Positions 1 to 64,000 of a stretch of 64,000 bases of DNA are shown one piece after another. Positions within the stretch are counted from its first letter, which is position 1, and each line of letters opens with the position of its first letter. Location: NCBI GenBank assembly GCA_902826215.1, contig CADEDY010000004.1, positions 1 through 64,000 of the forward strand, read 5' to 3'. This DNA comes from an uncultured Bacteroidota bacterium. GTDB taxonomy: Bacteria > Bacteroidota > Bacteroidia > Flavobacteriales_F > PHOS-HE28. Position numbers and translations under genes: made by a program. The notes under the pieces were generated by a model. That model saw only the letters and a list, made by a program, of their open reading frames with translations, ran no database searches and was not told where the DNA came from.

Positions 1-176
1 GCAGCACCATCTACCTCTACGCCCTCAACAACTACTGGCACACCAACTTCAAGGCCGACCAGGAAGGGCCGATCACCTTCGACCTCTACCTGAAGATGCA
101 CGGGCCGTTCAAGCTGGAGGATGCGCGGCGCTTCGGGCTGGAGATGACGAGGCCGTTGATCACGTGGTGGAAATGA
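1..176 (+). CDS. C-terminal end of a probable GH38 alpha-mannosidase (partial)
   Basis: An open frame entering from the left edge (codons in phase with base 3) ends in TGA at 174-176. The 57 visible residues contain YALNNYWHTNFKADQEGP, which resembles the NNYWHTNY-type block near the C-terminus of bacterial glycoside hydrolase family 38 alpha-mannosidases, followed by a stretch like the family's final beta-sandwich strand. The catalytic part lies outside the window, so activity cannot be judged. Any large protein with the same C-terminal block is an alternative. Confidence 0.55.
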   Translation, partial: STIYLYALNNYWHTNFKADQEGPITFDLYLKMHGPFKLEDARRFGLEMTRPLITWWK

Positions 177-275
177 GGATCAGATGATCAGAAAATGAGA
201 TGATCAGATGATCGAATGCGCCTACTTCGGGGAACAATGCCTTTTCATCATCTGATCTTCTGACCATCTGATCGA
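177..275. repeat. Intergenic imperfect inverted repeat built from GATCAGATGATC units
   Basis: Between two convergent genes the sequence repeats GATCAGATGATCAG-like words on the left (177-216) and their reverse complement on the right (243-275, TCATCTGATCTTCTGACC...). The arms can fold into a long imperfect hairpin and the right arm overlaps the last codons of the downstream minus-strand gene. It could serve as a bidirectional terminator, but it lacks a T-run and its wording is that of a dispersed repeat. Confidence 0.6.
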
Positions 276-1402
276 TAGATCGGCTTCTGGTACACCCGGT
301 AACGCTTCCACAACACCGCTCCCAGTCGCTCGAGTTCAGCGCGCATGCGGGTGTTGCGCTCCATGATCAGGTGACTGTCCAAGTGGGTGAAGTTGCGTTG
401 GCGGGCGGCATCGAAGAGGGAGACACCGAGCGCTGCGGTGAGTCCCTTGCCTTGCAGGTCCGGACGTACAGCGCCCAGTAGCAGATCGAGTTGTTTGGAG
501 CGATTCATGGCCCTCAGGATGTGCAGGAAACCGAAGGGAAAGAGGCTTCCGTTCGCGCGCACGAAGCCTTCGCTCATGTCGGGGCTGGCGATCACGAAGG
601 CCACGGGCTCGTTGTGCGCATCCGCGATCAGGTGAACGAGCTGCGGGTCGAGGATGAACATGTACTTGGCGGCCAAGGCCCGCATTTCCGCCTCGCTCAT
701 CGGCGTGAAGCCCAATAGATCGCCGTAGGTGACGTTCACCAACCGCAGTACGGGCACCACCCAGGGTTTCAGTTCGCGCTTGGAGCGCAGGCGCACGCGG
801 TGCAGATCATAGTTGCGCAAACACCGCTCACCAATGACATGGTACACCTCCGGCAATTGTGCGGGAATGTCCATCCGGTAGCTCACCATGTCCTCGAAGG
901 GCGCATAGCCGCAGGCCTCCACCAGCGGTGGCAGCCAGTCGGGATTGGTCGGCGTGGCGATCACGGGCAGGTGCTCGAAGCCCTCGATCTGCAGGCCTTG
1001 CGGGTCTTTGTCACTAAAGCCGAAAGGTCCGATGATCCGATCCATGCCAGCGCCCTTGGCCCATTGCTCAACGGCCTCGAGTAGGGCCATCACCGTGGTT
1101 CGATCGCGGATACAAACGAGGTCGTAGAAACGAGCGGTAAGTTCACCAAGTGTTTGGTTGTGCTGACGATGGATGATCCCCATGATGCGTCCGACCACCA
1201 CACCATCGCGCCGGGCCAGCCAATAGTGCACCTCGCAGTGGGCCAGCTGGGGGTTGCGCTTCGGATCGTGGAACTCGCGTTCATCCATCCGGAGCAAGGG
1301 CACCCGGTTGGGTCGCTGATCCGGAAGGGTGCCTGAAAGTCGCAGGTAGCTGCGCATGTCGGCAGCCCCGGAGACCACGCTCACGTGTATCGTTCCCTGC
1401 AT
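248..1402 (-). CDS. GNAT-fold acetyltransferase-like protein
   Basis: 384 residues beginning at the ATG at 1402. An upstream in-frame start at 1537 would run through the divergent SUI1 gene and is rejected. The middle contains GNAT-like segments (VGRIMGIIH, then VRPDLQGKGLTAALGVSLF, an acetyl-CoA-loop-like Q/GxGxxG/A stretch, and later HLDSHLIMERNTRMRAELERLG), so the protein probably has two GNAT-like halves. The substrate is not evident. It is divergently transcribed from the SUI1 gene with 39 bp between starts, so both promoters must lie within or overlap the coding starts. The stop lies next to the GATCAGATGATC repeat. Confidence 0.75.
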   Translation of the reverse strand: MQGTIHVSVVSGAADMRSYLRLSGTLPDQRPNRVPLLRMDEREFHDPKRNPQLAHCEVHYWLARRDGVVVGRIMGIIHRQHNQTLGELTARFYDLVCIRDRTTVMALLEAVEQWAKGAGMDRIIGPFGFSDKDPQGLQIEGFEHLPVIATPTNPDWLPPLVEACGYAPFEDMVSYRMDIPAQLPEVYHVIGERCLRNYDLHRVRLRSKRELKPWVVPVLRLVNVTYGDLLGFTPMSEAEMRALAAKYMFILDPQLVHLIADAHNEPVAFVIASPDMSEGFVRANGSLFPFGFLHILRAMNRSKQLDLLLGAVRPDLQGKGLTAALGVSLFDAARQRNFTHLDSHLIMERNTRMRAELERLGAVLWKRYRVYQKPIYRSDGQKIR

Positions 1403-1428
1403 GGGACCACAAGATGCGATCTTGTTGC

Positions 1429-1436
1429 GAACTTGG
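1429..1436 (+). promoter_or_regulatory. Probable -7 box of the SUI1 gene
   Basis: GAACTTGG, a weak relative of the Bacteroidota -7 consensus TAnnTTTG, ends 5 nt before the ATG. The spacing, repeated at many starts in this window, supports the call more than the word itself does. Confidence 0.3.
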
Positions 1437-1441
1437 CACCA

Positions 1442-1774
1442 ATGAAGAAGCGTCCACCCAGCGGCATGGGCGGGCTGGTTTACAGCACCAACCGCGCGAC
1501 CACCACGGCCAGCAACCCGAGCACCCTGGCTCCGCAACAGCAGGACCTACGTATCCATCTGGACCGCCTGAAGGGGAACAAGGAAGTGACCCGCATCGTG
1601 GGCTTTGTTGGCAAGGAGGCCGACTTGGACGACCTGGGCCGCGCTCTGAAAAGCAAATGCGGCGTGGGCGGCAACACCAAGGACGGCGTGATCCTGCTGC
1701 AAGGCGACCACCGGGATAAGGTGTTGGCCTACCTCGCAGAGAAAGGGTACAAGGCCAAGAAAGCCGGTGGCTGA
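1442..1774 (+). CDS. SUI1/eIF1-family translation initiation factor
   Basis: 110 residues. The C-terminal two thirds (LRIHLDRLKGNKEVTRIVGF ... LGRALKSKCGVGGNTKDG ... LLQGDHRDKVLAYLAEKGY) is the classical SUI1/YciH fold, with the conserved K-C-G-x-G-G block followed by the I-x-x-Q-G-D-H strand. The bacterial members are thought to influence start-codon selection on the 30S subunit; the precise role is unsettled. The ATG at 1442 is chosen because it gives the usual family N-terminus (MKKRPPSGMGGLVYSTN) and sits 5 nt after a promoter-like box. A longer frame from 1385 overlaps the divergent gene and is unlikely. Confidence 0.9.
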   Translation: MKKRPPSGMGGLVYSTNRATTTASNPSTLAPQQQDLRIHLDRLKGNKEVTRIVGFVGKEADLDDLGRALKSKCGVGGNTKDGVILLQGDHRDKVLAYLAEKGYKAKKAGG

Positions 1775-1876
1775 TGGAACGCAGATGACGCGGATGATAC
1801 AGATCGACGCTGATGAATGCGGCTGGATGTACCTGAACTACCAAGCCAAGAAAGTCGGCGGTTTGAGCGAAGCACC

Positions 1877-1902
1877 TGTAGCGTCGACCCACCGGGTCGG
1901 CA
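1877..1902 (-). repeat. REP-like palindrome, copy 1
   Basis: The minus-strand word is GCCGACCCGGTGGGTCGACG followed by CTACAG. It shares the GACCC-loop-GGGTCGACGCT layout with the palindromes at 13677 and 14042 that accompany the transposase, so it is interpreted as a dispersed REP element. It ends 8 bp before the start codon of the downstream gene. Confidence 0.55.
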
Positions 1903-1909
1903 TGTTACC

Positions 1910-2422
1910 ATGCCCAAGAAGAAACCACAGACCTGGAAGTTCACGGCGCCCTTGGAACGCTTGACCAGCCGTTTCGCTTGGCACTTCGTGGAATTCCCGC
2001 ACGACGTGAAGGAGCTGTTCGGAAAGCGCGGCGATGTGCGGGTGAAGTGCCTGATCAACGGCGTGCCGGCTGATCGCGCGCTGATGCCCACGAAAAGCGG
2101 CTACCACATCCTCGTTCTTGGTGGCGACCTAAGGAAGAAGGCAGGGATCAAGAAACCGGGCGACCTTGTGCAGGTGGAACTGTGGTTGGACCCGGAACCG
2201 GACCGCATCACCATCCCGGAGGAACTGGCCGAAACGCTGGACTTCATCCCCGAAATGAAAGCCGCGTGGGACAAGCTGACACCGGGCATGCAGCGCAACA
2301 TGTGCTACTGGGTGGGCAGCGCCAAGACCGCACCGACGAAGGCCAAACGCATCGTCGAACTACTACGCCGCTTTGAAGCAGGCGACTTTCAGGTGGGAAA
2401 AGGACCGAGCCCCGAACGTTAA
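1910..2422 (+). CDS. DUF1905 / YdeI-OmpD-associated family protein
   Basis: 170 residues. The N-terminal half (WKFTAPLERLTSRFAWHFVEFP ... KRGDVRVKCLINGVP ... GGYHILVL-type strand) matches DUF1905, a small beta-barrel. The C-terminal half (IPEELAETLDFIPEMKAAWDKLTPGMQRNMCYWVGSAK) matches the YdeI/OmpD-associated helical segment; the two are commonly found together. Biochemical role unknown. The ATG at 1910 is chosen because upstream codons translate the REP-like palindrome. Its stop overlaps the convergent neighbour by 4 bp. Confidence 0.8.
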   Translation: MPKKKPQTWKFTAPLERLTSRFAWHFVEFPHDVKELFGKRGDVRVKCLINGVPADRALMPTKSGYHILVLGGDLRKKAGIKKPGDLVQVELWLDPEPDRITIPEELAETLDFIPEMKAAWDKLTPGMQRNMCYWVGSAKTAPTKAKRIVELLRRFEAGDFQVGKGPSPER

Positions 2423-3099
2423 GGAAGACCGCACCAGTAGCTGGCGGCTTCCGGATCGCAGCGCTCGAACAGGGGCAGTTCCATACCGGGTTTCACCAGC
2501 AGAAGTTCCCATTCATCGAGCGCCATCAGGTACGGTAGACCTTCGGCCGTTGGCTCCAGACCGAGGCCATGATCGTTGATCCGTTCAGCGCGTGCCTTCA
2601 CGAGTTCAGCGCGTAGGAAAGAGCCATCACCCAACCCTGTACGCTTGGTGAAAGAGCGGATATCCATATACCCTTGGAGCAGGAAATTGGCCAGCATTTC
2701 GGCCCGTTTGATGCGCCACGTATCGCGACCGGCGTTGGCGCGCATCTCTGCGATGGCCTCGAATTGGGCCTTGGTCGGTTCGGCGTAGGTCTCTTTGAAA
2801 GCCGCCTTGGGCGCGGGATCCTTCTTCAGTTCGTTGAAGAGTGCTGCGCTCTTTCCGGGGCGCACCAACACCAATTCCTTCTCGGGGATATAGAGCAGGA
2901 AGGCATCACCCTTCTCCGTGGGCACGAACCCATGGTACCGTTGGAACTCGCTCCACTCCTCCCGCTTGCGCAACAGACCCAGGCGGACCAACGGACCCAA
3001 TGACGCATAGCGACCGAGGAAATCGGACAACTCCTCGAACCCTTGTTCCCGCGACCGCTGAATGCGGTGCCAACGGGCTTCGAACACCAGTGCGGACAT
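2419..3099 (-). CDS. Hypothetical protein
   Basis: 226 residues with no domain that I recognise. It is rich in charged residues, has no signal peptide or membrane segment, and contains two similar pieces (FLLYIPEKELVLVRPGKSAALF and MALDEWELLLVKPGMELPLF), suggesting an internal duplication of a beta-hairpin unit with an L-V-x-P-G-x-x-x-x-L-F signature. The ATG at 3099 is preferred over a TTG at 3135. Convergent with the YdeI-like gene, sharing 4 bp at the stops. The 233 bp upstream up to the next gene's stop show nothing recognisable. Confidence 0.7.
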   Translation of the reverse strand: MSALVFEARWHRIQRSREQGFEELSDFLGRYASLGPLVRLGLLRKREEWSEFQRYHGFVPTEKGDAFLLYIPEKELVLVRPGKSAALFNELKKDPAPKAAFKETYAEPTKAQFEAIAEMRANAGRDTWRIKRAEMLANFLLQGYMDIRSFTKRTGLGDGSFLRAELVKARAERINDHGLGLEPTAEGLPYLMALDEWELLLVKPGMELPLFERCDPEAASYWCGLP

Positions 3100-3332
3100 G
3101 GTGCCAAGGTCCGGCGAGTTCGGATCGACGATCAAGCCCCGGCCTCAGGGTTACGAACAGTGTTTGTTTCATGGGTGACCGAACACGCTGAAAGCCAAGC
3201 AGAACAGGCGTTCCGGAAGAAAGAAGGAGCGCCGTCGGATCGTCCGAAAACTATCAACGATCGGCTTGTTGGATCTACGTTCCCACGATCACCGAAGAAG
3301 GATCATGACCCTCCCCTACGACCAGGATCCGG

Positions 3333-4187
3333 TCAAGGAACCACCACGCGCCGGGTGAATGACCCCTTCGCCGAATTCGCTTGTAGAAAGAGAAGTTGCC
3401 CATGCCGATCGGCTGTGGAGAAGGACCAAGAAGCGTTGGCTTGGCCGGGAACGTTCTGCTGAAGCACCAAGGCGCCGTCTGCAGCGAACACCGAAAAGCT
3501 GACAGAGCCACTCACGGAAGCGCCCATGAACACCATCAGTTCGCTACCATCCGCCGAAGGCCGCACGGTGAAGGAAGTACCTGCATCGATGGAGGCGACG
3601 CTGGCAACGAGCACACAATTCACAGAGTCAAGAACATTCGCTGTTCCCGGTGAAGGGCAGCCGACCACAAAGTCCGCATTGTTGTCGTTGGTATCGTTGC
3701 CATCGGGCCAACGGTTGAGGCTGATGCCGTCCTGATCGTTGGTGTCGGTCGCAGTGGTACCGGTTCCTTCCACATAGCCCGGAAGTGTTCCGCCGTAGCT
3801 CAACACATCCACGACGTTGTCGTTCACGTCGACTAGAACGATCGCATCCATGGGCCCATTCTGCACGAGGTTCGTGATCGATGGTCCTGGGTGATCGCAA
3901 TTCAGCGTGAGCGATTGGTTCCCACAGATGACGAAGTAAGCCCCGGGGGCTAACGGCTGCCACGATGGGTTGGAGATCGATGCGTACTGCACACCCGTAC
4001 CGCTGCTGCCATTGATCAGCAACACCGTAAGGTATTGCATGGGATACACCGTGGTCCCGATGTTCTTGATCTCGATGTATTCGGCATTGTCCGTTCCGAT
4101 CTGGTCGTAGTCGACCTCGTTGATCACCACTTGAGCGCTGGCGTTCAAGGTGATAAGCGTAACGACGAAGGGTAGAGCTTGACGCAT
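3333..4187 (-). CDS. Secreted lamin-tail-domain protein
   Basis: 284 residues. A signal peptide (MRQALPFVVTLITLNASAQ) is followed immediately by a lamin tail domain (VVINEVDYDQIGTDNAEYIEIKN ... GAYFVICGNQ), common in secreted Bacteroidota proteins and probably used for binding. The last ~80 residues (VASIDAGTSFTVRP ... VFAADGALVLQQNVPG ... RRVVVP) form a degenerate type A T9SS sorting domain, so export across the outer membrane is likely. The start is set by the signal peptide and by a clean promoter box 19 nt upstream. Confidence 0.8.
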   Translation of the reverse strand: MRQALPFVVTLITLNASAQVVINEVDYDQIGTDNAEYIEIKNIGTTVYPMQYLTVLLINGSSGTGVQYASISNPSWQPLAPGAYFVICGNQSLTLNCDHPGPSITNLVQNGPMDAIVLVDVNDNVVDVLSYGGTLPGYVEGTGTTATDTNDQDGISLNRWPDGNDTNDNNADFVVGCPSPGTANVLDSVNCVLVASVASIDAGTSFTVRPSADGSELMVFMGASVSGSVSFSVFAADGALVLQQNVPGQANASWSFSTADRHGQLLFLQANSAKGSFTRRVVVP

Positions 4188-4206
4188 GGTATTTTGTTTA
4201 CACGGG

Positions 4207-4213
4207 CAAAGTA
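4207..4213 (-). promoter_or_regulatory. -7 promoter box of the lamin-tail gene
   Basis: The minus-strand word TACTTTG fits the Bacteroidota -7 consensus (TAnnTTTG) closely and lies 19 nt from the ATG at 4187. No convincing -33 TTG was found at the usual spacing. Confidence 0.45.
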
Positions 4214-4276
4214 GGTAGTTCCAAGAATATTCCAGTGTGAAGTGATCCGATCGCCATCCGAGGCGCGTACATAACC

Positions 4277-4729
4277 ATGACAAACCCAATGACTACCATG
4301 AGCAAGCTGAAACGAACCCTCTTGATCGCGTTGGGAAGCCTGGTGCTTCTTTTCGGAGTTCTGGTGTGGCATGTACACTTGGTGACCCGACCGAAACCGA
4401 CCGCCCACCTTGCCAACATCCAATTGGCCCGGATCGATTTCCTGGAGCCTTTGTCGTACCCGGAAGCCAGTACGATCCGCCGTGCGATCGCGGCTCTGCC
4501 CGGTGTTCAGCACGCCCGAGTGAACCTAGAGGACCAGAACGTGGTGTATTCGTACGACCGTGCCGTTCAGGATCAGCAAGCCGTGTTCACCATGGTGAAT
4601 GACCTTTCCTCCGTGCCTTGCGCACGCTTGGTGGTAACGGCAGAAGCCGCCGCCAGCGGATGCCCGGCCATGGCGAAAGGTGATGCCCAAGATCGCCTAG
4701 GCCGCTGGATCGCTGGCCTCTTGCATTGA
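4277..4729 (+). CDS. Membrane-anchored protein with an HMA-like (ferredoxin-fold) domain
   Basis: 150 residues. Residues ~12-35 are one transmembrane helix (LLIALGSLVLLFGVLVWHVHL). Residues ~55-110 (SYPEASTIRRAIAALPGVQHARVNLEDQ-NVVYSYD...) look like a beta-alpha-beta HMA-type fold, but the CxxC metal site is absent and the only cysteines are two downstream ones. Three candidate ATGs occur at 4277, 4289 and 4298; the last gives the most compact anchor. It lies 36 bp before a truncated-globin lipoprotein gene and is likely co-transcribed. Function unknown; metal handling or protein-protein assembly are possibilities. Confidence 0.65.
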   Translation: MTNPMTTMSKLKRTLLIALGSLVLLFGVLVWHVHLVTRPKPTAHLANIQLARIDFLEPLSYPEASTIRRAIAALPGVQHARVNLEDQNVVYSYDRAVQDQQAVFTMVNDLSSVPCARLVVTAEAAASGCPAMAKGDAQDRLGRWIAGLLH

Positions 4730-4765
4730 AGGAACCGACCGAAATCAACAAACACCTCAACGACC

Positions 4766-5332
4766 ATGAACACTTTGATGAAAGCCGCCCTATGCTCAAC
4801 GCTGCTCGCAACCGCCTTTTCGGGCTGCAAGAAGGACGATGATGACCCGATGACGCCAACGCCACCGGCCCCAACGCCAACGCTCTATCAGCGTCTGGGT
4901 GGAACCACCATGGTGGGTGACCCCGCGAATCCAGGTCAGATGATCGAGCAAGGATACCTCGGCCTACGCTCCGTGGTGGATAGCACCATTTTCGTGATCG
5001 CCGGTGATGCGCAGTTGCAACCCTATTTCGCCGTCTTGCTCGCCGAAGTGGGAAGTGGCGACCTCACCGGTTTCGCAGCATTGAGCGAGAACCTGACCGA
5101 ATTCTTCGCCGTGGCCACCGGATCGCAGAACTACAACTACGACGGTTTGAACATGGTGGATGCGCACAACAGCGCGAATGCCCGCATGACCGGCTTGGTG
5201 ACGAACGCCGACTTCGACCAGTTCATCGTTGACCTGGTAGCCGGTGCAGCGCAGAACAACGTTCCCACGGACATCGTCACCGACATCGGTGCGTTGGTAG
5301 AGACCCTGCGCGACCCGATCGTGCAACAATAA
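4766..5332 (+). CDS. Lipoprotein with a group 1 truncated-haemoglobin domain
   Basis: 188 residues. The N-terminus is a lipoprotein signal (MNTLMKAALCSTLLATAFSGC, lipobox FSGC) followed by an acidic then proline-rich linker (KKDDDDPMTPTPPAPTPT). From residue ~40, TLYQRLGG is the hallmark start of truncated globins. YDGLNMVDAHN supplies a candidate proximal haem histidine, and the following helices (TNADFDQFIVDLVAGAAQNNV) fit the trHb pattern. It would sit in the periplasm or on the outer membrane rather than in the cytoplasm. A terminator follows 21 bp after the stop. Confidence 0.8.
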   Translation: MNTLMKAALCSTLLATAFSGCKKDDDDPMTPTPPAPTPTLYQRLGGTTMVGDPANPGQMIEQGYLGLRSVVDSTIFVIAGDAQLQPYFAVLLAEVGSGDLTGFAALSENLTEFFAVATGSQNYNYDGLNMVDAHNSANARMTGLVTNADFDQFIVDLVAGAAQNNVPTDIVTDIGALVETLRDPIVQQ

Positions 5333-5352
5333 TTGCTACGAGCACCCAGCAT

Positions 5353-5374
5353 GAAGCCTCCGCAAGGGGGCTTT
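5353..5374 (+). terminator. Intrinsic terminator after the globin gene
   Basis: AAGCCTCC-GCAA-GGGGGCTTT forms a short GC-rich hairpin ending in TTT, 20 bp past the globin stop. Confidence 0.6.
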
Positions 5375-5419
5375 GTGCATTCCGTGAAATGCCTCACAAC
5401 AAGAACCACATACCGTCGT

Positions 5420-6085
5420 TCAAGCCTCGAACACCAGGGAGTCGGAAGTCGCTCCCAAGTCCATGAGCATGCGGCTAAGGTCGTCCACGAATTCCTGTGG
5501 GCCGCAGAGGTAGAAGTGCTGATCGAAGTTCTGCACCAGTGCGATGAGCATTTCGCGATCGATGCGCCGCTCACGGAAACCGATGACGCGTTGACGGGTG
5601 AAGATCTTCAGGTAGCTCTTACCCAGCAGTGCTGTGAGTTCCTCGTCCATGATCACGTCGGTGGCCATGCGATTGGAATAGATGAGCTGGTCGCCCTTCA
5701 ACCGGCCCTTCCGCTTGAGATCCCGGAAGATCGAGAGGAAGGGCGTGATGCCCGCGCCTGCTGCGAAGAAGGTGCCGTTGCCTTTGTACGTTATGGTGCC
5801 GAACACCTCTCCGAGCAGCAACTGGTCGCCCTTGCGGAGCAAGGCCATCTGTTCGGTGACCCCTCCCCGTGGATAGATCTTCACGACCAGCTCCAGCGTG
5901 CGCGAGGTAGGCAGGCTCGTGAAGGTGAACGGCCGCGCTTGATCGCGCCAACCATCGCGGTCGATGGTCACCATGCACGCCTCGCCTGGCTTGAACGAGA
6001 AACCCTTGGGCTTGGAAAGCACGAAGCGCTTCACGTTGGGCGTGACGTAAACCGAACTGATGATCTTGACGAGATGGGCCGACAT
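5420..6085 (-). CDS. Flavin/NAD(P)H oxidoreductase (ferredoxin-reductase family)
   Basis: 221 residues, a stand-alone FNR-like module. The N-terminal FAD-binding barrel carries RPFTFTSLP (equivalent of the RxY(T/S) FAD motif) and GGVTEQM (flavin phosphate contact). The C-terminal nucleotide-binding half has GAGITPFLSIFRDL and YLCGPQEFVDDL. There is no iron-sulfur domain, so it probably passes electrons to a separate partner. The ATG at 6085 is set by family length and by a promoter box 6 nt upstream. The deaminase gene ends 46 bp upstream on the same strand. Confidence 0.88.
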   Translation of the reverse strand: MSAHLVKIISSVYVTPNVKRFVLSKPKGFSFKPGEACMVTIDRDGWRDQARPFTFTSLPTSRTLELVVKIYPRGGVTEQMALLRKGDQLLLGEVFGTITYKGNGTFFAAGAGITPFLSIFRDLKRKGRLKGDQLIYSNRMATDVIMDEELTALLGKSYLKIFTRQRVIGFRERRIDREMLIALVQNFDQHFYLCGPQEFVDDLSRMLMDLGATSDSLVFEA

Positions 6086-6091
6086 GGTCGG

Positions 6092-6099
6092 CGAAGGTA
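6092..6099 (-). promoter_or_regulatory. -7 box of the oxidoreductase gene
   Basis: TACCTTCG on the minus strand, 6 nt before the ATG at 6085. One base from TAnnTTTG. The position implies a transcript with essentially no 5' leader. Confidence 0.45.
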
Positions 6100-6131
6100 G
6101 CGGGCAGGCCTTCCAACGTCCCTGCACGCCG

Positions 6132-6680
6132 CTACCGTTCTGCATCATAGGCCGGGTGCGCACGGAACAGGCTATCCTGCAATCCCTTCGGGCCACCATC
6201 ACGCTTGCTCCATTCGTACTCCACCCAGCGCAGGTCATCGCGGATCCAATGGCGCAAGGTCTTCGGCTCGTTGAAGACCAAGGAGCCGATGCGGTATTCC
6301 ACCAGCATGCCGCGGCACATGGCGCAGGGTTCGAAGGTCGTTACCATCACCAAGCTGTCGCGATCAAGCGCCCGAAAGCGCTCCGATCCCAGTTGGTGCA
6401 TGGCGTCGCTCACCGCGTTGATCTCGGCATGACCACCGGCATTACCATCGCGCAGCACGGTATTGTGGCCTGCTCCAATGGGCCGTCCTCCATGGAGCAA
6501 CACCGCCGCGACCGGAACATCGCCGCTAGCGATCGCCAGATCGCCGTGGGTGCGAAGTGTTGCCGTCACTGCCGGATCGAGCACCACGTCGTTGTGCAAC
6601 ACGTATTGCAACCGCAGCGCCACATAAGCGCAGAACAAGAGGCCGAGGGTGAAGATGAACGCAAGGAAGAACCGGAACAT
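6132..6680 (-). CDS. Membrane-anchored nucleoside/cytidine deaminase-family protein
   Basis: 182 residues. An N-terminal helix (FFLAFIFTLGLLFCAYVAL) is followed by a CMP/dCMP-type deaminase domain with the zinc motifs HAEINAV and FEPCAMCRGML. The closest relatives by motif are tRNA adenosine/guanine deaminases and similar nucleobase deaminases. The membrane anchor is unusual because these enzymes are normally soluble, and whether the domain faces the cytoplasm or the periplasm cannot be told. It is followed on the same strand by the oxidoreductase gene. Confidence 0.85.
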   Translation of the reverse strand: MFRFFLAFIFTLGLLFCAYVALRLQYVLHNDVVLDPAVTATLRTHGDLAIASGDVPVAAVLLHGGRPIGAGHNTVLRDGNAGGHAEINAVSDAMHQLGSERFRALDRDSLVMVTTFEPCAMCRGMLVEYRIGSLVFNEPKTLRHWIRDDLRWVEYEWSKRDGGPKGLQDSLFRAHPAYDAER

Positions 6681-6684
6681 GCGA

Positions 6685-6692
6685 CGAAGCTA
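6685..6692 (-). promoter_or_regulatory. -7 box of the deaminase gene
   Basis: TAGCTTCG on the minus strand, 4 nt before the ATG at 6680. Confidence 0.4.
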
Positions 6693-6817
6693 ATCGCTCC
6701 TGATCGTGCTGATCACCGGAACCGCTCCTATTCGATTTGGTTAATTGCTTCAAAATGAGTACCTTGAGCGCTCACCCTTATCTACTAACCCGATCCGAAA
6801 GGCCCAAAGACCCAGTT

Positions 6818-7546
6818 ATGCTTCATCGTCTCCTCCTGCTGCTCGCTTTCCTACCAACCACCTTCATCCAAGCTCAGAAAGGGGTGTACGACGACCTCCT
6901 GATCCTGTATGTGGACGAGGACTATGAGAAGTGCATTTCCAAGGCGGAACGGTACACCAACATGGACGACACACGTCGTGATGCGCTGCCCCACCTCTAC
7001 CTGAGCATGTGCTACCACGAGATGAGTAAACTGGAGGAATACACCTCGCAGGACGAGTACAAGTACGCCTCGCGCGATGCCTTGAAGTATGCCGTGAAAT
7101 ACCGAAAGAAGGACAAGAACCTGGAGTTCTTCAACAACTACGAGGACTATTGGATGGAGCTCAACACCGTGGCCCTCGAGACCGGCCTGTACCTCATGGA
7201 CATCGGGTCCTACAGCAAGGCGAAGCGCCAGTTCCAACGGATGGTGGGCTACGACCCGTCGAACCCCGGAGCGTGGCAGATGTTGGCCCTTTGCCAATTA
7301 CAGATGAATCTCGCCCGCGACGCCTGCGAGAGCCTCAAGGAATTCGGAAAAGCCTTTGCCGCAGTGCCCGACATCGACCGGCTACCAACGGACCAGAAGC
7401 GCCTGCTGCTCGAAGGACTGATCCGCTATGCCGAGCACTTGGACAGTAAAGGCATGATCGATTCTGCACGCACCACCATTGCCTTGGGCGGCGACCACTT
7501 CGCGGGCAACCCGGAGTTCGAATCGCTGCGGAAGCAGTTGAACTAG
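6818..7546 (+). CDS. Exported TPR-type protein
   Basis: 242 residues. A signal peptide (MLHRLLLLLAFLPTTFIQAQ) is followed by an all-helical region. One clear tetratricopeptide-like repeat (SYSKAKRQFQRMVGYDPSNPGAWQMLALCQLQM) lies in the middle, with weaker repeats on both sides. Probably periplasmic, with a scaffold role; partner unknown. The ATG at 6818 is chosen because the first 27 codons of the longer frame precede a normal signal peptide. Convergent with the TfoX gene 10 bp away. Confidence 0.75.
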   Translation: MLHRLLLLLAFLPTTFIQAQKGVYDDLLILYVDEDYEKCISKAERYTNMDDTRRDALPHLYLSMCYHEMSKLEEYTSQDEYKYASRDALKYAVKYRKKDKNLEFFNNYEDYWMELNTVALETGLYLMDIGSYSKAKRQFQRMVGYDPSNPGAWQMLALCQLQMNLARDACESLKEFGKAFAAVPDIDRLPTDQKRLLLEGLIRYAEHLDSKGMIDSARTTIALGGDHFAGNPEFESLRKQLN

Positions 7547-7556
7547 ATCGCGCTTC

Positions 7557-7949
7557 TCACTTCTTGCCGGTCACTTTCCGAGCGGACTTGCTGGCCGCTG
7601 CCTTCTTCTTCTCCGCCTTCGGATGCAGCGTTTGCACGTGATCCAAGCTCAACGTGATCCATTTCGTCAACGCCTCCTTGGTGGACACCGCTTCGTGCTC
7701 GACGAACAGGAAGCCCTTCATCACCTTACCAGTGAAATCCATCGGGCGGGCACCCGGGAGTTCCACCATCTCCTCGTGTCGGGCCGGGTCCACGCGCAGC
7801 ATCAGATAGCCCTTGTTGGTGATGCCTACGCTCATGTTCCCATTGACCATGAAGGCCACGCCACCGAACATCTTTTTCGGAACAGCATGCACACCGGCGG
7901 AGACGAGAACATCGTCGATGCGCTGTTCGAGGAGCGGGTCGGTTGCCAT
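7557..7949 (-). CDS. TfoX/Sxy N-terminal domain protein
   Basis: 130 residues. The core (KKMFGGVAFMVNGNMSVGI ... YLMLRVDPARHEEM ... GRVMKGFLFVEHEA-like) is the TfoX N-terminal domain. The C-terminus is a lysine/alanine-rich tail (KAEKKKAAASKSARKVTGKK) resembling nucleic-acid-binding tails. In Proteobacteria TfoX acts in competence; the stand-alone N-terminal domain in Bacteroidota has no established function. A TACCTTGG box lies 10 nt before the ATG at 7949. Confidence 0.85.
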   Translation of the reverse strand: MATDPLLEQRIDDVLVSAGVHAVPKKMFGGVAFMVNGNMSVGITNKGYLMLRVDPARHEEMVELPGARPMDFTGKVMKGFLFVEHEAVSTKEALTKWITLSLDHVQTLHPKAEKKKAAASKSARKVTGKK

Positions 7950-8122
7950 GATCGGAAGACCAAGGTAATGGCCGACAGAGATCAGGGATCGACTTTGTAA
8001 CCCGCACAAGCATTCGAACACCAAGCTTCACGAACGCCGCAGAAGCATTCCCATAGTCCACCGCTTTATGCGCTGGTGGCGAACAGTTCACCCCTACTTT
8101 CATCACTCCGAACCCTACACCC

Positions 8123-10174
8123 ATGAAACAACTCCTTACGCTACTTGTCCTATCACCTGCCTTCGCCGTGGGTCAATCCCTCGTTTACGATACGCCGCAG
8201 AACCGCACAGCACTCTTGGAGGACTTCACCGGCCTCCATTGCGGGTATTGCCCCGAAGGCCACGCGATCATGGCCGATCTCGAAGTTGCATTGACGGACC
8301 GCTTCGTTACAGTCGGCATTCACGCTGGAGATTTTGCCGTGCCATCGGGCAGTGAGCCCGACTTCCGGACGCCGGATGGAAATGCCATCGATGCGTATTT
8401 CACCATCAGCGGTTACCCAGCAGGCGTCATCAATCGCCATGTGTTCGGGGGCCTCAACGATCTGGGGCGCGGCGCGTGGGAAGGCGCAGTGAACGAGATC
8501 CTCGATCTGCCGAGCCCGGTGAACTTGGGCATGGAGAGCAGTGTCAGTGGCGACCAACTCACCGTGCGCGTGGTCGGCTTGTACACCGCAGACAGCCCAA
8601 CCGGCAGCGACTACTTCAGCGTATTCGTGAAAGAGAACCACCTCAACGGACCGCAGACCGATTACACCAACGGCAACCATGCGAACTACGACCACCTGCA
8701 TGTGCTGCGCAGTTATGTGACCGATACCTGGGGCGACGACATCGGCAACCACGTTACCGGCGATTTCGTCGAACGGACCTACACCTTCACCATCCCACCC
8801 ACTTGGAATGTTGCCAATTGCGAGGTCGTGGCCTTCATCAGCGAATACCGGAGCGAAGTGTATCAAGTGCGTGAAGTGCCCATGGACGGTGGCACCACCT
8901 TGGTGATCGGCGCACTCGAAGGCGATGCACAACCCTACCGCAGTGGAACCAATGGAACGGCCAGCACCTTCACCAGCAGCTTCGGCAACCAGATCGGTGT
9001 GGACGAGGACTATGTGGTCACCCTCACGGGCGTAGGAGCTCCAGGAACTTGGACCTCCTCCTTCACGGTGGATGGGTCAACGCCAGGCAACCCGGCTACG
9101 ATCAACATCCCAAGCGCTGGTGACGTTTCCATCGAGGTGAACGTGACCCCGGATGGCACCCCAGGCATCGGCACCTACACGCTTACCGTGACGAGTGCGA
9201 CGAATGCCAGTGCACCTGCCTTGGTCCAGCGCTTCCACGTGATCAGCGGTGTTACCGACCTCATCGTGACCAACCCACAAGCCGAAACGCACGAGCCGTT
9301 GTACATCAACGGCATGGCCGATGAACTGGGCAAAGCGGCGACCAGCCGCGCCGACTTCCTTGAGTTCAGCGATGCCGACGCGTTGGTGGGCGTGAACAAC
9401 CTCTACCTCAACATCAGCTGGACCTTCCCCAGCTACACCGATGACGTCGCCAATGCGTTGAGCACCTTCATGGACAACGGCGGCAACCTGATGATCGCCG
9501 GGCAGGACATCGGCTGGGACCAGAGCGGCGTCACTGGTGCTTATGGAACTGCGGTGACCCAAGCCTTCTACACCAACTACATGCATGCGACCTACGTGGC
9601 TGATGGTGCCTCGTCGGACAACCAAGTGAATTTCGAAGATGCGGACGCGGTCTTCGGTGCCGTGCCGAACACCACCATCATCAATGCCTTCGGTGGCAAC
9701 ACCTACCCCGACCAGATCACCCCGATCGCGCCAGCCGTGCCGATCATGCGCTACTCGGCCACCAAGATCGGTGGACTGCGCGCCCATACCTCCACCTACA
9801 AAGTGGTGTACTTCGGCATCGGACCCGAGCAGGTGGCAAGTAGCGCAGTTGCCAACCAAATGGTGCAACTGAGTCACGACTGGTTCTACGGATTGGTAAG
9901 TGTGGAGGAGTTCGACGCGGCGATGAGCGCACTCGGCCAAGCCTACCCTTCACCTGCGAACAGCATCGTGAACCTACCGGTCGGTGAACTGCAAGGCACG
10001 GCTACGTTGGAAGTGTTCGATGCCATGGGTCGTGTGGTACTTACCCAACGCGTCAACAGCGCGAGCAGCAACATTCAACTGAACGTGGAGAACTTGAACA
10101 ACGGCATGTACAGTGCCCGTTTGCGCACCGAAGCCGGGAACGGCCTTGCGCGCACATTCCAAGTGATGCATTGA
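8123..10174 (+). CDS. T9SS-exported Omp28-type protein with thioredoxin-like CxxC domain
   Basis: 683 residues. A signal peptide (MKQLLTLLVLSPAFAVGQ) precedes an Omp28-like domain whose TALLEDFTGLHCGYCPEGHA carries a thioredoxin-style CGYC motif (residues ~36-39) and a cis-proline-like ISGYPAGV. The middle has Ig-like beta strands and a long beta-rich section. The last ~80 residues (SALGQAYPSPANSIVNLP ... VFDAMGRVVLTQRV ... NGMYSARLRTEAGNG) are a canonical type A T9SS sorting domain. Likely a surface or secreted redox-active or binding protein. A perfect hairpin terminator follows. Confidence 0.88.
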   Translation: MKQLLTLLVLSPAFAVGQSLVYDTPQNRTALLEDFTGLHCGYCPEGHAIMADLEVALTDRFVTVGIHAGDFAVPSGSEPDFRTPDGNAIDAYFTISGYPAGVINRHVFGGLNDLGRGAWEGAVNEILDLPSPVNLGMESSVSGDQLTVRVVGLYTADSPTGSDYFSVFVKENHLNGPQTDYTNGNHANYDHLHVLRSYVTDTWGDDIGNHVTGDFVERTYTFTIPPTWNVANCEVVAFISEYRSEVYQVREVPMDGGTTLVIGALEGDAQPYRSGTNGTASTFTSSFGNQIGVDEDYVVTLTGVGAPGTWTSSFTVDGSTPGNPATINIPSAGDVSIEVNVTPDGTPGIGTYTLTVTSATNASAPALVQRFHVISGVTDLIVTNPQAETHEPLYINGMADELGKAATSRADFLEFSDADALVGVNNLYLNISWTFPSYTDDVANALSTFMDNGGNLMIAGQDIGWDQSGVTGAYGTAVTQAFYTNYMHATYVADGASSDNQVNFEDADAVFGAVPNTTIINAFGGNTYPDQITPIAPAVPIMRYSATKIGGLRAHTSTYKVVYFGIGPEQVASSAVANQMVQLSHDWFYGLVSVEEFDAAMSALGQAYPSPANSIVNLPVGELQGTATLEVFDAMGRVVLTQRVNSASSNIQLNVENLNNGMYSARLRTEAGNGLARTFQVMH

Positions 10175-10192
10175 GCGAATAGCCATGCAGTG

Positions 10193-10227
10193 GAAAGCCC
10201 CTTCACCTCATGGTGAAGGGGCTTTCT
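10193..10227. terminator. Strong bidirectional terminator between convergent T9SS genes
   Basis: A perfect 15-bp stem (GAAAGCCCCTTCACC / GGTGAAGGGGCTTTC) with a TCAT loop lies 18 bp after the Omp28-type stop and 22 bp before the stop of the minus-strand gene. Confidence 0.85.
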
Positions 10228-10249
10228 CGTTCAAGGGCTTTTTAGATCG

Positions 10250-11131
10250 TTAGCGCAGAACGGACAGTCGCACGCTCCGCCTTTCGGCAACCAAGGTGTA
10301 CACACCAGCCGATAGACCGGATACATCGAGTGCGCGATGGGTGTACGGTGCTTGCATCACGAGACGGCCGACGGGGTCGAGCAACTGAATGACTGATCCA
10401 GGACGGACACCGGAAAGTTGAACGACTTCGTTCGCGGGGTTCGGGAACACCATCAATGGGTCCACGGTCCGGGACGAACCAAGGCCCATTGCGATCTGGC
10501 AGCCTCCTTCCCAATTCTCCGGGTAGAAGCTCTGCGACCCGAGGCCGAAACAATCCAAGCCGTAGCCACATTCGAGGACGATGCCGACCGGCTCGAATAA
10601 GCCGTTGGAGGAGCCCACACCTTCAATGAGGTATTGGGCCGAACCATTGTTCAGTTCGAAACGCGCACGCATCTCGTCTCCGATCAGCACGCTGTCCACA
10701 GCGATCACGGTGACCTCCGTATTCCAGTTGGTATAGCTCACAGGCAACGGATCACCCACATCCAGGTCGAAATCGAAGAGCAGCTGATCCACGCCCTCGG
10801 TCCAGATCCGCAGCTGACGGCCTTCCTGCCGAACCAAGTAGATACCATGCCACTCGGGCCCATACGGTGCCTCACCTTGGCAATCCGGAGCAACTGGCGG
10901 ACTGCTTTGCCACGAGTAGCTCACCACCCCTTCACGCACCACCTTGGACCAAGTGGTACCGGCGATCACAGAATCGCCGATGGTGGAGTAATTGTAACTG
11001 TCCGTTGCAATGCACGGCGCAGGCACAGCGCACACCGAATGGACCAACCAGATAGGGTCATTTCCGAGGTAGTTCTGGGCTTGGGAGCCGATGGCGGCGC
11101 ATGCCAAAATGGGAAGTGTAAGGTGGCGCAT
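10250..11131 (-). CDS. T9SS-exported protein, function unknown
   Basis: 293 residues. A signal peptide (MRHLTLPILACAAIGSQAQ) is followed by a beta-rich domain with no family that I recognise (Cys pairs at AVPAPCIATD and PDCQGEAP, and ECGYGLDCFGLG), and a C-terminal type A sorting domain (VFPNPANEVVQLSGV ... LLDPVGRLVMQ ... AGVYTLVAERRSVRLSVLR). The ATG at 11131 is set by the signal peptide. A GATCTTTCG box lies ~20-25 nt upstream on the minus strand. Confidence 0.82.
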   Translation of the reverse strand: MRHLTLPILACAAIGSQAQNYLGNDPIWLVHSVCAVPAPCIATDSYNYSTIGDSVIAGTTWSKVVREGVVSYSWQSSPPVAPDCQGEAPYGPEWHGIYLVRQEGRQLRIWTEGVDQLLFDFDLDVGDPLPVSYTNWNTEVTVIAVDSVLIGDEMRARFELNNGSAQYLIEGVGSSNGLFEPVGIVLECGYGLDCFGLGSQSFYPENWEGGCQIAMGLGSSRTVDPLMVFPNPANEVVQLSGVRPGSVIQLLDPVGRLVMQAPYTHRALDVSGLSAGVYTLVAERRSVRLSVLR

Positions 11132-11168
11132 GTGGATCGGTTTTATTGTAGGACGAAAGATCGGGTCT

Positions 11169-11187
11169 GAACGCTGCATGGAGGTCA
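11169..11187 (+). repeat. 19-bp direct repeat, left copy
   Basis: GAACGCTGCATGGAGGTCA occurs here and again at 12423-12441, flanking the T9SS gene at 11302-12363. Both copies are intergenic and face the same way. Confidence 0.7.
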
Positions 11188-11301
11188 CCGACGGCCCTGA
11201 TCGTTCTGCTGGTCCACGATCTCACGGTTCGTCACCCCAATGTTGGAACCCAGCAGCGTCCGAGGCGTTTTCAGCGTCATCATGGTCATAAGACACCCCG
11301 C

Positions 11302-12363
11302 ATGATGACAACAGCTACACACTTTCTCCGATCCTTCTCGGCGTTCACGGCAATTTCTTTGGTCAGCAGCACTGCATTGGCGCAATGCCCCTTCGACCCA
11401 ACGATCTCGCCCGACGATCTGATCCTATGCCCGAACAGCGTTGGTGTGCTGTTGACAGAGACCTACGACAGCTACCAATGGTACAAGGACGGCAGTCCCA
11501 TCATCGGCGCAACCGACCAGAGCCTCGTGGTGGATTCCTACAATGACAGCGGCTCGCAGTTCAGCGTGGAAGCCACGCTGAACGGATGCACGGAAGCATC
11601 GCCGCAGGTGCTGGTGGATGGCTGGGCCTTCTTACCGCCTACGGTGATGACCGTCGGGCCCGAGCCGCTCTTCTACAGCCAGAATGGTCCTCTTTATTGC
11701 ACACTCGACACCATTCTGTTGGTGATGATGCAGCCCTACGACACCAACATCCAATGGACCGAGCAAGGCGTTCCCATCCCCGGTGCCACCGATGATACAC
11801 TCGTGGTCCACACCACCGGCGGTCAATTCAGCGCGAGCGGGGCGCCATCGATCTGCCCAGACTTCCAGCAGGATCTTGGTGTGTGGATCTGGATCGGCTT
11901 CATCGAACCGACGCAGCCGGATATCGTTGCGGACGGTGATCAGCTATGCGCCTACCCCGCAGGTGAGTCCTATCAATGGTACTACGACGGAGCGCCGCTA
12001 CCCGGTAGCAACACGGCATGCATCACGGCAGATGCGCCCGGCAGTTATGTGGTGGATGTCACCTACCTAGCGGATTGCTCGATCCCTTCGGAGGCCTTGC
12101 TGGTCACGGGCCTCGACACACAGGACGATACAGCGAACTGGCAGGTATACCCCGTACCTGCGACCGATCAGATCACGGTGACCTGGAACGATGGCGCTGT
12201 GATCATGGACTGGTGCCTGTTCGATGTCACCGGCCGTGTGGTGGATGGCGGGAAAGGCGCTTGGGCTTCCCCCTTCGCCGTGGATGTGAACGGATTGGAT
12301 CCTGGGCGGTATTGGTTGAACGTCGATGGATCGCGAACCATCGCGGTGAGCGTGGTTCGGTAG
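11302..12363 (+). CDS. T9SS-exported protein with Ig-like domains
   Basis: 353 residues. A signal peptide (HFLRSFSAFTAISLVSSTALAQ) precedes three Ig-like repeats recognised by YQWYKDGSPIIGATDQSLVV, IQWTEQGVPIPGATDDTLVV and YQWYYDGAPLPGSNTACIT, then a C-terminal type A sorting domain (WQVYPVPATDQITV ... FDVTGRVVDGG ... GRYWLNVDGSRTIAVSVVR). Likely surface-exposed adhesin or part of a surface layer. Flanked on both sides by a 19-bp direct repeat. Confidence 0.82.
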   Translation: MMTTATHFLRSFSAFTAISLVSSTALAQCPFDPTISPDDLILCPNSVGVLLTETYDSYQWYKDGSPIIGATDQSLVVDSYNDSGSQFSVEATLNGCTEASPQVLVDGWAFLPPTVMTVGPEPLFYSQNGPLYCTLDTILLVMMQPYDTNIQWTEQGVPIPGATDDTLVVHTTGGQFSASGAPSICPDFQQDLGVWIWIGFIEPTQPDIVADGDQLCAYPAGESYQWYYDGAPLPGSNTACITADAPGSYVVDVTYLADCSIPSEALLVTGLDTQDDTANWQVYPVPATDQITVTWNDGAVIMDWCLFDVTGRVVDGGKGAWASPFAVDVNGLDPGRYWLNVDGSRTIAVSVVR

Positions 12364-12422
12364 CTTGTGTCTTGGGGATGGAACTTGGATAGTTCGTAGT
12401 GATCACGCACTGCTCGAAGACG

Positions 12423-12441
12423 GAACGCTGCATGGAGGTCA
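12423..12441 (+). repeat. 19-bp direct repeat, right copy
   Basis: Identical to 11169-11187. The rest of the 112-bp gap shows no other signal. Confidence 0.7.
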
Positions 12442-12475
12442 GGACTGTTGTATTAAACACGAGCCAGGTCAGTCG

Positions 12476-13015
12476 TCACTCCCAATCATGGCGCTCACGC
12501 CACGAAGTGACCACGAGGGTCGCATTGTTCAATCGCATTGCACTGCGCAAGGTGCCGGTTCCACCGGCCAATTCATAGATCTTCTCCGAAGGCAGTTGGG
12601 TGCCATTTCGTAGCGAATCCATGGCCAGTTCAAGGGGGTCGCTCAAATACAAACGACCCTGGATCGGGTCGCGCCAGTTATAGGTCGAATACATTGATAC
12701 ATTGTAGTACAGCCCGCCGTGATCCACCACGAGGTCGGCCTGATCCAGACACGTCCCACCGGCGATCATCTTGTGGAGGACTTCTCCGATCCGTCCGATG
12801 ACAACGGAATCGGCGGGGTCGAACCGCTCGATCAAGGGAAGTAGTCCTACGGCGTGCTCTGGTCGGAGCAAGAAAGCGTGCAGGATCCGGAATTGTTCCT
12901 CGCGACGGCGCTCATCGATCTTGCGCAACTGCAGGATCAACAGCACCAGCAGTAGCGGGATACCGAATAGAGCAACCCAGCCACGCGGCGTTATTCGGAT
13001 GCGGTCAGCGTCCAT
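12476..13015 (-). CDS. Single-pass membrane protein, function unknown
   Basis: 179 residues. One transmembrane helix near the N-terminus (GWVALFGIPLLLVLLILQL) is followed by a basic stretch (RKIDERRREEQ) and a soluble domain that I do not recognise (VVIGRIGEVLHKMIAGGTCLDQADLVVDHGG ... TLVVTSWRERHDWE). Its start overlaps the end of the upstream gene by 11 bp, so the two are translated from one message. Confidence 0.7.
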   Translation of the reverse strand: MDADRIRITPRGWVALFGIPLLLVLLILQLRKIDERRREEQFRILHAFLLRPEHAVGLLPLIERFDPADSVVIGRIGEVLHKMIAGGTCLDQADLVVDHGGLYYNVSMYSTYNWRDPIQGRLYLSDPLELAMDSLRNGTQLPSEKIYELAGGTGTLRSAMRLNNATLVVTSWRERHDWE

Positions 13016-13301
13016 CGCGGTCGGGATTTCGATCCTCCATAGCACCGGCCATGCGCTCGATGCTGATCGATGTGATGCTCATATTCACCATCAACACGAT
13101 TAAGAAGCACGCACCTAGCACCACGCCAACGGACGCGATGATCATGCCGAGCACGCGCTCCACCGTGCGGCTGAAAATGTCCCAATCCAAGATGTTATCC
13201 GCCATCAAAAGGATGATGAAAACGGCTAGGACTGCGGTAAGCCCGAAGGAGAGCGCGATGCAAGCGGTCTCGATCTTCCGGCGCGGGAAGTTGAACGTCA
13301 T
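13005..13301 (-). CDS. Small two-helix membrane protein
   Basis: 98 residues with two predicted transmembrane helices (ACIALSFGLTAVLAVFIILLM and MIIASVGVVLGACFLIVLMV) and a short charged tail (MAGAMEDRNPDRDGR). No family recognised. Overlaps the following membrane-protein gene by 11 bp, suggesting a two-component membrane complex. Confidence 0.7.
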   Translation of the reverse strand: MTFNFPRRKIETACIALSFGLTAVLAVFIILLMADNILDWDIFSRTVERVLGMIIASVGVVLGACFLIVLMVNMSITSISIERMAGAMEDRNPDRDGR

Positions 13302-13447
13302 TCGTCAGGGGTTTGGTGACCCTGAGAACGGAGGAGACCGAGGCTTGGTATGTGGATGGATCGATGGAGCGTGATCGCCGAAGGCCACCTTAACCTCCAA
13401 CGCGTCAAGCGAAGTGATGGACAGGCTCGATCAGAAAGTTCAGAGGG

Positions 13448-13988
13448 CTAACGCCATTTCGCAGGATTCTGTTCGATATACGCTGCGATCCGTTCGAATT
13501 CACCGGCCTGTCTACGGATGTACCGTTCGTGATAGCCCAGTTGCCAATAACGCTGGCCGGGTGTCCCGTTCAGTGCATTCATCCGATAGGTCGTCCCGGA
13601 TTTGAATGCACCGATGATCGCGCCCAGCGACCCGGGAACCGGCCCGCGCGGTCTAGCACCAACGTTGTCGACTGCACCCGCAGCGTCGACCCTCAGGGTC
13701 GACCCACTTGCCCTATCATCCAGCACTAAGGATGCCGTGCATATGATCAGGCATCAATTGGAATTGATCCAAGCGCACATGCGGAAAATATCTTGGCAGC
13801 GCATTCCAATCGGCCACCACGATCCGGCCCAATTCATTCGGTTCCATGATCGCGTTGACGCCGCTGCCAACGATCCGTCCGAACCATTCACGGCGCAGGC
13901 GTGTACACAGCGTCACGAAATAGGCACCCGTTGTGTAATCATTGCCCAGTAGTCGCAGATGTTTGTGGTATTTCGGTGGGTACGGCAC
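13448..13988 (-). pseudogene. Frameshifted REP-associated tyrosine transposase (RAYT, Y1 family)
   Basis: The N-terminal part (KHLRLLGNDYTTGAYFVTLCTRL ... FQLMPDHMHGIL) carries the HMH-type HUH motif of Y1/REP transposases. The C-terminal part (GSLGAIIGAFKSGTTYRMN ... RYWQLGYHERYIRRQ ... YIEQNPAKW) is the rest of the family and lies one base out of frame. Dropping one base at about 13727 restores a continuous reading through ...HGILVLDDRASG.... A GTG at 13988 is the likely start. The catalytic tyrosine region (GYHERYI) is retained. A REP-like palindrome lies inside the reading frame at 13677-13704. A sequencing error is the main alternative to true inactivation. Confidence 0.8.
13677..13704 (-). 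repeat. REP-like palindrome, copy 2 (inside the transposase frame)
   Basis: Minus-strand word GTCGACCCTGAGGGTCGACG followed by CTGCGGG. The arms GTCGACCCT/AGGGTCGAC pair almost perfectly. It encodes the variable linker of the RAYT protein (STLRVDAAG). Confidence 0.75.
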
Positions 13989-14041
13989 TGATCGAAAATA
14001 CGATACACATAGCCAACAATTGCCGCCCGGTAGCAGTACAT

Positions 14042-14067
14042 GTCGACCCTGAAGGTCGACGCTGCGG
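14042..14067 (+). repeat. REP-like palindrome, copy 3
   Basis: Plus-strand word GTCGACCCTGAAGGTCGACG followed by CTGCGGG. It differs at one base from copy 2 and lies in the opposite orientation, in the 116-bp gap between the transposase and the E1 gene, as expected for a REP element paired with its RAYT. Confidence 0.75.
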
Positions 14068-14104
14068 GCGTTCCAATGCAACGTCGGCGCGTTGACCGGA
14101 TCCA

Positions 14105-16141
14105 TCAATACCCCACCAACCTCTCCACCGCCCCCTTCAACCTCCCCTTCGCCAGGAACCCGTTCTCCAAGGGGATCGCGAACGGCACCGGCGTATCCCA
14201 ACTGGCTACGCGCACCACGGGCGCATCCAGGTATTCGAAGGCGTGTTCGTTGATCAGCGCGCTGATCTCGCCACCCATGCCGGCGGTCAAGGTGTCTTCG
14301 TGCAGCACGAGGGCCTTGCCGGTCTTCTTCACGCTGGTAAGGATGGTGTCCACATCCAGCGGCACCAAGGTGCGCAGGTCGATGATCTCGATGTCGAGGC
14401 TGGTCTCCTTCTGCACGTCCACGGCCCAGTGCACGCCCATGCCGTAGGTGATGATGCTCATGGTAGCGCCTTCGCGCACCACCTTGGCTTGGCCGAACGG
14501 AATGCCATAGGGCTGTTCGGGCACCGGTCCGCTGATGCTGCGGTACATCGCCTTGTGCTCGAAGAACATCACCGGGTTCGGGTCGTCGAAGGCCGTCATC
14601 AATAGGCCCTTGGCGTCGTAAGGGTTGCTCGGGTACACCACCTTGAGGCCGGGTGTCTTCACGAACCACATTTCGTTGCTCTGACTGTGGAAGGGTCCAG
14701 CACCAACGCCTGCGCCCGTGGGCATGCGCACCACCACGTCGGCGTTCTGGCCCCAGCGGTAGTGGATCTTTGCGAAATTGTTGCAGATCTGGGTGATGCC
14801 CTCGCTCACGAAATCGGCGAACTGCATCTCCATCATGGCCTTCATGCCTTTGATGCTAAGACCCAGCGCTGCACCGAGGATCGCGCTTTCGCACAGCGGC
14901 GTATTGCGCACACGGCCTTTGCCGAACTGCTCCACGAAACCATCGGTGATCTTGAATGCACCGCCGTATTCCGCGATGTCCTGCCCCATCAACACCAGGT
15001 TCTCGTGGCGCTCCATGCTTTGGCGCATGCCTTCTTGGATGGCGTCGATCATTCTGATCTCTCTGGCCGCGAGCTTCGAGCCTTGAGCCTCGAGCTCGCG
15101 GCTCGTGGCTAGCGGCTCGTGGCCTGCGCTCATCGGAGCATAAACGTCACCAACCTCGACGGTTTCAACAGGCACCGGTTCCGGCTCCTCGAATGCATGC
15201 TTCAGGTCCTCCTCGATGCCGTCCTTCAACCGGGTGCGGATCTCGTCCCGCTTGGCGATGCTCAGCACTCCGATCTTCAACAGCCACGCTTCGTAGTTGG
15301 CCACGGGATCCTTCTTGCCCCAGACCTCGAACAGTTCCTTGGGCACATACTTGGTGCCGCTCGCTTCCTCGTGACCGCGCATGCGGAAGGTCATGCACTC
15401 CACCAGGATCGGACGCGGGTTCTCGCGGATGCTGTCCGCCAATTTCGCTAGGTTGTTGTACACCTCCAGGATGTTGTTGCCCGCGAGCTGCACCGACTCG
15501 ATGCCGTAGCCGATGGCCTTGTCGGTGAAGCTCTTCATGCGGAACTGCTCGCTGCTGGGCGTGCTCAGTCCGTAACCGTTGTTCTCGATGATGAACAGCA
15601 CCGGCAGGTCCCACACAGCGGCCACGTTCACGCTCTCGTGGAAGTCGCCTTCGCTCGTTGCACCATCACCAGTAAAGACGATCGTGCAACGGTTCTCCTT
15701 CTTCAGCTTGTGCGCCAGCGCGATACCATCGGCAATGCCCATTTGCGGCCCGAGGTGGCTGATCATGCCCACCACCTTGTGCTCCTGACTGCCGAAGTGG
15801 AAGCTGCGTTCTCGGCCTTTGCTATAGCCGGTGGCCTTCCCCTGCCATTGCGCAAAGAGCTTCTGGAACGGCATGCCCCGCGTGGTGAACACGCCCAGGT
15901 TGCGGTGCATTGGCAGGATGTACTCATCGTTCTGCAACACCATGGCGGCGCCCACGCTGATGGCCTCTTGCCCGATGCCACTGAACCACTTGCTGATCTT
16001 GCCCTGCCTCAGCAGGCTGAGCATCTTCTCCTCGATGATGCGCGGATAGACCAGCTTCTCGTACGTGCTGATCAGGAAAGCATCGTTGTGTGTGCCACGC
16101 TCATAGTGGAGCTGGCGATCCTCGGTGGTCTGTAGGGACAT
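14105..16141 (-). CDS. 2-oxo acid dehydrogenase E1, fused alpha and beta subunits
   Basis: 678 residues. Residues ~1-335 are the thiamine-diphosphate-binding alpha part (VFTGDGATSEGDFHESVNVA ... FIIENNGYGLSTP: GDG...NN motif; RMRGHEEASGTKYVPKELFE). Residues ~362-678 are the beta part (ALNEAMRQ-like DAIQEGMRQSMERHENLVLMGQDIAEYGGAF ... VVRMPTGAGVGAGPFHSQSNE ... VLHEDTLTAGMGGEI). Likely branched-chain 2-oxo acid (2-oxoisovalerate) or related dehydrogenase acting with E2/E3 encoded elsewhere. Alpha/beta fusion is common in Bacteroidota. The linker at residues ~340-360 is encoded by an odd internal repeat. The start at 16141 follows a promoter box. Confidence 0.93.
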   Translation of the reverse strand: MSLQTTEDRQLHYERGTHNDAFLISTYEKLVYPRIIEEKMLSLLRQGKISKWFSGIGQEAISVGAAMVLQNDEYILPMHRNLGVFTTRGMPFQKLFAQWQGKATGYSKGRERSFHFGSQEHKVVGMISHLGPQMGIADGIALAHKLKKENRCTIVFTGDGATSEGDFHESVNVAAVWDLPVLFIIENNGYGLSTPSSEQFRMKSFTDKAIGYGIESVQLAGNNILEVYNNLAKLADSIRENPRPILVECMTFRMRGHEEASGTKYVPKELFEVWGKKDPVANYEAWLLKIGVLSIAKRDEIRTRLKDGIEEDLKHAFEEPEPVPVETVEVGDVYAPMSAGHEPLATSRELEAQGSKLAAREIRMIDAIQEGMRQSMERHENLVLMGQDIAEYGGAFKITDGFVEQFGKGRVRNTPLCESAILGAALGLSIKGMKAMMEMQFADFVSEGITQICNNFAKIHYRWGQNADVVVRMPTGAGVGAGPFHSQSNEMWFVKTPGLKVVYPSNPYDAKGLLMTAFDDPNPVMFFEHKAMYRSISGPVPEQPYGIPFGQAKVVREGATMSIITYGMGVHWAVDVQKETSLDIEIIDLRTLVPLDVDTILTSVKKTGKALVLHEDTLTAGMGGEISALINEHAFEYLDAPVVRVASWDTPVPFAIPLENGFLAKGRLKGAVERLVGY
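15064..15124 (-). repeat. In-frame GAGCC/GAGCTCG repeat encoding the E1 alpha-beta linker
   Basis: The minus strand repeats words of the type GAGCCACGAGCCGCTAGCC, GCGAGCTCGAGGCTCAAGG and CTCGAAGCTCGCGGC. It is low in complexity and partly palindromic, quite unlike the flanking enzyme code, and translates to the linker EPLATSRELEAQGSKLAARE. Confidence 0.65.
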
Positions 16142-16158
16142 GGGCTTGTTCAGAGGCG

Positions 16159-16166
16159 CAAAGGTA
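16159..16166 (-). promoter_or_regulatory. -7 box of the E1 gene
   Basis: TACCTTTG on the minus strand, an exact match to TAnnTTTG, 17 nt before the ATG at 16141. No -33 TTG seen at the normal spacing. Confidence 0.5.
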
Positions 16167-16302
16167 TTTCGGGGGCATTTGACGGGTGCAGGAGTTGTTA
16201 GTTGTGGGTTGTCAGCTAACATCTGCCGGAACAGGGCCTAGTGATCCATTCGAAAGAGAGGCGGAAGGCTTTGGGCGTGCCCCCGCCACTGCGCACGGCT
16301 GC

Positions 16303-16392
16303 GTGGCGCGGTCCGGCCATCCGTTCCAAGTCCTCCCCAGCCCAGCGGGGTCCGGGCTTTCCTCTGCTGTCCATCACGCGGGGTTCCCGTCC
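16303..16392 (-). ncRNA. Candidate structured RNA or dispersed element, copy 1
   Basis: The minus strand reads CGCGTGATGGACAGCAGAGG, AAAGCCCGGACCC, then GGGGAGGACTTGGAACGGAT and GGCCGGACCGCG. It aligns with 59302-59372, sharing the blocks GCGTnAnGGA-AGCAG-GGAAAGCCCGGA and G-GAGGACTTG, although the flanks are unrelated. The layout (GATAGCAG-GGAAAGCCC ... GACTTGCAGCGGATAGCCC) recalls Flavo-1-type RNA motifs known from Bacteroidota; that identification is from memory. It lies upstream of E1 on the same strand, in the 297-bp gap between E1 and the envelope operon, which shows no other feature besides the E1 promoter. Confidence 0.45.
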
Positions 16393-16438
16393 GGCCTTCG
16401 CCGGTTGAACGGGCATTCGCCGTTACTTCGTCGTGTTC

Positions 16439-17377
16439 ATGTCTGCTCCCAACATCGCCGTCATCGCCCCGTGCTTCAACGAAGAGGGTGCGGTGCTGCC
16501 CTTCCTTACGGAACTGGAGCAGGTGCTGGCCCGGCTGGAGGAGCCTTGCATTATCATCCTCGTGGACGACGGCTCGCTGGACGCTACGCGGGAAAAGGCC
16601 TTGAGCTATCGCCCCAGCTCTGCCAACGTCACTATTCAAGTGATCGCCCTCCCCTACACCATGGGCCATCAAGAAGCCATCTACCAAGGGCTGCTTTACG
16701 CCGAATCAACGACTGCACGTCGGTTCGTGGTCATCGACGGCGACGGCGAGGACGACCCCGGTGCCATCGGCGAGTTGGCCAGCATTCGCGATTCCTCCAT
16801 CGTTTTCGTGGGGCGTGGCAAGCGGTCCGAATCGGTCGGGTTCCAATTGGGCTATCAACTCTACCGCATGGTCTTCCGCTTGGTTGCCGGCAAGCGCATC
16901 ACCTTCGGCAACTACTCCATGATCGATCGGCGGGTACTGGCGGCGGTGCTGGACCGGTCCTTCGTTCACTACGCGGCTTTCCTGTCCAAGCAGCAGGTGC
17001 CCTCGCGCATCATCGTCCGCGACCGTCGCAAGCGGCTCGATGGGCATTCGAAGATGGGCTTCGGCAGCTTGTCACTTCATGCTTTCCGGTCCCTGATCGA
17101 GTACAGCGAAGAAGTGCTCGCCATCTTCCTGAAGGCCTTTCTGTACATGAGCGTCATCTTCCTGCTCTCATCGCTCACGATCGTTGGCATCAAGGTCTTC
17201 ACCTCGCTGGCGATCCCGGGTTGGGCCAGCATCCTATCGGCCACCTTGTTCAACTCCATGCTCCTGTGCTTGGGCTTCTTCGTCATCGGCTTGCTGTTGG
17301 CGAACACCGCACATCGCCGGGAACGTGCTGGGCTGCATCTGTACGAGGTGCTTCCGGGTTCTACCAGCGCCTCATGA
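16439..17377 (+). CDS. GT2 glycosyltransferase, DPM1/GtrB-like
   Basis: 312 residues. The N-terminal GT-A domain has VIAPCFNEEGAV, the metal-binding-type LVDDGSLDAT, MGHQEAIYQGL and the acceptor-loop VIDGDGEDDPGAI (in place of the usual DADLQD). The C-terminus has two transmembrane helices (FLYMSVIFLLSSLTIVGIKV and LLCLGFFVIGLLLANT). This is the architecture of GtrB/dolichol-phosphate-type enzymes that load a sugar onto polyprenyl phosphate at the cytoplasmic face. The ATG at 16439 is preferred to the GTG at 16433. Its stop overlaps the next start (ATGA). First gene of a five-gene operon. Confidence 0.88.
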   Translation: MSAPNIAVIAPCFNEEGAVLPFLTELEQVLARLEEPCIIILVDDGSLDATREKALSYRPSSANVTIQVIALPYTMGHQEAIYQGLLYAESTTARRFVVIDGDGEDDPGAIGELASIRDSSIVFVGRGKRSESVGFQLGYQLYRMVFRLVAGKRITFGNYSMIDRRVLAAVLDRSFVHYAAFLSKQQVPSRIIVRDRRKRLDGHSKMGFGSLSLHAFRSLIEYSEEVLAIFLKAFLYMSVIFLLSSLTIVGIKVFTSLAIPGWASILSATLFNSMLLCLGFFVIGLLLANTAHRRERAGLHLYEVLPGSTSAS

Positions 17378-18066
17378 ACTACGTCGGTTCGGAGCTGGAG
17401 CTCTTCCGGCATGCTGTGCGTTGGAAGAAGTACTGGGCCTCGCAGGTCGTGCAGTATGTGAACGGCCGCATCCTCGACGCGGGCTGTGGCATCGGTGCGA
17501 ACGCGGATCACTTGTGGTCGGAGCGTGCGATCTCCTACACCTTCCTTGAACCGGACGAACAATTGCTCGCACAGGTTCCGAAGAACGTTGGCGAACCTGT
17601 GAGGTCCCATGCCGAGTTGATCGTTGGAACCACCACGGATCTCCACGGAAGAGCCTTCGACAGCATCCTGTACATCGATGTGCTGGAACATCTTTCGGAT
17701 CCGAAGGAGGAGCTGCAACGCGCATTGGAACTGCTTGCACCCAAAGGACATCTGATCATTCTCGTTCCCGCTTTCCAGTTCCTGTACAGTCCGTTCGACA
17801 AGGCCATTGGGCATCATCGGCGATACGACCGACCATCGCTTCACGCACACCTACCGAGCGGAGCAACCATCGTGAAAGAGCGCTATTTGGACAGCGTGGG
17901 TATGCTACTTTCACTCGGAAACAAACTGTTGCTGCGAAGCGCTGCGCCCACGATCGCTCAGATCCAGTTCTGGGATTCACGCGTCGTGCCGCTCTCCCGC
18001 TTCTTCGATCCGCTGATCCGTCACGCGTTCGGCCGCTCCTTGGTGGTTGTCTTGCGCAAGGACTGA
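17374..18066 (+). CDS. Class I SAM-dependent methyltransferase
   Basis: 230 residues. ILDAGCGIGANADHL is SAM motif I, FLEPDEQLL fits the acidic end of strand 2, and SILYIDVLEHLSDPKEEL is the post-I LEH motif typical of small-molecule and glycolipid methyltransferases. LAPKGHLIILVPAF and the IGHHRRYDR segment resemble methyltransferases found beside glycosyltransferases. ATGA overlap with the GT2 gene couples translation. Likely substrate is a lipid-linked or envelope intermediate made by the operon (inference). A longer frame reaching 16186 overlaps the GT2 gene and is not coding there. Confidence 0.85.
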   Translation: MNYVGSELELFRHAVRWKKYWASQVVQYVNGRILDAGCGIGANADHLWSERAISYTFLEPDEQLLAQVPKNVGEPVRSHAELIVGTTTDLHGRAFDSILYIDVLEHLSDPKEELQRALELLAPKGHLIILVPAFQFLYSPFDKAIGHHRRYDRPSLHAHLPSGATIVKERYLDSVGMLLSLGNKLLLRSAAPTIAQIQFWDSRVVPLSRFFDPLIRHAFGRSLVVVLRKD

Positions 18067-18078
18067 AGAAGGCCCGGC

Positions 18079-18086
18079 TATCTTCA
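18079..18086 (+). promoter_or_regulatory. Possible internal -7 box before the GT-C-like gene
   Basis: TATCTTCA, 5 nt before the ATG at 18092, just inside the 25-bp gap after the methyltransferase. It would allow the last three genes to be transcribed separately. Confidence 0.35.
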
Positions 18087-18091
18087 CCGCC

Positions 18092-19585
18092 ATGCTGCCC
18101 GCGCTGGAAAACGCATCCATACTTGGCATACCGCTGCGGAGGCTGTTCGTGATTGCAGCAGTCGTTATCGCAGCGTTCAACCTTGGCCTGCGGGGCCGCA
18201 TGGTGTTCCAGTACCGCTCCGATCTCGGTGGTGTGGAGCACAACGTGGTACACGGCATCCAGAAAGTGATGCAGGGCGATGTGCTCTACGACGACCCGGA
18301 GGCACCACCTTTCGATGTGATCCAATACACACCGGCGCACTTCTTGGTCTGCGCAACCATCGCAAAGGTTTTCGGCTTCGATGCAGGAGACGTTCGTGCC
18401 ATCTACTTGATCAACCGACTGGTTGCCTTGCTGTGCAACGTGTTGCTCGCGTGGCTGGTCTTCCGTCTTGCACGTGTTGGCGGTGCGGCGTCGTGGTCTT
18501 CGATACTGGCTGCGTGTTTCGCGTTCGCTACCCTTTGGGAACAGTCCTATGGCCGCATGGATGCACTGGCCAGCGCCGCGCTATTCGGGGCCTTCTTGGC
18601 TTTTGCGAAATGGCTGATGGACCCGAGGGACCGTCACCTGATCATCTGTGGCGTACTCGGTGTATTGAGTTTGATGACGAAGCAATCCGGCGTGATCGCG
18701 TTGATCATTCCGGTGCTGCACGTGTTGCTTCATCGGCAATGGCGACCGTTCCGCATCCTAGCAGTATCGATCGTCGTGGGGTTGCTCGTTGCACTGTTCG
18801 GTCTGTCCTTCATGGGTTCATGGGCGCACATCCAACAACACATCGTGCGCGGTCTCGCGAACGGCTACAGCCTGATGATGTGGCATGATCTGTTCTCGCC
18901 TGCGACCTACAAGTACTTCATCGGCTGGCACGTTCTGGCCATCGGCGTTGTCCTGGTCGGCATGCGCTCTGCACACAAGGCCCTGCGCTTCCTGGCATTG
19001 GCCGTAGCCATCAGTACGGTCTTCGCCATGGTCACCGGACTGAAGCTCGGCAGCCGTTTGAACTACCTGCATGATGGCCTGACCCTGACATTCATCGGCA
19101 CATCATTGCTTATCGCACGATCGGGATCGCCAACACGCAAGAACCTGCTCGCATGGGCTTTCGGGCTCTACGGCTGCCTGTTCGCCGCTTTCCGCACGAA
19201 CAGCGCCATGTCGTGGTACCACTTGGGAGAACCGGATGAGCTCGCTCAAGCCGAAATGGAGAAGGACCTTGTGGTGCGCGATGTACTGATCAACGAGCTT
19301 CATCTACTTCCGAACGAATCCCTGTACATCACCTACCGCGGCTACTTGGAACATGATTTCGTCGGCCAGTGCGTACTGACCCAGAAGGATATTGTTCAAT
19401 TCAGCACACGACCACTGTTCGACTACGGCCGATTCCACGATGCCATGACCGATGGAACGGTCCGCTACGTCGTCACCGACAAGCCCTCACAACCCGTCTC
19501 TATCCTCGGGCACACCTACCCGGGCTGGGTGCCGATCCGGTCGGTTGAAGGACGGACCATTCTTGGCCGAGACACAACACCGTGA
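18092..19585 (+). CDS. Polytopic membrane glycosyltransferase-like protein (GT-C/PMT type)
   Basis: 497 residues with about ten hydrophobic helices (for example LFVIAAVVIAAFNLGL, VALLCNVLLAWLVFRLA, FRILAVSIVVGLLVALFGLSFMG). An acidic first periplasmic loop (YRSDLGGVEHNVVHGIQKVMQGDVLYDDPEAPPFDVIQYTP) matches the layout of GT39/ArnT/RgtA-like enzymes that use polyprenyl-phosphate sugars. The C-terminal ~120 residues are soluble and probably periplasmic. Its position after the GtrB-like enzyme suggests it transfers that sugar to an envelope acceptor. A specific EC activity cannot be assigned. Confidence 0.75.
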   Translation: MLPALENASILGIPLRRLFVIAAVVIAAFNLGLRGRMVFQYRSDLGGVEHNVVHGIQKVMQGDVLYDDPEAPPFDVIQYTPAHFLVCATIAKVFGFDAGDVRAIYLINRLVALLCNVLLAWLVFRLARVGGAASWSSILAACFAFATLWEQSYGRMDALASAALFGAFLAFAKWLMDPRDRHLIICGVLGVLSLMTKQSGVIALIIPVLHVLLHRQWRPFRILAVSIVVGLLVALFGLSFMGSWAHIQQHIVRGLANGYSLMMWHDLFSPATYKYFIGWHVLAIGVVLVGMRSAHKALRFLALAVAISTVFAMVTGLKLGSRLNYLHDGLTLTFIGTSLLIARSGSPTRKNLLAWAFGLYGCLFAAFRTNSAMSWYHLGEPDELAQAEMEKDLVVRDVLINELHLLPNESLYITYRGYLEHDFVGQCVLTQKDIVQFSTRPLFDYGRFHDAMTDGTVRYVVTDKPSQPVSILGHTYPGWVPIRSVEGRTILGRDTTP

Positions 19586-19594
19586 TCGGTTGCG

Positions 19595-19602
19595 CATCTT
19601 CG
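19595..19602 (+). promoter_or_regulatory. Possible -7 box before the LtaS-like gene
   Basis: CATCTTCG, 5 nt before the ATG at 19608. One further mismatch from TAnnTTTG than the best boxes, but with the same spacing. Confidence 0.25.
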
Positions 19603-19607
19603 CACCC

Positions 19608-21488
19608 ATGTTCCGTGGTCCGCTGACTGTTCTCCTCCTGCGCTTGGGCGTGGTCGGCGGCTTGTACTCCGTGTTGCGGCTTCTATTCTGGTTGTACAAC
19701 AGCGCACTGTTCCCTGCACCGCCGGTCGTTTCCTTCATGGGTGGTTTGCGCTTCGATGCCTCGGCCATTGCGTGGATCAACCTACCCTGGGTGCTCCTGA
19801 TCCTCATCCAACCGAGGCCCGGAAAGCGCTTTGCGCGCATTCAGTTCGGCGTCTTCTTCCTGGTGAATGCCTTCGCACTGTTCTTCAATTGTGTGGACCT
19901 CGGCTACTATGCGTTCAGCCTGAAACGGAGCACTGCCGACTTCTTGGAGATCATCACCACCGGAGGCGACACGGCAAGCCTTGCTCCCGCCTTCGTGCGC
20001 GACTACTGGCACATTCTATTGGTCTACCTCGCTTGCTTGGCGATCCTGATCTGGAGCTATCCACGCATCGGACGAATGCAGCCGACCGCTGTCCCCAGGT
20101 GGTCGTGGCGGATAGGCTGGCGCGTCGTCGCCATTGTTCTGCTTGGCCTTGCCACACGCGGCGGCACGCAACTGATCCCCTTGCAAGCGCTCGATGCGGC
20201 GAAGTACGGCGGCGCGAACTACATCCCGGTCGTGTTGAACACCCCGTTCACCATCCTTACGACACTCGGTAAACAGACCCTGACGGACCGCAACTACATG
20301 ACCGCTGCTGAAGCCGAGAAGCTATGGCCGGTGATCCAAACCGATCACGTGTACGTGGCAGATAGCACGACGACCGCCCTGCGCCCAGAAAAGCCCAATG
20401 TGGTCGTGATCATCCTCGAAAGCTTCTCCGCGTTGTACAGCACAACACTCGCCGGTGGTGAAAGCTACATGCCCTTCCTCGATTCGTTGATGGGCCAGAG
20501 CCACACATGCACCAACGCATACGCCAATGGTCGGCGGAGCATCGATGGTATTCCTGCGATCCTGGCGAGCATGCCGCAATGGATGGATGAGGCCTTCATC
20601 ACCTCACCGTATTCGAGCATTCCATTCTCCTCCTTGGCGAACGTCCTTGGACCAGAAGGTTACCGCACCAGTTTCTACCACGGCGGTCGCAACGGCACCA
20701 TGGGCTTCGATGGGTTCTCCAAGAGCGCAGGATTCGAGCGCTACGTCGGACTGAATGAATACGGCGCGGACTCCCCGGACTTCGATGGGCACTGGGGCGT
20801 GCGCGACCAGCCGTTCCTGCAGTTCTGCGCGCGCGAACTCGACAAGGAAGAGCAACCCTTCTTGAGTACGGTCTTCACCCTGAGCAGTCATCATCCCTAT
20901 GAGTTGCCCGCGCCCGATGCCGCGCGCTTCGCAGGTGGAACACAGCCGATCCAACCAACGCTGCGCTACACCGACGATGCCTTGCGCCAATTCTTCGCAA
21001 CCGCCCGAACGATGCCTTGGTATGCCAACACCCTGTTCGTGATCACCGCCGATCATACGGCCGATCTGGAACGCAACGGATCACAAGGCAACAAGCCCAT
21101 CGACTACTGGGTACCGCTGATCTATCATGCGCCTTGGCTAGAGCAGAAGTTGGATCCGCAGGTCACGCAGCACATCGACATCCAACCAACCGTGCTGGCC
21201 ATGGTCGGTCATCGCGGCCCCTTCTTCAGCTTTGGCCACAACGCTCTTGATCCTGCGCATCCGCCGGTGGCGATCTGGTCCAACAACGGTTTGTACACGA
21301 TCACCGATGCTCAGCAACAGGTCCAGTTCAATGGAGAAGAAACACTCGGCGTGATCCAGCTTCAGGATGACGTTGAGGTCGACAGGAACGAGACCTTTGA
21401 TCTGGAGCGCCACTTGAGAGCGGCGATCCAACAATACAACCACCATTTGATCAACGCAGAACTCACCATCAAACCCGTGCGACGATGA
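19608..21488 (+). CDS. LTA-synthase-family phosphoglycerol transferase (sulfatase fold)
   Basis: 626 residues. Five N-terminal transmembrane helices are followed by a periplasmic sulfatase-type domain starting near residue 262: NVVVIILESFS (metal-binding Glu), NGRRSIDGIPAILASMP (a Ser sits where Firmicute LtaS has its catalytic Thr), FTLSSHHPYELP (His) and VITADHTADL (Asp-His). LtaS-type enzymes move glycerol-phosphate from phosphatidylglycerol to an acceptor and release diacylglycerol. The following gene, a diacylglycerol kinase, overlaps its stop by 4 bp, which fits recycling of that product. A phosphoethanolamine transferase is an alternative, but LtaS-type motifs fit better. Confidence 0.87.
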   Translation: MFRGPLTVLLLRLGVVGGLYSVLRLLFWLYNSALFPAPPVVSFMGGLRFDASAIAWINLPWVLLILIQPRPGKRFARIQFGVFFLVNAFALFFNCVDLGYYAFSLKRSTADFLEIITTGGDTASLAPAFVRDYWHILLVYLACLAILIWSYPRIGRMQPTAVPRWSWRIGWRVVAIVLLGLATRGGTQLIPLQALDAAKYGGANYIPVVLNTPFTILTTLGKQTLTDRNYMTAAEAEKLWPVIQTDHVYVADSTTTALRPEKPNVVVIILESFSALYSTTLAGGESYMPFLDSLMGQSHTCTNAYANGRRSIDGIPAILASMPQWMDEAFITSPYSSIPFSSLANVLGPEGYRTSFYHGGRNGTMGFDGFSKSAGFERYVGLNEYGADSPDFDGHWGVRDQPFLQFCARELDKEEQPFLSTVFTLSSHHPYELPAPDAARFAGGTQPIQPTLRYTDDALRQFFATARTMPWYANTLFVITADHTADLERNGSQGNKPIDYWVPLIYHAPWLEQKLDPQVTQHIDIQPTVLAMVGHRGPFFSFGHNALDPAHPPVAIWSNNGLYTITDAQQQVQFNGEETLGVIQLQDDVEVDRNETFDLERHLRAAIQQYNHHLINAELTIKPVRR

Positions 21489-22348
21489 AGGCGATGGTGA
21501 TCTACAACCCGCGATCGGGCAAGAAACAAGCGGCACGCATCAAGGCCATTGCCGCGACCTCCGCAGCTGCTCGAGATGTGCACCTTGACCTTCGCGGGAT
21601 CGAAGGACCGGGGCATGGCACCGTGCTGGCAAGGGAGGCGGTTGCACAGGGCTTCGACCGGGTGATCAGCGTAGGCGGCGATGGCACGAACAATGCCATT
21701 GCCCAAGGCTTGGTGAACACGAAGGTTCCTCTGGGGATCGTGGCCATGGGTAGCGGCAACGGGTACGCACGTTCCATCGGTCTTTCGTTGGATCCGGAGA
21801 AGGCCCTGGCACATGCGCTCACCGGCACTGCTCGTGGCATGGACGTATGCTATTTGAACGACCACCTCTTCCTCGGCACCGCAGGTATCGGTTTCGATGC
21901 GCGTGTGGCGGACCGTTTCGACAAAAGCAAGAGCCGGGGCATGTTCGGCTATGCGAAGATCATCGTGCAGGAGATCTTCGGTGCGCCGCCGATGCGTGTT
22001 GTGGTGAAAGCGAATCACGAAACGACGGAATCACAGGTCCTGATGGTCGTGTTCTGCAACACCCGCGAATTCGGGAACGGTGCGGATATCAGTCCGGGTT
22101 CGTTGCCCGATGATGGCTTGGCGGAACTGCGTATCGTTACCAAGCCTTCCTTCTTTCCACTGATCCAGGCCTTCGTGCAGATCTACACCCACCAAGCCGA
22201 CAAGAGCAAGTACATCCGCAACATCGCGACCCGCGAAGCGCAAGTATGGCAAGCGGGAACCATCGCACATTTGGATGGCGAGCCCGTCGAAGTAGGCAAT
22301 GAGGTGCGCTTCAGATTGGAGCCGAAACGGTTGTTGGTGGTGGGTTGA
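21485..22348 (+). CDS. Diacylglycerol kinase-family lipid kinase (YegS/DgkB type)
   Basis: 287 residues. MVIYNPRSGKKQAARIK is the N-terminal NPxSG motif, VISVGGDGTNNAIAQGL is the catalytic GGDGT loop, and MGSGNGYARSIGLSL is the GTGND-like motif. GTAGIGFDARVA and the C-terminal HLDGEPVEVG complete the family signature. It phosphorylates diacylglycerol or a similar lipid on the inner face of the membrane. ATGA overlap with the LtaS-like gene; last gene of the envelope operon. Convergent with the cupin gene across a 66-bp gap that holds a weak hairpin only. Confidence 0.92.
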   Translation: MKAMVIYNPRSGKKQAARIKAIAATSAAARDVHLDLRGIEGPGHGTVLAREAVAQGFDRVISVGGDGTNNAIAQGLVNTKVPLGIVAMGSGNGYARSIGLSLDPEKALAHALTGTARGMDVCYLNDHLFLGTAGIGFDARVADRFDKSKSRGMFGYAKIIVQEIFGAPPMRVVVKANHETTESQVLMVVFCNTREFGNGADISPGSLPDDGLAELRIVTKPSFFPLIQAFVQIYTHQADKSKYIRNIATREAQVWQAGTIAHLDGEPVEVGNEVRFRLEPKRLLVVG

Positions 22349-22414
22349 TCGATCCCGCCACACGCACGGATCACTTCGTGAAAGTGCGCTTCAAGTTCCG
22401 TTCGAGCTGCTAGC

Positions 22415-22759
22415 TCACTTCAGGAAACCACCATCCACAACGAGCAACTTCACCGGCCCAACCGTTCTCGATCGGTGCGAACTGAGACCATCGGATACCA
22501 CGTAGGACATTCCCGCCTTCAGCACACTGGAGCTACCGTCCTTCAGGTCGTTGATCAACTCGCCTTCGAGCACATGGACCAAGTGCCCCAGTTCGCACCA
22601 GTGATCAGCGAGGTAGTTGGCGGAGTACTCGACGATACGGATGCGGAGGTCGCCATGTTGCTTGATGCGCATGGTGGCCGTGCCCGTGGTGCCTTGCACA
22701 ACGGTGATCGGGACGTTCTCCCAATCGGTGATCTGGAAGGGGATGTTCATAAGGGACAT
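22415..22759 (-). CDS. DHCW-type cupin-fold protein
   Basis: 114 residues, a single small beta-barrel. ADHWCELGHLVHVLEGELINDLKDG is the signature stretch of the 'DHCW motif' cupin family, with histidines and a glutamate placed to bind a metal, and GMSYVVSDGLSSHRSRT closes the barrel. Enzymatic role unknown. Two ATGs compete (22759 and 22750); the shorter gives MNIPFQITDW, which is closer to the usual family start. Confidence 0.82.
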   Translation of the reverse strand: MSLMNIPFQITDWENVPITVVQGTTGTATMRIKQHGDLRIRIVEYSANYLADHWCELGHLVHVLEGELINDLKDGSSSVLKAGMSYVVSDGLSSHRSRTVGPVKLLVVDGGFLK

Positions 22760-22801
22760 TGGAATCAATGTTGGTGAACCTTTGCTCAAGACCACATCAG
22801 C

Positions 22802-23128
22802 TCAATCCCAAACCTGAACAGAATCAACCCGATCGTCCAAGCTGTCGAAATGAACATCCATATGGAACATTGCAGTCCAGCCAAGACCGAGATGATAGGT
22901 CCACGTCCGATCCGAAGTATCACGTGGGATCGTCAATAGCTGTGCGACCTCGGTTCTTGTAATACCTTTCAATTGATGCTTGTTCAGCAGATCATCAACC
23001 ATCCAGCCACGAAGGCGATGATCACCCTCCGCCCACTGACCCCGTTCAAATGATCCAACCGCATGATCATTGCAGGCCATGGATCCTGCGATCAGACGAA
23101 GAAGAATGAGAAGAAAGAGATGGTTCAT
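22802..23128 (-). CDS. Small lipoprotein, possibly BamE/SmpA-like fold
   Basis: 108 residues. The N-terminus (MNHLFLLILLRLIAGSMAC) is a lipoprotein signal with the lipobox GSMAC. The middle (VDDLLNKHQLKGITRTEVAQLLTIPRD ... TWTYHLGLG) has the helix-helix-strand wording of BamE/SmpA-OmlA domains (KGxTxxEVxxLLG...YxLG). The match is weak and an unrelated fold is possible. It starts 5 bp after the M1 peptidase stop and is surely in the same operon. A longer frame reaching 23416 overlaps the peptidase and is rejected. Confidence 0.65.
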   Translation of the reverse strand: MNHLFLLILLRLIAGSMACNDHAVGSFERGQWAEGDHRLRGWMVDDLLNKHQLKGITRTEVAQLLTIPRDTSDRTWTYHLGLGWTAMFHMDVHFDSLDDRVDSVQVWD

Positions 23129-23133
23129 TCCAG

Positions 23134-25488
23134 CTACTGCCCCTTCATCTCCCCGCCCACCTGCTTGTTGCGTTCCATCTGCATCGGGTTCGGTTGGCGC
23201 CCTTCGCGTTCCTTGAATACATCGAAGCGCGTGGGTACCAAGCGTGGTGGCCAACTGTTGTTGTTGAGGTCGCAGTCTGCAGTTTCCAAGAAGGGGTCCA
23301 AGGTCACGCTCTTCACTTCCTTGCGCTTCACGAAGACCTTGCTCACTTCGTCGCTGGTCTTCCAGATCTCGGCGGGGATGCGGTCCACCTCCTTCGTGCC
23401 ATCCGCATACTCCCATTCCAGGATCACGGGCATCACCAAGCCACCGATGTTCTTGAACTGAACCTCGTAGAGAAAGAGGTCTTCATTGAGGAGTGCTTCA
23501 TCCTCGGGCTTCAAGCCTTTCTTCCACTGCTCGTATTTGGCCCTATCGCGTTCGGTTGCGGTGAGCGGATCATAACTGTTGTAGAAATCCTTGGTGCTCG
23601 GATCGCGTTCCACGACCACCTGCGGGACATCCTTCATGTTCCTTTCTCGGCTGAGGTCGGCGACTTCGCGTGACTTGTCCGCTCGTTTCAACTGCTCGGC
23701 CAATGCCGGATCGCGCGGGTCCATGCGCTTGTACTTCAGATCCTCGATGCTGAGGTCCACATGGTCCGTGGTATAGAACCAACCGCGCCAGAACCAATCC
23801 AGGTCCACGGCACTGGCATCTTCCATGGTGCGGAAGAAGTCGGCTGGTGTCGGGTGCTTGAATTTCCAACGCTCGGCGTAGGTCTTGAAGGCGTGATCGA
23901 AAAGCTCCCGTCCCATGACCGTTTCGCGCAGGATGTTCAGCGCGGTGCACGGTTTACCGTATGCGTTGTTGCCGAACTGCGTGATGCTTTCGCTGTTGGT
24001 CATGATGGGTTCGATGCGTGCCTTCACCTGGCCGGGTGCCGCATTGGGATCGCCTTTCATGTAATCCACGATGTTGCGTGGTTTGCCGCGCCAGCTCGGG
24101 TAATCGCGGTCCCACTCCTGCTCGGTGAGGTATTGCACGAAGGTGTTCAACCCTTCATCCATCCAGGTCCACTGGCGCTCATCGCTGTTGATGATCATCG
24201 GGAAGAAGTTGTGGCCCACTTCGTGGATGATCACGCCGATCATGCCATACTTGGTGCGCTCACTATAGGTCCCGTCCTTCTCGGGTCGTCCGCCGTTGAA
24301 GCAGATCATCGGGTACTCCATGCCGATGCGATCCGTGTGGACGCTGATGGCAACGGGATAGATGTAATCACAGGTGAACTTGCTGTAGGTCTTGATCGTG
24401 TGTGCCACCACCTTGGTGCTGTATTGCTCCCAAAGCGGATTGCCCTCCTTCGGGTAGTAGCTCATGCAAAGGACATTGTGCTTGCCCACAGGCTGGTTCT
24501 GGCCGTCCCAGATGAACTTCCGACTGCTGGCGAAGGCGACATCGCGCACGTTCTGTGCTTTGAAGACCCAGGTCTTCTTTCCCGTGGCCTTGGTCTTCTC
24601 GGCCTTCGCGGCTTCCTCCGGGGTCACGATCATAATCGGTTCATCGGCACTGCGCGCCTTGGCAAGTCGGCTGCGCTGCTCGCTGGAAAGCACAGCACTT
24701 TCATTCTGAAGCACACCAGTGGCACCCACGATGTGGTCACTGGGCACGGTGATGCTCAACGAATAATCGCCGAAGTCGAGTGTGAATTCACCTGAACCAA
24801 GGAACTGCTTGTGCATCCAGCCGCTGTAGTCCATGTAGGCGCACATGCGCGGGTAGAACTGCGCACAGGTGTAGAGGTAATTATCCTCATCCGCGAAGTA
24901 CTCGTAGCCGCTACGGCCGCCCACCTTCATGCGGTCGTTGATCGGGAACCACCAGTCCAACTTGAAACTGTAGACCGCTCCCGGCGCCAATGGCCTGGGC
25001 AGGTCGATCCGCATCATGGTCTTGTTGATCTTATGATCCAGCTTATTTCCGGACCCATCGGTAACGCTGGTGATACGGAAGCCACCATCGAAGGGCTCCA
25101 CCCATTTCCGGAGTTGATCGATCGAGACACTGTCCGAGATGGTACCGGTGCGGATCAGGTTGGCGTCGCTGTTCGGTTCGAAGATGTTGCCATCCAACTG
25201 CAGCCACAGGTAGTCCAGCTTATCGGGGCTCTGGTTGTGGTAGGTGATGGTCTCGGTGCCGGTGAGCTTCTGCGTGGCATCGTCGATCTCCACCTTGATG
25301 TCGTAGTCGGCCTTCATCTGCCAATAGGCATGACCGGGCGCGCCGCTGGCGGTGCGCTGCTCGTTGGGCGTGGGCAGTTCCTGGTCCAACTGGCGGAACT
25401 TGTCGCGGCCATAGCGCGGAGAATCCTGCGCGGAAAGGATCGAGACGAACAAGCAAGCAACGGCGGTGAGAGAATGCTTCAGTACCAT
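23134..25488 (-). CDS. M1-family zinc metallopeptidase, exported
   Basis: 784 residues. A signal peptide (KHSLTAVACLFVSILSAQ) is followed by an M1 N-terminal beta domain (YDIKVEIDDATQKLTGTETITYHN), the exopeptidase-type GMEYP (near residue 390), the zinc motif HEVGHNFFP (near 421) and the second-shell WMDEGLNTF, whose Glu is the third zinc ligand. The C-terminal ~200 residues are the long extension typical of Bacteroidota periplasmic M1 peptidases. It probably degrades peptides in the periplasm. The ATG at 25488 is set by the signal peptide and a promoter box 5 nt upstream. Confidence 0.93.
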   Translation of the reverse strand: MVLKHSLTAVACLFVSILSAQDSPRYGRDKFRQLDQELPTPNEQRTASGAPGHAYWQMKADYDIKVEIDDATQKLTGTETITYHNQSPDKLDYLWLQLDGNIFEPNSDANLIRTGTISDSVSIDQLRKWVEPFDGGFRITSVTDGSGNKLDHKINKTMMRIDLPRPLAPGAVYSFKLDWWFPINDRMKVGGRSGYEYFADEDNYLYTCAQFYPRMCAYMDYSGWMHKQFLGSGEFTLDFGDYSLSITVPSDHIVGATGVLQNESAVLSSEQRSRLAKARSADEPIMIVTPEEAAKAEKTKATGKKTWVFKAQNVRDVAFASSRKFIWDGQNQPVGKHNVLCMSYYPKEGNPLWEQYSTKVVAHTIKTYSKFTCDYIYPVAISVHTDRIGMEYPMICFNGGRPEKDGTYSERTKYGMIGVIIHEVGHNFFPMIINSDERQWTWMDEGLNTFVQYLTEQEWDRDYPSWRGKPRNIVDYMKGDPNAAPGQVKARIEPIMTNSESITQFGNNAYGKPCTALNILRETVMGRELFDHAFKTYAERWKFKHPTPADFFRTMEDASAVDLDWFWRGWFYTTDHVDLSIEDLKYKRMDPRDPALAEQLKRADKSREVADLSRERNMKDVPQVVVERDPSTKDFYNSYDPLTATERDRAKYEQWKKGLKPEDEALLNEDLFLYEVQFKNIGGLVMPVILEWEYADGTKEVDRIPAEIWKTSDEVSKVFVKRKEVKSVTLDPFLETADCDLNNNSWPPRLVPTRFDVFKEREGRQPNPMQMERNKQVGGEMKGQ

Positions 25489-25493
25489 GGTCG

Positions 25494-25501
25494 CGAAGGT
25501 A
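25494..25501 (-). promoter_or_regulatory. -7 box of the M1 peptidase operon
   Basis: TACCTTCG on the minus strand, 5 nt before the ATG at 25488. Confidence 0.45.
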
Positions 25502-25540
25502 GTTGGCGGCCCTGAGAGGTTGAACACCGCCCCGCATGCC

Positions 25541-25548
25541 GATCTTTG
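25541..25548 (+). promoter_or_regulatory. -7 box of the DUF6702 gene
   Basis: GATCTTTG, 5 nt before a GTG at 25554. It lies downstream of the ATG at 25536, which argues that the GTG is the real start. Confidence 0.4.
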
Positions 25549-25553
25549 CACGC

Positions 25554-26039
25554 GTGAAAACCCTGTTCGTCGCTCTTACCCTGTTGCTCGTGGCCGCTGC
25601 GCCGCATGAGTTCTACGTCTCCATCCTCACCATCCGTCACCATCCGCAGGAACGGACCCTTGATCTCACGTGGCGCATCACGGCCCACGACATCGAGCAC
25701 GCTTTGGCGAATGTTAGTGAACTGAAGATGAATTCCGACCATGAGCATCCCAAGGCGGACAGCTTGTTGAACGCGTACTTCCACCAACACCTCACCCTTT
25801 TCCAAGAGGACAAGCAACTCGATTGGATCTGGATCGGCAAGGAACTCGACGGCGAGACCTTGTATTGCTACCTGCAAGTGGAAGGGATCTACACACCGAA
25901 TGACCTGAGCGTATCCTGCACCTTGCTCCAGGACGCCTTCACCGAGCAGCAGAACTTGGTGCATGTGGAAAGCGAGGTCCTTCCCACCCGCTCCCATACC
26001 TTCATCCTTGGTGCTTCGGCACACACCTTCACTTGGTGA
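25554..26039 (+). CDS. Exported DUF6702 family protein
   Basis: 161 residues from the GTG at 25554, which gives a clean signal peptide (VKTLFVALTLLLVAAAPHE). The mature part (HEFYVSILTIRHHPQERTLDLTWRITAHDIEHAL) is the DUF6702 pattern found in many Bacteroidota next to M1 peptidases. Function unknown. A longer start at 25536 (ATG) is possible, but its first codons contain the promoter-like box. Divergent from the M1 peptidase, with only 65 bp between starts. Confidence 0.8.
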   Translation: MKTLFVALTLLLVAAAPHEFYVSILTIRHHPQERTLDLTWRITAHDIEHALANVSELKMNSDHEHPKADSLLNAYFHQHLTLFQEDKQLDWIWIGKELDGETLYCYLQVEGIYTPNDLSVSCTLLQDAFTEQQNLVHVESEVLPTRSHTFILGASAHTFTW

Positions 26040-26077
26040 TGAAGCACGCTGCCACTTGTTGATCATGTTTGAATAGG

Positions 26078-26872
26078 ATGAACTTCTTGCGAAGACTCCT
26101 GATCGGTTGTGCTGCTTTCTACCTCCTATGCTGCGTTGGGATGTACTTCTTCCAGGAATTACTGCTCTTTCACCCCACCAAGCTGAGCAAGGACCATGTC
26201 TTCCAGTCCGATGTGCCTTTCGACGAGAAGTACATCCAGACCAAGAAGGGTGGGATACTGCATGGGCTACTATTTCATGCAGACCATGCGCAGGGTGTGA
26301 TCCTCTATCTACACGGCAACGGTGGTTCGGTGAAAGGATGGGCCGATGTCGCACCGACCTACACGAGTCTAGGCTACGATGTATTCATGATCGACTATCC
26401 GGGTTTCGGCAAAAGCGAGGGAACCATCGCGAGCGAGGAGCAATTGATCGCAAGTGGGCAAGCAGCGTACGAATACGTAAGAACCAGCTATGAGGAATCT
26501 GACATTGTCATCCTCGGTTACTCGCTAGGAACTGGGATCGCGGCCCACCTCGCATCCAACAACCAAGCAAGGATGCTGATCCTCCAGGCACCCTATCTGA
26601 GCATGAAGGATCTTGCTCGACGGAAATTCCCATGGGTGCCGTCGTTCGTTCTCCGTTATCCCCTGATGACGGATGAACGCGTTCGGAGCTGCAACATGCC
26701 TGTTGTGATATTCCATGGCGACAATGACAACACGGTGCCTTACGGATCCTCTCTGGGATTGATGAAGGAGTTGAGGTCCAAGGATACGTTGATCACCCTG
26801 CATGGATGGGGCCACAACAACTTCACTGATTGCCCCGAGTATCTCGAGGCTATCCAAAACGTGTTGAAATGA
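26078..26872 (+). CDS. Membrane-anchored alpha/beta hydrolase
   Basis: 264 residues. An N-terminal hydrophobic segment (LLIGCAAFYLLCCVGMYFF) anchors the protein. Catalytic elements: oxyanion loop YLHGNGGSVKG, nucleophile elbow GYSLGTG, acid in FHGDNDNTVP and histidine in LHGWGHNNF. The family (BEM46/ABHD-like) is generally serine hydrolases of unknown substrate. The ATG at 26078 is preferred to a TTG at 26069. Its stop overlaps one possible ATG of the next gene. Confidence 0.85.
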   Translation: MNFLRRLLIGCAAFYLLCCVGMYFFQELLLFHPTKLSKDHVFQSDVPFDEKYIQTKKGGILHGLLFHADHAQGVILYLHGNGGSVKGWADVAPTYTSLGYDVFMIDYPGFGKSEGTIASEEQLIASGQAAYEYVRTSYEESDIVILGYSLGTGIAAHLASNNQARMLILQAPYLSMKDLARRKFPWVPSFVLRYPLMTDERVRSCNMPVVIFHGDNDNTVPYGSSLGLMKELRSKDTLITLHGWGHNNFTDCPEYLEAIQNVLK

Positions 26873-26919
26873 CCCGACCAAAGAAAGCCCCCTTTGTCTT
26901 TCGCGACCCTTCCGCCAGT

Positions 26920-27720
26920 ATGACTCTCCGATCCAATGTATCCAGCTTCGCGACCGGTCTCATCTATCTGGGAATGATCGCTTGTACCTATTCAAGAAAG
27001 GATACCACTGGATCCGTGAGCCCCATGGTGATCGATAAGTTGGTTTCTGACTTGTCAACAGACCGGATCAGGCATCACAGTACCGTTGCGGACACCGCCG
27101 GCTTGGATGCCGAGCTCCGCATCATCGAGGCCAAGCTCGGCCCGCTCGAGCCCGGCATTCGTGATCACCTTGCCGTGGTGGAGGTCATGTACTTCACCTT
27201 CGCAGATAGCACGATGACCATTATCGATAAGGTCAACCTTCATTCAGGGGCGCTCGTGGTTCATGCCTGCGTGGCGGATGATGTGAAGGCGATCTTCGAG
27301 ATCCTGCGCCGCGACACCTTCCCTATTGCCAAGGTGATCCCGATCAACACGTATGGATTGAACGCAGATAGCACGGGTTGGAACGACGCGGCTTCCATGG
27401 CCGACAACAACACGAGTGCATTCAATTACCGGACGAAGCCAACATCACGAGAACCGAGCAAACACGGGCAGGGCATTGCGATCGACATCAATCCAGTGTT
27501 CAATCCGATGGTACGACGCGAAGCTGACGGCACTACCGTTGAGCCTCCTCAAGGCCGCTATGTCCCGAACAGGCCCGGCACGTTGACGCGCGCCAACACG
27601 GACGAATACCTGCGGCCACTGGGTTGGTCCTGGGGTGGACGGTGGCCGAAACCAACGGATCATCAGCACATCGAGAAGAGCCAGGGACGGTGCGAGCATA
27701 TGCAGTTCAGTTTGAAATAG
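26920..27720 (+). CDS. M15-family peptidase lipoprotein
   Basis: 266 residues. From the ATG at 26920 the N-terminus is MTLRSNVSSFATGLIYLGMIAC, a lipoprotein signal with lipobox GMIAC. The catalytic domain has KHGQGIAIDINPVFNP (H-x6-D zinc ligands) and PTDHQHIEKS (final zinc His), as in M15 D-Ala-D-Ala carboxypeptidases and L-Ala-D-Glu endopeptidases acting on peptidoglycan. An alternative ATG at 26869 overlaps the hydrolase stop (ATGA) but leaves 17 extra residues before the signal peptide. A CAAAG/CTTTG inverted repeat lies just after the stop. Confidence 0.85.
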   Translation: MTLRSNVSSFATGLIYLGMIACTYSRKDTTGSVSPMVIDKLVSDLSTDRIRHHSTVADTAGLDAELRIIEAKLGPLEPGIRDHLAVVEVMYFTFADSTMTIIDKVNLHSGALVVHACVADDVKAIFEILRRDTFPIAKVIPINTYGLNADSTGWNDAASMADNNTSAFNYRTKPTSREPSKHGQGIAIDINPVFNPMVRREADGTTVEPPQGRYVPNRPGTLTRANTDEYLRPLGWSWGGRWPKPTDHQHIEKSQGRCEHMQFSLK

Positions 27721-27760
27721 ACAAAGGTTGTCTTTGACCTTGGCGCTCCTCAACGCGAAC

Positions 27761-27776
27761 ATGACAAAGAAGGAAA
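27761..27776 (+). repeat. Duplicated 5' end of nth, abandoned copy
   Basis: ATGACAAAGAAGGAAA is identical to the first 16 bases of nth at 28333-28348. Here it opens a six-codon frame ending in TGA at once. The bases before it (AACGCG) are also shared. Confidence 0.7.
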
Positions 27777-27823
27777 GCTGACCTTGTTGTACCAAAGCAG
27801 GTTGACAAACAACAGCTCATGCC

Positions 27824-28336
27824 ATGAAAACTGCACGCAAGGTCGTGATCGGGCTCGCTTGGACAGGCATTGCAATACCCTTGCTCATTTCGGTGACCCT
27901 AGCGCTTGGTCCGCTCGAATTCCAAGATCCCTCCTATGAGATCGGGGTTCTGACATGGTGGATATTCGGTGTTCCAAGTTGTGTAAGTGCATTGATACTA
28001 TTCGGAATTCGAACGGGTGATTCCGGATCCACCATCGCAAGAAGAATCGCGATAGCCTTACTCGTCCCCTTTATACTGCTTGTTTTCATCGGCACAGTTG
28101 GATTCGCGAACGCAATGTGTACATGGACGGAATGGAAGACTGTTTTCGTCCACAAGAATGATCCTGGACGAAGAATTGTAGTTCGTGGTCTCGGTTGTGG
28201 TGCTTTGGACAGCGGCCCTCCAGCAATGAGGACTGTTGAAATAGTGGCATTGAGCAACTGGTTGAACCACATTCAAGAAGTTGACACCACCTTGATCGAT
28301 CGAAGTCGATGGAACCGAGTTGGAGGAACGCGATGA
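27824..28336 (+). CDS. Membrane protein of unknown function inserted before nth
   Basis: 170 residues with three hydrophobic segments (VVIGLAWTGIAIPLLISVTLAL, TWWIFGVPSCVSALILFGI, IAIALLVPFILLVFIGTVGFA) and a soluble C-terminal third (RRIVVRGLGCGALDSGPPAMRTVEIV). No family recognised. Its DNA is more AT-rich than that of its neighbours, and the start of nth is duplicated on both sides of it, both of which suggest a recent insertion. ATGA overlap with nth means it is now translated in register with that gene. Confidence 0.6.
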   Translation: MKTARKVVIGLAWTGIAIPLLISVTLALGPLEFQDPSYEIGVLTWWIFGVPSCVSALILFGIRTGDSGSTIARRIAIALLVPFILLVFIGTVGFANAMCTWTEWKTVFVHKNDPGRRIVVRGLGCGALDSGPPAMRTVEIVALSNWLNHIQEVDTTLIDRSRWNRVGGTR

Positions 28337-28968
28337 CAAAGAAGGAAAAAGCCGCTTTCGCCGCTGCGACCTTGGCGAAGCTCTACCCACGTACAACCAT
28401 TCCGCTGGACCACGATGGTCCTTTCACCCTGCTCGTCGCCGTGGTCCTCAGCGCACAATGCACAGACAAGAAGGTGAATGAGATCACCCCATTGCTCTTC
28501 GCGAAAGCGCGAACGCCGCACGCCATGATGAAGCTACGCGTGGAGGAGATCCAGGACATCATCCGTCCCTGTGGCCTTTCGCCGATGAAGAGCAAGGGCA
28601 TCCATGGCCTTTCGCGGATCATTGTGGAGGAGCACGGTGGCAGGGTACCCGCCGACATGGAGGCTTTGGAGCGATTGCCCGCCGTAGGGCACAAGACGGC
28701 CAGCGTGGTCATGTCCCAACCGTTCGGGGTTCCTGCCTTTCCGGTGGATACGCACATCCACCGATTGGCCTACCGCTGGACCTTGAGCACCGGCAAGAAC
28801 GTGGAGCGTACGGAGGCCGACCTGAAGCGGTTGTTTCCCGAGAACACGTGGAACGACCTGCACCTCCGCATCATCTACTTCGGACGGGAGCAATGCCCAG
28901 CGAAAGGCCACGATCCTCGGAAGTGCCCGATCTGCTCGGTCATCGGTCGGAAGGAGCTATTCAACTGA
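28333..28968 (+). CDS. nth: Endonuclease III (DNA glycosylase/AP lyase)
   Basis: 211 residues. The helix-hairpin-helix and catalytic lysine lie in LERLPAVGHKTASVV, and the catalytic aspartate follows in PVDTHIHRL, the HhH-GPD layout of base-excision-repair enzymes that remove oxidised pyrimidines. The C-terminal cluster is CPAKGHDPRKCPICS: C-x9-C-x2-C with no fourth cysteine, unlike the C-x6-C-x2-C-x5-C of E. coli Nth, so the 4Fe-4S cluster is probably absent or altered. ATGA overlap with the upstream membrane protein. Confidence 0.93.
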   Translation: MTKKEKAAFAAATLAKLYPRTTIPLDHDGPFTLLVAVVLSAQCTDKKVNEITPLLFAKARTPHAMMKLRVEEIQDIIRPCGLSPMKSKGIHGLSRIIVEEHGGRVPADMEALERLPAVGHKTASVVMSQPFGVPAFPVDTHIHRLAYRWTLSTGKNVERTEADLKRLFPENTWNDLHLRIIYFGREQCPAKGHDPRKCPICSVIGRKELFN

Positions 28969-28984
28969 CCGGCGTTCGGCGCGC

Positions 28985-28992
28985 TAATTTCA
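28985..28992 (+). promoter_or_regulatory. -7 box of the acyltransferase-desaturase operon
   Basis: TAATTTCA, 10 nt before the ATG at 29003, in the 34-bp gap after nth. Confidence 0.4.
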
Positions 28993-29002
28993 CGCCCCTT
29001 CC

Positions 29003-29884
29003 ATGGGCGCCTTGGGCTACTACCTCGCACTACCCTTCCTGTATGGCATCGCCGTGCTGCCCTTCCCCGTGCTCTATTTCTTGAGCGACCTCCTCCGCTT
29101 CGTGCTCTTCACGGTGATCGGCTATCGCCGGAAGGTCGTGCTCACGAATCTGCGGAACAGCTTTCCACAGAAGTCCGAAGCCGAGATCCTCAGGATCGCA
29201 GCTGACTTCCATCAGTGGTTCTGTGATCTGGTGGTTGAAACTTTGAAGACCTTGACCATTTCACCGAACGTATTGAAGGAACGGGTCGAATTCACAGGTA
29301 CCGAACTGCTGCGCGACTTCGCAGCCAAGAACCAGAGCATCATCATCGTGCTCGGTCACTTCGGGAACTGGGAGCTCGCCGGAGCCCGATACAGCGCGGA
29401 GGTGGGGCTGCCGCAGTTGTATGTGATCTACCATCCCTTGCAGAACAAGCACTTCGACGGATTGATGTACCGCATGCGTACTCGGCTGGGAACCAAGCTC
29501 TACACCATGCGCGAAACGAGCAAGGCCATGCTTCGCGACCGTCCTTTGAACACCGCCACGGCCTTCATCGCCGACCAAACGCCCTCACCTGAACGCGCCT
29601 ATTGGATGACCTTCTTGGGTCAGGACACACCGGTCTACCAGGGAACCGAGGCCTTGTCGCGCAAACTGGACTACCCGGTGGTGTACATCAGCATCACTCG
29701 TCCGAAGCGTGGATACTACCGCATGGTGGCGGAAACATTGGTGGAAGACCCGCGCCGGACCAAGGAAGGAGAAATAACCGAGATCCATACCCGCCGATTG
29801 GAACGGGATATCCGGAACTATCCCGACCTTTGGCTCTGGACACATCGTCGTTGGAAACATAGTAGACCTTCCGGTGTTACATGA
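29003..29884 (+). CDS. Lysophospholipid/lipid A-type acyltransferase
   Basis: 293 residues. An N-terminal hydrophobic stretch (LALPFLYGIAVLPFPVLYFLSDLL) anchors the enzyme. VLGHFGNWELAG contains the H-x4-E catalytic motif, followed by the glycerol-phosphate-type pocket IADQTPSPERAYWMTFLG, as in the HtrB/LpxL late acyltransferases. In Bacteroidota it may acylate lipid A or a phospholipid/ornithine lipid. The next gene, a fatty-acid desaturase, starts inside its stop (ATGA), linking the pair in membrane-lipid tailoring. Confidence 0.9.
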   Translation: MGALGYYLALPFLYGIAVLPFPVLYFLSDLLRFVLFTVIGYRRKVVLTNLRNSFPQKSEAEILRIAADFHQWFCDLVVETLKTLTISPNVLKERVEFTGTELLRDFAAKNQSIIIVLGHFGNWELAGARYSAEVGLPQLYVIYHPLQNKHFDGLMYRMRTRLGTKLYTMRETSKAMLRDRPLNTATAFIADQTPSPERAYWMTFLGQDTPVYQGTEALSRKLDYPVVYISITRPKRGYYRMVAETLVEDPRRTKEGEITEIHTRRLERDIRNYPDLWLWTHRRWKHSRPSGVT

Positions 29885-30870
29885 ACGTGAAGAACGAAAA
29901 AGAACTGATCCTTGCCACGAAGCCCTTCGCCAAGGAGGTCAAGTGGAAAAGTTGGTGGCACCTGCTGAGCACGGGCACCCTGTTGGCTGGCTTGTATGCA
30001 GGCATCTTCATTCCGAAGTCACCCCTGTGGGTAAAATCGGTGTGCAGTGTGTTCGCAGGGCTCACCATCGCCCGGATGTTCATCATCTACCATGACCATC
30101 AGCACAAGGCGATCCTCCAGAACTCCAAACTGGCTGATGCTTTGATGACGCTGTGGGGACTCTTCGTTCTTGCGCCTACTAGCATCTGGAAACGGTCGCA
30201 CGACCACCACCACACGCACAATTCGAAGCTTTACACCAGCAGCATCGGCTCCTACCCGATCGTAACGGTCGAGAAGTTCAAGAGCTTCAACAAGCGCGAC
30301 CGCACGATCTACCTCTTCGTTCGCCATCCGCTCACCATCGCCTTCGGCTATGTGTTCGTCTTCTTCTATGGCATGTGCGTGCGATCCTTCGTGAACAACC
30401 GCAGCAAGCACTGGGATTCGCTGCTCTCCATGATCCTGCATCTAGGCATTGCCGTTGCGATCGTCCTGACCCTTGGTTGGACCGCTCTGCTGCTCGGCTT
30501 GGTGGTACCCGCTTTGATCTCCTTGGGCCTTGGGGCATACCTTTTCTATGCGCAGCACAACTTCCCTACGGCCACTTTCTCGGACAAGGAAGGCTGGAGC
30601 TATGTGAACGCAGCCCTTGGTAGCAGCAGTTACATGAAAATGAACCCGGTGATGCACTGGTTCACAGGCAACATCGGCTACCATCACATCCACCACCTCA
30701 ACGCACGGATCCCGTTCTACCGACTGCCGGAGGTGTTCAAGGCCATTCCTGCACTTCAGAAAGCGAAGACCACGTCGTTGATGCCCGGTGAGATCATCCG
30801 CTGCTTCCGCCTGAAATGGTGGGACCCGCAGCTCGGCCGCATGATCGGCTACCGCGAATTGGCCGTGTGA
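29881..30870 (+). CDS. Membrane fatty-acid desaturase family protein
   Basis: 329 residues. Three histidine clusters typical of membrane di-iron desaturases/hydroxylases are present: HDHQHKA (near residue 70), HDHHHTH (near 102) and HHIHHL (near 265), plus AQHNFP (near 215). At least four transmembrane helices separate them (for example LLSTGTLLAGLYAGIFI, IAFGYVFVFFYGMC, AIVLTLGWTALLLGLVVPAL). It introduces a double bond or hydroxyl group into a lipid acyl chain. ATGA overlap with the acyltransferase; a terminator lies 15 bp downstream. Confidence 0.9.
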   Translation: MNVKNEKELILATKPFAKEVKWKSWWHLLSTGTLLAGLYAGIFIPKSPLWVKSVCSVFAGLTIARMFIIYHDHQHKAILQNSKLADALMTLWGLFVLAPTSIWKRSHDHHHTHNSKLYTSSIGSYPIVTVEKFKSFNKRDRTIYLFVRHPLTIAFGYVFVFFYGMCVRSFVNNRSKHWDSLLSMILHLGIAVAIVLTLGWTALLLGLVVPALISLGLGAYLFYAQHNFPTATFSDKEGWSYVNAALGSSSYMKMNPVMHWFTGNIGYHHIHHLNARIPFYRLPEVFKAIPALQKAKTTSLMPGEIIRCFRLKWWDPQLGRMIGYRELAV

Positions 30871-30885
30871 AAGATCGGCTGAAGC

Positions 30886-30923
30886 AGAAAGCCCCGCCTC
30901 GGATCACCGAAGCGGGGCTTTCT
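30886..30923. terminator. Bidirectional terminator after the desaturase gene
   Basis: AGAAAGCCCCGC pairs with GCGGGGCTTTCT around a 14-nt loop. It also serves the convergent small gene whose stop is 18 bp away. Confidence 0.8.
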
Positions 30924-30940
30924 GTTAACACGACCTGATC

Positions 30941-31114
30941 TCAATTCAGGATCAATGCGATCTCACCTACGGGCGGGGCATCCACCACACGCAGGGCCTT
31001 GGAGTATCCGAGGATCATTTGGATGGTCGACGCACGTGGGCCGGGCTGGAGATCGAGGTTCATGGTCTTCTTCGAGCGTCGACGTGAATTCTTCCGAAGC
31101 GTAGAGTGGGTCAT
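30941..31114 (-). CDS. Small conserved-looking protein next to the sigma factor
   Basis: 57 residues: basic N-terminus (MTHSTLRKNSRRRSKKT), then MNLDLQPGPRASTIQMILGYSKALRV and a C-terminus VGEIALILN. The pattern (LD-x-P-x-x-x-T-I-x-x-I-L-x-YSK-x-L ... ILN) is one I associate with short proteins encoded immediately downstream of sigma-70-family factors in Bacteroidota (from memory). Role unknown; a regulator or partner of the sigma factor is possible. A second ATG at 31063 would drop the basic stretch. The gap to the sigma-factor stop is 153 bp with no other signal. Confidence 0.65.
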   Translation of the reverse strand: MTHSTLRKNSRRRSKKTMNLDLQPGPRASTIQMILGYSKALRVVDAPPVGEIALILN

Positions 31115-31267
31115 GAAATAGAGGGTTGGTTTGTTTTCGTGTTGATTGAACGCCCCTCTCCCTCGCCGTATTGCGTGCCACCCCCGAAAAATTGAATGGA
31201 AGCCTTTCAACAAGAAGCGGCGGGCCTACCGCTAGACCCGCCGCTACCTGAATATCAATGAGTTGCA

Positions 31268-31879
31268 CTACATACGATCCAGGGTCATGTCGTACTCTGT
31301 GATCATCTTGCGCATGTTGATCAGGGCATACCGCATACGGCCCAGAGCGGTGTTGATGCTCACCTCGGTGTGTTCCGAGATCTCCTTGAAGCTCATTCCA
31401 AGGTAGGTCCGCATCATCACCACTTGGCGCTGCTCGTCCGGCAAGTGATCGATCAGCTTGCGGACATCCGCATCGATCTGCACGTTCACCAATTGCTGCT
31501 CCACGTTCTTTCCAGGCTGGGCGATCGTGGCGAACACATCATGGTCCTCGTTGCTTCGCACGGTGGGCATCTTCTTGACCCTGCGGAAATGATCGATCAC
31601 CAGATTATGGGCGATGCGCATGACCCATGGCAGGAATTTGCCTTCCTCGTTGTACCTACCACTCTTCAGGGTGTTCACCACCTTGATGAAGGTATCCTGG
31701 AAGATGTCCTCGGTCAACTCCCTGTCGCGCACCAACAGGAAGATGTGGGACCATACCTTGCGTTTGTGACGACCGAGCAACCGCTCGAACGCCTTTTCGT
31801 TGCCCTTAAGATAATCGTCGACCAGTTCTTGGTCGTTGCGCACCCCTGCCTTGGCAGGACTTGAAGTCTTTGATAGCAT
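31268..31879 (-). CDS. ECF-type RNA polymerase sigma factor
   Basis: 203 residues. Region 2 is AFERLLGRHKRKVWSHIFLLVRDRELTEDIFQDTFIKVV (with the -10-recognising part in WVMRIAHNLVIDHFRR). Region 4 is LPDEQRQVVMMRTYLGMSFKEISEHTEVSINTALGRMRYALINMRK, a helix-turn-helix. There is no region 1.1 or 3, so it is an ECF/sigma-24-type factor. No anti-sigma gene is adjacent. Divergent from uvrA across a 156-bp or longer gap that shows only the uvrA promoter-like box. Confidence 0.92.
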   Translation of the reverse strand: MLSKTSSPAKAGVRNDQELVDDYLKGNEKAFERLLGRHKRKVWSHIFLLVRDRELTEDIFQDTFIKVVNTLKSGRYNEEGKFLPWVMRIAHNLVIDHFRRVKKMPTVRSNEDHDVFATIAQPGKNVEQQLVNVQIDADVRKLIDHLPDEQRQVVMMRTYLGMSFKEISEHTEVSINTALGRMRYALINMRKMITEYDMTLDRM

Positions 31880-32109
31880 GGCCTTCCCTTTTAGGTCCGT
31901 GGATCGGAGCGAAAACTGATAGGGTATAGGTCCTTGCTATGCTGGGTGTGTTTTGGTTCTTGGAGCGAACGGCACCATGGCCGTTGGTGTTCAGACGTAG
32001 TTGGAGGTGGAAACGTTGCCTCTTGACCGGTTATTGTGTTCAGACTGCAAAATTTCCTTGTCCGCCTTCCAAAGATAGGTTCTTCGTCATTCCCGGGCTT
32101 ACCGTTACC

Positions 32110-32117
32110 TAATTTCG
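32110..32117 (+). promoter_or_regulatory. Possible -7 box of uvrA
   Basis: TAATTTCG, 8 nt before an in-frame TTG at 32126 and 47 nt before another at 32165. Confidence 0.35.
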
Positions 32118-32125
32118 CGCCGCCT

Positions 32126-34987
32126 TTGCCTGCCCCTACCCACACCGATCCAGTTGCTGGTGCCTTGAATGGCTCCAGCGCCCCCTTGAAAGGCCCGCAC
32201 GGCGGTCTTATTCGAGTACAGGGAGCGCGCGTCCACAATCTGAAAAACATCAGCGTCGACATTCCGCGTGGTCGTTTGGTGGTGGTCACCGGATTGAGCG
32301 GTAGCGGAAAGAGCAGCTTGGCCTTCGACACGCTCTATGCAGAAGGGCAGCGCCGGTATGTGGAGAGCTTGAGCAGCTATGCACGCCAGTTCATGGGCCG
32401 GTTGGAAAAGCCGGATGTTGACCGCATCATCGGCATCAGCCCGGCCATCGCCATCGAACAGAAGGTGATGACCAGCAACCCGCGCAGCACCGTGGGCACC
32501 AGCACCGAGGTGTACGACCACCTGAAACTCCTCTTTGCCCGCGCTGGTCACACGATCTCGCCGTCGAGTGGCGACGAGGTGAAGCGCAATACCATTGAAG
32601 ATGTCGTCGCCGGGATGCGCACCTTTCCAGAAGGCAGCATCGTCCTCCTCCTCGCTCCTATCCGCTTGCCGGAAGGCCGCGGGCTGAAAGAGCACTTCGA
32701 CATCCTTCAGCAACAAGGCTATGCGCGGGTCCACGACGGAACGGAGGTGCACCGCATCGATGACCTGCTGACCCAGAAGAAGGCATTGAAAGGGACCTGG
32801 TTCCTTGTGATGGATCGCCTGACCGTAACTTCAAGTGATACCGAGAACGACAGCCGTGCCGCCGACAGTGCAGAGACGGGGTTCTTTGAAGGCCAAGGTG
32901 AAGTGATCCTGTTGGGTGAGGATGCCAAAGGGAAGCCACGACAAATGGGCTTCAGCGACAAGTTCGAGCTGGACGGCATCACCTTCGAGGAGCCGAGCCC
33001 GAACCTCTTCAGCTTCAACGACCCGGTAGGCGCTTGCCCGAAATGCGAAGGGTATGGCAACGTCATCGGGATCGACCGCGATCTCGTGATACCGGACAAA
33101 AGTGTAAGCGTCTTCGATGAGGCCGTGGCTCCTTGGCGTGGCGAGAAGCTCAGCGAATGGAAGGACCATTTCATCCGGGACTGCGCACGCTATGACTTCC
33201 CGATCCACCGAGCGATCCGGGACCTCAGCCCCGAGCAACTGGACCTGCTCTGGAAAGGTGGGAAAGGCCTTGCCGGCATCGACCGCTTCTTCCAATATGT
33301 GGAAGAGAAGAGCTACAAGATCCAATACCGGGTGCTCGGCAGCCGCTACCGTGGCAAGACGACATGTCCGGTCTGCAACGGCAGTCGACTGAAGCCTGAG
33401 GCACGTTACGTGAAAGTGGGCGGCAGGGACATCACCGAGTTGGCAAGTCTCCCGATCGCACAATGCCTTGATTTCTTCCTGACCTTGGAATTGAGCGAGA
33501 GCGATCAACGCATCGCGAACCGCTTATTGAAGGAGATCCGGAACCGCCTGCAATACTTGGTGGATGTCGGAGTCGGGTACCTCACCTTGGCGCGACGAAG
33601 CAATACCTTAAGCGGTGGAGAAACGCAACGCATCGATCTGGCCACTTCGCTCGGCAGTAGTTTGGTAGGCAGCTTGTACATCCTGGATGAACCGAGCATC
33701 GGCCTGCACCCGCGTGACACCCTTCGCTTGATCGAGGTCTTGAAGAAACTGCGCGACCTGGGTAACACCGTGATTGTGGTGGAACACGATGAAGAAGTGA
33801 TGCGCGCTGCCGACCACATCATCGACATGGGCCCGATGGCGGGATCCCAAGGCGGTGAGGTCGTCTTCAGTGGCAACCACGAAGCTTTGTTGCAGAGCGA
33901 CAGCCTCACCGCACGCTACCTCACAGGTCGGGAGATCATTCCGAAACCGACGCGACGCAGAACGGTGAAGGACAAGTTGATCCTGCGCGGCGCACGTGAG
34001 CACAACTTGAAGGACATCGATGTGGCCTTCCCGTTGCACATGCTGACGGTCGTTACCGGCGTTAGTGGAAGCGGCAAGACCACCTTGGTGAAACGCATCC
34101 TCTACCCTGCCCTCAAACGCGAACTGGAAGGTTTCAGCGAGCGACCAGGAGAACATCGTTCACTGGAAGGAGACATCCATCGCATCAAAGCGGTGGAGAT
34201 GGTCGATCAGAATCCCATCGGGCGCAGTTCGCGGAGCAACCCGGTCACCTATGTGAAAGCGTGGGACGAGATCCGACAGTTGTACAGTGAGGTGGACATC
34301 TCGAAAATGCGTGGTTACCGTCCCGCATTCTTCAGCTTCAACGTGGACGGTGGACGCTGTGAAGTGTGCCAAGGCGAAGGCCAAGTGCACATCGAAATGC
34401 AGTTCATGGCAGATATCAGTCTGACCTGTGAGGCGTGTCACGGCAAACGCTTCAAGGAAGAGATCCTGGACGTGAAGGTGGGTGGAAAAGACGTAGCGGA
34501 AGTGCTAGACATGACCGTGGATGACGGCATCACTTTCTTCATGGAACAAGCCAAGACCTCGACCGCATGCCAACGCGTGGTGAACAAACTGCTCCCCTTG
34601 AAAGAGACCGGCCTAGGCTATGTGAAACTGGGCCAGAGCAGCAGCACGCTATCGGGTGGTGAAGCACAGCGGATCAAACTGGCGAGTTTCCTGACCAAGG
34701 GACAAGAAGAAAAGCCGACGCTCTTCATCTTCGACGAGCCTACAACGGGTCTGCACTTCCACGACATCGCCAAGCTGTTGAAGGCCTTCAACATGCTCAT
34801 CGACAATGGACACAGTGTTCTTGTGATCGAGCACAACACCGAGGTGATCGAACGCGCAGACCACTTGATCGACCTCGGTCCAGAAGGAGGTGATGGCGGC
34901 GGAACGGTGCTGTATGAAGGGCCACCGGAAGGTATCTCGGCCGTGAGAGCTTCCTATACCGGGCAGCACTTGGCAGCGATCCGCTGA
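32126..34987 (+). CDS. uvrA: Excinuclease ABC subunit A
   Basis: About 953 residues. Two ABC ATPase halves: Walker [10 protein letters not shown] and GVSGSGKTT, signatures LSGGETQRI and LSGGEAQRI, Walker [16 protein letters not shown] and [15 protein letters not shown]. Zinc modules: CPKCEGYGN ... CPVCNGSR and CEVCQGEGQ ... CEACHGKR. It finds bulky DNA lesions with UvrB in nucleotide-excision repair. No in-frame ATG precedes the conserved domain: the candidates are GTG 32036, TTG 32126 and TTG 32165, so the start is uncertain; 32126 is chosen for its distance to the promoter-like box. Confidence 0.95.
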
Positions 34988-34988
34988 A

Positions 34989-37900
34989 CTACCGCAGCAG
35001 GGTAACGTGTCCCGTGAAGTTGGTCCCCGGCTTCTCCGAGCACCTATCCTTCATATCGATGATGTAGTAGTAGGTGCCGGCCGGGACTGCATTCGACAGG
35101 GCATTGTCCAACCCGCCGTTCCACCCTTTGCTGGAGGAAACGGTCTCGTACATCTTCAATCCCCAGCGATCGTACACCTGCATGCGGAAATCATCGATCG
35201 CCAAGCCGATGACCTGGAAGGTGTCGTTCTTCCCATCGCCATTCGGCGAGAAGACGTTCGGAATGATGGCAGCACCTTGGCCTGGTTCAGCGATCAGCAC
35301 GGTAACGGTGTCGGTGACCGGGCAGCCCAAGCCATCGATACCCACGAAGGTGTAGGTGCCGGCAATATCCACTGTGATCGAAGGCGTTGTGGCACCCGTG
35401 TTCCAAAGGATGGACTGCACGGTGTAATCCGGGCCGATGGTCGAAGTCGCTTGTGAACAGGTGACGACATCAGGGATCAGCGCATGGACAGGTATGCTCT
35501 CCACGACGATGGTTCCGTCACCGGTGCAGTAGCCTTCGGTGACCGTTACATCATACGCGCCGGGTTGCGTTACGGAGATCACTTGTGTTGTCGCGCCAGT
35601 GGACCAGAGGTACGAATCGTATCCGGTGCCGGCATCGATCAACGCGCTCGTCCCATTGCATATGGCCACAGGTGTTGCGGGTGAAAAGTCGATCGTTGCA
35701 GGAACCAAGGTGATGGTCTGCGTTGTGAACACGGTATCCACACACACCGGATCCACGACACCCAAAGTGATCTCGTATGCACCTGCTTCGTCGTACGGAT
35801 GCACAGGATCCGCTTCCGTGCTTCCCGTGCCATCCCCGAAATCCCAGATGTACTGGGTACTACCTGTGCTATTGTTCACGAGGTCCACACTGTAGCCATT
35901 GCAATCCGCCGAAGGTCGAGGGTCGAACTGTGCTAGGATCAAAGAGGAATTGACCACGTTGACCGTCGCGAACGCGGTATCACTTCCGTTGCACGAGGCG
36001 ATGTCACTACCAATGAGCATGACCTCGTAACTACCAACAGCCCCATATAGGTGCGAAACGTTGACACCTTCTTCCGGCGTGCTTCCATCACCGAAATCCC
36101 ACGTGTACACTTCTGCATTCCCTTCAGCGGTGAAGGCGAACGGTCGGTCGAGACAAGCGATCAGATCCGTGGCATCCACGTCGATGAAGGCCTGCACCCC
36201 TTGTTCGAAATTGATCTTGAAAACACCGAGGTTGCAGTTCTGCCCCATATCGGTGCTGCTCCACGCGCCAGGCGTAGTTGGAAATGTTCCGGAGCATCCG
36301 GCACAAACAGCTTGGTACACGATCCCATCCTTATCGAAGCGCGAGGTTCCGCCATCCACGTGCTCGGCGGAAGACCCACCGAAGAAGGTCGCATAGGTCA
36401 ACGCGCTCGCGTCGGGTTCAAGCACGATCAGGTAGAAATCGCTTCCATCCGTGGTGGCTTGATGCGCATCCGACGTCACCGGCAAACCGATGGTGCTGCT
36501 GACGGAAAGGCCTCCTCCAGCAGGATTGGTCGACCCGGCCCACCCACTGAAATAGATCTGCCCGCAAACACTGACAAGGAATGCAGAGGGCGAAATGTTC
36601 TCGTTGCCCGTTCCACCAATACGTGTCGACCACGGCGAAGAAGAAAGGTCCGGTGTGAATTTCTGGATGAACTGCGAAGCTTGCGGGTTCGCATAAACGC
36701 CCGGCGTAACCGGAAAGGCTCCTGTGGTCTGACCAACAACATAAACTTGATCGTCGAGGTCCAGCTGGATGAAATAGCCCTGATCGAAAGAACTCGTTCC
36801 GACGTAGGTGGAACTCAACAATTGCTCTCCGGTCTCGTCCAAACGGATGATGTAACCGTCCACACCACCGTTGCTATTGAGGGCGTAGGGTGCACCGTTC
36901 ATCAAGAGGTCATTGCTCTGCGTGCCTCCGGTCATGTACACATCGCCGTTGGACGCGACTTGCACACCCAACCCTGCATCCAACGAGCTACCTCCATAAT
37001 AGGTCGCAAAGAGCATGTTGCTCAAAGTAGGATCCATGCGGAAGAGGTATGCATCCAACAGGCCGCCGAAGAAATCCTGCGGCGCCGCAGGCGTGGTGAA
37101 CATATCTGGACTTGCCGTGCTCATCGCCACGATCGGGCGTTCCAAGGCATCCATGATGATCTCTCCCCGGAACGGGTCACCATAATTCCGCAGAAGCGGA
37201 GCACTCTGATTCAGTCCATCGTTGCCTGAGCCACCGACGTACGTTGCACCGATCAAGTCGGTCGCCCCCGCATTGAAATGAGCCACTACCGCATCGGACC
37301 CCGTGCTATAGGTGAACCCGTAGGATCCTGCAAAAGGAGGAGTCGTTCCGCCACCGAAGCTGTCGTCGAAGCATCCCGCAGTGGTCGGAATGTTCGTAGA
37401 ACCCGTGGTGCCCAACACGTAGAGTTCTCCAGCAGCGCTCACGACCATACTGTGCGGTACTTCATTCCCGGAGCCACCGTAGTAAGTACTCCAAACCAGG
37501 GCCGTACCATCGGGTGTGAATTTGGTGATCCCCATGTCGGTACCTGTGCCGTTGTGATCAGGTTGCACTACACCAAGGGTGGTGGGGTAACCAATACCGA
37601 ATACAGTACCAGCGCCATACAAATGACCTTCCTCATCATAGGTGGCGGTAGTGCCGAAATTGTCCGCACTGCTTCCGCTATAGGTGCAAAAGGTCACCAC
37701 CGGATCGATCACCAGCGGATAACGCGGATCATGGCCACTGGGGAATGTGTAGGATACCCGAGCGCCTTCCACTTTGTAGAAGACCGCGATCGGTTCCTGT
37801 CGACCGTGGATCTCCTGCCACGCCACCGGCCTTTGCTCAACCACTTCGCCAGCGGAGGTCCGGATACGAAGGATGCCGAGATCAGAGACGAGTTCATCCT

Positions 37901-38426
37901 GCCCCTCGAAAGCCAAGGCGATAACGGAAGGATCCGCGCCGGGCGCCACCACCCAATCGTACTTCAATCCGTTGGCCCCGGAAATGGACAGGTCGATCCC
38001 CGGATAGACTTCTTCCAGTTCAACGCCACCATGGACCGGAACGCCGCCGGCCCACTTCTTCGGATCATTACCTAAGAAGTAGTTCGCGTAGTGCTTCAGT
38101 GTCTTCGCACCATGGTGGGCCTGGGCCGAGCCACCGACGAACCGGACCCGATAAGCGTGCATGCGCAAAGGATCCGCAACGGCGTCTGGTCGACCGTGCA
38201 CGCTGCGCTCCCCGCCCGACATCAGCACATGGGTGAAGGCATTGTTCTCCAAAAAGACCGCACCGCCCGGCGTATTGGCACGGTATAACACCTGTTGCGG
38301 CCATTGACCACGATTGGCGTGGAACTGCACCAACGGTGCAGCCGATCCGGCGGATCCACTGGGCTCGTGGGCGATTGCGGAGATGGAAAGCACGAAAAGG
38401 AACAGGAATGGCACTGATCGCTTCAT
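34989..38426 (-). CDS. Giant SBBP/PKD surface protein with T9SS type B sorting domain, paralogue 1
   Basis: 1145 residues. A signal peptide (MKRSVPFLFLFVLSISAIA) is followed by an N-terminal domain (FHANRGQWPQQVLYRANTPGG ... HAYRVRFVGG) common to SBBP proteins, then many beta-propeller (SBBP) repeats of the type TYYGGSGNE/DxxxS, two PKD domains (YTWDFGDGSTPEEGVNVSHLY and YIWDFGDGTGSTEADPVHPY), Ig-like repeats, and a CHU_C type B sorting tail (IIPNVFSPNGDGKNDTFQV ... FTGHVTLLR). Probably a cell-surface or gliding-associated adhesin. First of three tandem paralogues. Confidence 0.9.
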   Translation of the reverse strand: MKRSVPFLFLFVLSISAIAHEPSGSAGSAAPLVQFHANRGQWPQQVLYRANTPGGAVFLENNAFTHVLMSGGERSVHGRPDAVADPLRMHAYRVRFVGGSAQAHHGAKTLKHYANYFLGNDPKKWAGGVPVHGGVELEEVYPGIDLSISGANGLKYDWVVAPGADPSVIALAFEGQDELVSDLGILRIRTSAGEVVEQRPVAWQEIHGRQEPIAVFYKVEGARVSYTFPSGHDPRYPLVIDPVVTFCTYSGSSADNFGTTATYDEEGHLYGAGTVFGIGYPTTLGVVQPDHNGTGTDMGITKFTPDGTALVWSTYYGGSGNEVPHSMVVSAAGELYVLGTTGSTNIPTTAGCFDDSFGGGTTPPFAGSYGFTYSTGSDAVVAHFNAGATDLIGATYVGGSGNDGLNQSAPLLRNYGDPFRGEIIMDALERPIVAMSTASPDMFTTPAAPQDFFGGLLDAYLFRMDPTLSNMLFATYYGGSSLDAGLGVQVASNGDVYMTGGTQSNDLLMNGAPYALNSNGGVDGYIIRLDETGEQLLSSTYVGTSSFDQGYFIQLDLDDQVYVVGQTTGAFPVTPGVYANPQASQFIQKFTPDLSSSPWSTRIGGTGNENISPSAFLVSVCGQIYFSGWAGSTNPAGGGLSVSSTIGLPVTSDAHQATTDGSDFYLIVLEPDASALTYATFFGGSSAEHVDGGTSRFDKDGIVYQAVCAGCSGTFPTTPGAWSSTDMGQNCNLGVFKINFEQGVQAFIDVDATDLIACLDRPFAFTAEGNAEVYTWDFGDGSTPEEGVNVSHLYGAVGSYEVMLIGSDIASCNGSDTAFATVNVVNSSLILAQFDPRPSADCNGYSVDLVNNSTGSTQYIWDFGDGTGSTEADPVHPYDEAGAYEITLGVVDPVCVDTVFTTQTITLVPATIDFSPATPVAICNGTSALIDAGTGYDSYLWSTGATTQVISVTQPGAYDVTVTEGYCTGDGTIVVESIPVHALIPDVVTCSQATSTIGPDYTVQSILWNTGATTPSITVDIAGTYTFVGIDGLGCPVTDTVTVLIAEPGQGAAIIPNVFSPNGDGKNDTFQVIGLAIDDFRMQVYDRWGLKMYETVSSSKGWNGGLDNALSNAVPAGTYYYIIDMKDRCSEKPGTNFTGHVTLLR

Positions 38427-38654
38427 CTTGTAAAGGGCTGGCTCGTATCGAATAGACGTTGTGCCAAGGTAACCGGTTGCACCCATCCATGGCGCTTCCA
38501 GCCACTTTGAGAACGCAAAAGCCCATGGCTCGTAGCCAAGCCCAAAGCGGCACTTGATATGGTCGCCAATTGATGGGTCCGATCCACTCCTCCATCGACT
38601 GTGGAAGCTCTGACGCAAAGCCACAAGCATTCGCGCAGCAGGAAAGTCGATCAA

Positions 38655-41600
38655 CTAGCGCAGCAAGGTCACATGCCCGGTCTTTGTCGTGGCTTGATCA
38701 TCGGCACAGCGGTCGCGGAAATCGATGATGTAGTAGTAGGTACCTTCTGGCACTGCCGCCGCGGTGGCGTTATCCAAACCACCGTTCCAGCCGTTGCTGA
38801 TCCGCGTGGTCTCGAACATCTTCAATCCCCAACGATCATACACCTGCATTCGGAAATCAAGCAGTCCTTCCCCATCCACTTGGAACCGATCGTTCTTGTT
38901 GTCGCCATTCGGTGTGAAGACGTTGGGAATGAAGCCTGGCAGCGTGGCATCCGGCAAGCGCATCACTTCGACCGTATCCCGGAAGGTGCAGCCTTGTTCA
39001 TCCACGGCGACGAAGGAGTACGTACCTGTTTCCTCTACTTGGATCGCCGTGGTGGAGCTTCCTGTACTCCAAAGGATCTCCGTGACAGGCACGCCGGGCA
39101 CCAATGAAAGTTCGCCTCTTGGACAGATCACTTGATCAGGAAGAGGCTCTGGAGAAGGAACCAAGAGCACATCGACGGAATCCTGCGCGACACAGAAGCC
39201 ATCCGTTACCACAACGGTGTAAACTCCTGGAGTGGATACCGTGATCGCTGGCACTTGTGCATTCGTTGACCACAGATACGTATCATATCCCGCTCCAGCT
39301 GAAACCTGCACGGTTCCACCCGGACACATGAACGCAGGTGATGCAAGTTCGAATGGTATCGATGGCACGGTGAACGTGACCGGCACGGAGACATCCGTCG
39401 AATCCACACAGAACGTATTGAGTGCCTCCAAGTAAACGGTGTAGGTCCCCGGGCCAGCGTATTCATGTGTGGGCGCCGCTGCATTGGAGGTGGTGTTGTC
39501 ACCGAAATCCCAACTGTATTGAGTTGCTCCTACCGAGTTGTTCTCCAACTGGAGGAAATATCCATCACACGTACTCTGCGGGGTCGCCTCGAATGCTGCT
39601 AGCAATTCGTTCGGGTCGTACACGTTGAGGGTGATGTAGGTCGTATCCGCCAAGTTGCAGGCTCCAGGATCCGATCCTATCAAGGTGATGACATAGGCGC
39701 CGATCTGATCATAGGACACCGTGATCTGTTGACCGGTCTGGAGCGGTGAACCGTCGCCAAGATCCCATGTGAACTCCACTGCTTGACCGGTCGCGTTGAG
39801 TTCGAACGTTGCCGGTACACAACCGGTCAACGCATTGCTCGTGATGTTCGCTTGAACTCCAGCAGTCTCGAAGTCGATCTTGAATACAGCGATGTCCCAA
39901 GCGATCTGGTTGTTCGGCGCGAAAGCCCACGACGTGGATTGCATGCTTTGACCACCACTGCAAACGCCTTGATAGACCACCCCGTTCTTATCAAAACGGC
40001 TTGTACCGCCGTCTACGTGGCTACCCCCGTAATATGTGCCGAAAAGGATCCCCGTCAGATCCACATCGAATGAGGCCAAATAGAAGCTACCCGTGGTATA
40101 AAGTGCGTCAGGCGTGGTCGGTAGAGCACCGTTCGAGTTATAGCCTGAAATGTACACGTGGTCACAAACATCGACCAGGAACGCAACAGGAACAGCACTA
40201 CCCGGAATCATTGTTGTGACAGGAGCGTCGGATAGATCAGACAGGAACTTGGCCAAGAACAAGTTGCCATTTCCTGTTGAACCAAAGGTTCCTTCCGGGA
40301 ACACCCCCACTTCACCATCGGTCTGACCATATATCCAAACCCTGTCCTCACTATCAGTATCCAGGAAATATGGTCTATCAGATCCGGTAGTTCCGAAGAA
40401 CGAACCGTTGACCATGGATGTCAGATCAGCGCTCAATCGCACGATGTACCCATCACGCGCTCCACCTTGGAAGGATGTCTGAAATCCGCCAGAGGTCATT
40501 GGAAAATCACTACTTGCCGTTGCGCCGGTAACGAAGATCTCTCCGTTCTCGGCGACCCGGATCCCCATCGCATTATCGTCACTCGAGCCACCAAGGTAGC
40601 TGGATGCCAGTACATTGGAACAACTGGGATCAAGCTTGAAGACCACCCCATCCTGACCGCCGCCATGCATGGATTGAAAAGCACCTGACGTCGTCGGGAA
40701 GTCAGCCGAACTGCTGAAGCTCGCCACCAGAATGTTGTTCACGGCGTCGGTATAGACCTCTCCACGATACGCTTCACCGTAGTTCCCTCCCATGCTATTC
40801 GTTCCATCGGAGCCACTTCCTCCCACGAAGGTCGAGCCGATCAAACTTGATCCATCAGCCGCGATATGCACCACGGCGATATCCTGATCAGCCAAAGTTC
40901 CATCGAACGCACCATCGGTGATGGGGAAGTTGGTCGATGAAGTGGATGCGAGAACCACAAGCTCCGACAAGGAATTCGCGATAAGGCTGTGGGGATTCTC
41001 TCCATTGCTACCACCCAAGTACGCAGCCCAGATCAATTCGCTTCCATCCGGGTTGTACTTGCTCAGGGAAATGTCCGTACCACCGCCACCCATGCTGGTC
41101 TGGAATGCGCCGACCGTAGCCGGATAGGTCGGGCCGAAGTTGCGACCTGCCGAGTAGATGTGCCCTTGATCATCGTAAGCCGCACAGTGACCGTAGTTAC
41201 TCGCACCAGTTGCTCCTGAATAGGTGCCGGCCACCAATACAGGATCGATCACGACAGGTCGGTTCTTGTCGAATCCATTCGGAAAAGCGAACCGAACCGT
41301 GGATCCCTCCAGAACGAATCGACAGGCTATCGGACCACCAATTTCATCACCGTAAAAGGCTACCGGTGCAAGCTCTGTGACATCCCCTACGGAGGTTTTC
41401 ATGAGCAGTTCTCCAGCCTCGTTGATGGACATGCCCATCAGACCGTCGTAGGCCAATGCCACCAGCTTCTCGTTGGCACCCGGAGCAATAAGTACATCGT
41501 ATTTGAAGTTACCCCCAACAAGGCTCAAGGCTACATCGATCCCGGGCCAAACGCTTGCTTGGTGAACCTTTCCGAAAACCCCGACGTGCCCCTTCCAGGA

Positions 41601-41987
41601 TCGGCTATCATTCCCCAAGAAATAGTTGTGGTAGAATGCTGCTTTGTCCAAGCCCTTGGGAGCCTCACCTGCACCCCCAACGAAGCGCATGCGCCAAGCA
41701 TGACCGTTGAACTGCAATGTGCGCTTCTCTTCGGCAGTGAGCGTGGCGAAATCGTGCATGCGATCCGCAGCGCTTGCTTCCAGCTTGGACCAAGCCCAAC
41801 CGTTGTTCTCCAGAAAAAGTGCGCCGCCGTTCACGTCAGCACGGAAACGCACTGGAGCGGGCCATTGCCCGAGATTCTCAATGAATGAGCCGCCGTGCTC
41901 TTGATGATCATGATCCGTATGACCAGTGGAAGCCGTTCCGCAGAATGGAACAAGCGTGGCAAGGGAGAACAGAAGCAGGTGTTTCAT
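38655..41987 (-). CDS. Giant SBBP/PKD surface protein with T9SS type B sorting domain, paralogue 2
   Basis: 1110 residues. Same architecture as its neighbours: signal peptide (MKHLLLFSLATLVPFCGTAS), SBBP N-terminal domain (FIENLGQWPAPVRFRADVNGG), propeller repeats (YLGGSNGENPHS, FVGGSGSDGTNS, YLGGSSDDNAMG, YYGGSHVDGGTS), PKD domains (FTWDLGDGSPLQTGQQITVSY, YSWDFGDNTTSNAAAPTHEY) and the CHU_C tail (FIPNVFTPNGDNKNDRFQV ... KTGHVTLLR). A His/Asp-rich stretch (HTDHDHQEHGG) follows the signal peptide. Separated from paralogue 3 by 34 bp and from paralogue 1 by 228 bp without further features. Confidence 0.9.
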   Translation of the reverse strand: MKHLLLFSLATLVPFCGTASTGHTDHDHQEHGGSFIENLGQWPAPVRFRADVNGGALFLENNGWAWSKLEASAADRMHDFATLTAEEKRTLQFNGHAWRMRFVGGAGEAPKGLDKAAFYHNYFLGNDSRSWKGHVGVFGKVHQASVWPGIDVALSLVGGNFKYDVLIAPGANEKLVALAYDGLMGMSINEAGELLMKTSVGDVTELAPVAFYGDEIGGPIACRFVLEGSTVRFAFPNGFDKNRPVVIDPVLVAGTYSGATGASNYGHCAAYDDQGHIYSAGRNFGPTYPATVGAFQTSMGGGGTDISLSKYNPDGSELIWAAYLGGSNGENPHSLIANSLSELVVLASTSSTNFPITDGAFDGTLADQDIAVVHIAADGSSLIGSTFVGGSGSDGTNSMGGNYGEAYRGEVYTDAVNNILVASFSSSADFPTTSGAFQSMHGGGQDGVVFKLDPSCSNVLASSYLGGSSDDNAMGIRVAENGEIFVTGATASSDFPMTSGGFQTSFQGGARDGYIVRLSADLTSMVNGSFFGTTGSDRPYFLDTDSEDRVWIYGQTDGEVGVFPEGTFGSTGNGNLFLAKFLSDLSDAPVTTMIPGSAVPVAFLVDVCDHVYISGYNSNGALPTTPDALYTTGSFYLASFDVDLTGILFGTYYGGSHVDGGTSRFDKNGVVYQGVCSGGQSMQSTSWAFAPNNQIAWDIAVFKIDFETAGVQANITSNALTGCVPATFELNATGQAVEFTWDLGDGSPLQTGQQITVSYDQIGAYVITLIGSDPGACNLADTTYITLNVYDPNELLAAFEATPQSTCDGYFLQLENNSVGATQYSWDFGDNTTSNAAAPTHEYAGPGTYTVYLEALNTFCVDSTDVSVPVTFTVPSIPFELASPAFMCPGGTVQVSAGAGYDTYLWSTNAQVPAITVSTPGVYTVVVTDGFCVAQDSVDVLLVPSPEPLPDQVICPRGELSLVPGVPVTEILWSTGSSTTAIQVEETGTYSFVAVDEQGCTFRDTVEVMRLPDATLPGFIPNVFTPNGDNKNDRFQVDGEGLLDFRMQVYDRWGLKMFETTRISNGWNGGLDNATAAAVPEGTYYYIIDFRDRCADDQATTKTGHVTLLR

Positions 41988-42021
41988 GGCAGAACTTCGG
42001 AGTGGATAAGCTCAAGATCGA

Positions 42022-45000
42022 TCAGCGGACCACGGTCACGTGGCCTGTATGACTGTATTCCTCCGAGCCTGTACAAAGCCCGGTGTAGTGCAGTATGTAC
42101 ACGTAAATGTCGTTGGTGACCGGCTTACCGTTGTAGGTTCCATCCCAAGGCTTATCCATGGAAACGGTCTGGTAGAGTTGTTCACCCCAACGGTTGAAGA
42201 TCGTCAACTCCAAGGTGCGATCCCCATAGCCCAAGAGTTCGAAACGGTCGTTGATCCCATCCCCGTTCGGAGAGAAGGCATTTGGCGTGAACAGTTGGAC
42301 ATCAGCATCGTAAAGTTCCACCACGGCAGAATCCGAATAAACGCAGCCGAATTGGTCCACAATGGCGAACCCGTAGACTTCGGCTTCACCAGGAACCTCG
42401 ATCCGTCGATCGGTGCTTCCATCTTCCCACAGATAGCTGACCGCGTTGTCCATCGGAATGCTCAGCGGCACTTTGACGCCGGGGCAGGTGGTTACCTCAA
42501 TGGCAAGATCATACTGCGGAGGTTCGGTAACAAAGACCGTATCCGTACCAACACAACCCGCTGCATTCGAAATGGTCACGGAATATTCACCCAGTTCATC
42601 CACGGTGATGACATCGGTGGTCTCTCCAGTGCTCCACAAGTGATCCCCAGCGATCACGCTGGCATCCAACATCACCGAGGTATTCAAACAAAGCACGCGA
42701 TCCGGAACATCGAAATTGAATTCCAGTGGTGCTACGGAAATGGGAACACTGATGGTATCGCTCTCACTGCAGCCCGTTGGATCGAGCGCAATGAGCAGGA
42801 TCTCGTAATCACCTGCCACGTCGAACACATGGGTGATCGAGTCGGCGGCATACTCCGTTCCATCGCTTATCTGCCAGATGTGATCCAAGGGATCGCCCGT
42901 GCTATTGTTGACGGCGTTGATCCGCATCTCTGTGCAATCTTCTTCCTGGGTCCAGGTCAAGGCGGCTAGAACAGGCTGCTGCTCTCCTATGGTGATTGGG
43001 AAATAGGTGGTATCAGCCAGATTGCAGGCCAACGAATCCATGGCCACCAAACGAACCGTGTACTCACCGGGATCGGTATAGAGGTGGCTGGGTTCGAAGG
43101 CTTCCACGATCGGGCTGCCATCTCCAAAATCCCACAGCCACGTGTCTCCTGTGCTCGCGTTGGAAAAGTCGACCTGGATCGGCGCGCATCCGGTGTTGAT
43201 GGCTGAAGCACCGGCTGCGTTCACACCTGCCACACCGAAATCGATCTTGAACACACCGATGTCCCAGCCGATCGTTTGACCTTGCGCCCATGCCCAGGAC
43301 GTCGTCTGTAAGCTGCCGGTGCCGCTACATACCCCTTGATAAACCACACCGTTCTTGTCGAAACGACTGGTGCCGCCATCCACATGACTACCTCCATAAT
43401 AGGTACCGAAGAGGATGTTCGCCATGTCGGGTTCAAAAGCGGCGAGATAGAAGCTTCCGGTCTGATATAGCGCATCTGCGGTGGTCGGCAAATCTGTACT
43501 GGAATTGTAGCCGGACATGTAGATGTTGTCGCAGACATCTACGAGGAAGGCCACAGGCACGGTACCATTACCAAATCCCCCACCCCCCAAAGGCCCGATG
43601 GTGGTCGATATGGTCACGGCAGAGAGATCACTGTTGAGTTTTGCGATGAAGATGGGACCATTCGCCTGACCATATGTGCCGGCCGGTATGATGGGAATGT
43701 TGCCGTCCGTTTGGCCATAGATCCACACGTCATCCGCCAGATCGGTATCCAAGAAATACGAGCCGTCCTGTGCGGTGGTGCCGAAATAGGTACCAGCGAC
43801 CATTGCCAGCGCACCCGAAGTCATTCGGACCACGTATCCATCACGATCACCAATGGCTGTTGGCTGGTAGGACCCTGGCGTTGTCGGAAAATCAGCGCTT
43901 TCGGTGGACCCGGTCACAACGAGCGCTCCATCCAATGCCAACCGCACACCTAGGGCATTATCATCATCGCTTCCACCCAAGAATGAACTCCAAAGCAAGG
44001 AACTGCAATTGGGAGGCATGGACACCAACACACCATCCTGCCCCCCTCCCAACGTGGATTGGAATGCTCCTGCGGTCACTGGAAAATCAGCCGAAGAAGT
44101 GCAACTCGCAATGATGATGTTGTCGGCATTGTCGAGGAAGATCTCACCGCGGTAGTTCTCACCGTAATTCGCGAACATCTGGTTCAACCCATCCGAGTCG
44201 GCTCCTCCAAGAAAGGTGGAACCGATCAGGTTGCTTCCATCCTCACTGAAATGAGTCAACACGATATCCGTTTGACCGCCAAGCGTATTGTCATAAGCAC
44301 CGGATGTGACGGGAAAATCAGCCGAACTGGAGGTACCAAGAACGCAAAGTTCTCCACTCGTGTTCACGATCATGCTATGCGGATTCTCACCGCTATTACC
44401 GCCCAGATAGCTCGCCCAGATGAGCAAACTGCCATCCGGGTTGTACTTACTGAAGGACATGTCCGTACCTCCACCACCCATACTGGTCTGGAAAGCACCG
44501 ACCGTTGCGGGATAAGTAGGGCCGAAATTCCGGGCCCCACTGTAGATGTTCGCATTCGAGTCATAGGTCGCACAATGCCCATAATTGCTGGCTCCTGTGG
44601 CACCGCTCAGGGTACTTGCGATCAGGATCGGATCAATGGTCACTGGGCGTCCATGGTCCATGTCGGCCGGTAAGTCGAATCGTAGGATCCCGGCTTGCAA
44701 GCGATAGGTGCATACCAAAGATTCATGGGCACCATCTGAATAGAAGGCAACGGGCTTCAACTCCACCACTTCACCGACCGAAGTCGCCAATATCAAACGT
44801 CCTTCCGGATCAACAACTGCTCCATCGATCCCGTCATAGCGGAAGCCGACCTGGTCCACATCAGCACCAGCTGCGATCAGGACGTCGTACTTCAAATGAC
44901 CATCCATGGAATGGTAGCGAACATCAACGCCGGACCACACCCCTCGGTACATAACCTCGTCGTAGCCCTTCACATGGCCCTTCCACGCGGATGGATCGCT

Positions 45001-45381
45001 GCCCAGAAAGAAGTTCTCATATCCCTGCTGGGTTCCTTTGGCCTTGACCTGCAGACCAGCATGTGGTTGATGGAAGCGCATCCGCCATGCATGTCCGTGC
45101 AGCATGGTCGACTCTCGTTCCTCCGGGGTCATCTTCAGTGCGTCATGGACCAGATCGGCAACACCATCGGCATATTTCACCCATGAAGCTCCGTCGCGCT
45201 CGAGAAAGACCGTTGCCCCATTCACTCCGGTACGAAAGAGCACGGGATCGACCCATTGCCCTTTGTTCTCCGTGAAGCGAACGTGGGCAGGCCCATGGTC
45301 ATGGTCGTCCGCCGCATATGCAGATGATACAGATAGGGCCGTCACCGCAACGGCGGAGGAGAGTATGAGTCGAATTTCCAT
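42022..45381 (-). CDS. Giant SBBP/PKD surface protein with T9SS type B sorting domain, paralogue 3
   Basis: 1119 residues. Signal peptide (MEIRLILSSAVAVTALSVSSAYA), His/Asp-rich start of the mature protein (DDHDHGPAH), SBBP N-terminal domain (FTENKGQWVDPVLFRTGVNG), propeller repeats (YLGGNSGENPHS, FLGGADSDGLNQ, FLGGSDDDNALG, YYGGSHVDGGTS), PKD domains (WLWDFGDGSPIVEAFEPSHLY) and the CHU_C tail (LFTPNAFSPNGDGINDRFEL ... HTGHVTVVR). Large blocks are nearly identical to paralogue 2 (GYNPDGS-type and YYGGSHVDGGTSRFDKNGVV regions), so the pair is recent or homogenised. The ATG at 45381 is set by the signal peptide. Confidence 0.9.
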   Translation of the reverse strand: MEIRLILSSAVAVTALSVSSAYAADDHDHGPAHVRFTENKGQWVDPVLFRTGVNGATVFLERDGASWVKYADGVADLVHDALKMTPEERESTMLHGHAWRMRFHQPHAGLQVKAKGTQQGYENFFLGSDPSAWKGHVKGYDEVMYRGVWSGVDVRYHSMDGHLKYDVLIAAGADVDQVGFRYDGIDGAVVDPEGRLILATSVGEVVELKPVAFYSDGAHESLVCTYRLQAGILRFDLPADMDHGRPVTIDPILIASTLSGATGASNYGHCATYDSNANIYSGARNFGPTYPATVGAFQTSMGGGGTDMSFSKYNPDGSLLIWASYLGGNSGENPHSMIVNTSGELCVLGTSSSADFPVTSGAYDNTLGGQTDIVLTHFSEDGSNLIGSTFLGGADSDGLNQMFANYGENYRGEIFLDNADNIIIASCTSSADFPVTAGAFQSTLGGGQDGVLVSMPPNCSSLLWSSFLGGSDDDNALGVRLALDGALVVTGSTESADFPTTPGSYQPTAIGDRDGYVVRMTSGALAMVAGTYFGTTAQDGSYFLDTDLADDVWIYGQTDGNIPIIPAGTYGQANGPIFIAKLNSDLSAVTISTTIGPLGGGGFGNGTVPVAFLVDVCDNIYMSGYNSSTDLPTTADALYQTGSFYLAAFEPDMANILFGTYYGGSHVDGGTSRFDKNGVVYQGVCSGTGSLQTTSWAWAQGQTIGWDIGVFKIDFGVAGVNAAGASAINTGCAPIQVDFSNASTGDTWLWDFGDGSPIVEAFEPSHLYTDPGEYTVRLVAMDSLACNLADTTYFPITIGEQQPVLAALTWTQEEDCTEMRINAVNNSTGDPLDHIWQISDGTEYAADSITHVFDVAGDYEILLIALDPTGCSESDTISVPISVAPLEFNFDVPDRVLCLNTSVMLDASVIAGDHLWSTGETTDVITVDELGEYSVTISNAAGCVGTDTVFVTEPPQYDLAIEVTTCPGVKVPLSIPMDNAVSYLWEDGSTDRRIEVPGEAEVYGFAIVDQFGCVYSDSAVVELYDADVQLFTPNAFSPNGDGINDRFELLGYGDRTLELTIFNRWGEQLYQTVSMDKPWDGTYNGKPVTNDIYVYILHYTGLCTGSEEYSHTGHVTVVR

Positions 45382-45526
45382 GTGCAGTTCGATCGGGTAC
45401 AGGATGTTGACGATGGAAGTGTTCCCGGTGTTGCCTGATCGAAGATAGAACAGCAACCGACTCTACCAACCCCCTGGCAGACCGAACCGAAAGGATGTCA
45501 AAGCATTGATATTCATAGACTTGAAA

Positions 45527-47404
45527 CTACCTGAACTGCAATTCATACAGCTTCCGGTACGCCCCGTTCTGGCTCAAAAGCTCTTGGTGGTCCCCCTGTT
45601 CCAGAATACGGCCTTTATCCAGCACGATGATGCGATCGGCCTTTTGGATCGTGCTCAACCGGTGGGCGATGACGATGCTCGTACGGCCTTTGGTGATACG
45701 CTCGGTGGCTTGCTGGATGAGCTGTTCGCTCGTACTGTCCACACTACTCGTGGCCTCGTCCAGCACGAGAATGCGAGGCTTGTTCACTGCAGCTCGGATG
45801 AAAGCGATCAGCTGCCTTTGACCTAAACTAAGGATGCCACCACGTTCGCGCACCTCGGTGTCGTAGCCAGAGGGAAGGCGTTCGATGAATTCATGGGCAC
45901 CCACGGTCTTCGCAGCCTCAATGACCACCTCGCGGGTGATCGCTGGATCGCCCAAGGTGATGTTGTTGTGGACCGTGTCGCTGAAGAGGAAAACATCCTG
46001 TAACACGACCGAGATGCTCTTGCGCAGTTCGGCTTGCGCATAGGATCGGATATCTGCGCCGTCCAACAGCACCTCGCCGCGCTGGAACTCGTAGGCCCGG
46101 CTGAGGATATTGATGGTGCTGCTCTTGCCCGAGCCGGTGGCGCCCACCAAGGCGATCATCTGACCGGCCTTTGCCTCCATGTTGACGTCCTGTAGAACGA
46201 AGTTCTCATCCTCGTACGCGAACCAAACGCCCTTGAAGGCGATGTCACCGCGCATATCCTTGGTGGACCGTGTGCCATCGTCGGCCACCTGCGCCTCGGT
46301 ATCGAGCACCTTGAACACACGCTCGCTGCCCACCATGCCCATCTGCAGCACATTGAACCGATCGGCCAATTGCCGGATCGGGCGGAAGAGCATGTTGATG
46401 AAAAGGATGTAGGCGAACAGATCACCGATCGTCGCTACGCCTTCCAGAACATCCCGAACTCCCCACCAAACGAGAAAGGACAGGGAAACGGCGCTGAGGA
46501 TCTCCACTACGGGAAAGAAGATGCTGTAGGCCAATACCCCGCGGATATGGGCTTTCCGGTGTTCACGATTGATGGCTTGGAACTTCGTGTACTCCTGTTG
46601 CTCACGCCCGAAGAGCTGCACGATCGACATGCCTTGGATGTGTTCCTGAACGAAGGCATTCAACCGGGCCACCTGGGTGCGCACATCCTGAAAGCTCTTC
46701 TGGATGCTGTTCTTGAAGATGTTGGTGCTCCAGAGCAGCAACGGGATCGGCACCATGCTGAGCAAGGCGAGCTTCCAGTTGTAAACGAACATCACCACTA
46801 CTACGACCACGAGCTTGAGGATGTCGCCCATGATCATGAGCAGGCCTTGCGAGAAGATGTCATCGATGGTCTCGATGTCGCTGATCACACGGGTCACAAG
46901 CGTTCCGATCGGTGTACGGTCGAAGTAGCGAAGCTTGAATGCGAGAACCTTCGCGTAGAGCTTCTGACGCAAGTCGAAGGTGACCGCTTGCCCCAGCCAA
47001 CTGGTCCAATAGGCTTGAAAATACTGCACCACCGTTTCAATGATCAGCAGGACCACCACCACGATGGTGATGGCCCAGAACAAGGTCAATGTGCCTGGAC
47101 CGGAGATCGAGCGCACGGTGGTCGCCATCCAAGCGATGCTGCGTGCGTTCCAATTCGAGTCTTGGGTGAGCGCGAAGAGCTGGTCGTAGCTGGTAGCGGC
47201 GACGTCCACCAGCCAGCCAAGCATGATGGGTCGCACCACGCCAACGAGGCTGAGCACCACAGTGAGAACTACGGCCCAGTTGAAGACGCTCCGGTAAGGT
47301 TTCGAGAAGGCGAACACTCTTCCGAAAAGCTCGCGATCGAACGCCTTGCCTTGGACCTCTTTGGTCACCTTTCCTTTGACCGGTGCAGTTGCTGTCGCGC
47401 TCAT
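45527..47404 (-). CDS. ABC exporter (fused permease and ATPase, MsbA-like)
   Basis: 625 residues. Six transmembrane helices in the N-terminal half (for example VFNWAVVLTVVLSLVGVVRPIMLG, LFWAITIVVVVLLIIETVVQYF, ILKLVVVVVVMFVYNWKLALLS). The C-terminal ATPase has Walker A GATGSGKSSTIN, Q-loop VLQDVFLFSDT, signature LSLGQRQLI, Walker B ILVLDEATSSVD and H-loop IVIAHRLST. Probably functions as a homodimer exporting lipid or drug substrates. Starts inside the truA stop (ATGA). Confidence 0.92.
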   Translation of the reverse strand: MSATATAPVKGKVTKEVQGKAFDRELFGRVFAFSKPYRSVFNWAVVLTVVLSLVGVVRPIMLGWLVDVAATSYDQLFALTQDSNWNARSIAWMATTVRSISGPGTLTLFWAITIVVVVLLIIETVVQYFQAYWTSWLGQAVTFDLRQKLYAKVLAFKLRYFDRTPIGTLVTRVISDIETIDDIFSQGLLMIMGDILKLVVVVVVMFVYNWKLALLSMVPIPLLLWSTNIFKNSIQKSFQDVRTQVARLNAFVQEHIQGMSIVQLFGREQQEYTKFQAINREHRKAHIRGVLAYSIFFPVVEILSAVSLSFLVWWGVRDVLEGVATIGDLFAYILFINMLFRPIRQLADRFNVLQMGMVGSERVFKVLDTEAQVADDGTRSTKDMRGDIAFKGVWFAYEDENFVLQDVNMEAKAGQMIALVGATGSGKSSTINILSRAYEFQRGEVLLDGADIRSYAQAELRKSISVVLQDVFLFSDTVHNNITLGDPAITREVVIEAAKTVGAHEFIERLPSGYDTEVRERGGILSLGQRQLIAFIRAAVNKPRILVLDEATSSVDSTSEQLIQQATERITKGRTSIVIAHRLSTIQKADRIIVLDKGRILEQGDHQELLSQNGAYRKLYELQFR

Positions 47405-48171
47405 GCCACGATATTGGTCGGAATGAAGGGATAGACCACGTGTTCCAAGTAGAGTCCTCTTGCAGAAGCGCTCTTACCGGCCATGGATCGATCCTTGGCG
47501 GCGATCACCTCGGCCATGCTCTCCGGTGGAGCTTGGCCCTTACCTATCCGAATGCAGGTGCCCACAATGGCCCGCACCATGTTGCGGAGGAAACGGTCAG
47601 CGCGGATCCGGAAGCGATAACCGTTGGGAACGACCTCCCATTCGGCCATGCGGACATCGCAGATCATGGTCTTCGCATCGCTTCCCGCTTTGCAGAAGCT
47701 GGTGAAGTCCTGTTTCCCGATGAGGTGCTTGCACGCTTCGTTCATGGCGCCCACGTCCAACGCGGGATGCAGCACGTGAGCGCGATCGGCCATGAAGGCA
47801 TCCTTCTTCCGCAGAATGAGATAGACATAACCCCGCTCCGTTGCGCTGAAGCGCGCATGGGCATCGTCGGCAACCGGGATCACGCGCTTCACGGCGATGC
47901 TATCGGGCAGCATGCTGTTCAAGCTGTACACGAGGCGCTCATCCACTGGATGATCCGAAGGGGCATCGAAATGCAAGTAGTAGTCCGTGGCATGAACACC
48001 GGTGTCCGTCCTGCCACAGCCCACCACGAAGAGTTCCGGCAGGTGCAGGATCGTGCGCAACGCGTGCTCCACTTCCTCCTGCACGCTTGGAGCTTCTGGT
48101 TGCCGTTGCCAGCCCCGGTAAGGCGTTCCGTCGTAGGCGAGTTGCAAGAAATAGCGCGGCTTGATCTCCAT
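47401..48171 (-). CDS. truA: tRNA pseudouridine(38-40) synthase
   Basis: 256 residues. AYDGTPYRGWQRQPEAPSVQEEVEHAL is the family N-terminus, and the catalytic aspartate is in VGCGRTDTGVHATDY. The substrate-binding C-terminal half has FLRNMVRAIVGTCIRIGKG. Modifies uridines 38-40 in the tRNA anticodon arm. Same-strand ATGA overlap with the ABC exporter gene. Confidence 0.95.
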   Translation of the reverse strand: MEIKPRYFLQLAYDGTPYRGWQRQPEAPSVQEEVEHALRTILHLPELFVVGCGRTDTGVHATDYYLHFDAPSDHPVDERLVYSLNSMLPDSIAVKRVIPVADDAHARFSATERGYVYLILRKKDAFMADRAHVLHPALDVGAMNEACKHLIGKQDFTSFCKAGSDAKTMICDVRMAEWEVVPNGYRFRIRADRFLRNMVRAIVGTCIRIGKGQAPPESMAEVIAAKDRSMAGKSASARGLYLEHVVYPFIPTNIVA

Positions 48172-48193
48172 GTGCCGATCGGCAGGAAGGGCG

Positions 48194-48201
48194 TAAAGGT
48201 A
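48194..48201 (-). promoter_or_regulatory. -7 box of the truA-ABC operon
   Basis: TACCTTTA on the minus strand, 22 nt before the truA ATG at 48171. Confidence 0.4.
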
Positions 48202-48267
48202 CCGGTGTGGTCGATCCTGTTCCTCAACGCGTGATCAGCAACCGGCAGCAATGGTCATCTTCGCCCC

Positions 48268-48768
48268 ATGCGCATCGGCCTTTTGAGCGACACCCACGGC
48301 TGGTTGGACCCTCGGATCCAAGAGCACTTTGCGGAGTGTGATGCCATTTGGCATGCAGGTGACATCGGCGGTAACGGGGTTGCGGAGGAATTGGCGCGTT
48401 GGAAGCCGCTGATAGCCGTGCACGGCAATATCGATGACGGCCGGACGCGGGTCGCCTACCCGGAGCACCAACGATCCACTGCTGAAGGCGTTCGGGTGTG
48501 GATGACCCATATCGGCGGAAAACCGCCGCGTTACAGCCCTCCCGTTCTCAATGAGCTACGCACCACCCCAACGGACCTGTTCATCTGCGGGCATTCGCAC
48601 ATCTGTTCGGTGCAATTCGATGCGAAGGTGAACTGCTTGTACATGAATCCCGGTGCGGCGGGCAGGCACGGCTGGCATCAGGTGCGTACGATCCTGCGCT
48701 TCAGTCTGGAGGCAGCGAAGATCAAGGATCTGGAGGTGATCGAACTGGGCAAACGTGGTGCGCTGTGA
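48268..48768 (+). CDS. YfcE/MJ0936-family metallophosphoesterase
   Basis: 166 residues. Metal motifs in order: LLSDTHGW (D-x-H), WHAGDIGG (GD-x-x), VHGNIDD (GN-x-D), MTHIGG and CGHSHICSVQ (GHSH), then NPGAAG. This is the small calcineurin-like phosphodiesterase fold with activity on phosphodiesters, physiological substrate unknown. A CATCTTCG box ends 4 nt before its ATG. Divergent from truA. Confidence 0.92.
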   Translation: MRIGLLSDTHGWLDPRIQEHFAECDAIWHAGDIGGNGVAEELARWKPLIAVHGNIDDGRTRVAYPEHQRSTAEGVRVWMTHIGGKPPRYSPPVLNELRTTPTDLFICGHSHICSVQFDAKVNCLYMNPGAAGRHGWHQVRTILRFSLEAAKIKDLEVIELGKRGAL

Positions 48769-48830
48769 ACCCAACATGGGATCGTGGATACGCAACTTGG
48801 ACCGTTCACCGTTGACCTCGTGGGACCTGA

Positions 48831-48838
48831 TACTTTCG
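48831..48838 (+). promoter_or_regulatory. -7 box of the DivIC-like gene
   Basis: TACTTTCG, 5 nt before the GTG at 48844. A TTG lies 16 nt upstream of the box (48812-48814), the best -33 candidate in this window. Confidence 0.45.
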
Positions 48839-48843
48839 CAAGC

Positions 48844-49149
48844 GTGAAGAAGCTATTGGAATACATTCCTGCCCGGTTACGGAATCGATACGGCTTTGCT
48901 GTGCTCGGGCTATTAGCGTGGATCACCTTCTTCGATCGGAACGATGCCTGGACCACCTTCAAGAACAAAAGGGAGCTGGGGCGGATGCACGACCAGAAGG
49001 AATGGTACGCATCGGAGATCGAGCGGACCAAGGAGCAGTTGCACGAGTTATCCAGCGACAAGGAACTGTTGGAGAAGTTCGCCAGGGAGCGCTACCTGAT
49101 GAAGCGCGACAACGAGGACATCTTCGTGCTCGTTCCGGAGCAGCGTTAA
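48844..49149 (+). CDS. FtsB/DivIC-type septum formation initiator
   Basis: 101 residues from the GTG at 48844. One transmembrane helix (RYGFAVLGLLAWITFFDRND) is followed by a coiled coil (RELGRMHDQKEWYASEIERTKEQLHELSSDKELLEKFARERYLMKRDNEDIFVLVPE) ending in the ARE-x-Y-x-M-K-x-x-x-E-D family signature. Part of the divisome FtsQLB-type complex. A longer ATG frame from 48784 is less likely because the promoter box falls inside it. Stop overlaps the convergent SGNH gene by 4 bp. Confidence 0.88.
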   Translation: MKKLLEYIPARLRNRYGFAVLGLLAWITFFDRNDAWTTFKNKRELGRMHDQKEWYASEIERTKEQLHELSSDKELLEKFARERYLMKRDNEDIFVLVPEQR

Positions 49150-50126
49150 GGCGCTTTTACCACCCCGTTACAGCATTTCAACGCTTCCACTTCGCAGAGG
49201 TCACGGATCAACCGCGTGGTCCTTTCCTGCCGTCCCCAAGCCCGCAAGTGGTAGTGTGTGTCGTAGAAGGCGGAGTCCGGGAAAACATAGTCCTCGGTGT
49301 TGCCCAGCATCGTGTACCCGTGAAGTTGGAGCCCGGTCCGCATGGCCTCATGGTACTCCGCTTTGAAACTCGTTCGTGCGATGGAAGGCCATACGAAGAC
49401 CAATTGCCCGCCCGCTTTGCTCACCCTGCTCGCCAAGGTGTCGGCCAGCGGTAGGAAGTTCGATCCGAACAGCGGTGGGTGATGCTCCACGTGCTGCTGG
49501 CGTTCAGGCGGTCGTGCAGGTCGATCCAAATGACTGATCACATCGCCGTACGTGTTGAAGCCGCTTGAGCGATAAACGGGATCCCCCTCTTTCCCCTTCC
49601 AAGCCCCGCTCGCAAGCTTCCAGGCGCCTTGCATGCGCATCACCGCAACACCGGCCATCACCTTCGGTCGAAGGTAGCTCGGCATCCACGCCAGCGCTTC
49701 CGGATAGCGATCCGCCGTGAGCACGAGCATGTCGTTGTCCTTGGCGGGTTGGCTGTAGCCCGAATGCTCCAAAGCCACGATCACCACATCTCCTGGCCCG
49801 ATCTCGTTCTTCACCTCTTCCACCATGAACTGAAAACCCAAACTGGCATGAATGCTCATGTTCACCAACGGTTTGCACAAGGCCTTCTCCAATCGTTCGC
49901 TGTCCATACCGAATGCGGCATTGCTCCCACCGATGATGATCACCTTCGGTGACGGCAAGGAAGCGAGGCGCTCGTGCTTCTGGACCACGGCACCCATATA
50001 GTCGATCGGTGAGGCATGCGGTCCCCAGCGAAAAGCCGCCAACAGCAAGGCGATCGGAAGCGCGCTGAACAACAGCACACGCCCAAGAAGCCGAAGTGGT
50101 TCAGAACTGGAAGTAGATGAACTCAT
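49146..50126 (-). CDS. SGNH/GDSL-like membrane-anchored hydrolase (O-acyltransferase partner)
   Basis: 326 residues. An N-terminal anchor (GRVLLFSALPIALLLAAFRWG) precedes a SGNH-like domain: VIIIGGSNAAFGMD provides the block I GxS nucleophile; VVIVALEHSGY and the late FYDTHYHLRAWGR supply the D-x-x-H-type end of the triad. It starts 26 bp inside the MBOAT gene, so the two are made together. MBOAT-SGNH pairs O-acetylate extracellular polysaccharides (alginate, cellulose, wall polymers); the polymer here is unknown. Confidence 0.8.
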   Translation of the reverse strand: MSSSTSSSEPLRLLGRVLLFSALPIALLLAAFRWGPHASPIDYMGAVVQKHERLASLPSPKVIIIGGSNAAFGMDSERLEKALCKPLVNMSIHASLGFQFMVEEVKNEIGPGDVVIVALEHSGYSQPAKDNDMLVLTADRYPEALAWMPSYLRPKVMAGVAVMRMQGAWKLASGAWKGKEGDPVYRSSGFNTYGDVISHLDRPARPPERQQHVEHHPPLFGSNFLPLADTLASRVSKAGGQLVFVWPSIARTSFKAEYHEAMRTGLQLHGYTMLGNTEDYVFPDSAFYDTHYHLRAWGRQERTTRLIRDLCEVEALKCCNGVVKAP

Positions 50127-51522
50127 GCGAAGACTGCAGATCGAGATGCAGCAGGATCTCGATGGTGATCAACAGGTAAATGGTCCAGCGCAGAAAAGTG
50201 CTGAACGGCAGACGCTCCAGGGCGTGTTCACGACGGCGTGCGATCCACTCCACGACGACCAGAAGCACCACCCACCAGAACTCCGACCGTGCTCCCCATT
50301 TGAGCAATGCGCCGGGATTAACCAGTGCATTTGTGGCCATGTAGTAGAGGTACGCAGCACCGGTCCGGACACTCGGTGCACGGAAGAAAACCCAAGCCAC
50401 CACCACCAAGAAGAACGTAACAAGGATCGACGGAAGGTCCCGGAGCTGGGCATCATCGCGCCGCGCTTTTCCATCTCGCATGATCTCGGGCACGTAATAA
50501 AGTCCATGTAGAACTCCCCAAACGATGAAGGTCCAATTGGCGCCGTGCCAGAACCCGCTCACTGCGAAGGTGATAAGGATGTTGCGGAGCCTCCCCCACT
50601 TGGTGCGCCAACCTCCCAAGGGCATGTACACGTAATCGCGGAACCAGGTGCTGAGGGAGATGTGCCAGCGGCGCCAGAACTCCGAAATGCTGCGTGAGAA
50701 ATACGGAAAGGCGAAGTTCCTGTTCAGGTGGATGCCGAAGAGGCGTGCACAGCCGATGGCGATATCGCTGTAGCCCGAGAAATCACCGTAGATCTGAAAG
50801 GCGAAGAAAAAGGCGCCGAAGAACAAGGTGATCCCCGAGGTGGTGGAGACATCACCTGCGAAGATCTCACTGGAGATCACACCGCATCCATCAGCGATCA
50901 CCAGTTTCTTGAAGAAGCCCCACAACATCTGGCGCAGGCCATCGACAGCACGATCACGTTCATAGGTGCGTGGTGCAAGGAACTGTGGCAGCAGGTTGGC
51001 CGCACGTTCAATGGGCCCAGCGACCAATTGTGGGAAGAAGCTCACGAAAGCGAGAAATGCCACGGGATCCCGGGTCGCGCGGATGCGACCGCGACGGATG
51101 TCAATGGTGTAGCTCAACGACTGGAACGTGTAGAAACTGATCCCCACCGGCAGGATGATGCGCAAGGTTGGCAGGTGCGGCGCCATGCCCACGGACAGGA
51201 GCAGATCATGCAATCCATCCACGAAGAAATTGAAGTACTTGAACGTCCCGAGTAGTGCCAGATTCAGAAAGACGCTCAGCTGCACCCAATTGCGCTTGCC
51301 CTTCTCGCTCGACTGTGCTTCAATGGCCAGCCCGATGGCGAAGTCGGCCATGGAACTGAAGAAGAGCAGGCTGAGAAATCGCCAATCCCACCAGCCGTAG
51401 AACACGTAGCTCGCGACCAATAGGAAGGCATTCTGCCACTTCAACTGGCGTTGGAACACATACCAATAGGCCAAGAAGACCACCGGTAAGAACACCATGA
51501 AAGCGAACGAGGGAAAGAGCAT
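50101..51522 (-). CDS. MBOAT-family O-acyltransferase (AlgI/DltB type)
   Basis: 473 residues with about nine transmembrane helices. Signature parts: VFLAYWYVFQRQLKWQNAFLLVASYVFYGWWDWRF, RPPQLVAGPIER-like FFPQLVAGPIERAANLLPQ, SDIAIGCARLFG, ISEFWRRWHISLSTWFRDYVYMPLGG and VSGFWHGANWTFIVWGVLHGLYY, the last with the catalytic histidine. Moves acyl groups (usually acetyl) across the membrane to an SGNH partner encoded by the overlapping next gene. Confidence 0.93.
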   Translation of the reverse strand: MLFPSFAFMVFLPVVFLAYWYVFQRQLKWQNAFLLVASYVFYGWWDWRFLSLLFFSSMADFAIGLAIEAQSSEKGKRNWVQLSVFLNLALLGTFKYFNFFVDGLHDLLLSVGMAPHLPTLRIILPVGISFYTFQSLSYTIDIRRGRIRATRDPVAFLAFVSFFPQLVAGPIERAANLLPQFLAPRTYERDRAVDGLRQMLWGFFKKLVIADGCGVISSEIFAGDVSTTSGITLFFGAFFFAFQIYGDFSGYSDIAIGCARLFGIHLNRNFAFPYFSRSISEFWRRWHISLSTWFRDYVYMPLGGWRTKWGRLRNILITFAVSGFWHGANWTFIVWGVLHGLYYVPEIMRDGKARRDDAQLRDLPSILVTFFLVVVAWVFFRAPSVRTGAAYLYYMATNALVNPGALLKWGARSEFWWVVLLVVVEWIARRREHALERLPFSTFLRWTIYLLITIEILLHLDLQSSHEFIYFQF

Positions 51523-51554
51523 TCAGCCGTGGTCGCGTGCAAATGGCACCTTGG

Positions 51555-51562
51555 CGAAAGTA
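51555..51562 (-). promoter_or_regulatory. -7 box of the MBOAT-SGNH operon
   Basis: TACTTTCG on the minus strand, 32 nt before the ATG at 51522. Confidence 0.35.
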
Positions 51563-51597
51563 GCGGTCACCACGCCGAGGCGTCCCTTCGCCCAGGA

Positions 51598-52707
51598 TCA
51601 GAACCGCGCCGCCATGGAAAGCGTGAAGGACGTGTTGTCCTGCGTGGGTCCGTGAACGCTCTCGAAAAGGGCATCTACGCCATGGAAGGTACGCACCTCG
51701 AAGCGGATGAAGGCATCGGGCATCACTTGGTGATCCAGGCCGAGGGAATAACCCACTGTGGTCAGACCATGGGGTGTTCCGGTGGATACGATCACTTGTC
51801 CGGGGTCGGTGTAGTACTCGGCACGTGCCGTTGCCCGTAGCGTTCTATTCAAGCGGCGCTTCACGATCCCAACTGCACCTGCCCAGCTGTCCCAACCGAT
51901 CGAGGACACTTTTTCCTGCATTCCAGCATCAGCTGCGACCTGAAGGCCCCATTTGCGCCCTTCCCAACTCCACCACACGTTGTTGAATATGCGGTACAGG
52001 CCCAAGCTGTCCGGCGCATCGCTTCCCAAAAAGGTGCTCCAGTTCACCTGCATACTGTCGTTGATCGTCCACAGGACTTGTGTACCGAAGCACGGTGTTT
52101 CGTTCTGCACGCGCCGTATCCGCTGCCAACCGTTCACGAACAGACCGGCCACTTCCAGCTTCGGTGAAATGGTCCACGTGAGCTTGGCACCACTGAGGTA
52201 GTAGGGTGAATTCTCCGCGTTCACGCTTCGGGTCAAGGTCCAGTTATCGATACCGATGGCGCTTTCCATGCCGATGTGCGAGGTGAAGATCCCGGCATCG
52301 AGCCAGAGCTCCTTCTTCTTGCTCAGCTTCATCCCGACCCGCGCTTCGTAGATGTTGCGCAACAATTCCGGCTCACCGATCAAATTGGCTTGGGCGTATG
52401 TGCCTGCCATCAGTCCGAAGGCAGCGCGGGTGCGGTCCTTGGCATAATCCACGCGGGCCATGCCAAGGTTCAGATCAACCTCGTTGTGCCGGTTGTACTG
52501 ATAGAGGAACTGCGGTCGGTCGTCGTTGTGCGGATGACCGAGATCATAGGCATAGTACACATCCACGAAGCCGGAAAAGGTGATCTGTGCGGTATCAGCT
52601 TGACCATGGGAGCTGGTGCAAGCACCCAATGATCCGAAAAGGACCAACCAACCAGCCACCTTCGTGATGGATAGGCTGAAGCACTTTTCCGAGGCAAAGG
52701 AGTTCAT
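51598..52707 (-). CDS. Outer-membrane beta-barrel protein (porin-like)
   Basis: 369 residues. A signal peptide with a possible lipobox (GWLVLFGSLGACTSSHGQ) is followed by alternating amphipathic strands (FSGFVDVYYAYDLG, VDLNLGMARVDYAKDRTRAAFGLMAGTYAQ, SGAKLTWTISPKLEVAGLFVNGW, TLRATARAEYYTDPGQ) and a terminal aromatic strand ending SFTLSMAARF, which is typical of barrel proteins. It resembles the 'porin/outer membrane beta-barrel' families of Bacteroidota, with no assigned solute. The ATG at 52707 is set by the signal peptide. Confidence 0.82.
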   Translation of the reverse strand: MNSFASEKCFSLSITKVAGWLVLFGSLGACTSSHGQADTAQITFSGFVDVYYAYDLGHPHNDDRPQFLYQYNRHNEVDLNLGMARVDYAKDRTRAAFGLMAGTYAQANLIGEPELLRNIYEARVGMKLSKKKELWLDAGIFTSHIGMESAIGIDNWTLTRSVNAENSPYYLSGAKLTWTISPKLEVAGLFVNGWQRIRRVQNETPCFGTQVLWTINDSMQVNWSTFLGSDAPDSLGLYRIFNNVWWSWEGRKWGLQVAADAGMQEKVSSIGWDSWAGAVGIVKRRLNRTLRATARAEYYTDPGQVIVSTGTPHGLTTVGYSLGLDHQVMPDAFIRFEVRTFHGVDALFESVHGPTQDNTSFTLSMAARF

Positions 52708-52738
52708 CCCGATCGATCGGAAGTGACCTTGCCGAAGA

Positions 52739-53224
52739 TCAATGGTGATGCCCTCCCTCGCCGTGCACGTGGCCATGGGCGAGTTCCTCTTCCGTAGCCT
52801 CGCGCACATCGGTCACCTCCACGTTGAAGTGCAACGTAACGCCAGCCAACGGGTGATTCCCGTTCAACGCCACGATATCGTCCTCCACACCGATCACCGT
52901 GAAAACGCCCATTTCGCCACCTTCTTCGCTACCGGCTTGGAACTGCATGCCGACCTCGAGGTTCTGGCCACCGAAACGGTCCTTGGGCACCTTGTGCACC
53001 AAAGAAGGGTCCAGTTCACCGTAGCCCTCTGCTGGTGGTACGATCGCCAAAAGGGAATCACCTGCCTTTTTCCCTTCCAATTGACGCTCCAGACCGGGCA
53101 CGATCATGCTTTGGCCTTGGATGTACGCGAATGCGTCGCGACCAGCGCTGGTATCCAGCAATTTGCCGTCGGCATCATTCAGGGTGTAATGGAAGGAAAC
53201 AACGGAGTTCTTGGTGATCTGCAT
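52739..53224 (-). CDS. SlyD-like FKBP-type peptidyl-prolyl isomerase
   Basis: 161 residues. The FKBP part (VVSFHYTLNDADGKLLDTSAG ... FAYIQGQSMIVPGLERQLEGKKAGD) is interrupted by an IF-domain (VPPAEGYGELDPSLVHKVPKDRFG), as in SlyD, and the C-terminus is histidine-rich (HGHVHGEGGHHH), a metal-binding tail linked to nickel handling in SlyD. Cytoplasmic chaperone/isomerase. A second ATG at 53230 adds two residues. A TACCTTGC box lies ~15 nt upstream. Confidence 0.92.
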   Translation of the reverse strand: MQITKNSVVSFHYTLNDADGKLLDTSAGRDAFAYIQGQSMIVPGLERQLEGKKAGDSLLAIVPPAEGYGELDPSLVHKVPKDRFGGQNLEVGMQFQAGSEEGGEMGVFTVIGVEDDIVALNGNHPLAGVTLHFNVEVTDVREATEEELAHGHVHGEGGHHH

Positions 53225-53297
53225 GTGCATTACGTGATTGGCTCGGCAAGGTAAGTTCCTTGCACAGAACAGCCATGAACGGACCTACTGGAATGAC

Positions 53298-53322
53298 AAA
53301 AGCCCCGCAAATGCAGGGCTTT
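53298..53322 (-). terminator. Terminator after the Cys/His-rich protein gene
   Basis: AAAGCCC(CGCAAATGCA)GGGCTTT hairpin 20 bp past the stop at 53343, in the gap before the SlyD-like gene. Confidence 0.7.
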
Positions 53323-53342
53323 CGTTGAAAACGTTGGTCGGC

Positions 53343-53768
53343 TTACTTCTTCGCGTGGCAATCGGCGGAGCATGCATGCCCTTCTTCGCCACAAGCGTAG
53401 GCGTGCGCACCTTCCTTGCAGGCGTCGGTGCATACATGTGCCTTCATGGCACCATGGTCATGCCCGTGTGCTTCGGCGTGCCCGTGTCCATCACCCGCTT
53501 CGGCCTTAGTGTGGTCGCAGGCCTTTCCGTCCTTGGCCATCTTGGCGCAGCAAGCGGGCATCGTCCCATCTGCGTTGGCTTCCGCCTTCGCACCGGCTTT
53601 CCCGGCGCAACAGGCCTTGCCGTCAGCTTTGGCATCGCCGTGGCCTGCACAGCTGTGTGACTTTTCAACCTTTGCATCCTCTTTCTTCGGAGCATCGGTG
53701 CTTGTTGATTGAGCGTTAGCGGCACCCATTGTGCCAATGAACGCGAGGAGGGTGAATAGCTTCTTCAT
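53343..53768 (-). CDS. Exported Cys/His-rich metal-binding-type protein
   Basis: 141 residues. A signal peptide (MKKLFTLLAFIGTMGAANAQ) precedes a mature part of low complexity with repeated cysteine and histidine motifs: SHSCAGHG, KACCAGKAG, PACCAKMAKDGKACDH, GHGHAEAHGHDHGAMKAH, HVCTDACKEG, YACGEEGHACSADCH. No defined family. The composition argues for binding soft metals such as copper, zinc or nickel in the periplasm, by analogy with metal-binding low-complexity proteins rather than by homology. Confidence 0.8.
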   Translation of the reverse strand: MKKLFTLLAFIGTMGAANAQSTSTDAPKKEDAKVEKSHSCAGHGDAKADGKACCAGKAGAKAEANADGTMPACCAKMAKDGKACDHTKAEAGDGHGHAEAHGHDHGAMKAHVCTDACKEGAHAYACGEEGHACSADCHAKK

Positions 53769-53897
53769 GTTGTTCGGGTCGGTGTTGATGGCTGGTCCTG
53801 ACAAAGACCGTGCAAAAGAATGGCATTCTTCCGATCCTGGGGTGATCAGCGCTGGGCAAATACTTCGCGAACGAGGGATCCAGCGATCCAGGACCGG

Positions 53898-55433
53898 TCA
53901 GTTCTTCTCCACGCGAGCCACACGCACCTGACCCGAGAGAAAGGATCGAATGATGTACAAACCGGATGGGAAGGACGAAAGATCGACCTGCGAAGTGTTC
54001 TGCACCATCAGGATCGAACGGCCTTGAAGATCAGAAACCTCGATCCGCGAAACACCACCACCACTCGAACCGGAAACCGTCAACGGACCGTTGGTCGGAT
54101 TCGGGAACACGTTCAGCGAGGCAGAGGCATCGTTCTGTTCAACCAGACCTACCGAGGCACAATCCACCGCACCGTTCAGGTAACTGCTTCTTGAAGCGAT
54201 GAATGACTTCAGACCATAGATCGTTCCTCCACCTGGCCCGCCACCGGTCGTGATGTTGGTTTCGATGTTGGTCGTGAACTGGGCGGTGGTGTACTGCTTA
54301 TTGGGGTCGGCTGCTATGTGTGGTTCGATCAAGGTCTTGATGGCATCGATATGCGCATCCATATCGGCATTGGAGAATCCATCCAGTACACTGCAGTACT
54401 CAACCAAGTAGTTGTTATAGAACGCGGGCACCCCCATGATCTTCGTCATCAATGGTCGGGTCGCGGCCACATAGTTGGGTGGGAGGTTCAGCAAATTGCC
54501 TACGCCCATTCCGCCATAGGAACCGAACGCTTCATTGGCATCCCATTTGATCCAATTCCACTTGAAGGTGGTGGAATCGTGGTAGATGTAGTAGTTCCGG
54601 GCAGAATTGATGTAGCTGTCCAGGTTGCTGAAGACGTTGTCGATCGCCAGTGAACGCAACATGCTCTCCCACTCCCAGTTCGCCGGGAACTGTGCCACGA
54701 GGTCCTCATTCGACGAGGTGTTGAGTTCCTGTAAGAGCGCGAGGAGATCACTCCAATCATTCTCTGTTTCATTGGTCTTCAGCTCGTAGCGCGCGGTATA
54801 ACTGGCTTGGTCCTGTCCGTAATAGGCAAGGTCCGCAGCAGTGGTCGGCCCCGAGCCTCCGAACTGGTCACCTGCCTTGAACAGATTACCGTTGTTGTCA
54901 TCCACCCAACGGTCCAAGAAGTTCTTGTCCACCGGCTCCACCAGATCATAGAAACCCCAGAACATGTCATTCATGCTCACGTTCGCGTAGCTCACGCGCG
55001 GTGCCAGCACGCCATGTTCGCGGCAGAAATCGAGGAAGATCTTCTCGCGCATGAACGTGGGATCCTTGAAACAGTTGTTCAGGTGGATCTTGGTCATCCC
55101 GTGGTATTTCTGCCCACTGATGTTGTCGTTGAAGTCGATCTTGAAACTCTTCTTGTTCCCCGGATGGCCGTAGGTGCTGTTGCCCTTCAGATCCACCTCG
55201 ACCTGCAGATAGGTGTGGGTTCCGGTCCCGTCCGTGATGGTCACATCGGCCGTGAGCGTCTCACCAAGGTCGTTCGCATAGTTCGTGGTCAACGTGGACC
55301 AGAAATTCCCATCCGCGAAGGTGAGGTCGATGGTGACCACCTGGTCCGTATTGAAGAGGCTGTCGCTGGGAGCGGTCTGCGCCAGGGTTGCAGTCGAAAT
55401 GAACAACGCGATCGGTAGAGCGAAGGACTTCAT
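53898..55433 (-). CDS. T9SS-exported CotH-kinase-domain protein
   Basis: 511 residues. A signal peptide ([19 protein letters not shown]) is followed by a CotH kinase domain: [54 protein letters not shown], the [16 protein letters not shown] segment and [25 protein letters not shown]. These domains are atypical protein kinases in Bacillus spore coats and are often secreted in Bacteroidota. The last ~80 residues are a type A sorting domain ([17 protein letters not shown] ... [11 protein letters not shown] ... [19 protein letters not shown]). Divergent from the mutase gene across 120 bp without other features. Confidence 0.9.
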
Positions 55434-55540
55434 GCGGTGGGACTTGGGGTTAACACGGATGCAACAGCTTGGACATCTTCCGAAAACAAAGGTTTGACGA
55501 CGGATCGAATGGAAACCTTCGATGAACGGTCACCAAGCCC

Positions 55541-55548
55541 GAACTTCG
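55541..55548 (+). promoter_or_regulatory. Possible -7 box of the mutase gene
   Basis: GAACTTCG, 5 nt before the ATG at 55554. Weak match supported mainly by the repeated spacing. Confidence 0.3.
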
Positions 55549-55553
55549 CCTCG

Positions 55554-58834
<3,281 letters not shown>

Positions 58835-58838
<4 letters not shown>

Positions 58839-59287
58839 CTAAACGACGAATTGCATTAGCGCTACTGATCATCTCCCTTGGATTGGGAGGATCGCTGCTA
58901 TGGAAGATGCGTGTCTTGTCAACCGATACAGTAGTTCTGAAAGGACTCGCGTGCACATGCCCAGACTATCGCGTTGTTATCGGGTCGTGGAAACTCGATA
59001 ATCCGCTCCTCGACACCCTCAATCAATTGGATCGAGGTGAGGTGTACGTTACTGGCGTACACAACAAGTGGAACGATGACTACCGAACGATGTATGATTA
59101 CATGGTAGCCGAAGGAGAGGTTGTTGGCATCGACCGCGTTTCGGAAGGTGATCGATGGAACCCGACGGTCAATATTGCCAACTGGGGGCACATTAGTGAG
59201 TTCGACTACTTCATCAGGAAGTGGATATCCCTGACCGGATCAGCCATTTCCATTCTTTGGCTCTGGACGCTACGCAAGAGATCATAG
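58835..59287 (+). CDS. Small membrane protein of unknown function
   Basis: 150 residues with hydrophobic helices at both ends ([18 protein letters not shown] and [15 protein letters not shown]) around a soluble middle ([16 protein letters not shown] ... [14 protein letters not shown]). No family recognised. The first ATG overlaps the mutase stop (ATGA), so it is translated with that gene, although its base composition is more AT-rich than the mutase. Could be a recent insertion at the 3' end of the transcript. Confidence 0.55.
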
Positions 59288-59292
59288 TAGGC

Positions 59293-59373
59293 TCTGCACT
59301 TCGCGTTAGGGATAGCAGGGGAAAGCCCGGAGCCGTCTTTGGCGAGGACTTGCAGCTCATGACCCGACGGCGA
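59293..59373 (+). ncRNA. Candidate structured RNA or dispersed element, copy 2
   Basis: Reads CGCGTTAGGGATAGCAGGGG, AAAGCCCGGAGCC, then GGCGAGGACTTGCAGCTCAT and GACCCGACGGC. GCCGTC (59333-59338) can pair with GACGGC (59366-59371). It aligns with the minus-strand copy at 16303-16392 over the AGCAG-GGAAAGCCCGGA and GAGGACTTG blocks. It resembles Flavo-1-type RNA motifs (from memory). A TCCTGAGC...AGGA hairpin-like stretch follows at 59375-59412. Lies in the 283-bp gap before hipB. Confidence 0.5.
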
Positions 59374-59431
59374 CATCCTGAGCGCAGCAAAGCAGAGCCG
59401 AAGGACGAGCCGGAACGTCCGATCCTTCTAT

Positions 59432-59451
59432 ATGATGCTCTAACGCATCAT
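59432..59451 (+). promoter_or_regulatory. hipBA operator palindrome O1
   Basis: ATGATGC-TCTAAC-GCATCAT is a perfect 7-bp inverted repeat with a 6-bp spacer. Its centre lies 41 bp from the second site. Candidate HipB binding site. Confidence 0.65.
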
Positions 59452-59472
59452 TTTTTGCCATTTGTTCACTTT

Positions 59473-59492
59473 ATGATGCTCCGGGGCATCGT
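59473..59492 (+). promoter_or_regulatory. hipBA operator palindrome O2
   Basis: ATGATGC-TCCGGG-GCATCGT repeats O1 with one arm mismatch and the same 6-bp spacer. It lies ~80 bp before hipB and just upstream of a TATACTTG box (59522-59529), so bound HipB would occlude transcription. Confidence 0.65.
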
Positions 59493-59570
59493 TGTGATGT
59501 ATCGCGTTCTTTGGGAATGCGTATACTTGTGGCGTGAAAGCTGCGTTGTTGAACTGAAACACCGTTTACG

Positions 59571-59936
59571 ATGGCTGCAAGCAACATCAACTGGAAGGGC
59601 ATGAAGGATGCCGCCGTCGTGGTGCAACTGGGCAAGGAGCTTCGGCGCATGCGGCTGGAGCGCAACCAGAGCCAGGCCGAGGTGGCCCAGCGCGCGGGCC
59701 TGGACCGCACCACCGTGGTGAAATTGGAGGCCGGTCGCGCCGCCACACTGCAAACCCTTGTGCAGGTGCTGCGCGCCATGGACCGCCTGGAGCTGCTGGA
59801 TGCCTTCCACCAGGAGCCGCAGCCCACGCCCTACATGCTGGTGGAAGCGCAGGAGAAGTACCTGAAGAAGCAGCGCAAACGCGCGGGGCGCAAGAAGCCC
59901 GATGTGATCCCGCCCAAACCGAAGAGCACATGGTAA
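59571..59936 (+). CDS. hipB: HipB-type antitoxin (XRE helix-turn-helix)
   Basis: 121 residues. An XRE-type helix-turn-helix (GKELRRMRLERNQSQAEVAQRAGLDRTTVVKLEAGRAATLQTLVQVLRAM, residues ~21-70) is followed by a C-terminal extension ending in a basic tail (KKQRKRAGRKKPDVIPPKPKSTW). It should bind HipA, neutralise it, and repress its own operon through the ATGATGC palindromes upstream. The stop overlaps the start of hipA by 7 bp, the usual antitoxin-first arrangement. Confidence 0.92.
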   Translation: MAASNINWKGMKDAAVVVQLGKELRRMRLERNQSQAEVAQRAGLDRTTVVKLEAGRAATLQTLVQVLRAMDRLELLDAFHQEPQPTPYMLVEAQEKYLKKQRKRAGRKKPDVIPPKPKSTW

Positions 59937-61240
59937 CGCACGCGACCGTGAAGCTGTGGGGCCAACCCGTGGGCCTGGTGGTGTGGAACGACCAAGAACA
60001 CCGAGCGGAGTTCCAGTACGACCGCCGGTTCTCACGTGGCAACTTGGAGGTGGCCCCGCTGATGATGCCGCTGCGCGAGGCGAACGGCGGCGAGCACGTC
60101 TTCGCCTTCGGCAATCTGCGCGACGAGACCTTCCGCGGGCTGCCGGGCTTGTTGGCCGACAGTCTGCCCGACCGTTTCGGCGATCAGTTGATGAATGCGT
60201 GGCTGACCAGCCAGGGCCGCCAGCCGGGCACGGCGAACCCCGTGGAACGGCTGTGCTACACCGGTGTGCGCGGCATGGGCGCGTTGGAGTTCGAGCCGGC
60301 GCACCACGAACTGGAGGCACGGGGCGAGTCTCTCGAAGTGGAGGAATTGGTGGACGTGGCGAGCCAAGTGTTGGACACACGCAAGCGGTTTGTCACACGC
60401 AAATCGAAGGGCAAGGAGGAGGCGCTGCACGACATCATCCAAGTGGGCACCTCCGCGGGCGGCGCGCGGGCGAAGGCGATCGTTGCGTTCAATGCGAAAA
60501 CGGGTGAGGTGCGCAGCGGGCAGATCGACGGATTGGAGGGTTTCACCTACTGCCTGATCAAGTTCGATGGCGTCACCTCCGATGAGCTCCGCGATCCGAA
60601 AGGCTTCGGTCGCATCGAATACGCCTACCACCTGATGGCGCGCGCCTGTGGCGTGGAGATGATGCCTTGTCGGTTGTTGGAAGAGCACGGCCGCGCGCAC
60701 TTCCTTACGCAGCGCTTCGACCGGGTGCTCGACGCCAAAGGCATCGTGCATAAGCTGCACATGGCCACGCTCTGCGGCATCGCGCACCTTGACTACAACG
60801 ATCCGCTGGCCCACAGCTACGAGGTGGCCTTCGGAGTGATGCGCCAACTGGGCCTCCATTACCCCGCCGCCGTGCAACTCTTCCGCCGCATGTGCTTCAA
60901 TGCCATCGCGCGCAATCACGACGACCACACGAAGAACATCTCCTTCCTGATGGACCCGCAAGGCGAATGGCACCTCAGCCCCGCCTACGACGTGACCTTC
61001 GCTTACAACCCAGGCAACATCTGGCTGAAGCAGCATCAGATGAGCATCAACAGCAAGCGGTTGGGCATCACCCGCGCCGATCTATTGACGGTGGCGAAGG
61101 ACATGAACATCAAGAAGCCCGAAGTCATCATCGACGAGGTGAAGGCGGGCGTGAAGAAGTGGAAGACGTTCGCGAAGAAGGCGGAGGTGGATGGGAAGCA
61201 GGTGGCGGCGATCGCATCAACGCATTTGGCGCGGATATGA
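59930..61240 (+). CDS. hipA: HipA-type serine/threonine kinase toxin
   Basis: 436 residues. The N-terminal subdomain (VKLWGQPVGLVVWNDQEHRAEFQYD ... FGNLRDETFRGLPGLLADSLPDRFG) and the kinase core are intact: GTSAGGARAKAIVAFN (ATP-binding loop), YAYHLMARACGVEM, RFDRV, catalytic RNHDDHTKNIS and metal-binding LSPAYDVTF. In E. coli, HipA phosphorylates GltX and induces persistence; the target here is unknown. All catalytic residues that can be judged are present, so it should be active. Notably GC-rich, suggesting horizontal acquisition. Confidence 0.94.
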   Translation: MVTHATVKLWGQPVGLVVWNDQEHRAEFQYDRRFSRGNLEVAPLMMPLREANGGEHVFAFGNLRDETFRGLPGLLADSLPDRFGDQLMNAWLTSQGRQPGTANPVERLCYTGVRGMGALEFEPAHHELEARGESLEVEELVDVASQVLDTRKRFVTRKSKGKEEALHDIIQVGTSAGGARAKAIVAFNAKTGEVRSGQIDGLEGFTYCLIKFDGVTSDELRDPKGFGRIEYAYHLMARACGVEMMPCRLLEEHGRAHFLTQRFDRVLDAKGIVHKLHMATLCGIAHLDYNDPLAHSYEVAFGVMRQLGLHYPAAVQLFRRMCFNAIARNHDDHTKNISFLMDPQGEWHLSPAYDVTFAYNPGNIWLKQHQMSINSKRLGITRADLLTVAKDMNIKKPEVIIDEVKAGVKKWKTFAKKAEVDGKQVAAIASTHLARI

Positions 61241-61381
61241 ACCCATCGAAGTGTCCATTCGGCGGGAGATCCTTGGGCTCCAATGTTCGATGAACCGGGA
61301 TAAGAACCATCGGTTTCATTGGATCCATCAACAATTAAGGAGATTCTCGGCGTAAGACTAAATTCGCTTCAAACTTCTACC

Positions 61382-63070
61382 ATGCGCCGGATCCTGCCCG
61401 TTCTTACCCTCCTTGGAAGTGCGCTCTTCGCACAAAACCCACTTTATCTAAAGAACTTGGGTGGAAGCACCTACGACATGGGCACAGGCGTTCTAGCTGG
61501 TCCGGTCAGCGGAAGTTACTTTACTGGAACCTTCAATGGGACTGCGGACTTGGACCCAGGTGTAAATGGGGGAACCGTTACCAGCGCCGGAGGAAGAGAT
61601 GCCTATTTCGCCAAGTACACGAATGATGGTACATTCGTTTGGGGAAAAGCCGTCGGTGGTAGCAGCGCCGATGAAGGTGTGGCCATGGTCTCCTCGAATG
61701 ACAATGGTCTGTTTCTTACTGGCACGTACACGTTCGAGGCGGACATGGATCCAGGTCCTGGTATCACAAACCTTACCGTGGCTGGAACGAATAATTCAAG
61801 CATAGGCACTTTCATCGCACGTTACACAACGAATGGTGATCTGGTCTGGGCAAGGAGCTTGAGCGGCGTCAATGCAGGATGCTATGTAGCCGGAATGGCG
61901 AGGGATGGCATAGGGAACCTTTATGTGACAGGTTGGTACACTGGTCCCGTGGATTTCGACCCATCTGGGAATAGCCAGATATTCATGAACAATCCCAACA
62001 CCAATTCTTTTGTGGCCAAATATGACGGTGATGGTAACCTCATTTGGGCGCGTCAGATCGGCGGAAGTGCCCTGACGCGGGCCTACAGCATCTACGTGAA
62101 CGGATCCGGGTCGGTGCTACTCGGTGGGTACTACGATAGCGGCACCTGCGATGTGGATCCGGGGGCTGCAACGGTGGCGTACACGGCCGCTAGTGGTGTG
62201 CGCAATGGTTGGGCGATAAAACTGACCACGGACGGTCAATACGCTTGGTCCGCGGATCTTGCCGGAGACAACACTTGCACAGTGAAGACCGTACTCTTGG
62301 ATGCATCAGGTAATGCGTTCTTGGGTGGCACCTTCTCTGGAACCTATGACTTCAACCCTGGACCGGACATCACCAGTTTTACAAGCGACAATTCCCAGGA
62401 TGCGTTCCTGATGAAACTATCCGGCACAACAGGGACCTTGACCCAAGCTGTTCCATTCCAAGGCTTCTTTGATGAAGATGTGTCCCTTATGACCTTGGGC
62501 AATGATGGTTCGCTCTATTTCTCTGGAGCAACGTGGGGCGATTCCGACTTGGATCCGGGACCAGGGACGGTTTTCCCGACATTGGAACTTCCGGTCTTTT
62601 TCTGCCACTACAGCACGTCCATGACCTATTTGGGGCACTATGGCTGGAGCGATCTCGGCAATATCATTCATACAAGTATGGACGTGGATCTTAATGGACA
62701 AATGATCTCTACCGGGCGCTTCGATGGGACGATCGACCTTAACACGGGATCTGGCTCGTTCCCGCTGACAGCCGTTGGTGAGCAGGATGCGTTCATTGCC
62801 AGCTTTGGCGACATCAACGTGGGTTTCGTTCAACCCGTTGCTGCACAAGGCATTGGCGCGTTCCCGAATCCATCCAAAGGAATGTTCCACTTGACGTTGC
62901 CGTATCCGGAGATGACAGTGACCGTCACGGATGATCTTGGTCGGACCGTGTTCAAGTCTTCCAACATGTCATCCTCCATTTTGGACATTTCCTTGCAGCC
63001 AGCGGGCGTGTACTTGATCACAGCTTGGAACGACAAATTCAGTGCAGCACAAAAGGTATTGGTGGAATAA
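61382..63070 (+). CDS. T9SS-exported SBBP-like protein
   Basis: 562 residues. A signal peptide (MRRILPVLTLLGSALFAQ) is followed by repeats typical of SBBP/delta-60-type surface proteins, such as YFAKYTNDGTFVWGKAVGGSSADEG, FIARYTTNGDLVWARSLSG and FVAKYDGDGNLIWARQIGGS, each with an adjacent D-x-DPG(P/S)G-type loop that resembles calcium-binding sites. A C-terminal type A sorting domain follows (AFPNPSKGMFHLTLP ... VTDDLGRTVFK ... AGVYLITAWNDKFSAAQKVLVE). Sits between intact hipA and a decayed hipA 3' end. A short GGGGC/GCCCC hairpin follows the stop (63081-63099). Confidence 0.87.
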   Translation: MRRILPVLTLLGSALFAQNPLYLKNLGGSTYDMGTGVLAGPVSGSYFTGTFNGTADLDPGVNGGTVTSAGGRDAYFAKYTNDGTFVWGKAVGGSSADEGVAMVSSNDNGLFLTGTYTFEADMDPGPGITNLTVAGTNNSSIGTFIARYTTNGDLVWARSLSGVNAGCYVAGMARDGIGNLYVTGWYTGPVDFDPSGNSQIFMNNPNTNSFVAKYDGDGNLIWARQIGGSALTRAYSIYVNGSGSVLLGGYYDSGTCDVDPGAATVAYTAASGVRNGWAIKLTTDGQYAWSADLAGDNTCTVKTVLLDASGNAFLGGTFSGTYDFNPGPDITSFTSDNSQDAFLMKLSGTTGTLTQAVPFQGFFDEDVSLMTLGNDGSLYFSGATWGDSDLDPGPGTVFPTLELPVFFCHYSTSMTYLGHYGWSDLGNIIHTSMDVDLNGQMISTGRFDGTIDLNTGSGSFPLTAVGEQDAFIASFGDINVGFVQPVAAQGIGAFPNPSKGMFHLTLPYPEMTVTVTDDLGRTVFKSSNMSSSILDISLQPAGVYLITAWNDKFSAAQKVLVE

Positions 63071-63212
63071 AGCTGTGTGCGGGGCGCATGAAAGGCCCCA
63101 TAGTGGATCCCATGGTCGGCCTGCTACACATAATCGATCCGAATAACTGGATCCTACAAGGGTTGGAAGTAGGCATTTTGCCTGATGAGGATCGGCGCAA
63201 CCCATATGGTAG

Positions 63213-63410
63213 ATAGATACCGGGAAGCACGTCGTCATCACGCGTGCCGACCTACTGGCGGTAGCGAAGGAGATGAACATCGGCAAGCCGGATGCGATCA
63301 TCGACGAGGTAGTGAACGGTGTGAAGACCTGGACGAAGCACGCGAAGAAGGCGGAGGTGGATGCAAAGCAGGTGGCTGCGATCGGGAAGTTGCACTTGGT
63401 GCGGATCTGA
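63213..63410 (+). pseudogene. hipA 3' remnant
   Basis: In frame to the TGA at 63408-63410 the sequence translates as ...HVVITRADLLAVAKEMNIGK, then PDAIIDEVVNGVKTWTKHA, then KKAEVDAKQVAAIGKLHLVR-I. This matches the last ~62 residues of HipA at 59930-61240 (GITRADLLTVAKDMNIKKPE ... KKAEVDGKQVAAIASTHLAR-I). A stop codon lies just upstream and nothing N-terminal is present, so it is a truncated paralogue. The DNA has diverged but codon by codon the two align without gaps. Confidence 0.85.
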
Positions 63411-63492
63411 GAACTGTGATCCACAGCTTCTCCAAGTTCGCTCTGTCGATAGAGAAGGAGGGGCTACTTTTGATTCATCCAAATCGAACGGC

Positions 63493-64000
63493 ATGCGATC
63501 CACACTTCTACTTCCTTCTTTGTTATTCGGAACATTCTCGATCGCGCAGTTCCAAACGACATTCGTTACACCGCCTACCAGTGGATGTAACGGCGTTTGG
63601 GGTGTCCAAGTAACCTCCTTGTATTGCACATCTTCCTCGCCATACACCTTCGTCATGGAACCTAATGGCTGTCTGCAGCTCAATGGTTGGACGAGCGATC
63701 AAGGCACCATGCTGATCCCGCTCTGTGCGGTTCCATGCTCATTGACGGTGACCACTGCGGATAGCGTCACTTGCTCCGGATCCACATCCGATGCACCGAT
63801 AGGGATCACAGAAGTGCTGGAAGTCCAGTTCCGGATAAGCTTGCAGGGTGGGATGATCGAATTGGTGAGCAGTATGCCTTTGTTGAAACCGATGATCCGT
63901 GTTGTGGACATCAGCGGTAGGATCCACCATACGTCCATACTTCCGAGCGGTGACCGTTGGCGGATCGCGGCGCCTGATGCTCCGGGCGTGTATTTCCTGG
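63493..64000 (+). CDS. T9SS-exported protein (3' end outside window)
   Basis: At least 169 codons, open to the right edge. A signal peptide (MRSTLLLPSLLFGTFSIAQ) is followed by a cysteine-containing beta-rich segment of unknown family and the beginning of a type A sorting domain (LEVQFRISLQGGMIELVSS ... VVDISGRIHHTSIL ... APGVYFL). The 82 bp before the ATG shows no distinctive signal. Confidence 0.75.
   Translation, partial: MRSTLLLPSLLFGTFSIAQFQTTFVTPPTSGCNGVWGVQVTSLYCTSSSPYTFVMEPNGCLQLNGWTSDQGTMLIPLCAVPCSLTVTTADSVTCSGSTSDAPIGITEVLEVQFRISLQGGMIELVSSMPLLKPMIRVVDISGRIHHTSILPSGDRWRIAAPDAPGVYFL

Follow-up and report, generated by a model that had tools for sequence, protein, structure and literature searches.

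A truncated haemoglobin with a lipoprotein export signal and a membrane-anchored HMA-fold protein form a conserved gene pair in Bacteroidota with a possible role in haem handling

We describe a unit of two genes that is conserved in several families of Bacteroidota and in which the gene for a truncated haemoglobin with a lipoprotein export signal directly follows the gene for a membrane-anchored protein of the HMA fold. The pair was analysed in the window, a stretch of 64,000 nucleotides from an uncultured Bacteroidota bacterium (GenBank assembly GCA_902826215.1, contig CADEDY010000004.1, positions 1 to 64,000), and in related loci and genomes. It is possible, though short of probable, that the pair serves in the envelope, under ECF control, to bind or transfer haem or a tetrapyrrole, acting as a haem buffer or sink and not as an oxygenase. 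In the open-licence literature, the sole literature covered, we found no account of an exported lipoprotein globin paired with an HMA protein. The features of the window that bear on this reading are as follows.

3333-4187, minus strand: protein with a Lamin Tail Domain, encoded divergently to the pair; it adjoins the pair in loci L028 and L113 too
4243..4269, plus strand: ECF-type promoter-like element TGATCC-N17-CGTA, conserved in the genus alignment and lying 28 bp ahead of the probable start codon
4298..4729, plus strand: membrane-anchored HMA-fold protein without CxxC; the reading frame is open from 4277 and residues are numbered from there
4766..5332, plus strand: lipoprotein truncated haemoglobin, group 1-like, 188 aa, with predicted lipidation site C21 and proximal His H134
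4766..4849, plus strand: signal peptide, lipobox Cys21 and acidic KKDDDD of the globin, fitting the Bacteroidota lipoprotein export signal C-X-K-(D/E)2
5349..5378, plus strand: strong hairpin just 3' of the globin stop, a possible operon end (fold z -3.81)
5423-6085, minus strand: FAD/NAD protein resembling NADH oxidoreductases, encoded convergently to the globin; its occurrence in the genus is patchy and shows no link to the pair

The globin lipoprotein and its HMA-fold partner

The globin gene encodes a signal peptide, a lipobox (AFSG followed by C21), the acidic stretch KKDDDD, a short Pro/Thr linker and about 150 further residues, in keeping with the lipoprotein and acidic-proline linker proposed by an earlier sequence-only reading of this DNA. 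By itself the protein matched no Pfam family at E<=1, and in a single-sequence search its match to truncated haemoglobins of solved structure was weak (E 0.011). With a profile of 36 relatives, the match to those of group 1 improved to E 3.7e-7. AlphaFold2 gave a model with a mean pLDDT of 78 (residues 1-24 below 50), which superimposed on the Paramecium truncated haemoglobin 1dlw with a Z of 14.8 over 115 residues at 2.3 A, and the best Foldseek match of the model was to HbN (E 4e-5). The top 17 structural matches, judged in part by their titles, are all group 1 truncated haemoglobins, HbN among them. The curated Pfam globin model PF01152 matched 0/36 family members at E<=1. It does match the bridging sequence L081 (from genome G234), and for the window's genome a match at E 8.4e-6 was obtained in one search and was absent from another. 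Since the profile, the AlphaFold2 model and Foldseek agree, the fold is well supported notwithstanding the silence of PF01152, which is a limit of the Pfam model rather than a biological criterion. The modelled structure thus identifies the protein as a divergent group 1 truncated haemoglobin; the sequence-only reading had staked its case on a globin fold in such a model. The proximal His that it had called conserved, H134, is kept in 32/32 aligned globin domains. In the tree, which carries a long-branch warning, the window-type globins form one clade (support 100/99), apart from L081, L082 and L084. A variant arrangement is seen in Belliella aquatica (L043:4878-5960), where a tandem double-globin lipoprotein has the proximal His in both domains and the HMA-fold gene still lies 5' of it.

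The export signal suggests where the globin may end up. Surface lipoproteins of Capnocytophaga require the signal C-X-K-(D/E)2 (LES), and acidic variants are given for Bacteroides fragilis (SDDDD) and Flavobacterium johnsoniae (SDDFE), according to excerpts of the source (PMC5080379). The window globin carries CKKDD, which satisfies the C-X-K-(D/E)2 rule. At least 3 acidic residues at positions +2..+7 were found in 37/42 family members with a detected lipobox vs 6/54 other putative lipoproteins from the same loci, a contrast that may be overstated, as these 54 were picked out of mechanical ORFs by a simple regular expression and some are probably not lipoproteins. On the strength of CKKDD and of this acidic enrichment in the family, the globin is predicted to be displayed at the cell surface. 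The earlier statement that truncated globins are normally cytoplasmic needs qualifying more broadly: seven other group 1 truncated haemoglobins have ordinary signal peptides (by eye), and periplasmic truncated haemoglobin domains are reported from cable bacteria in the available portion of one source (PMC11976967).

For the partner, the reading frame is open from 4277, the start assumed previously, and the likely start codon is the ATG at 4298, because close homologues align from residue 8; both reading frames otherwise lie where they had been placed. The protein scored 25.4 bits against Pfam HMA (cut-off 24.8), and just 4/35 aligned family members matched that model at E<=1. Its AlphaFold2 model has a single N-terminal helix (residues 4-37) followed by an HMA domain, which superimposed on the HMA domain of ATP7B (6a71) with a Z of 12.7 over 72 residues at 1.4 A. 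The metal-site CxxC occurs in 0/35 close partner rows and in 0/17 rows of a wider alignment, so the description of the partner as an HMA-like membrane protein lacking CxxC was well founded. Residues H32, R52, D54, C129 and P130 are invariant in the 35 rows. The Cys129-Pro130 pair near the C-terminus is present in 35/35 rows and in 17/17 rows of the wider alignment, which includes the three very divergent partners of L081, L082 and L084. These three were identified by position, by phmmer matches to each other and by the CP motif; the partner of L082 alone among them reaches the partner profile, weakly, and H32 is not kept in any of the three. A motif of just two residues, such as CP, often arises by chance and is no proof of haem binding. 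Cys-Pro is also a known transient haem-binding and haem-regulatory motif, as set out in extracts of a published account (PMC11442138).

The HMA fold, as found in copper chaperones, brings to mind the handling of copper or another metal, with the partner binding the metal through Cys129 together with a Met or His and the globin serving as its client or passenger. The absence of CxxC from all 35 and all 17 rows argues against this, as does the lack of any recognisable copper gene among the recurrent neighbours (by eye), and we regard metal handling as highly improbable.

Distribution of the pair and its neighbouring genes

The partner lies directly 5' of the globin in 41/42 GTDB loci that encode a close globin relative, many of the loci being from Flavobacterium and hence not independent. 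In one of them, L033, it is present as an 89-aa ORF only. The single exception, L045, begins at a contig end; its sequence is titled Candidatus Saccharibacteria, it encodes a Bacteroidota-type globin lipoprotein, and the contig is possibly misassigned. Among 395 Bacteroidota genomes taken in an even draw, 16 carry the globin, and all 16 have a partner-type gene immediately upstream, divergent in sequence in two of them (G234 and G431). Strong partner matches (E<=2e-15) came from 13 genomes, all within the 16 globin-positive ones, and weak partial matches (E 3.5e-5 to 5.3e-4) from five globin-negative genomes. The partner in G297 was missed by the genome-wide search and found at the locus (E 2.3e-18). 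The co-occurrence of the two genes across genomes, which had been put forward as a check on their association, is therefore borne out by both sets. Isolates carrying the pair include Flavobacterium aquatile, F. glycines and Belliella aquatica. The more canonical truncated haemoglobin lipoproteins L081, L082 and L084 have a partner as well; none was found beside the seven group 1 truncated haemoglobins with ordinary signal peptides (by eye).

Within the genus of the window, the globin is present in 5/45 genomes and the partner in 6/45. The contig of the sixth partner-bearing genome ends 79 bases past the partner gene and cuts off the globin. The globin search in the genus matched 15 genomes, five of them with the globin; the other ten matches were short or weak and covered mostly the signal peptide. 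As the pair is found in 6/45 genomes of the genus and in 16/395 of the phylum, it is dispensable.

The pair may end at the hairpin 3' of the globin, for which 0/200 shuffled sequences were as stable. This hairpin lacks a clear T run and was missed by a terminator scan based on T runs. The neighbouring genes of the loci were read among the matches listed. NTF2-like, epimerase and Mfd neighbours (by eye) were considered and set aside; they look like shared Flavobacterium synteny, not generally linked to the pair. In L126 a gene for a CHRD-domain protein (8059-8499) lies directly before the HMA-globin pair.

The upstream element and ECF sigma genes

An alignment of upstream regions in the genus revealed a conserved TGATCCGATC...CGTACAT about 28 bp ahead of the partner start. 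Searched as TGATCCGATC-N13-CGTA with 1 mismatch allowed, it has a single match in the window, against a chance mean of 0.04. A looser pattern, A[ACT]CC-N15-18-CGTA, precedes 54/59 partner genes vs 14/509 control ORFs, the controls being mechanical ORFs; it had been defined by visual inspection of some ten loci. The element is absent before the partner gene in L121, L125, L126, L127 and L128. With refined starts, A[ACT]CC-N16/17-CGTA stands before 54/57 profile-found partner genes. The element is present in 45/47 loci not used in its derivation (shuffled mean 0.65, maximum 4) and in 22/24 clusters formed by upstream similarity. Its spacer is 16 in 46 loci and 17 in 8, and it lies mostly 24-39 bp from the start. 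The form of the element is that of ECF promoters.

Genes for an ECF sigma factor and an RskA-type anti-sigma factor lie beside or near the operon in 7/60 loci (L026, L047, L118, L120, L121, L125 and L128; Pfam on representatives), four of which had supplied search seeds. In L128 a large ORF and a fasciclin gene stand between sigma/RskA and the operon. Genomes with RskA have roughly one copy each (99 genomes gave 45 matches, spread over 43 of them). Of the seven RskA-linked sigma genes, those of L118 and L047 are preceded by the element and the remaining five are not. The window's genome carries its sigma/RskA locus on a different contig from the pair. There, TGATCCGATC-N13-CGTA precedes the fasciclin gene with an identical ten-base half and spacing, and an element with a spacer one base shorter precedes the DUF4331 gene. 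The same one-base-shorter form is found before the gene of a secreted-looking protein that adjoins a gene for a KatG-like peroxidase. The search of the genome used spacers of 10-12, outside the pair's own spacer of 13, and gave 4 matches; two of them (one inside the sigma gene, one on contig C18) have no clear target. Over 449 residues, the secreted-looking protein shares 61% identity with the large ORF in L128 (4354-7701), which carries the element too and lies inside the cluster of sigma, RskA, fasciclin and globin genes. The peroxidase and the secreted-looking protein themselves are at L164:1653-2978 and 2-1459, on contig C7 of the window's genome. Taken together, these promoter-like sequences lead us to infer that transcription of the pair, along with that of fasciclin and DUF4331 proteins, is driven under envelope stress by an ECF sigma factor, probably one controlled by RskA.

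The proximity of ECF sigma and RskA genes in 7/60 loci could also be read the other way round, with the globin as a sensor of a gas or of haem whose signal is relayed by the HMA-fold membrane protein, the RskA anti-sigma factor being one conceivable recipient. An envelope sensor of haem, NO or O2 had been suggested before. A sensor is not supported by the proteins themselves, because neither globin nor partner shows a cytoplasmic output domain. Furthermore, the operon is preceded by an ECF-like element, which would be expected of an output, and 53/60 loci are without the sigma/RskA pair in the locus DNA examined. We therefore consider a sensory role very unlikely.

Two further sigma genes deserve mention. 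At L087:1495-3353, a group 1 truncated haemoglobin with an ordinary signal peptide has as neighbours the genes of an ECF sigma factor and of a cupin of the ChrR type, an arrangement from which ECF control of exported globins may be thought to extend past the lipoprotein pair. The window itself encodes an ECF sigma-like ORF at 31268-31879 (minus strand), which matches the sigma profile at E 1.1e-21, well below the RskA-linked ones.

As to the trigger, we know of no description of the purpose of this Bacteroidota ECF/anti-sigma system. In mycobacteria, SigK-RskA controls fasciclin proteins, its stimuli "remain obscure", and fasciclin genes are induced by light in Mycobacterium kansasii, as stated in parts of a published source (PMC9861118). 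By analogy, the light induction in M. kansasii offers a lead towards a photo-oxidative trigger, although there is no evidence for one here.

Haem context, proposed function and known systems

The chemistry of the globin can be approached through its distal pocket. In the alignment of 32 domains, the putative B10 column, which is Tyr in the 2 cytosolic rows, is I/V/L in 30/30 exported globin domains, and the E11 column is L/F/V in 30/30; the window globin has I75 and L110 at these positions. The E7 position is less telling, as Leu occupies it in one of the 2 cytosolic rows too. E7 and E11 were placed by alignment with 3aq5, which has sister entries titled Q46E and Q50E; we take Q46 and Q50 of this series to be E7 and E11. 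The alignment thus indicates a distal pocket that is apolar, unlike that of truncated haemoglobins engaged in O2 or NO chemistry, the cytosolic side of this comparison consisting of just two group 1 rows. Group 1 truncated haemoglobins with signal peptidase I-type signals (by eye) from other families of the phylum (L086-L091 and L099) are apolar at B10 and E11 too.

The pocket bears directly on the idea of O2 or NO chemistry in the envelope. The globin would scavenge or oxidise NO or bind O2 at the surface, as do cytoplasmic group 1 truncated haemoglobins like HbN, whose fold and proximal His it shares, and in the window an NADH oxidoreductase-like FAD/NAD reductase is encoded just downstream. 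The signature of HbN-type NO dioxygenases (Tyr B10 with a polar E11) is nevertheless missing from 30/30 exported domains, that of the window included. The reductase gene is convergent and is found in 1/6 pair-bearing vs 26/39 other genomes of the genus, which also disposes of the notion of a flavohaemoglobin-like function split between globin and reductase. Moreover, no extracellular electron donor was seen. An apolar pocket disfavours O2 stabilisation and NO dioxygenation, so that O2 or NO chemistry appears unlikely; haem storage or transfer, or the binding of CO or NO, remain.

The haem link drawn in the earlier reading receives indirect support from the invariant Cys-Pro of the partner and from gene context. 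The gene hemA adjoins the pair in 8/60 loci (L055, L070, L073, L074, L115, L116 and L117 in one family, L123 in another); it was not found in the other 52/60, in a set in which 5 of the 60 loci span under 6 kb. In L115 the pair is located between hemH/UPF0093 and hemA-hemC-hemD-hemE (Pfam), and L116 is alike by eye; we take UPF0093 to be the HemJ family. Haem binding by the globin and transfer of haem to it from the partner are the presumed activities, with a putative role in buffering haem or tetrapyrroles under envelope or light stress.

A surface lipoprotein with the fold of a haem protein, as predicted here, might alternatively be a hemophore, taking up haem from outside as a source of iron or of cofactor, and some TonB receptors for haem are described as using surface-anchored lipoproteins in the accessible part of a published account (PMC11442138). 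No TonB receptor or haem transporter was recognised (by eye) among the gene clusters present in at least 5 loci, however, and a TonB-plug-like ORF was seen near the pair in one locus, L080, among the matches listed. An ECF-type element and an inner-membrane partner without an obvious role in capture also fit poorly with a hemophore, which we judge decidedly unlikely.

Returning to the haem-buffering module, its operation can be imagined as follows. An ECF sigma factor would switch on the pair when the envelope is stressed. The HMA-fold protein would take haem via its Cys-Pro and, in most members, the His at the outer end of the membrane helix, and would hand it to the globin before the latter flips to the surface. 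Transfer would have to occur in transit, because the surface globin and the inner-membrane partner end in different compartments. Once at the surface, the globin would act as a buffer or sink, its pocket retaining the haem without promoting O2 chemistry. In its full form the proposal is of an undescribed Bacteroidota envelope-stress system, in which an ECF/RskA sigma factor induces a surface globin together with an HMA-fold protein whose metal transfer has been swapped for Cys-Pro haem transfer, and in which a chemically quiet pocket takes up haem or a photoreactive porphyrin and keeps it outside the cell. This complete version is doubtful, and we offer it as a speculation. If true, it would mean that a globin acts as a haem buffer outside the cell, that a metal-chaperone fold has been reused for haem, and that an output has been found for the Bacteroidota ECF/anti-sigma system.

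Each component has counterparts in known systems. The mycobacterial SigK-RskA system with the fasciclin proteins MPT70/MPT83 also has fasciclin genes grouped with those of an ECF sigma factor and an RskA-type anti-sigma factor; in the present case the element is shared by DUF4331 and by the HMA-globin operon too, whereas the available text of the source has no globin on the mycobacterial side (PMC9861118). In the periplasmic pentaheme cytochromes of cable bacteria (lPHCtX), a truncated haemoglobin domain likewise lies outside the cytoplasm; there it is fused to multihaem cytochromes and has been proposed to be an oxidase, and the portion of the account at hand describes neither an HMA partner nor a lipoprotein anchor (PMC11976967). 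Group 1 truncated haemoglobins (PF01152; HbN of Mycobacterium tuberculosis and the proteins of Paramecium, Tetrahymena and Shewanella benthica) share with the window globin the truncated fold, the proximal His F8 and a GxxM before the F helix. The window globin differs from them in being a lipoprotein, in the lack of a PF01152 match in its 36 members and in its apolar B10 and E11, and its family has a 14-residue insert before helix B and an NPxxNxRM insert after the proximal His. Finally, the partner has the same HMA fold as the metallochaperones CopZ, MerP and the ATP7B domains, to the last of which (6a71) it is so close in the model; in contrast to them it is without CxxC, is anchored in the membrane by its N-terminus and carries an invariant Cys-Pro in its tail.

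Follow-up and report, generated by a model that had tools for sequence, protein, structure and literature searches.

The closest described counterparts of the locus considered here pair a head-group transferase with a lipid kinase. In Firmicutes, LtaS, a sulfatase-fold enzyme with five transmembrane (TM) segments, has as its partner DgkB, a soluble kinase with a DAGK_cat domain. A head-group transferase is also paired with diacylglycerol (DAG) recycling in the Gram-negative E. coli, where OpgB (MdoB) is combined with DgkA, an unrelated small membrane kinase. EptA-type transferases share the superfamily fold of LtaS and OpgB, and modules of the GtrA/GtrB type with GT-C enzymes couple a polyprenyl-phosphate sugar synthase to a polytopic GT-C transferase. 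In Bacteroides thetaiotaomicron, BT4322, the sole DgkB/YerQ homolog of that organism, is the likely target of growth-inhibiting arylsulfamates, and its lipid is unassigned (Crawford et al. 2025, PMC12280919). The membrane lipids of arylsulfamate-treated cells were strongly altered, with a decrease in phosphorylated ceramides and an increase in triglycerides (PMC12280919).

Here, we analysed a 64,000-nucleotide stretch of DNA from an uncultured Bacteroidota bacterium (assembly GCA_902826215.1, contig CADEDY010000004.1; hereafter "the window") that contains five closely spaced genes, denoted A to E. The initial annotation had suggested that these genes form a single phosphoglycerol-plus-sugar system. 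Of that proposal the D–E unit found support, whereas the conserved five-gene set and the phosphatidylglycerol (PG) donor did not. Instead, A–E consists of two joined things, an old D–E unit and an A–B–C sugar-transfer cassette.

Organization of the Locus

All five genes lie on the forward strand between positions 16439 and 22348 (Table 1). According to the ORF coordinates, they either overlap or are separated by gaps of no more than 25 bp, which bears out the same-strand arrangement and tight spacing that had been described from the initial reading: A/B and D/E each share a 4-bp ATGA overlap, while the B/C and C/D gaps are 25 and 22 bp, respectively, and the five start positions in Table 1 are consistent with this spacing. 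D–E recurs across the class (see below), so that chance juxtaposition of open reading frames does not account for the A–E order, and A–B–C is a genuine, though variable, cassette. An M1-type peptidase-like gene is found 3′ of E in about half of the genus loci.

Table 1. Coordinates, strand and assignment of the genes at the locus (positions in the window).
Feature	Coordinates	Strand	Basis
A: GT2, GtrB/DPMS-like polyprenyl-phosphate sugar synthase	16439..17377	+	Pfam Glycos_transf_2, 49 bits, 6.6e-13
B: class I SAM methyltransferase, soluble	17374..18066	+	Methyltransf_23, 56 bits, 3.9e-15; no TM
C: polytopic GT-C-like glycosyltransferase	18092..19585	+	sub-threshold PMT_2; conserved motif
D: LtaS/OpgB-superfamily head-group transferase (predicted)	19608..21488	+	Sulfatase PF00884, 126 bits, 1.9e-36
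E: soluble DAGK_cat/YegS-type lipid kinase	21485..22348	+	DAGK_cat, 104 bits, 4.8e-30; YegS_C, 60 bits
Branched-chain 2-oxoacid dehydrogenase gene, upstream border of the slot	14105..16222	-	name by sequence recognition
M1-type peptidase-like gene, frequent downstream border	23134..25551	-	name by sequence recognition

The Transferase-Like Protein D

D consists of approximately five TM segments, corresponding to hydrophobic stretches before residue 185, and an extracytoplasmic sulfatase-fold domain (PF00884 at residues 263–534). Among solved structures it is closest to the uncharacterised Vibrio protein VP1736 (3lxq, 2.5e-35) and to LtaS (4uoo, 2.8e-22). The likely catalytic residues, E271, S311, H358, H428, D482 and H483, are all invariant in the alignment and mostly kept across 77 homologs, in which the motifs HGGxNGTMGFD, SSHHPY and DH are strongly conserved. 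D is an intact enzyme of the LtaS superfamily, in line with the LtaS-like label of the initial annotation. AlphaFold2 prediction from six sequences reached a pLDDT of 47 and a pTM of 0.40, a quality too low for further use.

The nucleophile position in D is a serine, Ser311, as in VP1736, whereas a threonine occupies it in LtaS, in OpgB and in the paralog encoded by the same genome. In S. aureus LtaS, the residues that contact the glycerol head group are H347, W354, R356 and H416. D has M365 and F367 at the positions of W354 and R356, with H358 and H428 kept. We considered this substitution as a marker of head-group identity and rejected it, since the PG-using OpgB of E. coli also lacks both residues.

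D does not reach the equivalog cut-off for either LtaS (81 bits against 970) or OpgB (30.5 bits against 574), and its similarity to OpgB is limited to 26% identity over 152 aa. The "lipoteichoic-acid-like" polymer of the initial annotation receives no specific support. With EptA-type transferases D would share the superfamily fold, a likely phosphatidylethanolamine (PE) donor and a DAG product, but the EptA N-terminal domain had no Pfam match in D, EptA was absent among its 38 profile matches, and BLAST found only an alignment in a TM stretch (E = 0.025), while the catalytic domains did not align significantly. Judged by sequence, D therefore appears to be LtaS/VP1736-like rather than EptA-like.

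The genome encodes a second LtaS/OpgB-superfamily paralog of 618 aa (L078:8860-10716, minus strand; G000:C3, ~123.4–125.3 kb), which is 25% identical to D, has a threonine at the nucleophile position and lies by an enolase-like gene, with no kinase gene beside it. Some genomes of the genus have extra D-like paralogs with 33–39% identity (L074, L075, L076 and L077), with neither E nor the cassette nearby.

The Lipid Kinase E

E contains both the DAGK_cat and the YegS_C domain, which places it with the YegS/DgkB type. The motifs GGDGT and LDGE are kept. A further motif reads GSGNG[YFL]AR, and in all homologs compared GSGNG replaces GTxND; because of this replacement, the lipid substrate of E is not readable from the sequence. 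Against NCBIfam TIGR00147, E scored 111.4 bits, just under the cut-off of 118.65 bits. Its best relatives among solved structures are YegS and DgkB. E also resembles BT4322 of B. thetaiotaomicron in being the lone homolog of the DgkB/YerQ type in its genome.

Conservation of the D–E Pair

The database assigns 45 genomes, the window's own among them, to a single genus, and D was found in 42 of these. In every genus locus whose contig extends beyond D (34/34), E follows D directly, with a gap of −4 to 14 bp. Across 396 Bacteroidia genomes, D homologs (E ≤ 1e-50) were present in 227 (57%), and at 23 of 41 sampled distant loci (including L038) E lies directly downstream of D on the same strand, at a distance of −3 to 62 bp, while the remaining 18 have no adjacent kinase. 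E is the sole DAGK_cat match in the window's genome, and since there is one such kinase gene among several thousand genes, its linkage to D is not due to chance. D–E is a conserved two-gene unit of the Bacteroidia. The initial annotation had seen in the kinase gene overlapping D a context for recycling, and this context recurs at the genus and distant loci with a DAGK_cat gene directly 3′ of D, as would be expected if head-group transfer is coupled to recycling of the lipid.

At 11 of the sampled distant loci (cluster c3, e.g., L156), D–E or D is followed by a small gene encoding ~113 aa that resembles SUI1/YciH-type translation factors.

The A–B–C Cassette

A comprises a GT2 domain and C-terminal hydrophobic helices (hydrophobic at residues 224–293), and its matches among solved structures are of the GtrB type (5ekp, 5eke and 9nye, ~5e-16; 4.9e-16 for 5ekp), consistent with the GtrB-like assignment made at the outset. 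For C, the PMT_2 profile reached only 22.3 bits against a cut-off of 26.1, although it matched 9 of 12 C homologs (best 1.3e-8), and the alignment of C contains a conserved G-x-E-x-N / LYxDPE / QYTP motif. As in GtrA/GtrB-type modules with GT-C enzymes, a probable polyprenyl-phosphate sugar synthase is paired with a polytopic protein, here GT-C-like; the cassette differs in having a methyltransferase and no GtrA-like flippase.

The cassette occupies a variable slot between the divergent branched-chain 2-oxoacid dehydrogenase gene and D, and in every genus locus whose contig reaches it, the dehydrogenase gene adjoins either D or the cassette. A–B–C is complete in eight other genomes of the genus (G001, G002, G003, G004, G008, G019, G022 and G026; in G019 the order is C–A–B), partial in four (B–C only in G039, G027 and probably G030; A only in G013) and absent from 20, in which the slot is almost empty (40–500 bp). 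The slot of G014 contains a diverged GT2/methyltransferase/GT-C trio in other orientations, and those of G017 and G020 contain other genes. Within the genus, the presence and absence of cassette genes amounts to at least six changes on the D tree, and the three genomes whose D is most similar to that of the window (G043, G010 and G044) have no cassette beside D. None of A, B or C was found near D in any of the 41 sampled distant Bacteroidia loci. This patchy distribution, together with the cassette-free nearest relatives, marks A–B–C as accessory and often lost or exchanged. The initial annotation had counted a scattering of the genes in relatives as evidence against its proposal, and for A–C this applies: outside the window's genome the complete set is confined to the eight genomes listed, and it was found at none of the distant loci. 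Horizontal arrival of the cassette was considered; the similarities of D and of the cassette fall in a broadly similar order, so that vertical inheritance with repeated loss would be the simpler explanation.

The function of A–B–C is most likely ordinary variable glycosylation, probably the addition of a (methylated) sugar via a polyprenyl-phosphate intermediate.

Another GtrB-like GT2 gene, with a methyltransferase gene resembling B directly behind it (25% and 35%, respectively), is present at L185:6792-8262 (G000:C3, ~304.8–306.3 kb), so that GT2–methyltransferase pairs recur in the window's genome. At L043:9011-12304 and L177:1780-4916, diverged GT2/methyltransferase/GT-C trios have C and B–A on opposite strands; the former trio lies in the same slot upstream of D.

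The Phospholipid Donor

The window's genome (completeness 100%) contains one CDP-alcohol phosphatidyltransferase gene (PF01066); the same model found matches in all 14 control genomes. This sole gene is a phosphatidylserine (PS) synthase, PssA (109.1 bits, curated cut-off 107). The PgsA model reached only 19 bits at the PssA locus, against a cut-off of 109, and none was recognised in the complete genome. A PS decarboxylase (Psd) is encoded in the window's genome and in 41 of the 45 genus genomes, and most genus genomes have a single PF01066 gene. The PgsA model TIGR00560 yielded no gene above its cut-off in 396 Bacteroidia genomes, but B. fragilis makes PG (1.5%; PMC12132519); TIGR00560 is therefore insensitive in this class, and the scan is unusable as proof that PG is absent class-wide. 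For PG, we therefore rely on what the general PF01066 model found in the complete genome of the window.

PG could arise by another route, such as a ClsB-like exchange. Queries with E. coli BioF, ClsB and EptA gave no match in the 1.3 Mb (~31%) of the genome covered. With genes for PssA and Psd present and PgsA unrecognised, PE is favoured as the donor over the PG of the initial annotation. The ethanolamine alternative, which that annotation had itself named, is now the more economical one, although by sequence D does not belong to the EptA family.

Discussion

We consider it probable, at roughly 60%, that D–E carries out head-group transfer and lipid recycling with PE as the donor, and that A–B–C is a separate accessory module. 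We infer that D, which is anchored in the inner membrane and has a metal site and a nucleophilic serine, would take the phospho-head group from a glycerophospholipid, likely PE, and transfer it to an acceptor in the envelope at the outer face of the inner membrane, leaving DAG, which the cytoplasmic E would re-phosphorylate to phosphatidic acid. In the cassette, A would load a sugar on polyprenyl phosphate, B would methylate an intermediate, and C would transfer the sugar on the outer side of the inner membrane. D–E does not need A–B–C, which may nevertheless decorate the same acceptor.

D–E resembles LtaS/DgkB in combining a five-TM sulfatase-fold enzyme, predicted to leave DAG, with a soluble DAGK_cat kinase. 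It differs in the serine nucleophile, the lack of W354 and R356 and a score far under the equivalog cut-off, as well as in the adjacency of the two genes and a host in which no PG synthase is recognised. Compared to OpgB/DgkA, the kinase is of the YegS/DgkB type and, unlike DgkA, genetically linked to the transferase.

D might instead be a PE-dependent phosphoethanolamine transferase to ceramide, with E either recycling DAG or acting as a ceramide kinase, which would place the pair in sphingolipid metabolism. The GSGNG motif of E is nearer the sphingosine-kinase form than GTxND is, although by overall sequence E is nearer YegS and DgkB than SphK1. The superfamily of E also includes Caulobacter CpgB, which phosphorylates both ceramide and DAG (PMC10331486), and the effects of arylsulfamate on phosphorylated ceramides and triglycerides in B. 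thetaiotaomicron (PMC12280919), presumably exerted via BT4322, are consistent with such a role. Ethanolamine-phosphoceramide (EPC) makes up ~32% of the lipid signal of B. fragilis (PMC12132519), the Bacteroides EPC synthase gene is unassigned (PMC8791184), and our literature search found no gene assigned to EPC synthase, or to an LtaS-like protein, in the Bacteroidota. D is present in 57% of Bacteroidia, however, the 1.3 Mb (~31%) of the genome covered yielded no homolog of E. coli BioF, whose family includes serine palmitoyltransferase, and we regard a ceramide acceptor as unlikely. The broader proposition that D–E represents a class-wide, LtaS-type, PE-using transfer of phosphoethanolamine to ceramide, with D as the missing EPC synthase of the Bacteroidota, is quite doubtful; in that case, BT4322 and other E-type kinases would be required because they recycle the DAG that D produces.

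A single five-gene pathway, in which D would use PG to add phosphoglycerol to a glycosylated envelope polymer, E would recycle the DAG and A–C would supply the sugar, accords with the kinship of D to LtaS and VP1736, the parallel between D–E and the LtaS–DgkB partnership and the tight packing of A–E in the window. We nevertheless find it quite unlikely, given a complete genome with no recognised PG synthase, the lack of the cassette from the majority of the genus and from every distant locus, and M365/F367 in place of W354/R356 (residues that the PG-using OpgB likewise lacks). A third alternative, in which D would hydrolyse a phosphodiester or phospholipid in the periplasm and E would salvage the released lipid, would fit the sulfatase-fold hydrolases among its weaker profile matches and the serine nucleophile, in contrast to the threonine of LtaS and OpgB, but is very improbable in view of its layout of five TM segments and a C-terminal domain and of closest relatives of the transferase type; VP1736, which also has the serine, has no assigned activity.

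The interest of the locus thus lies in the conserved D–E pair and not in the five-gene set. Proteins like D receive the pipeline name "LTA synthase family protein", though no PG synthase is recognised in this genome, and these cells are not known to have LTA. If E and BT4322 are orthologous, the D–E pair offers a possible genetic context for this orphan Bacteroides kinase, the reported target of arylsulfamate growth inhibition. With D–E, the head-group donor, its acceptor and the question of the EPC synthase become directly testable. The occurrence of the D–E operon across the class suggests that the pair has a general role in the envelope or lipid metabolism of the Bacteroidia.
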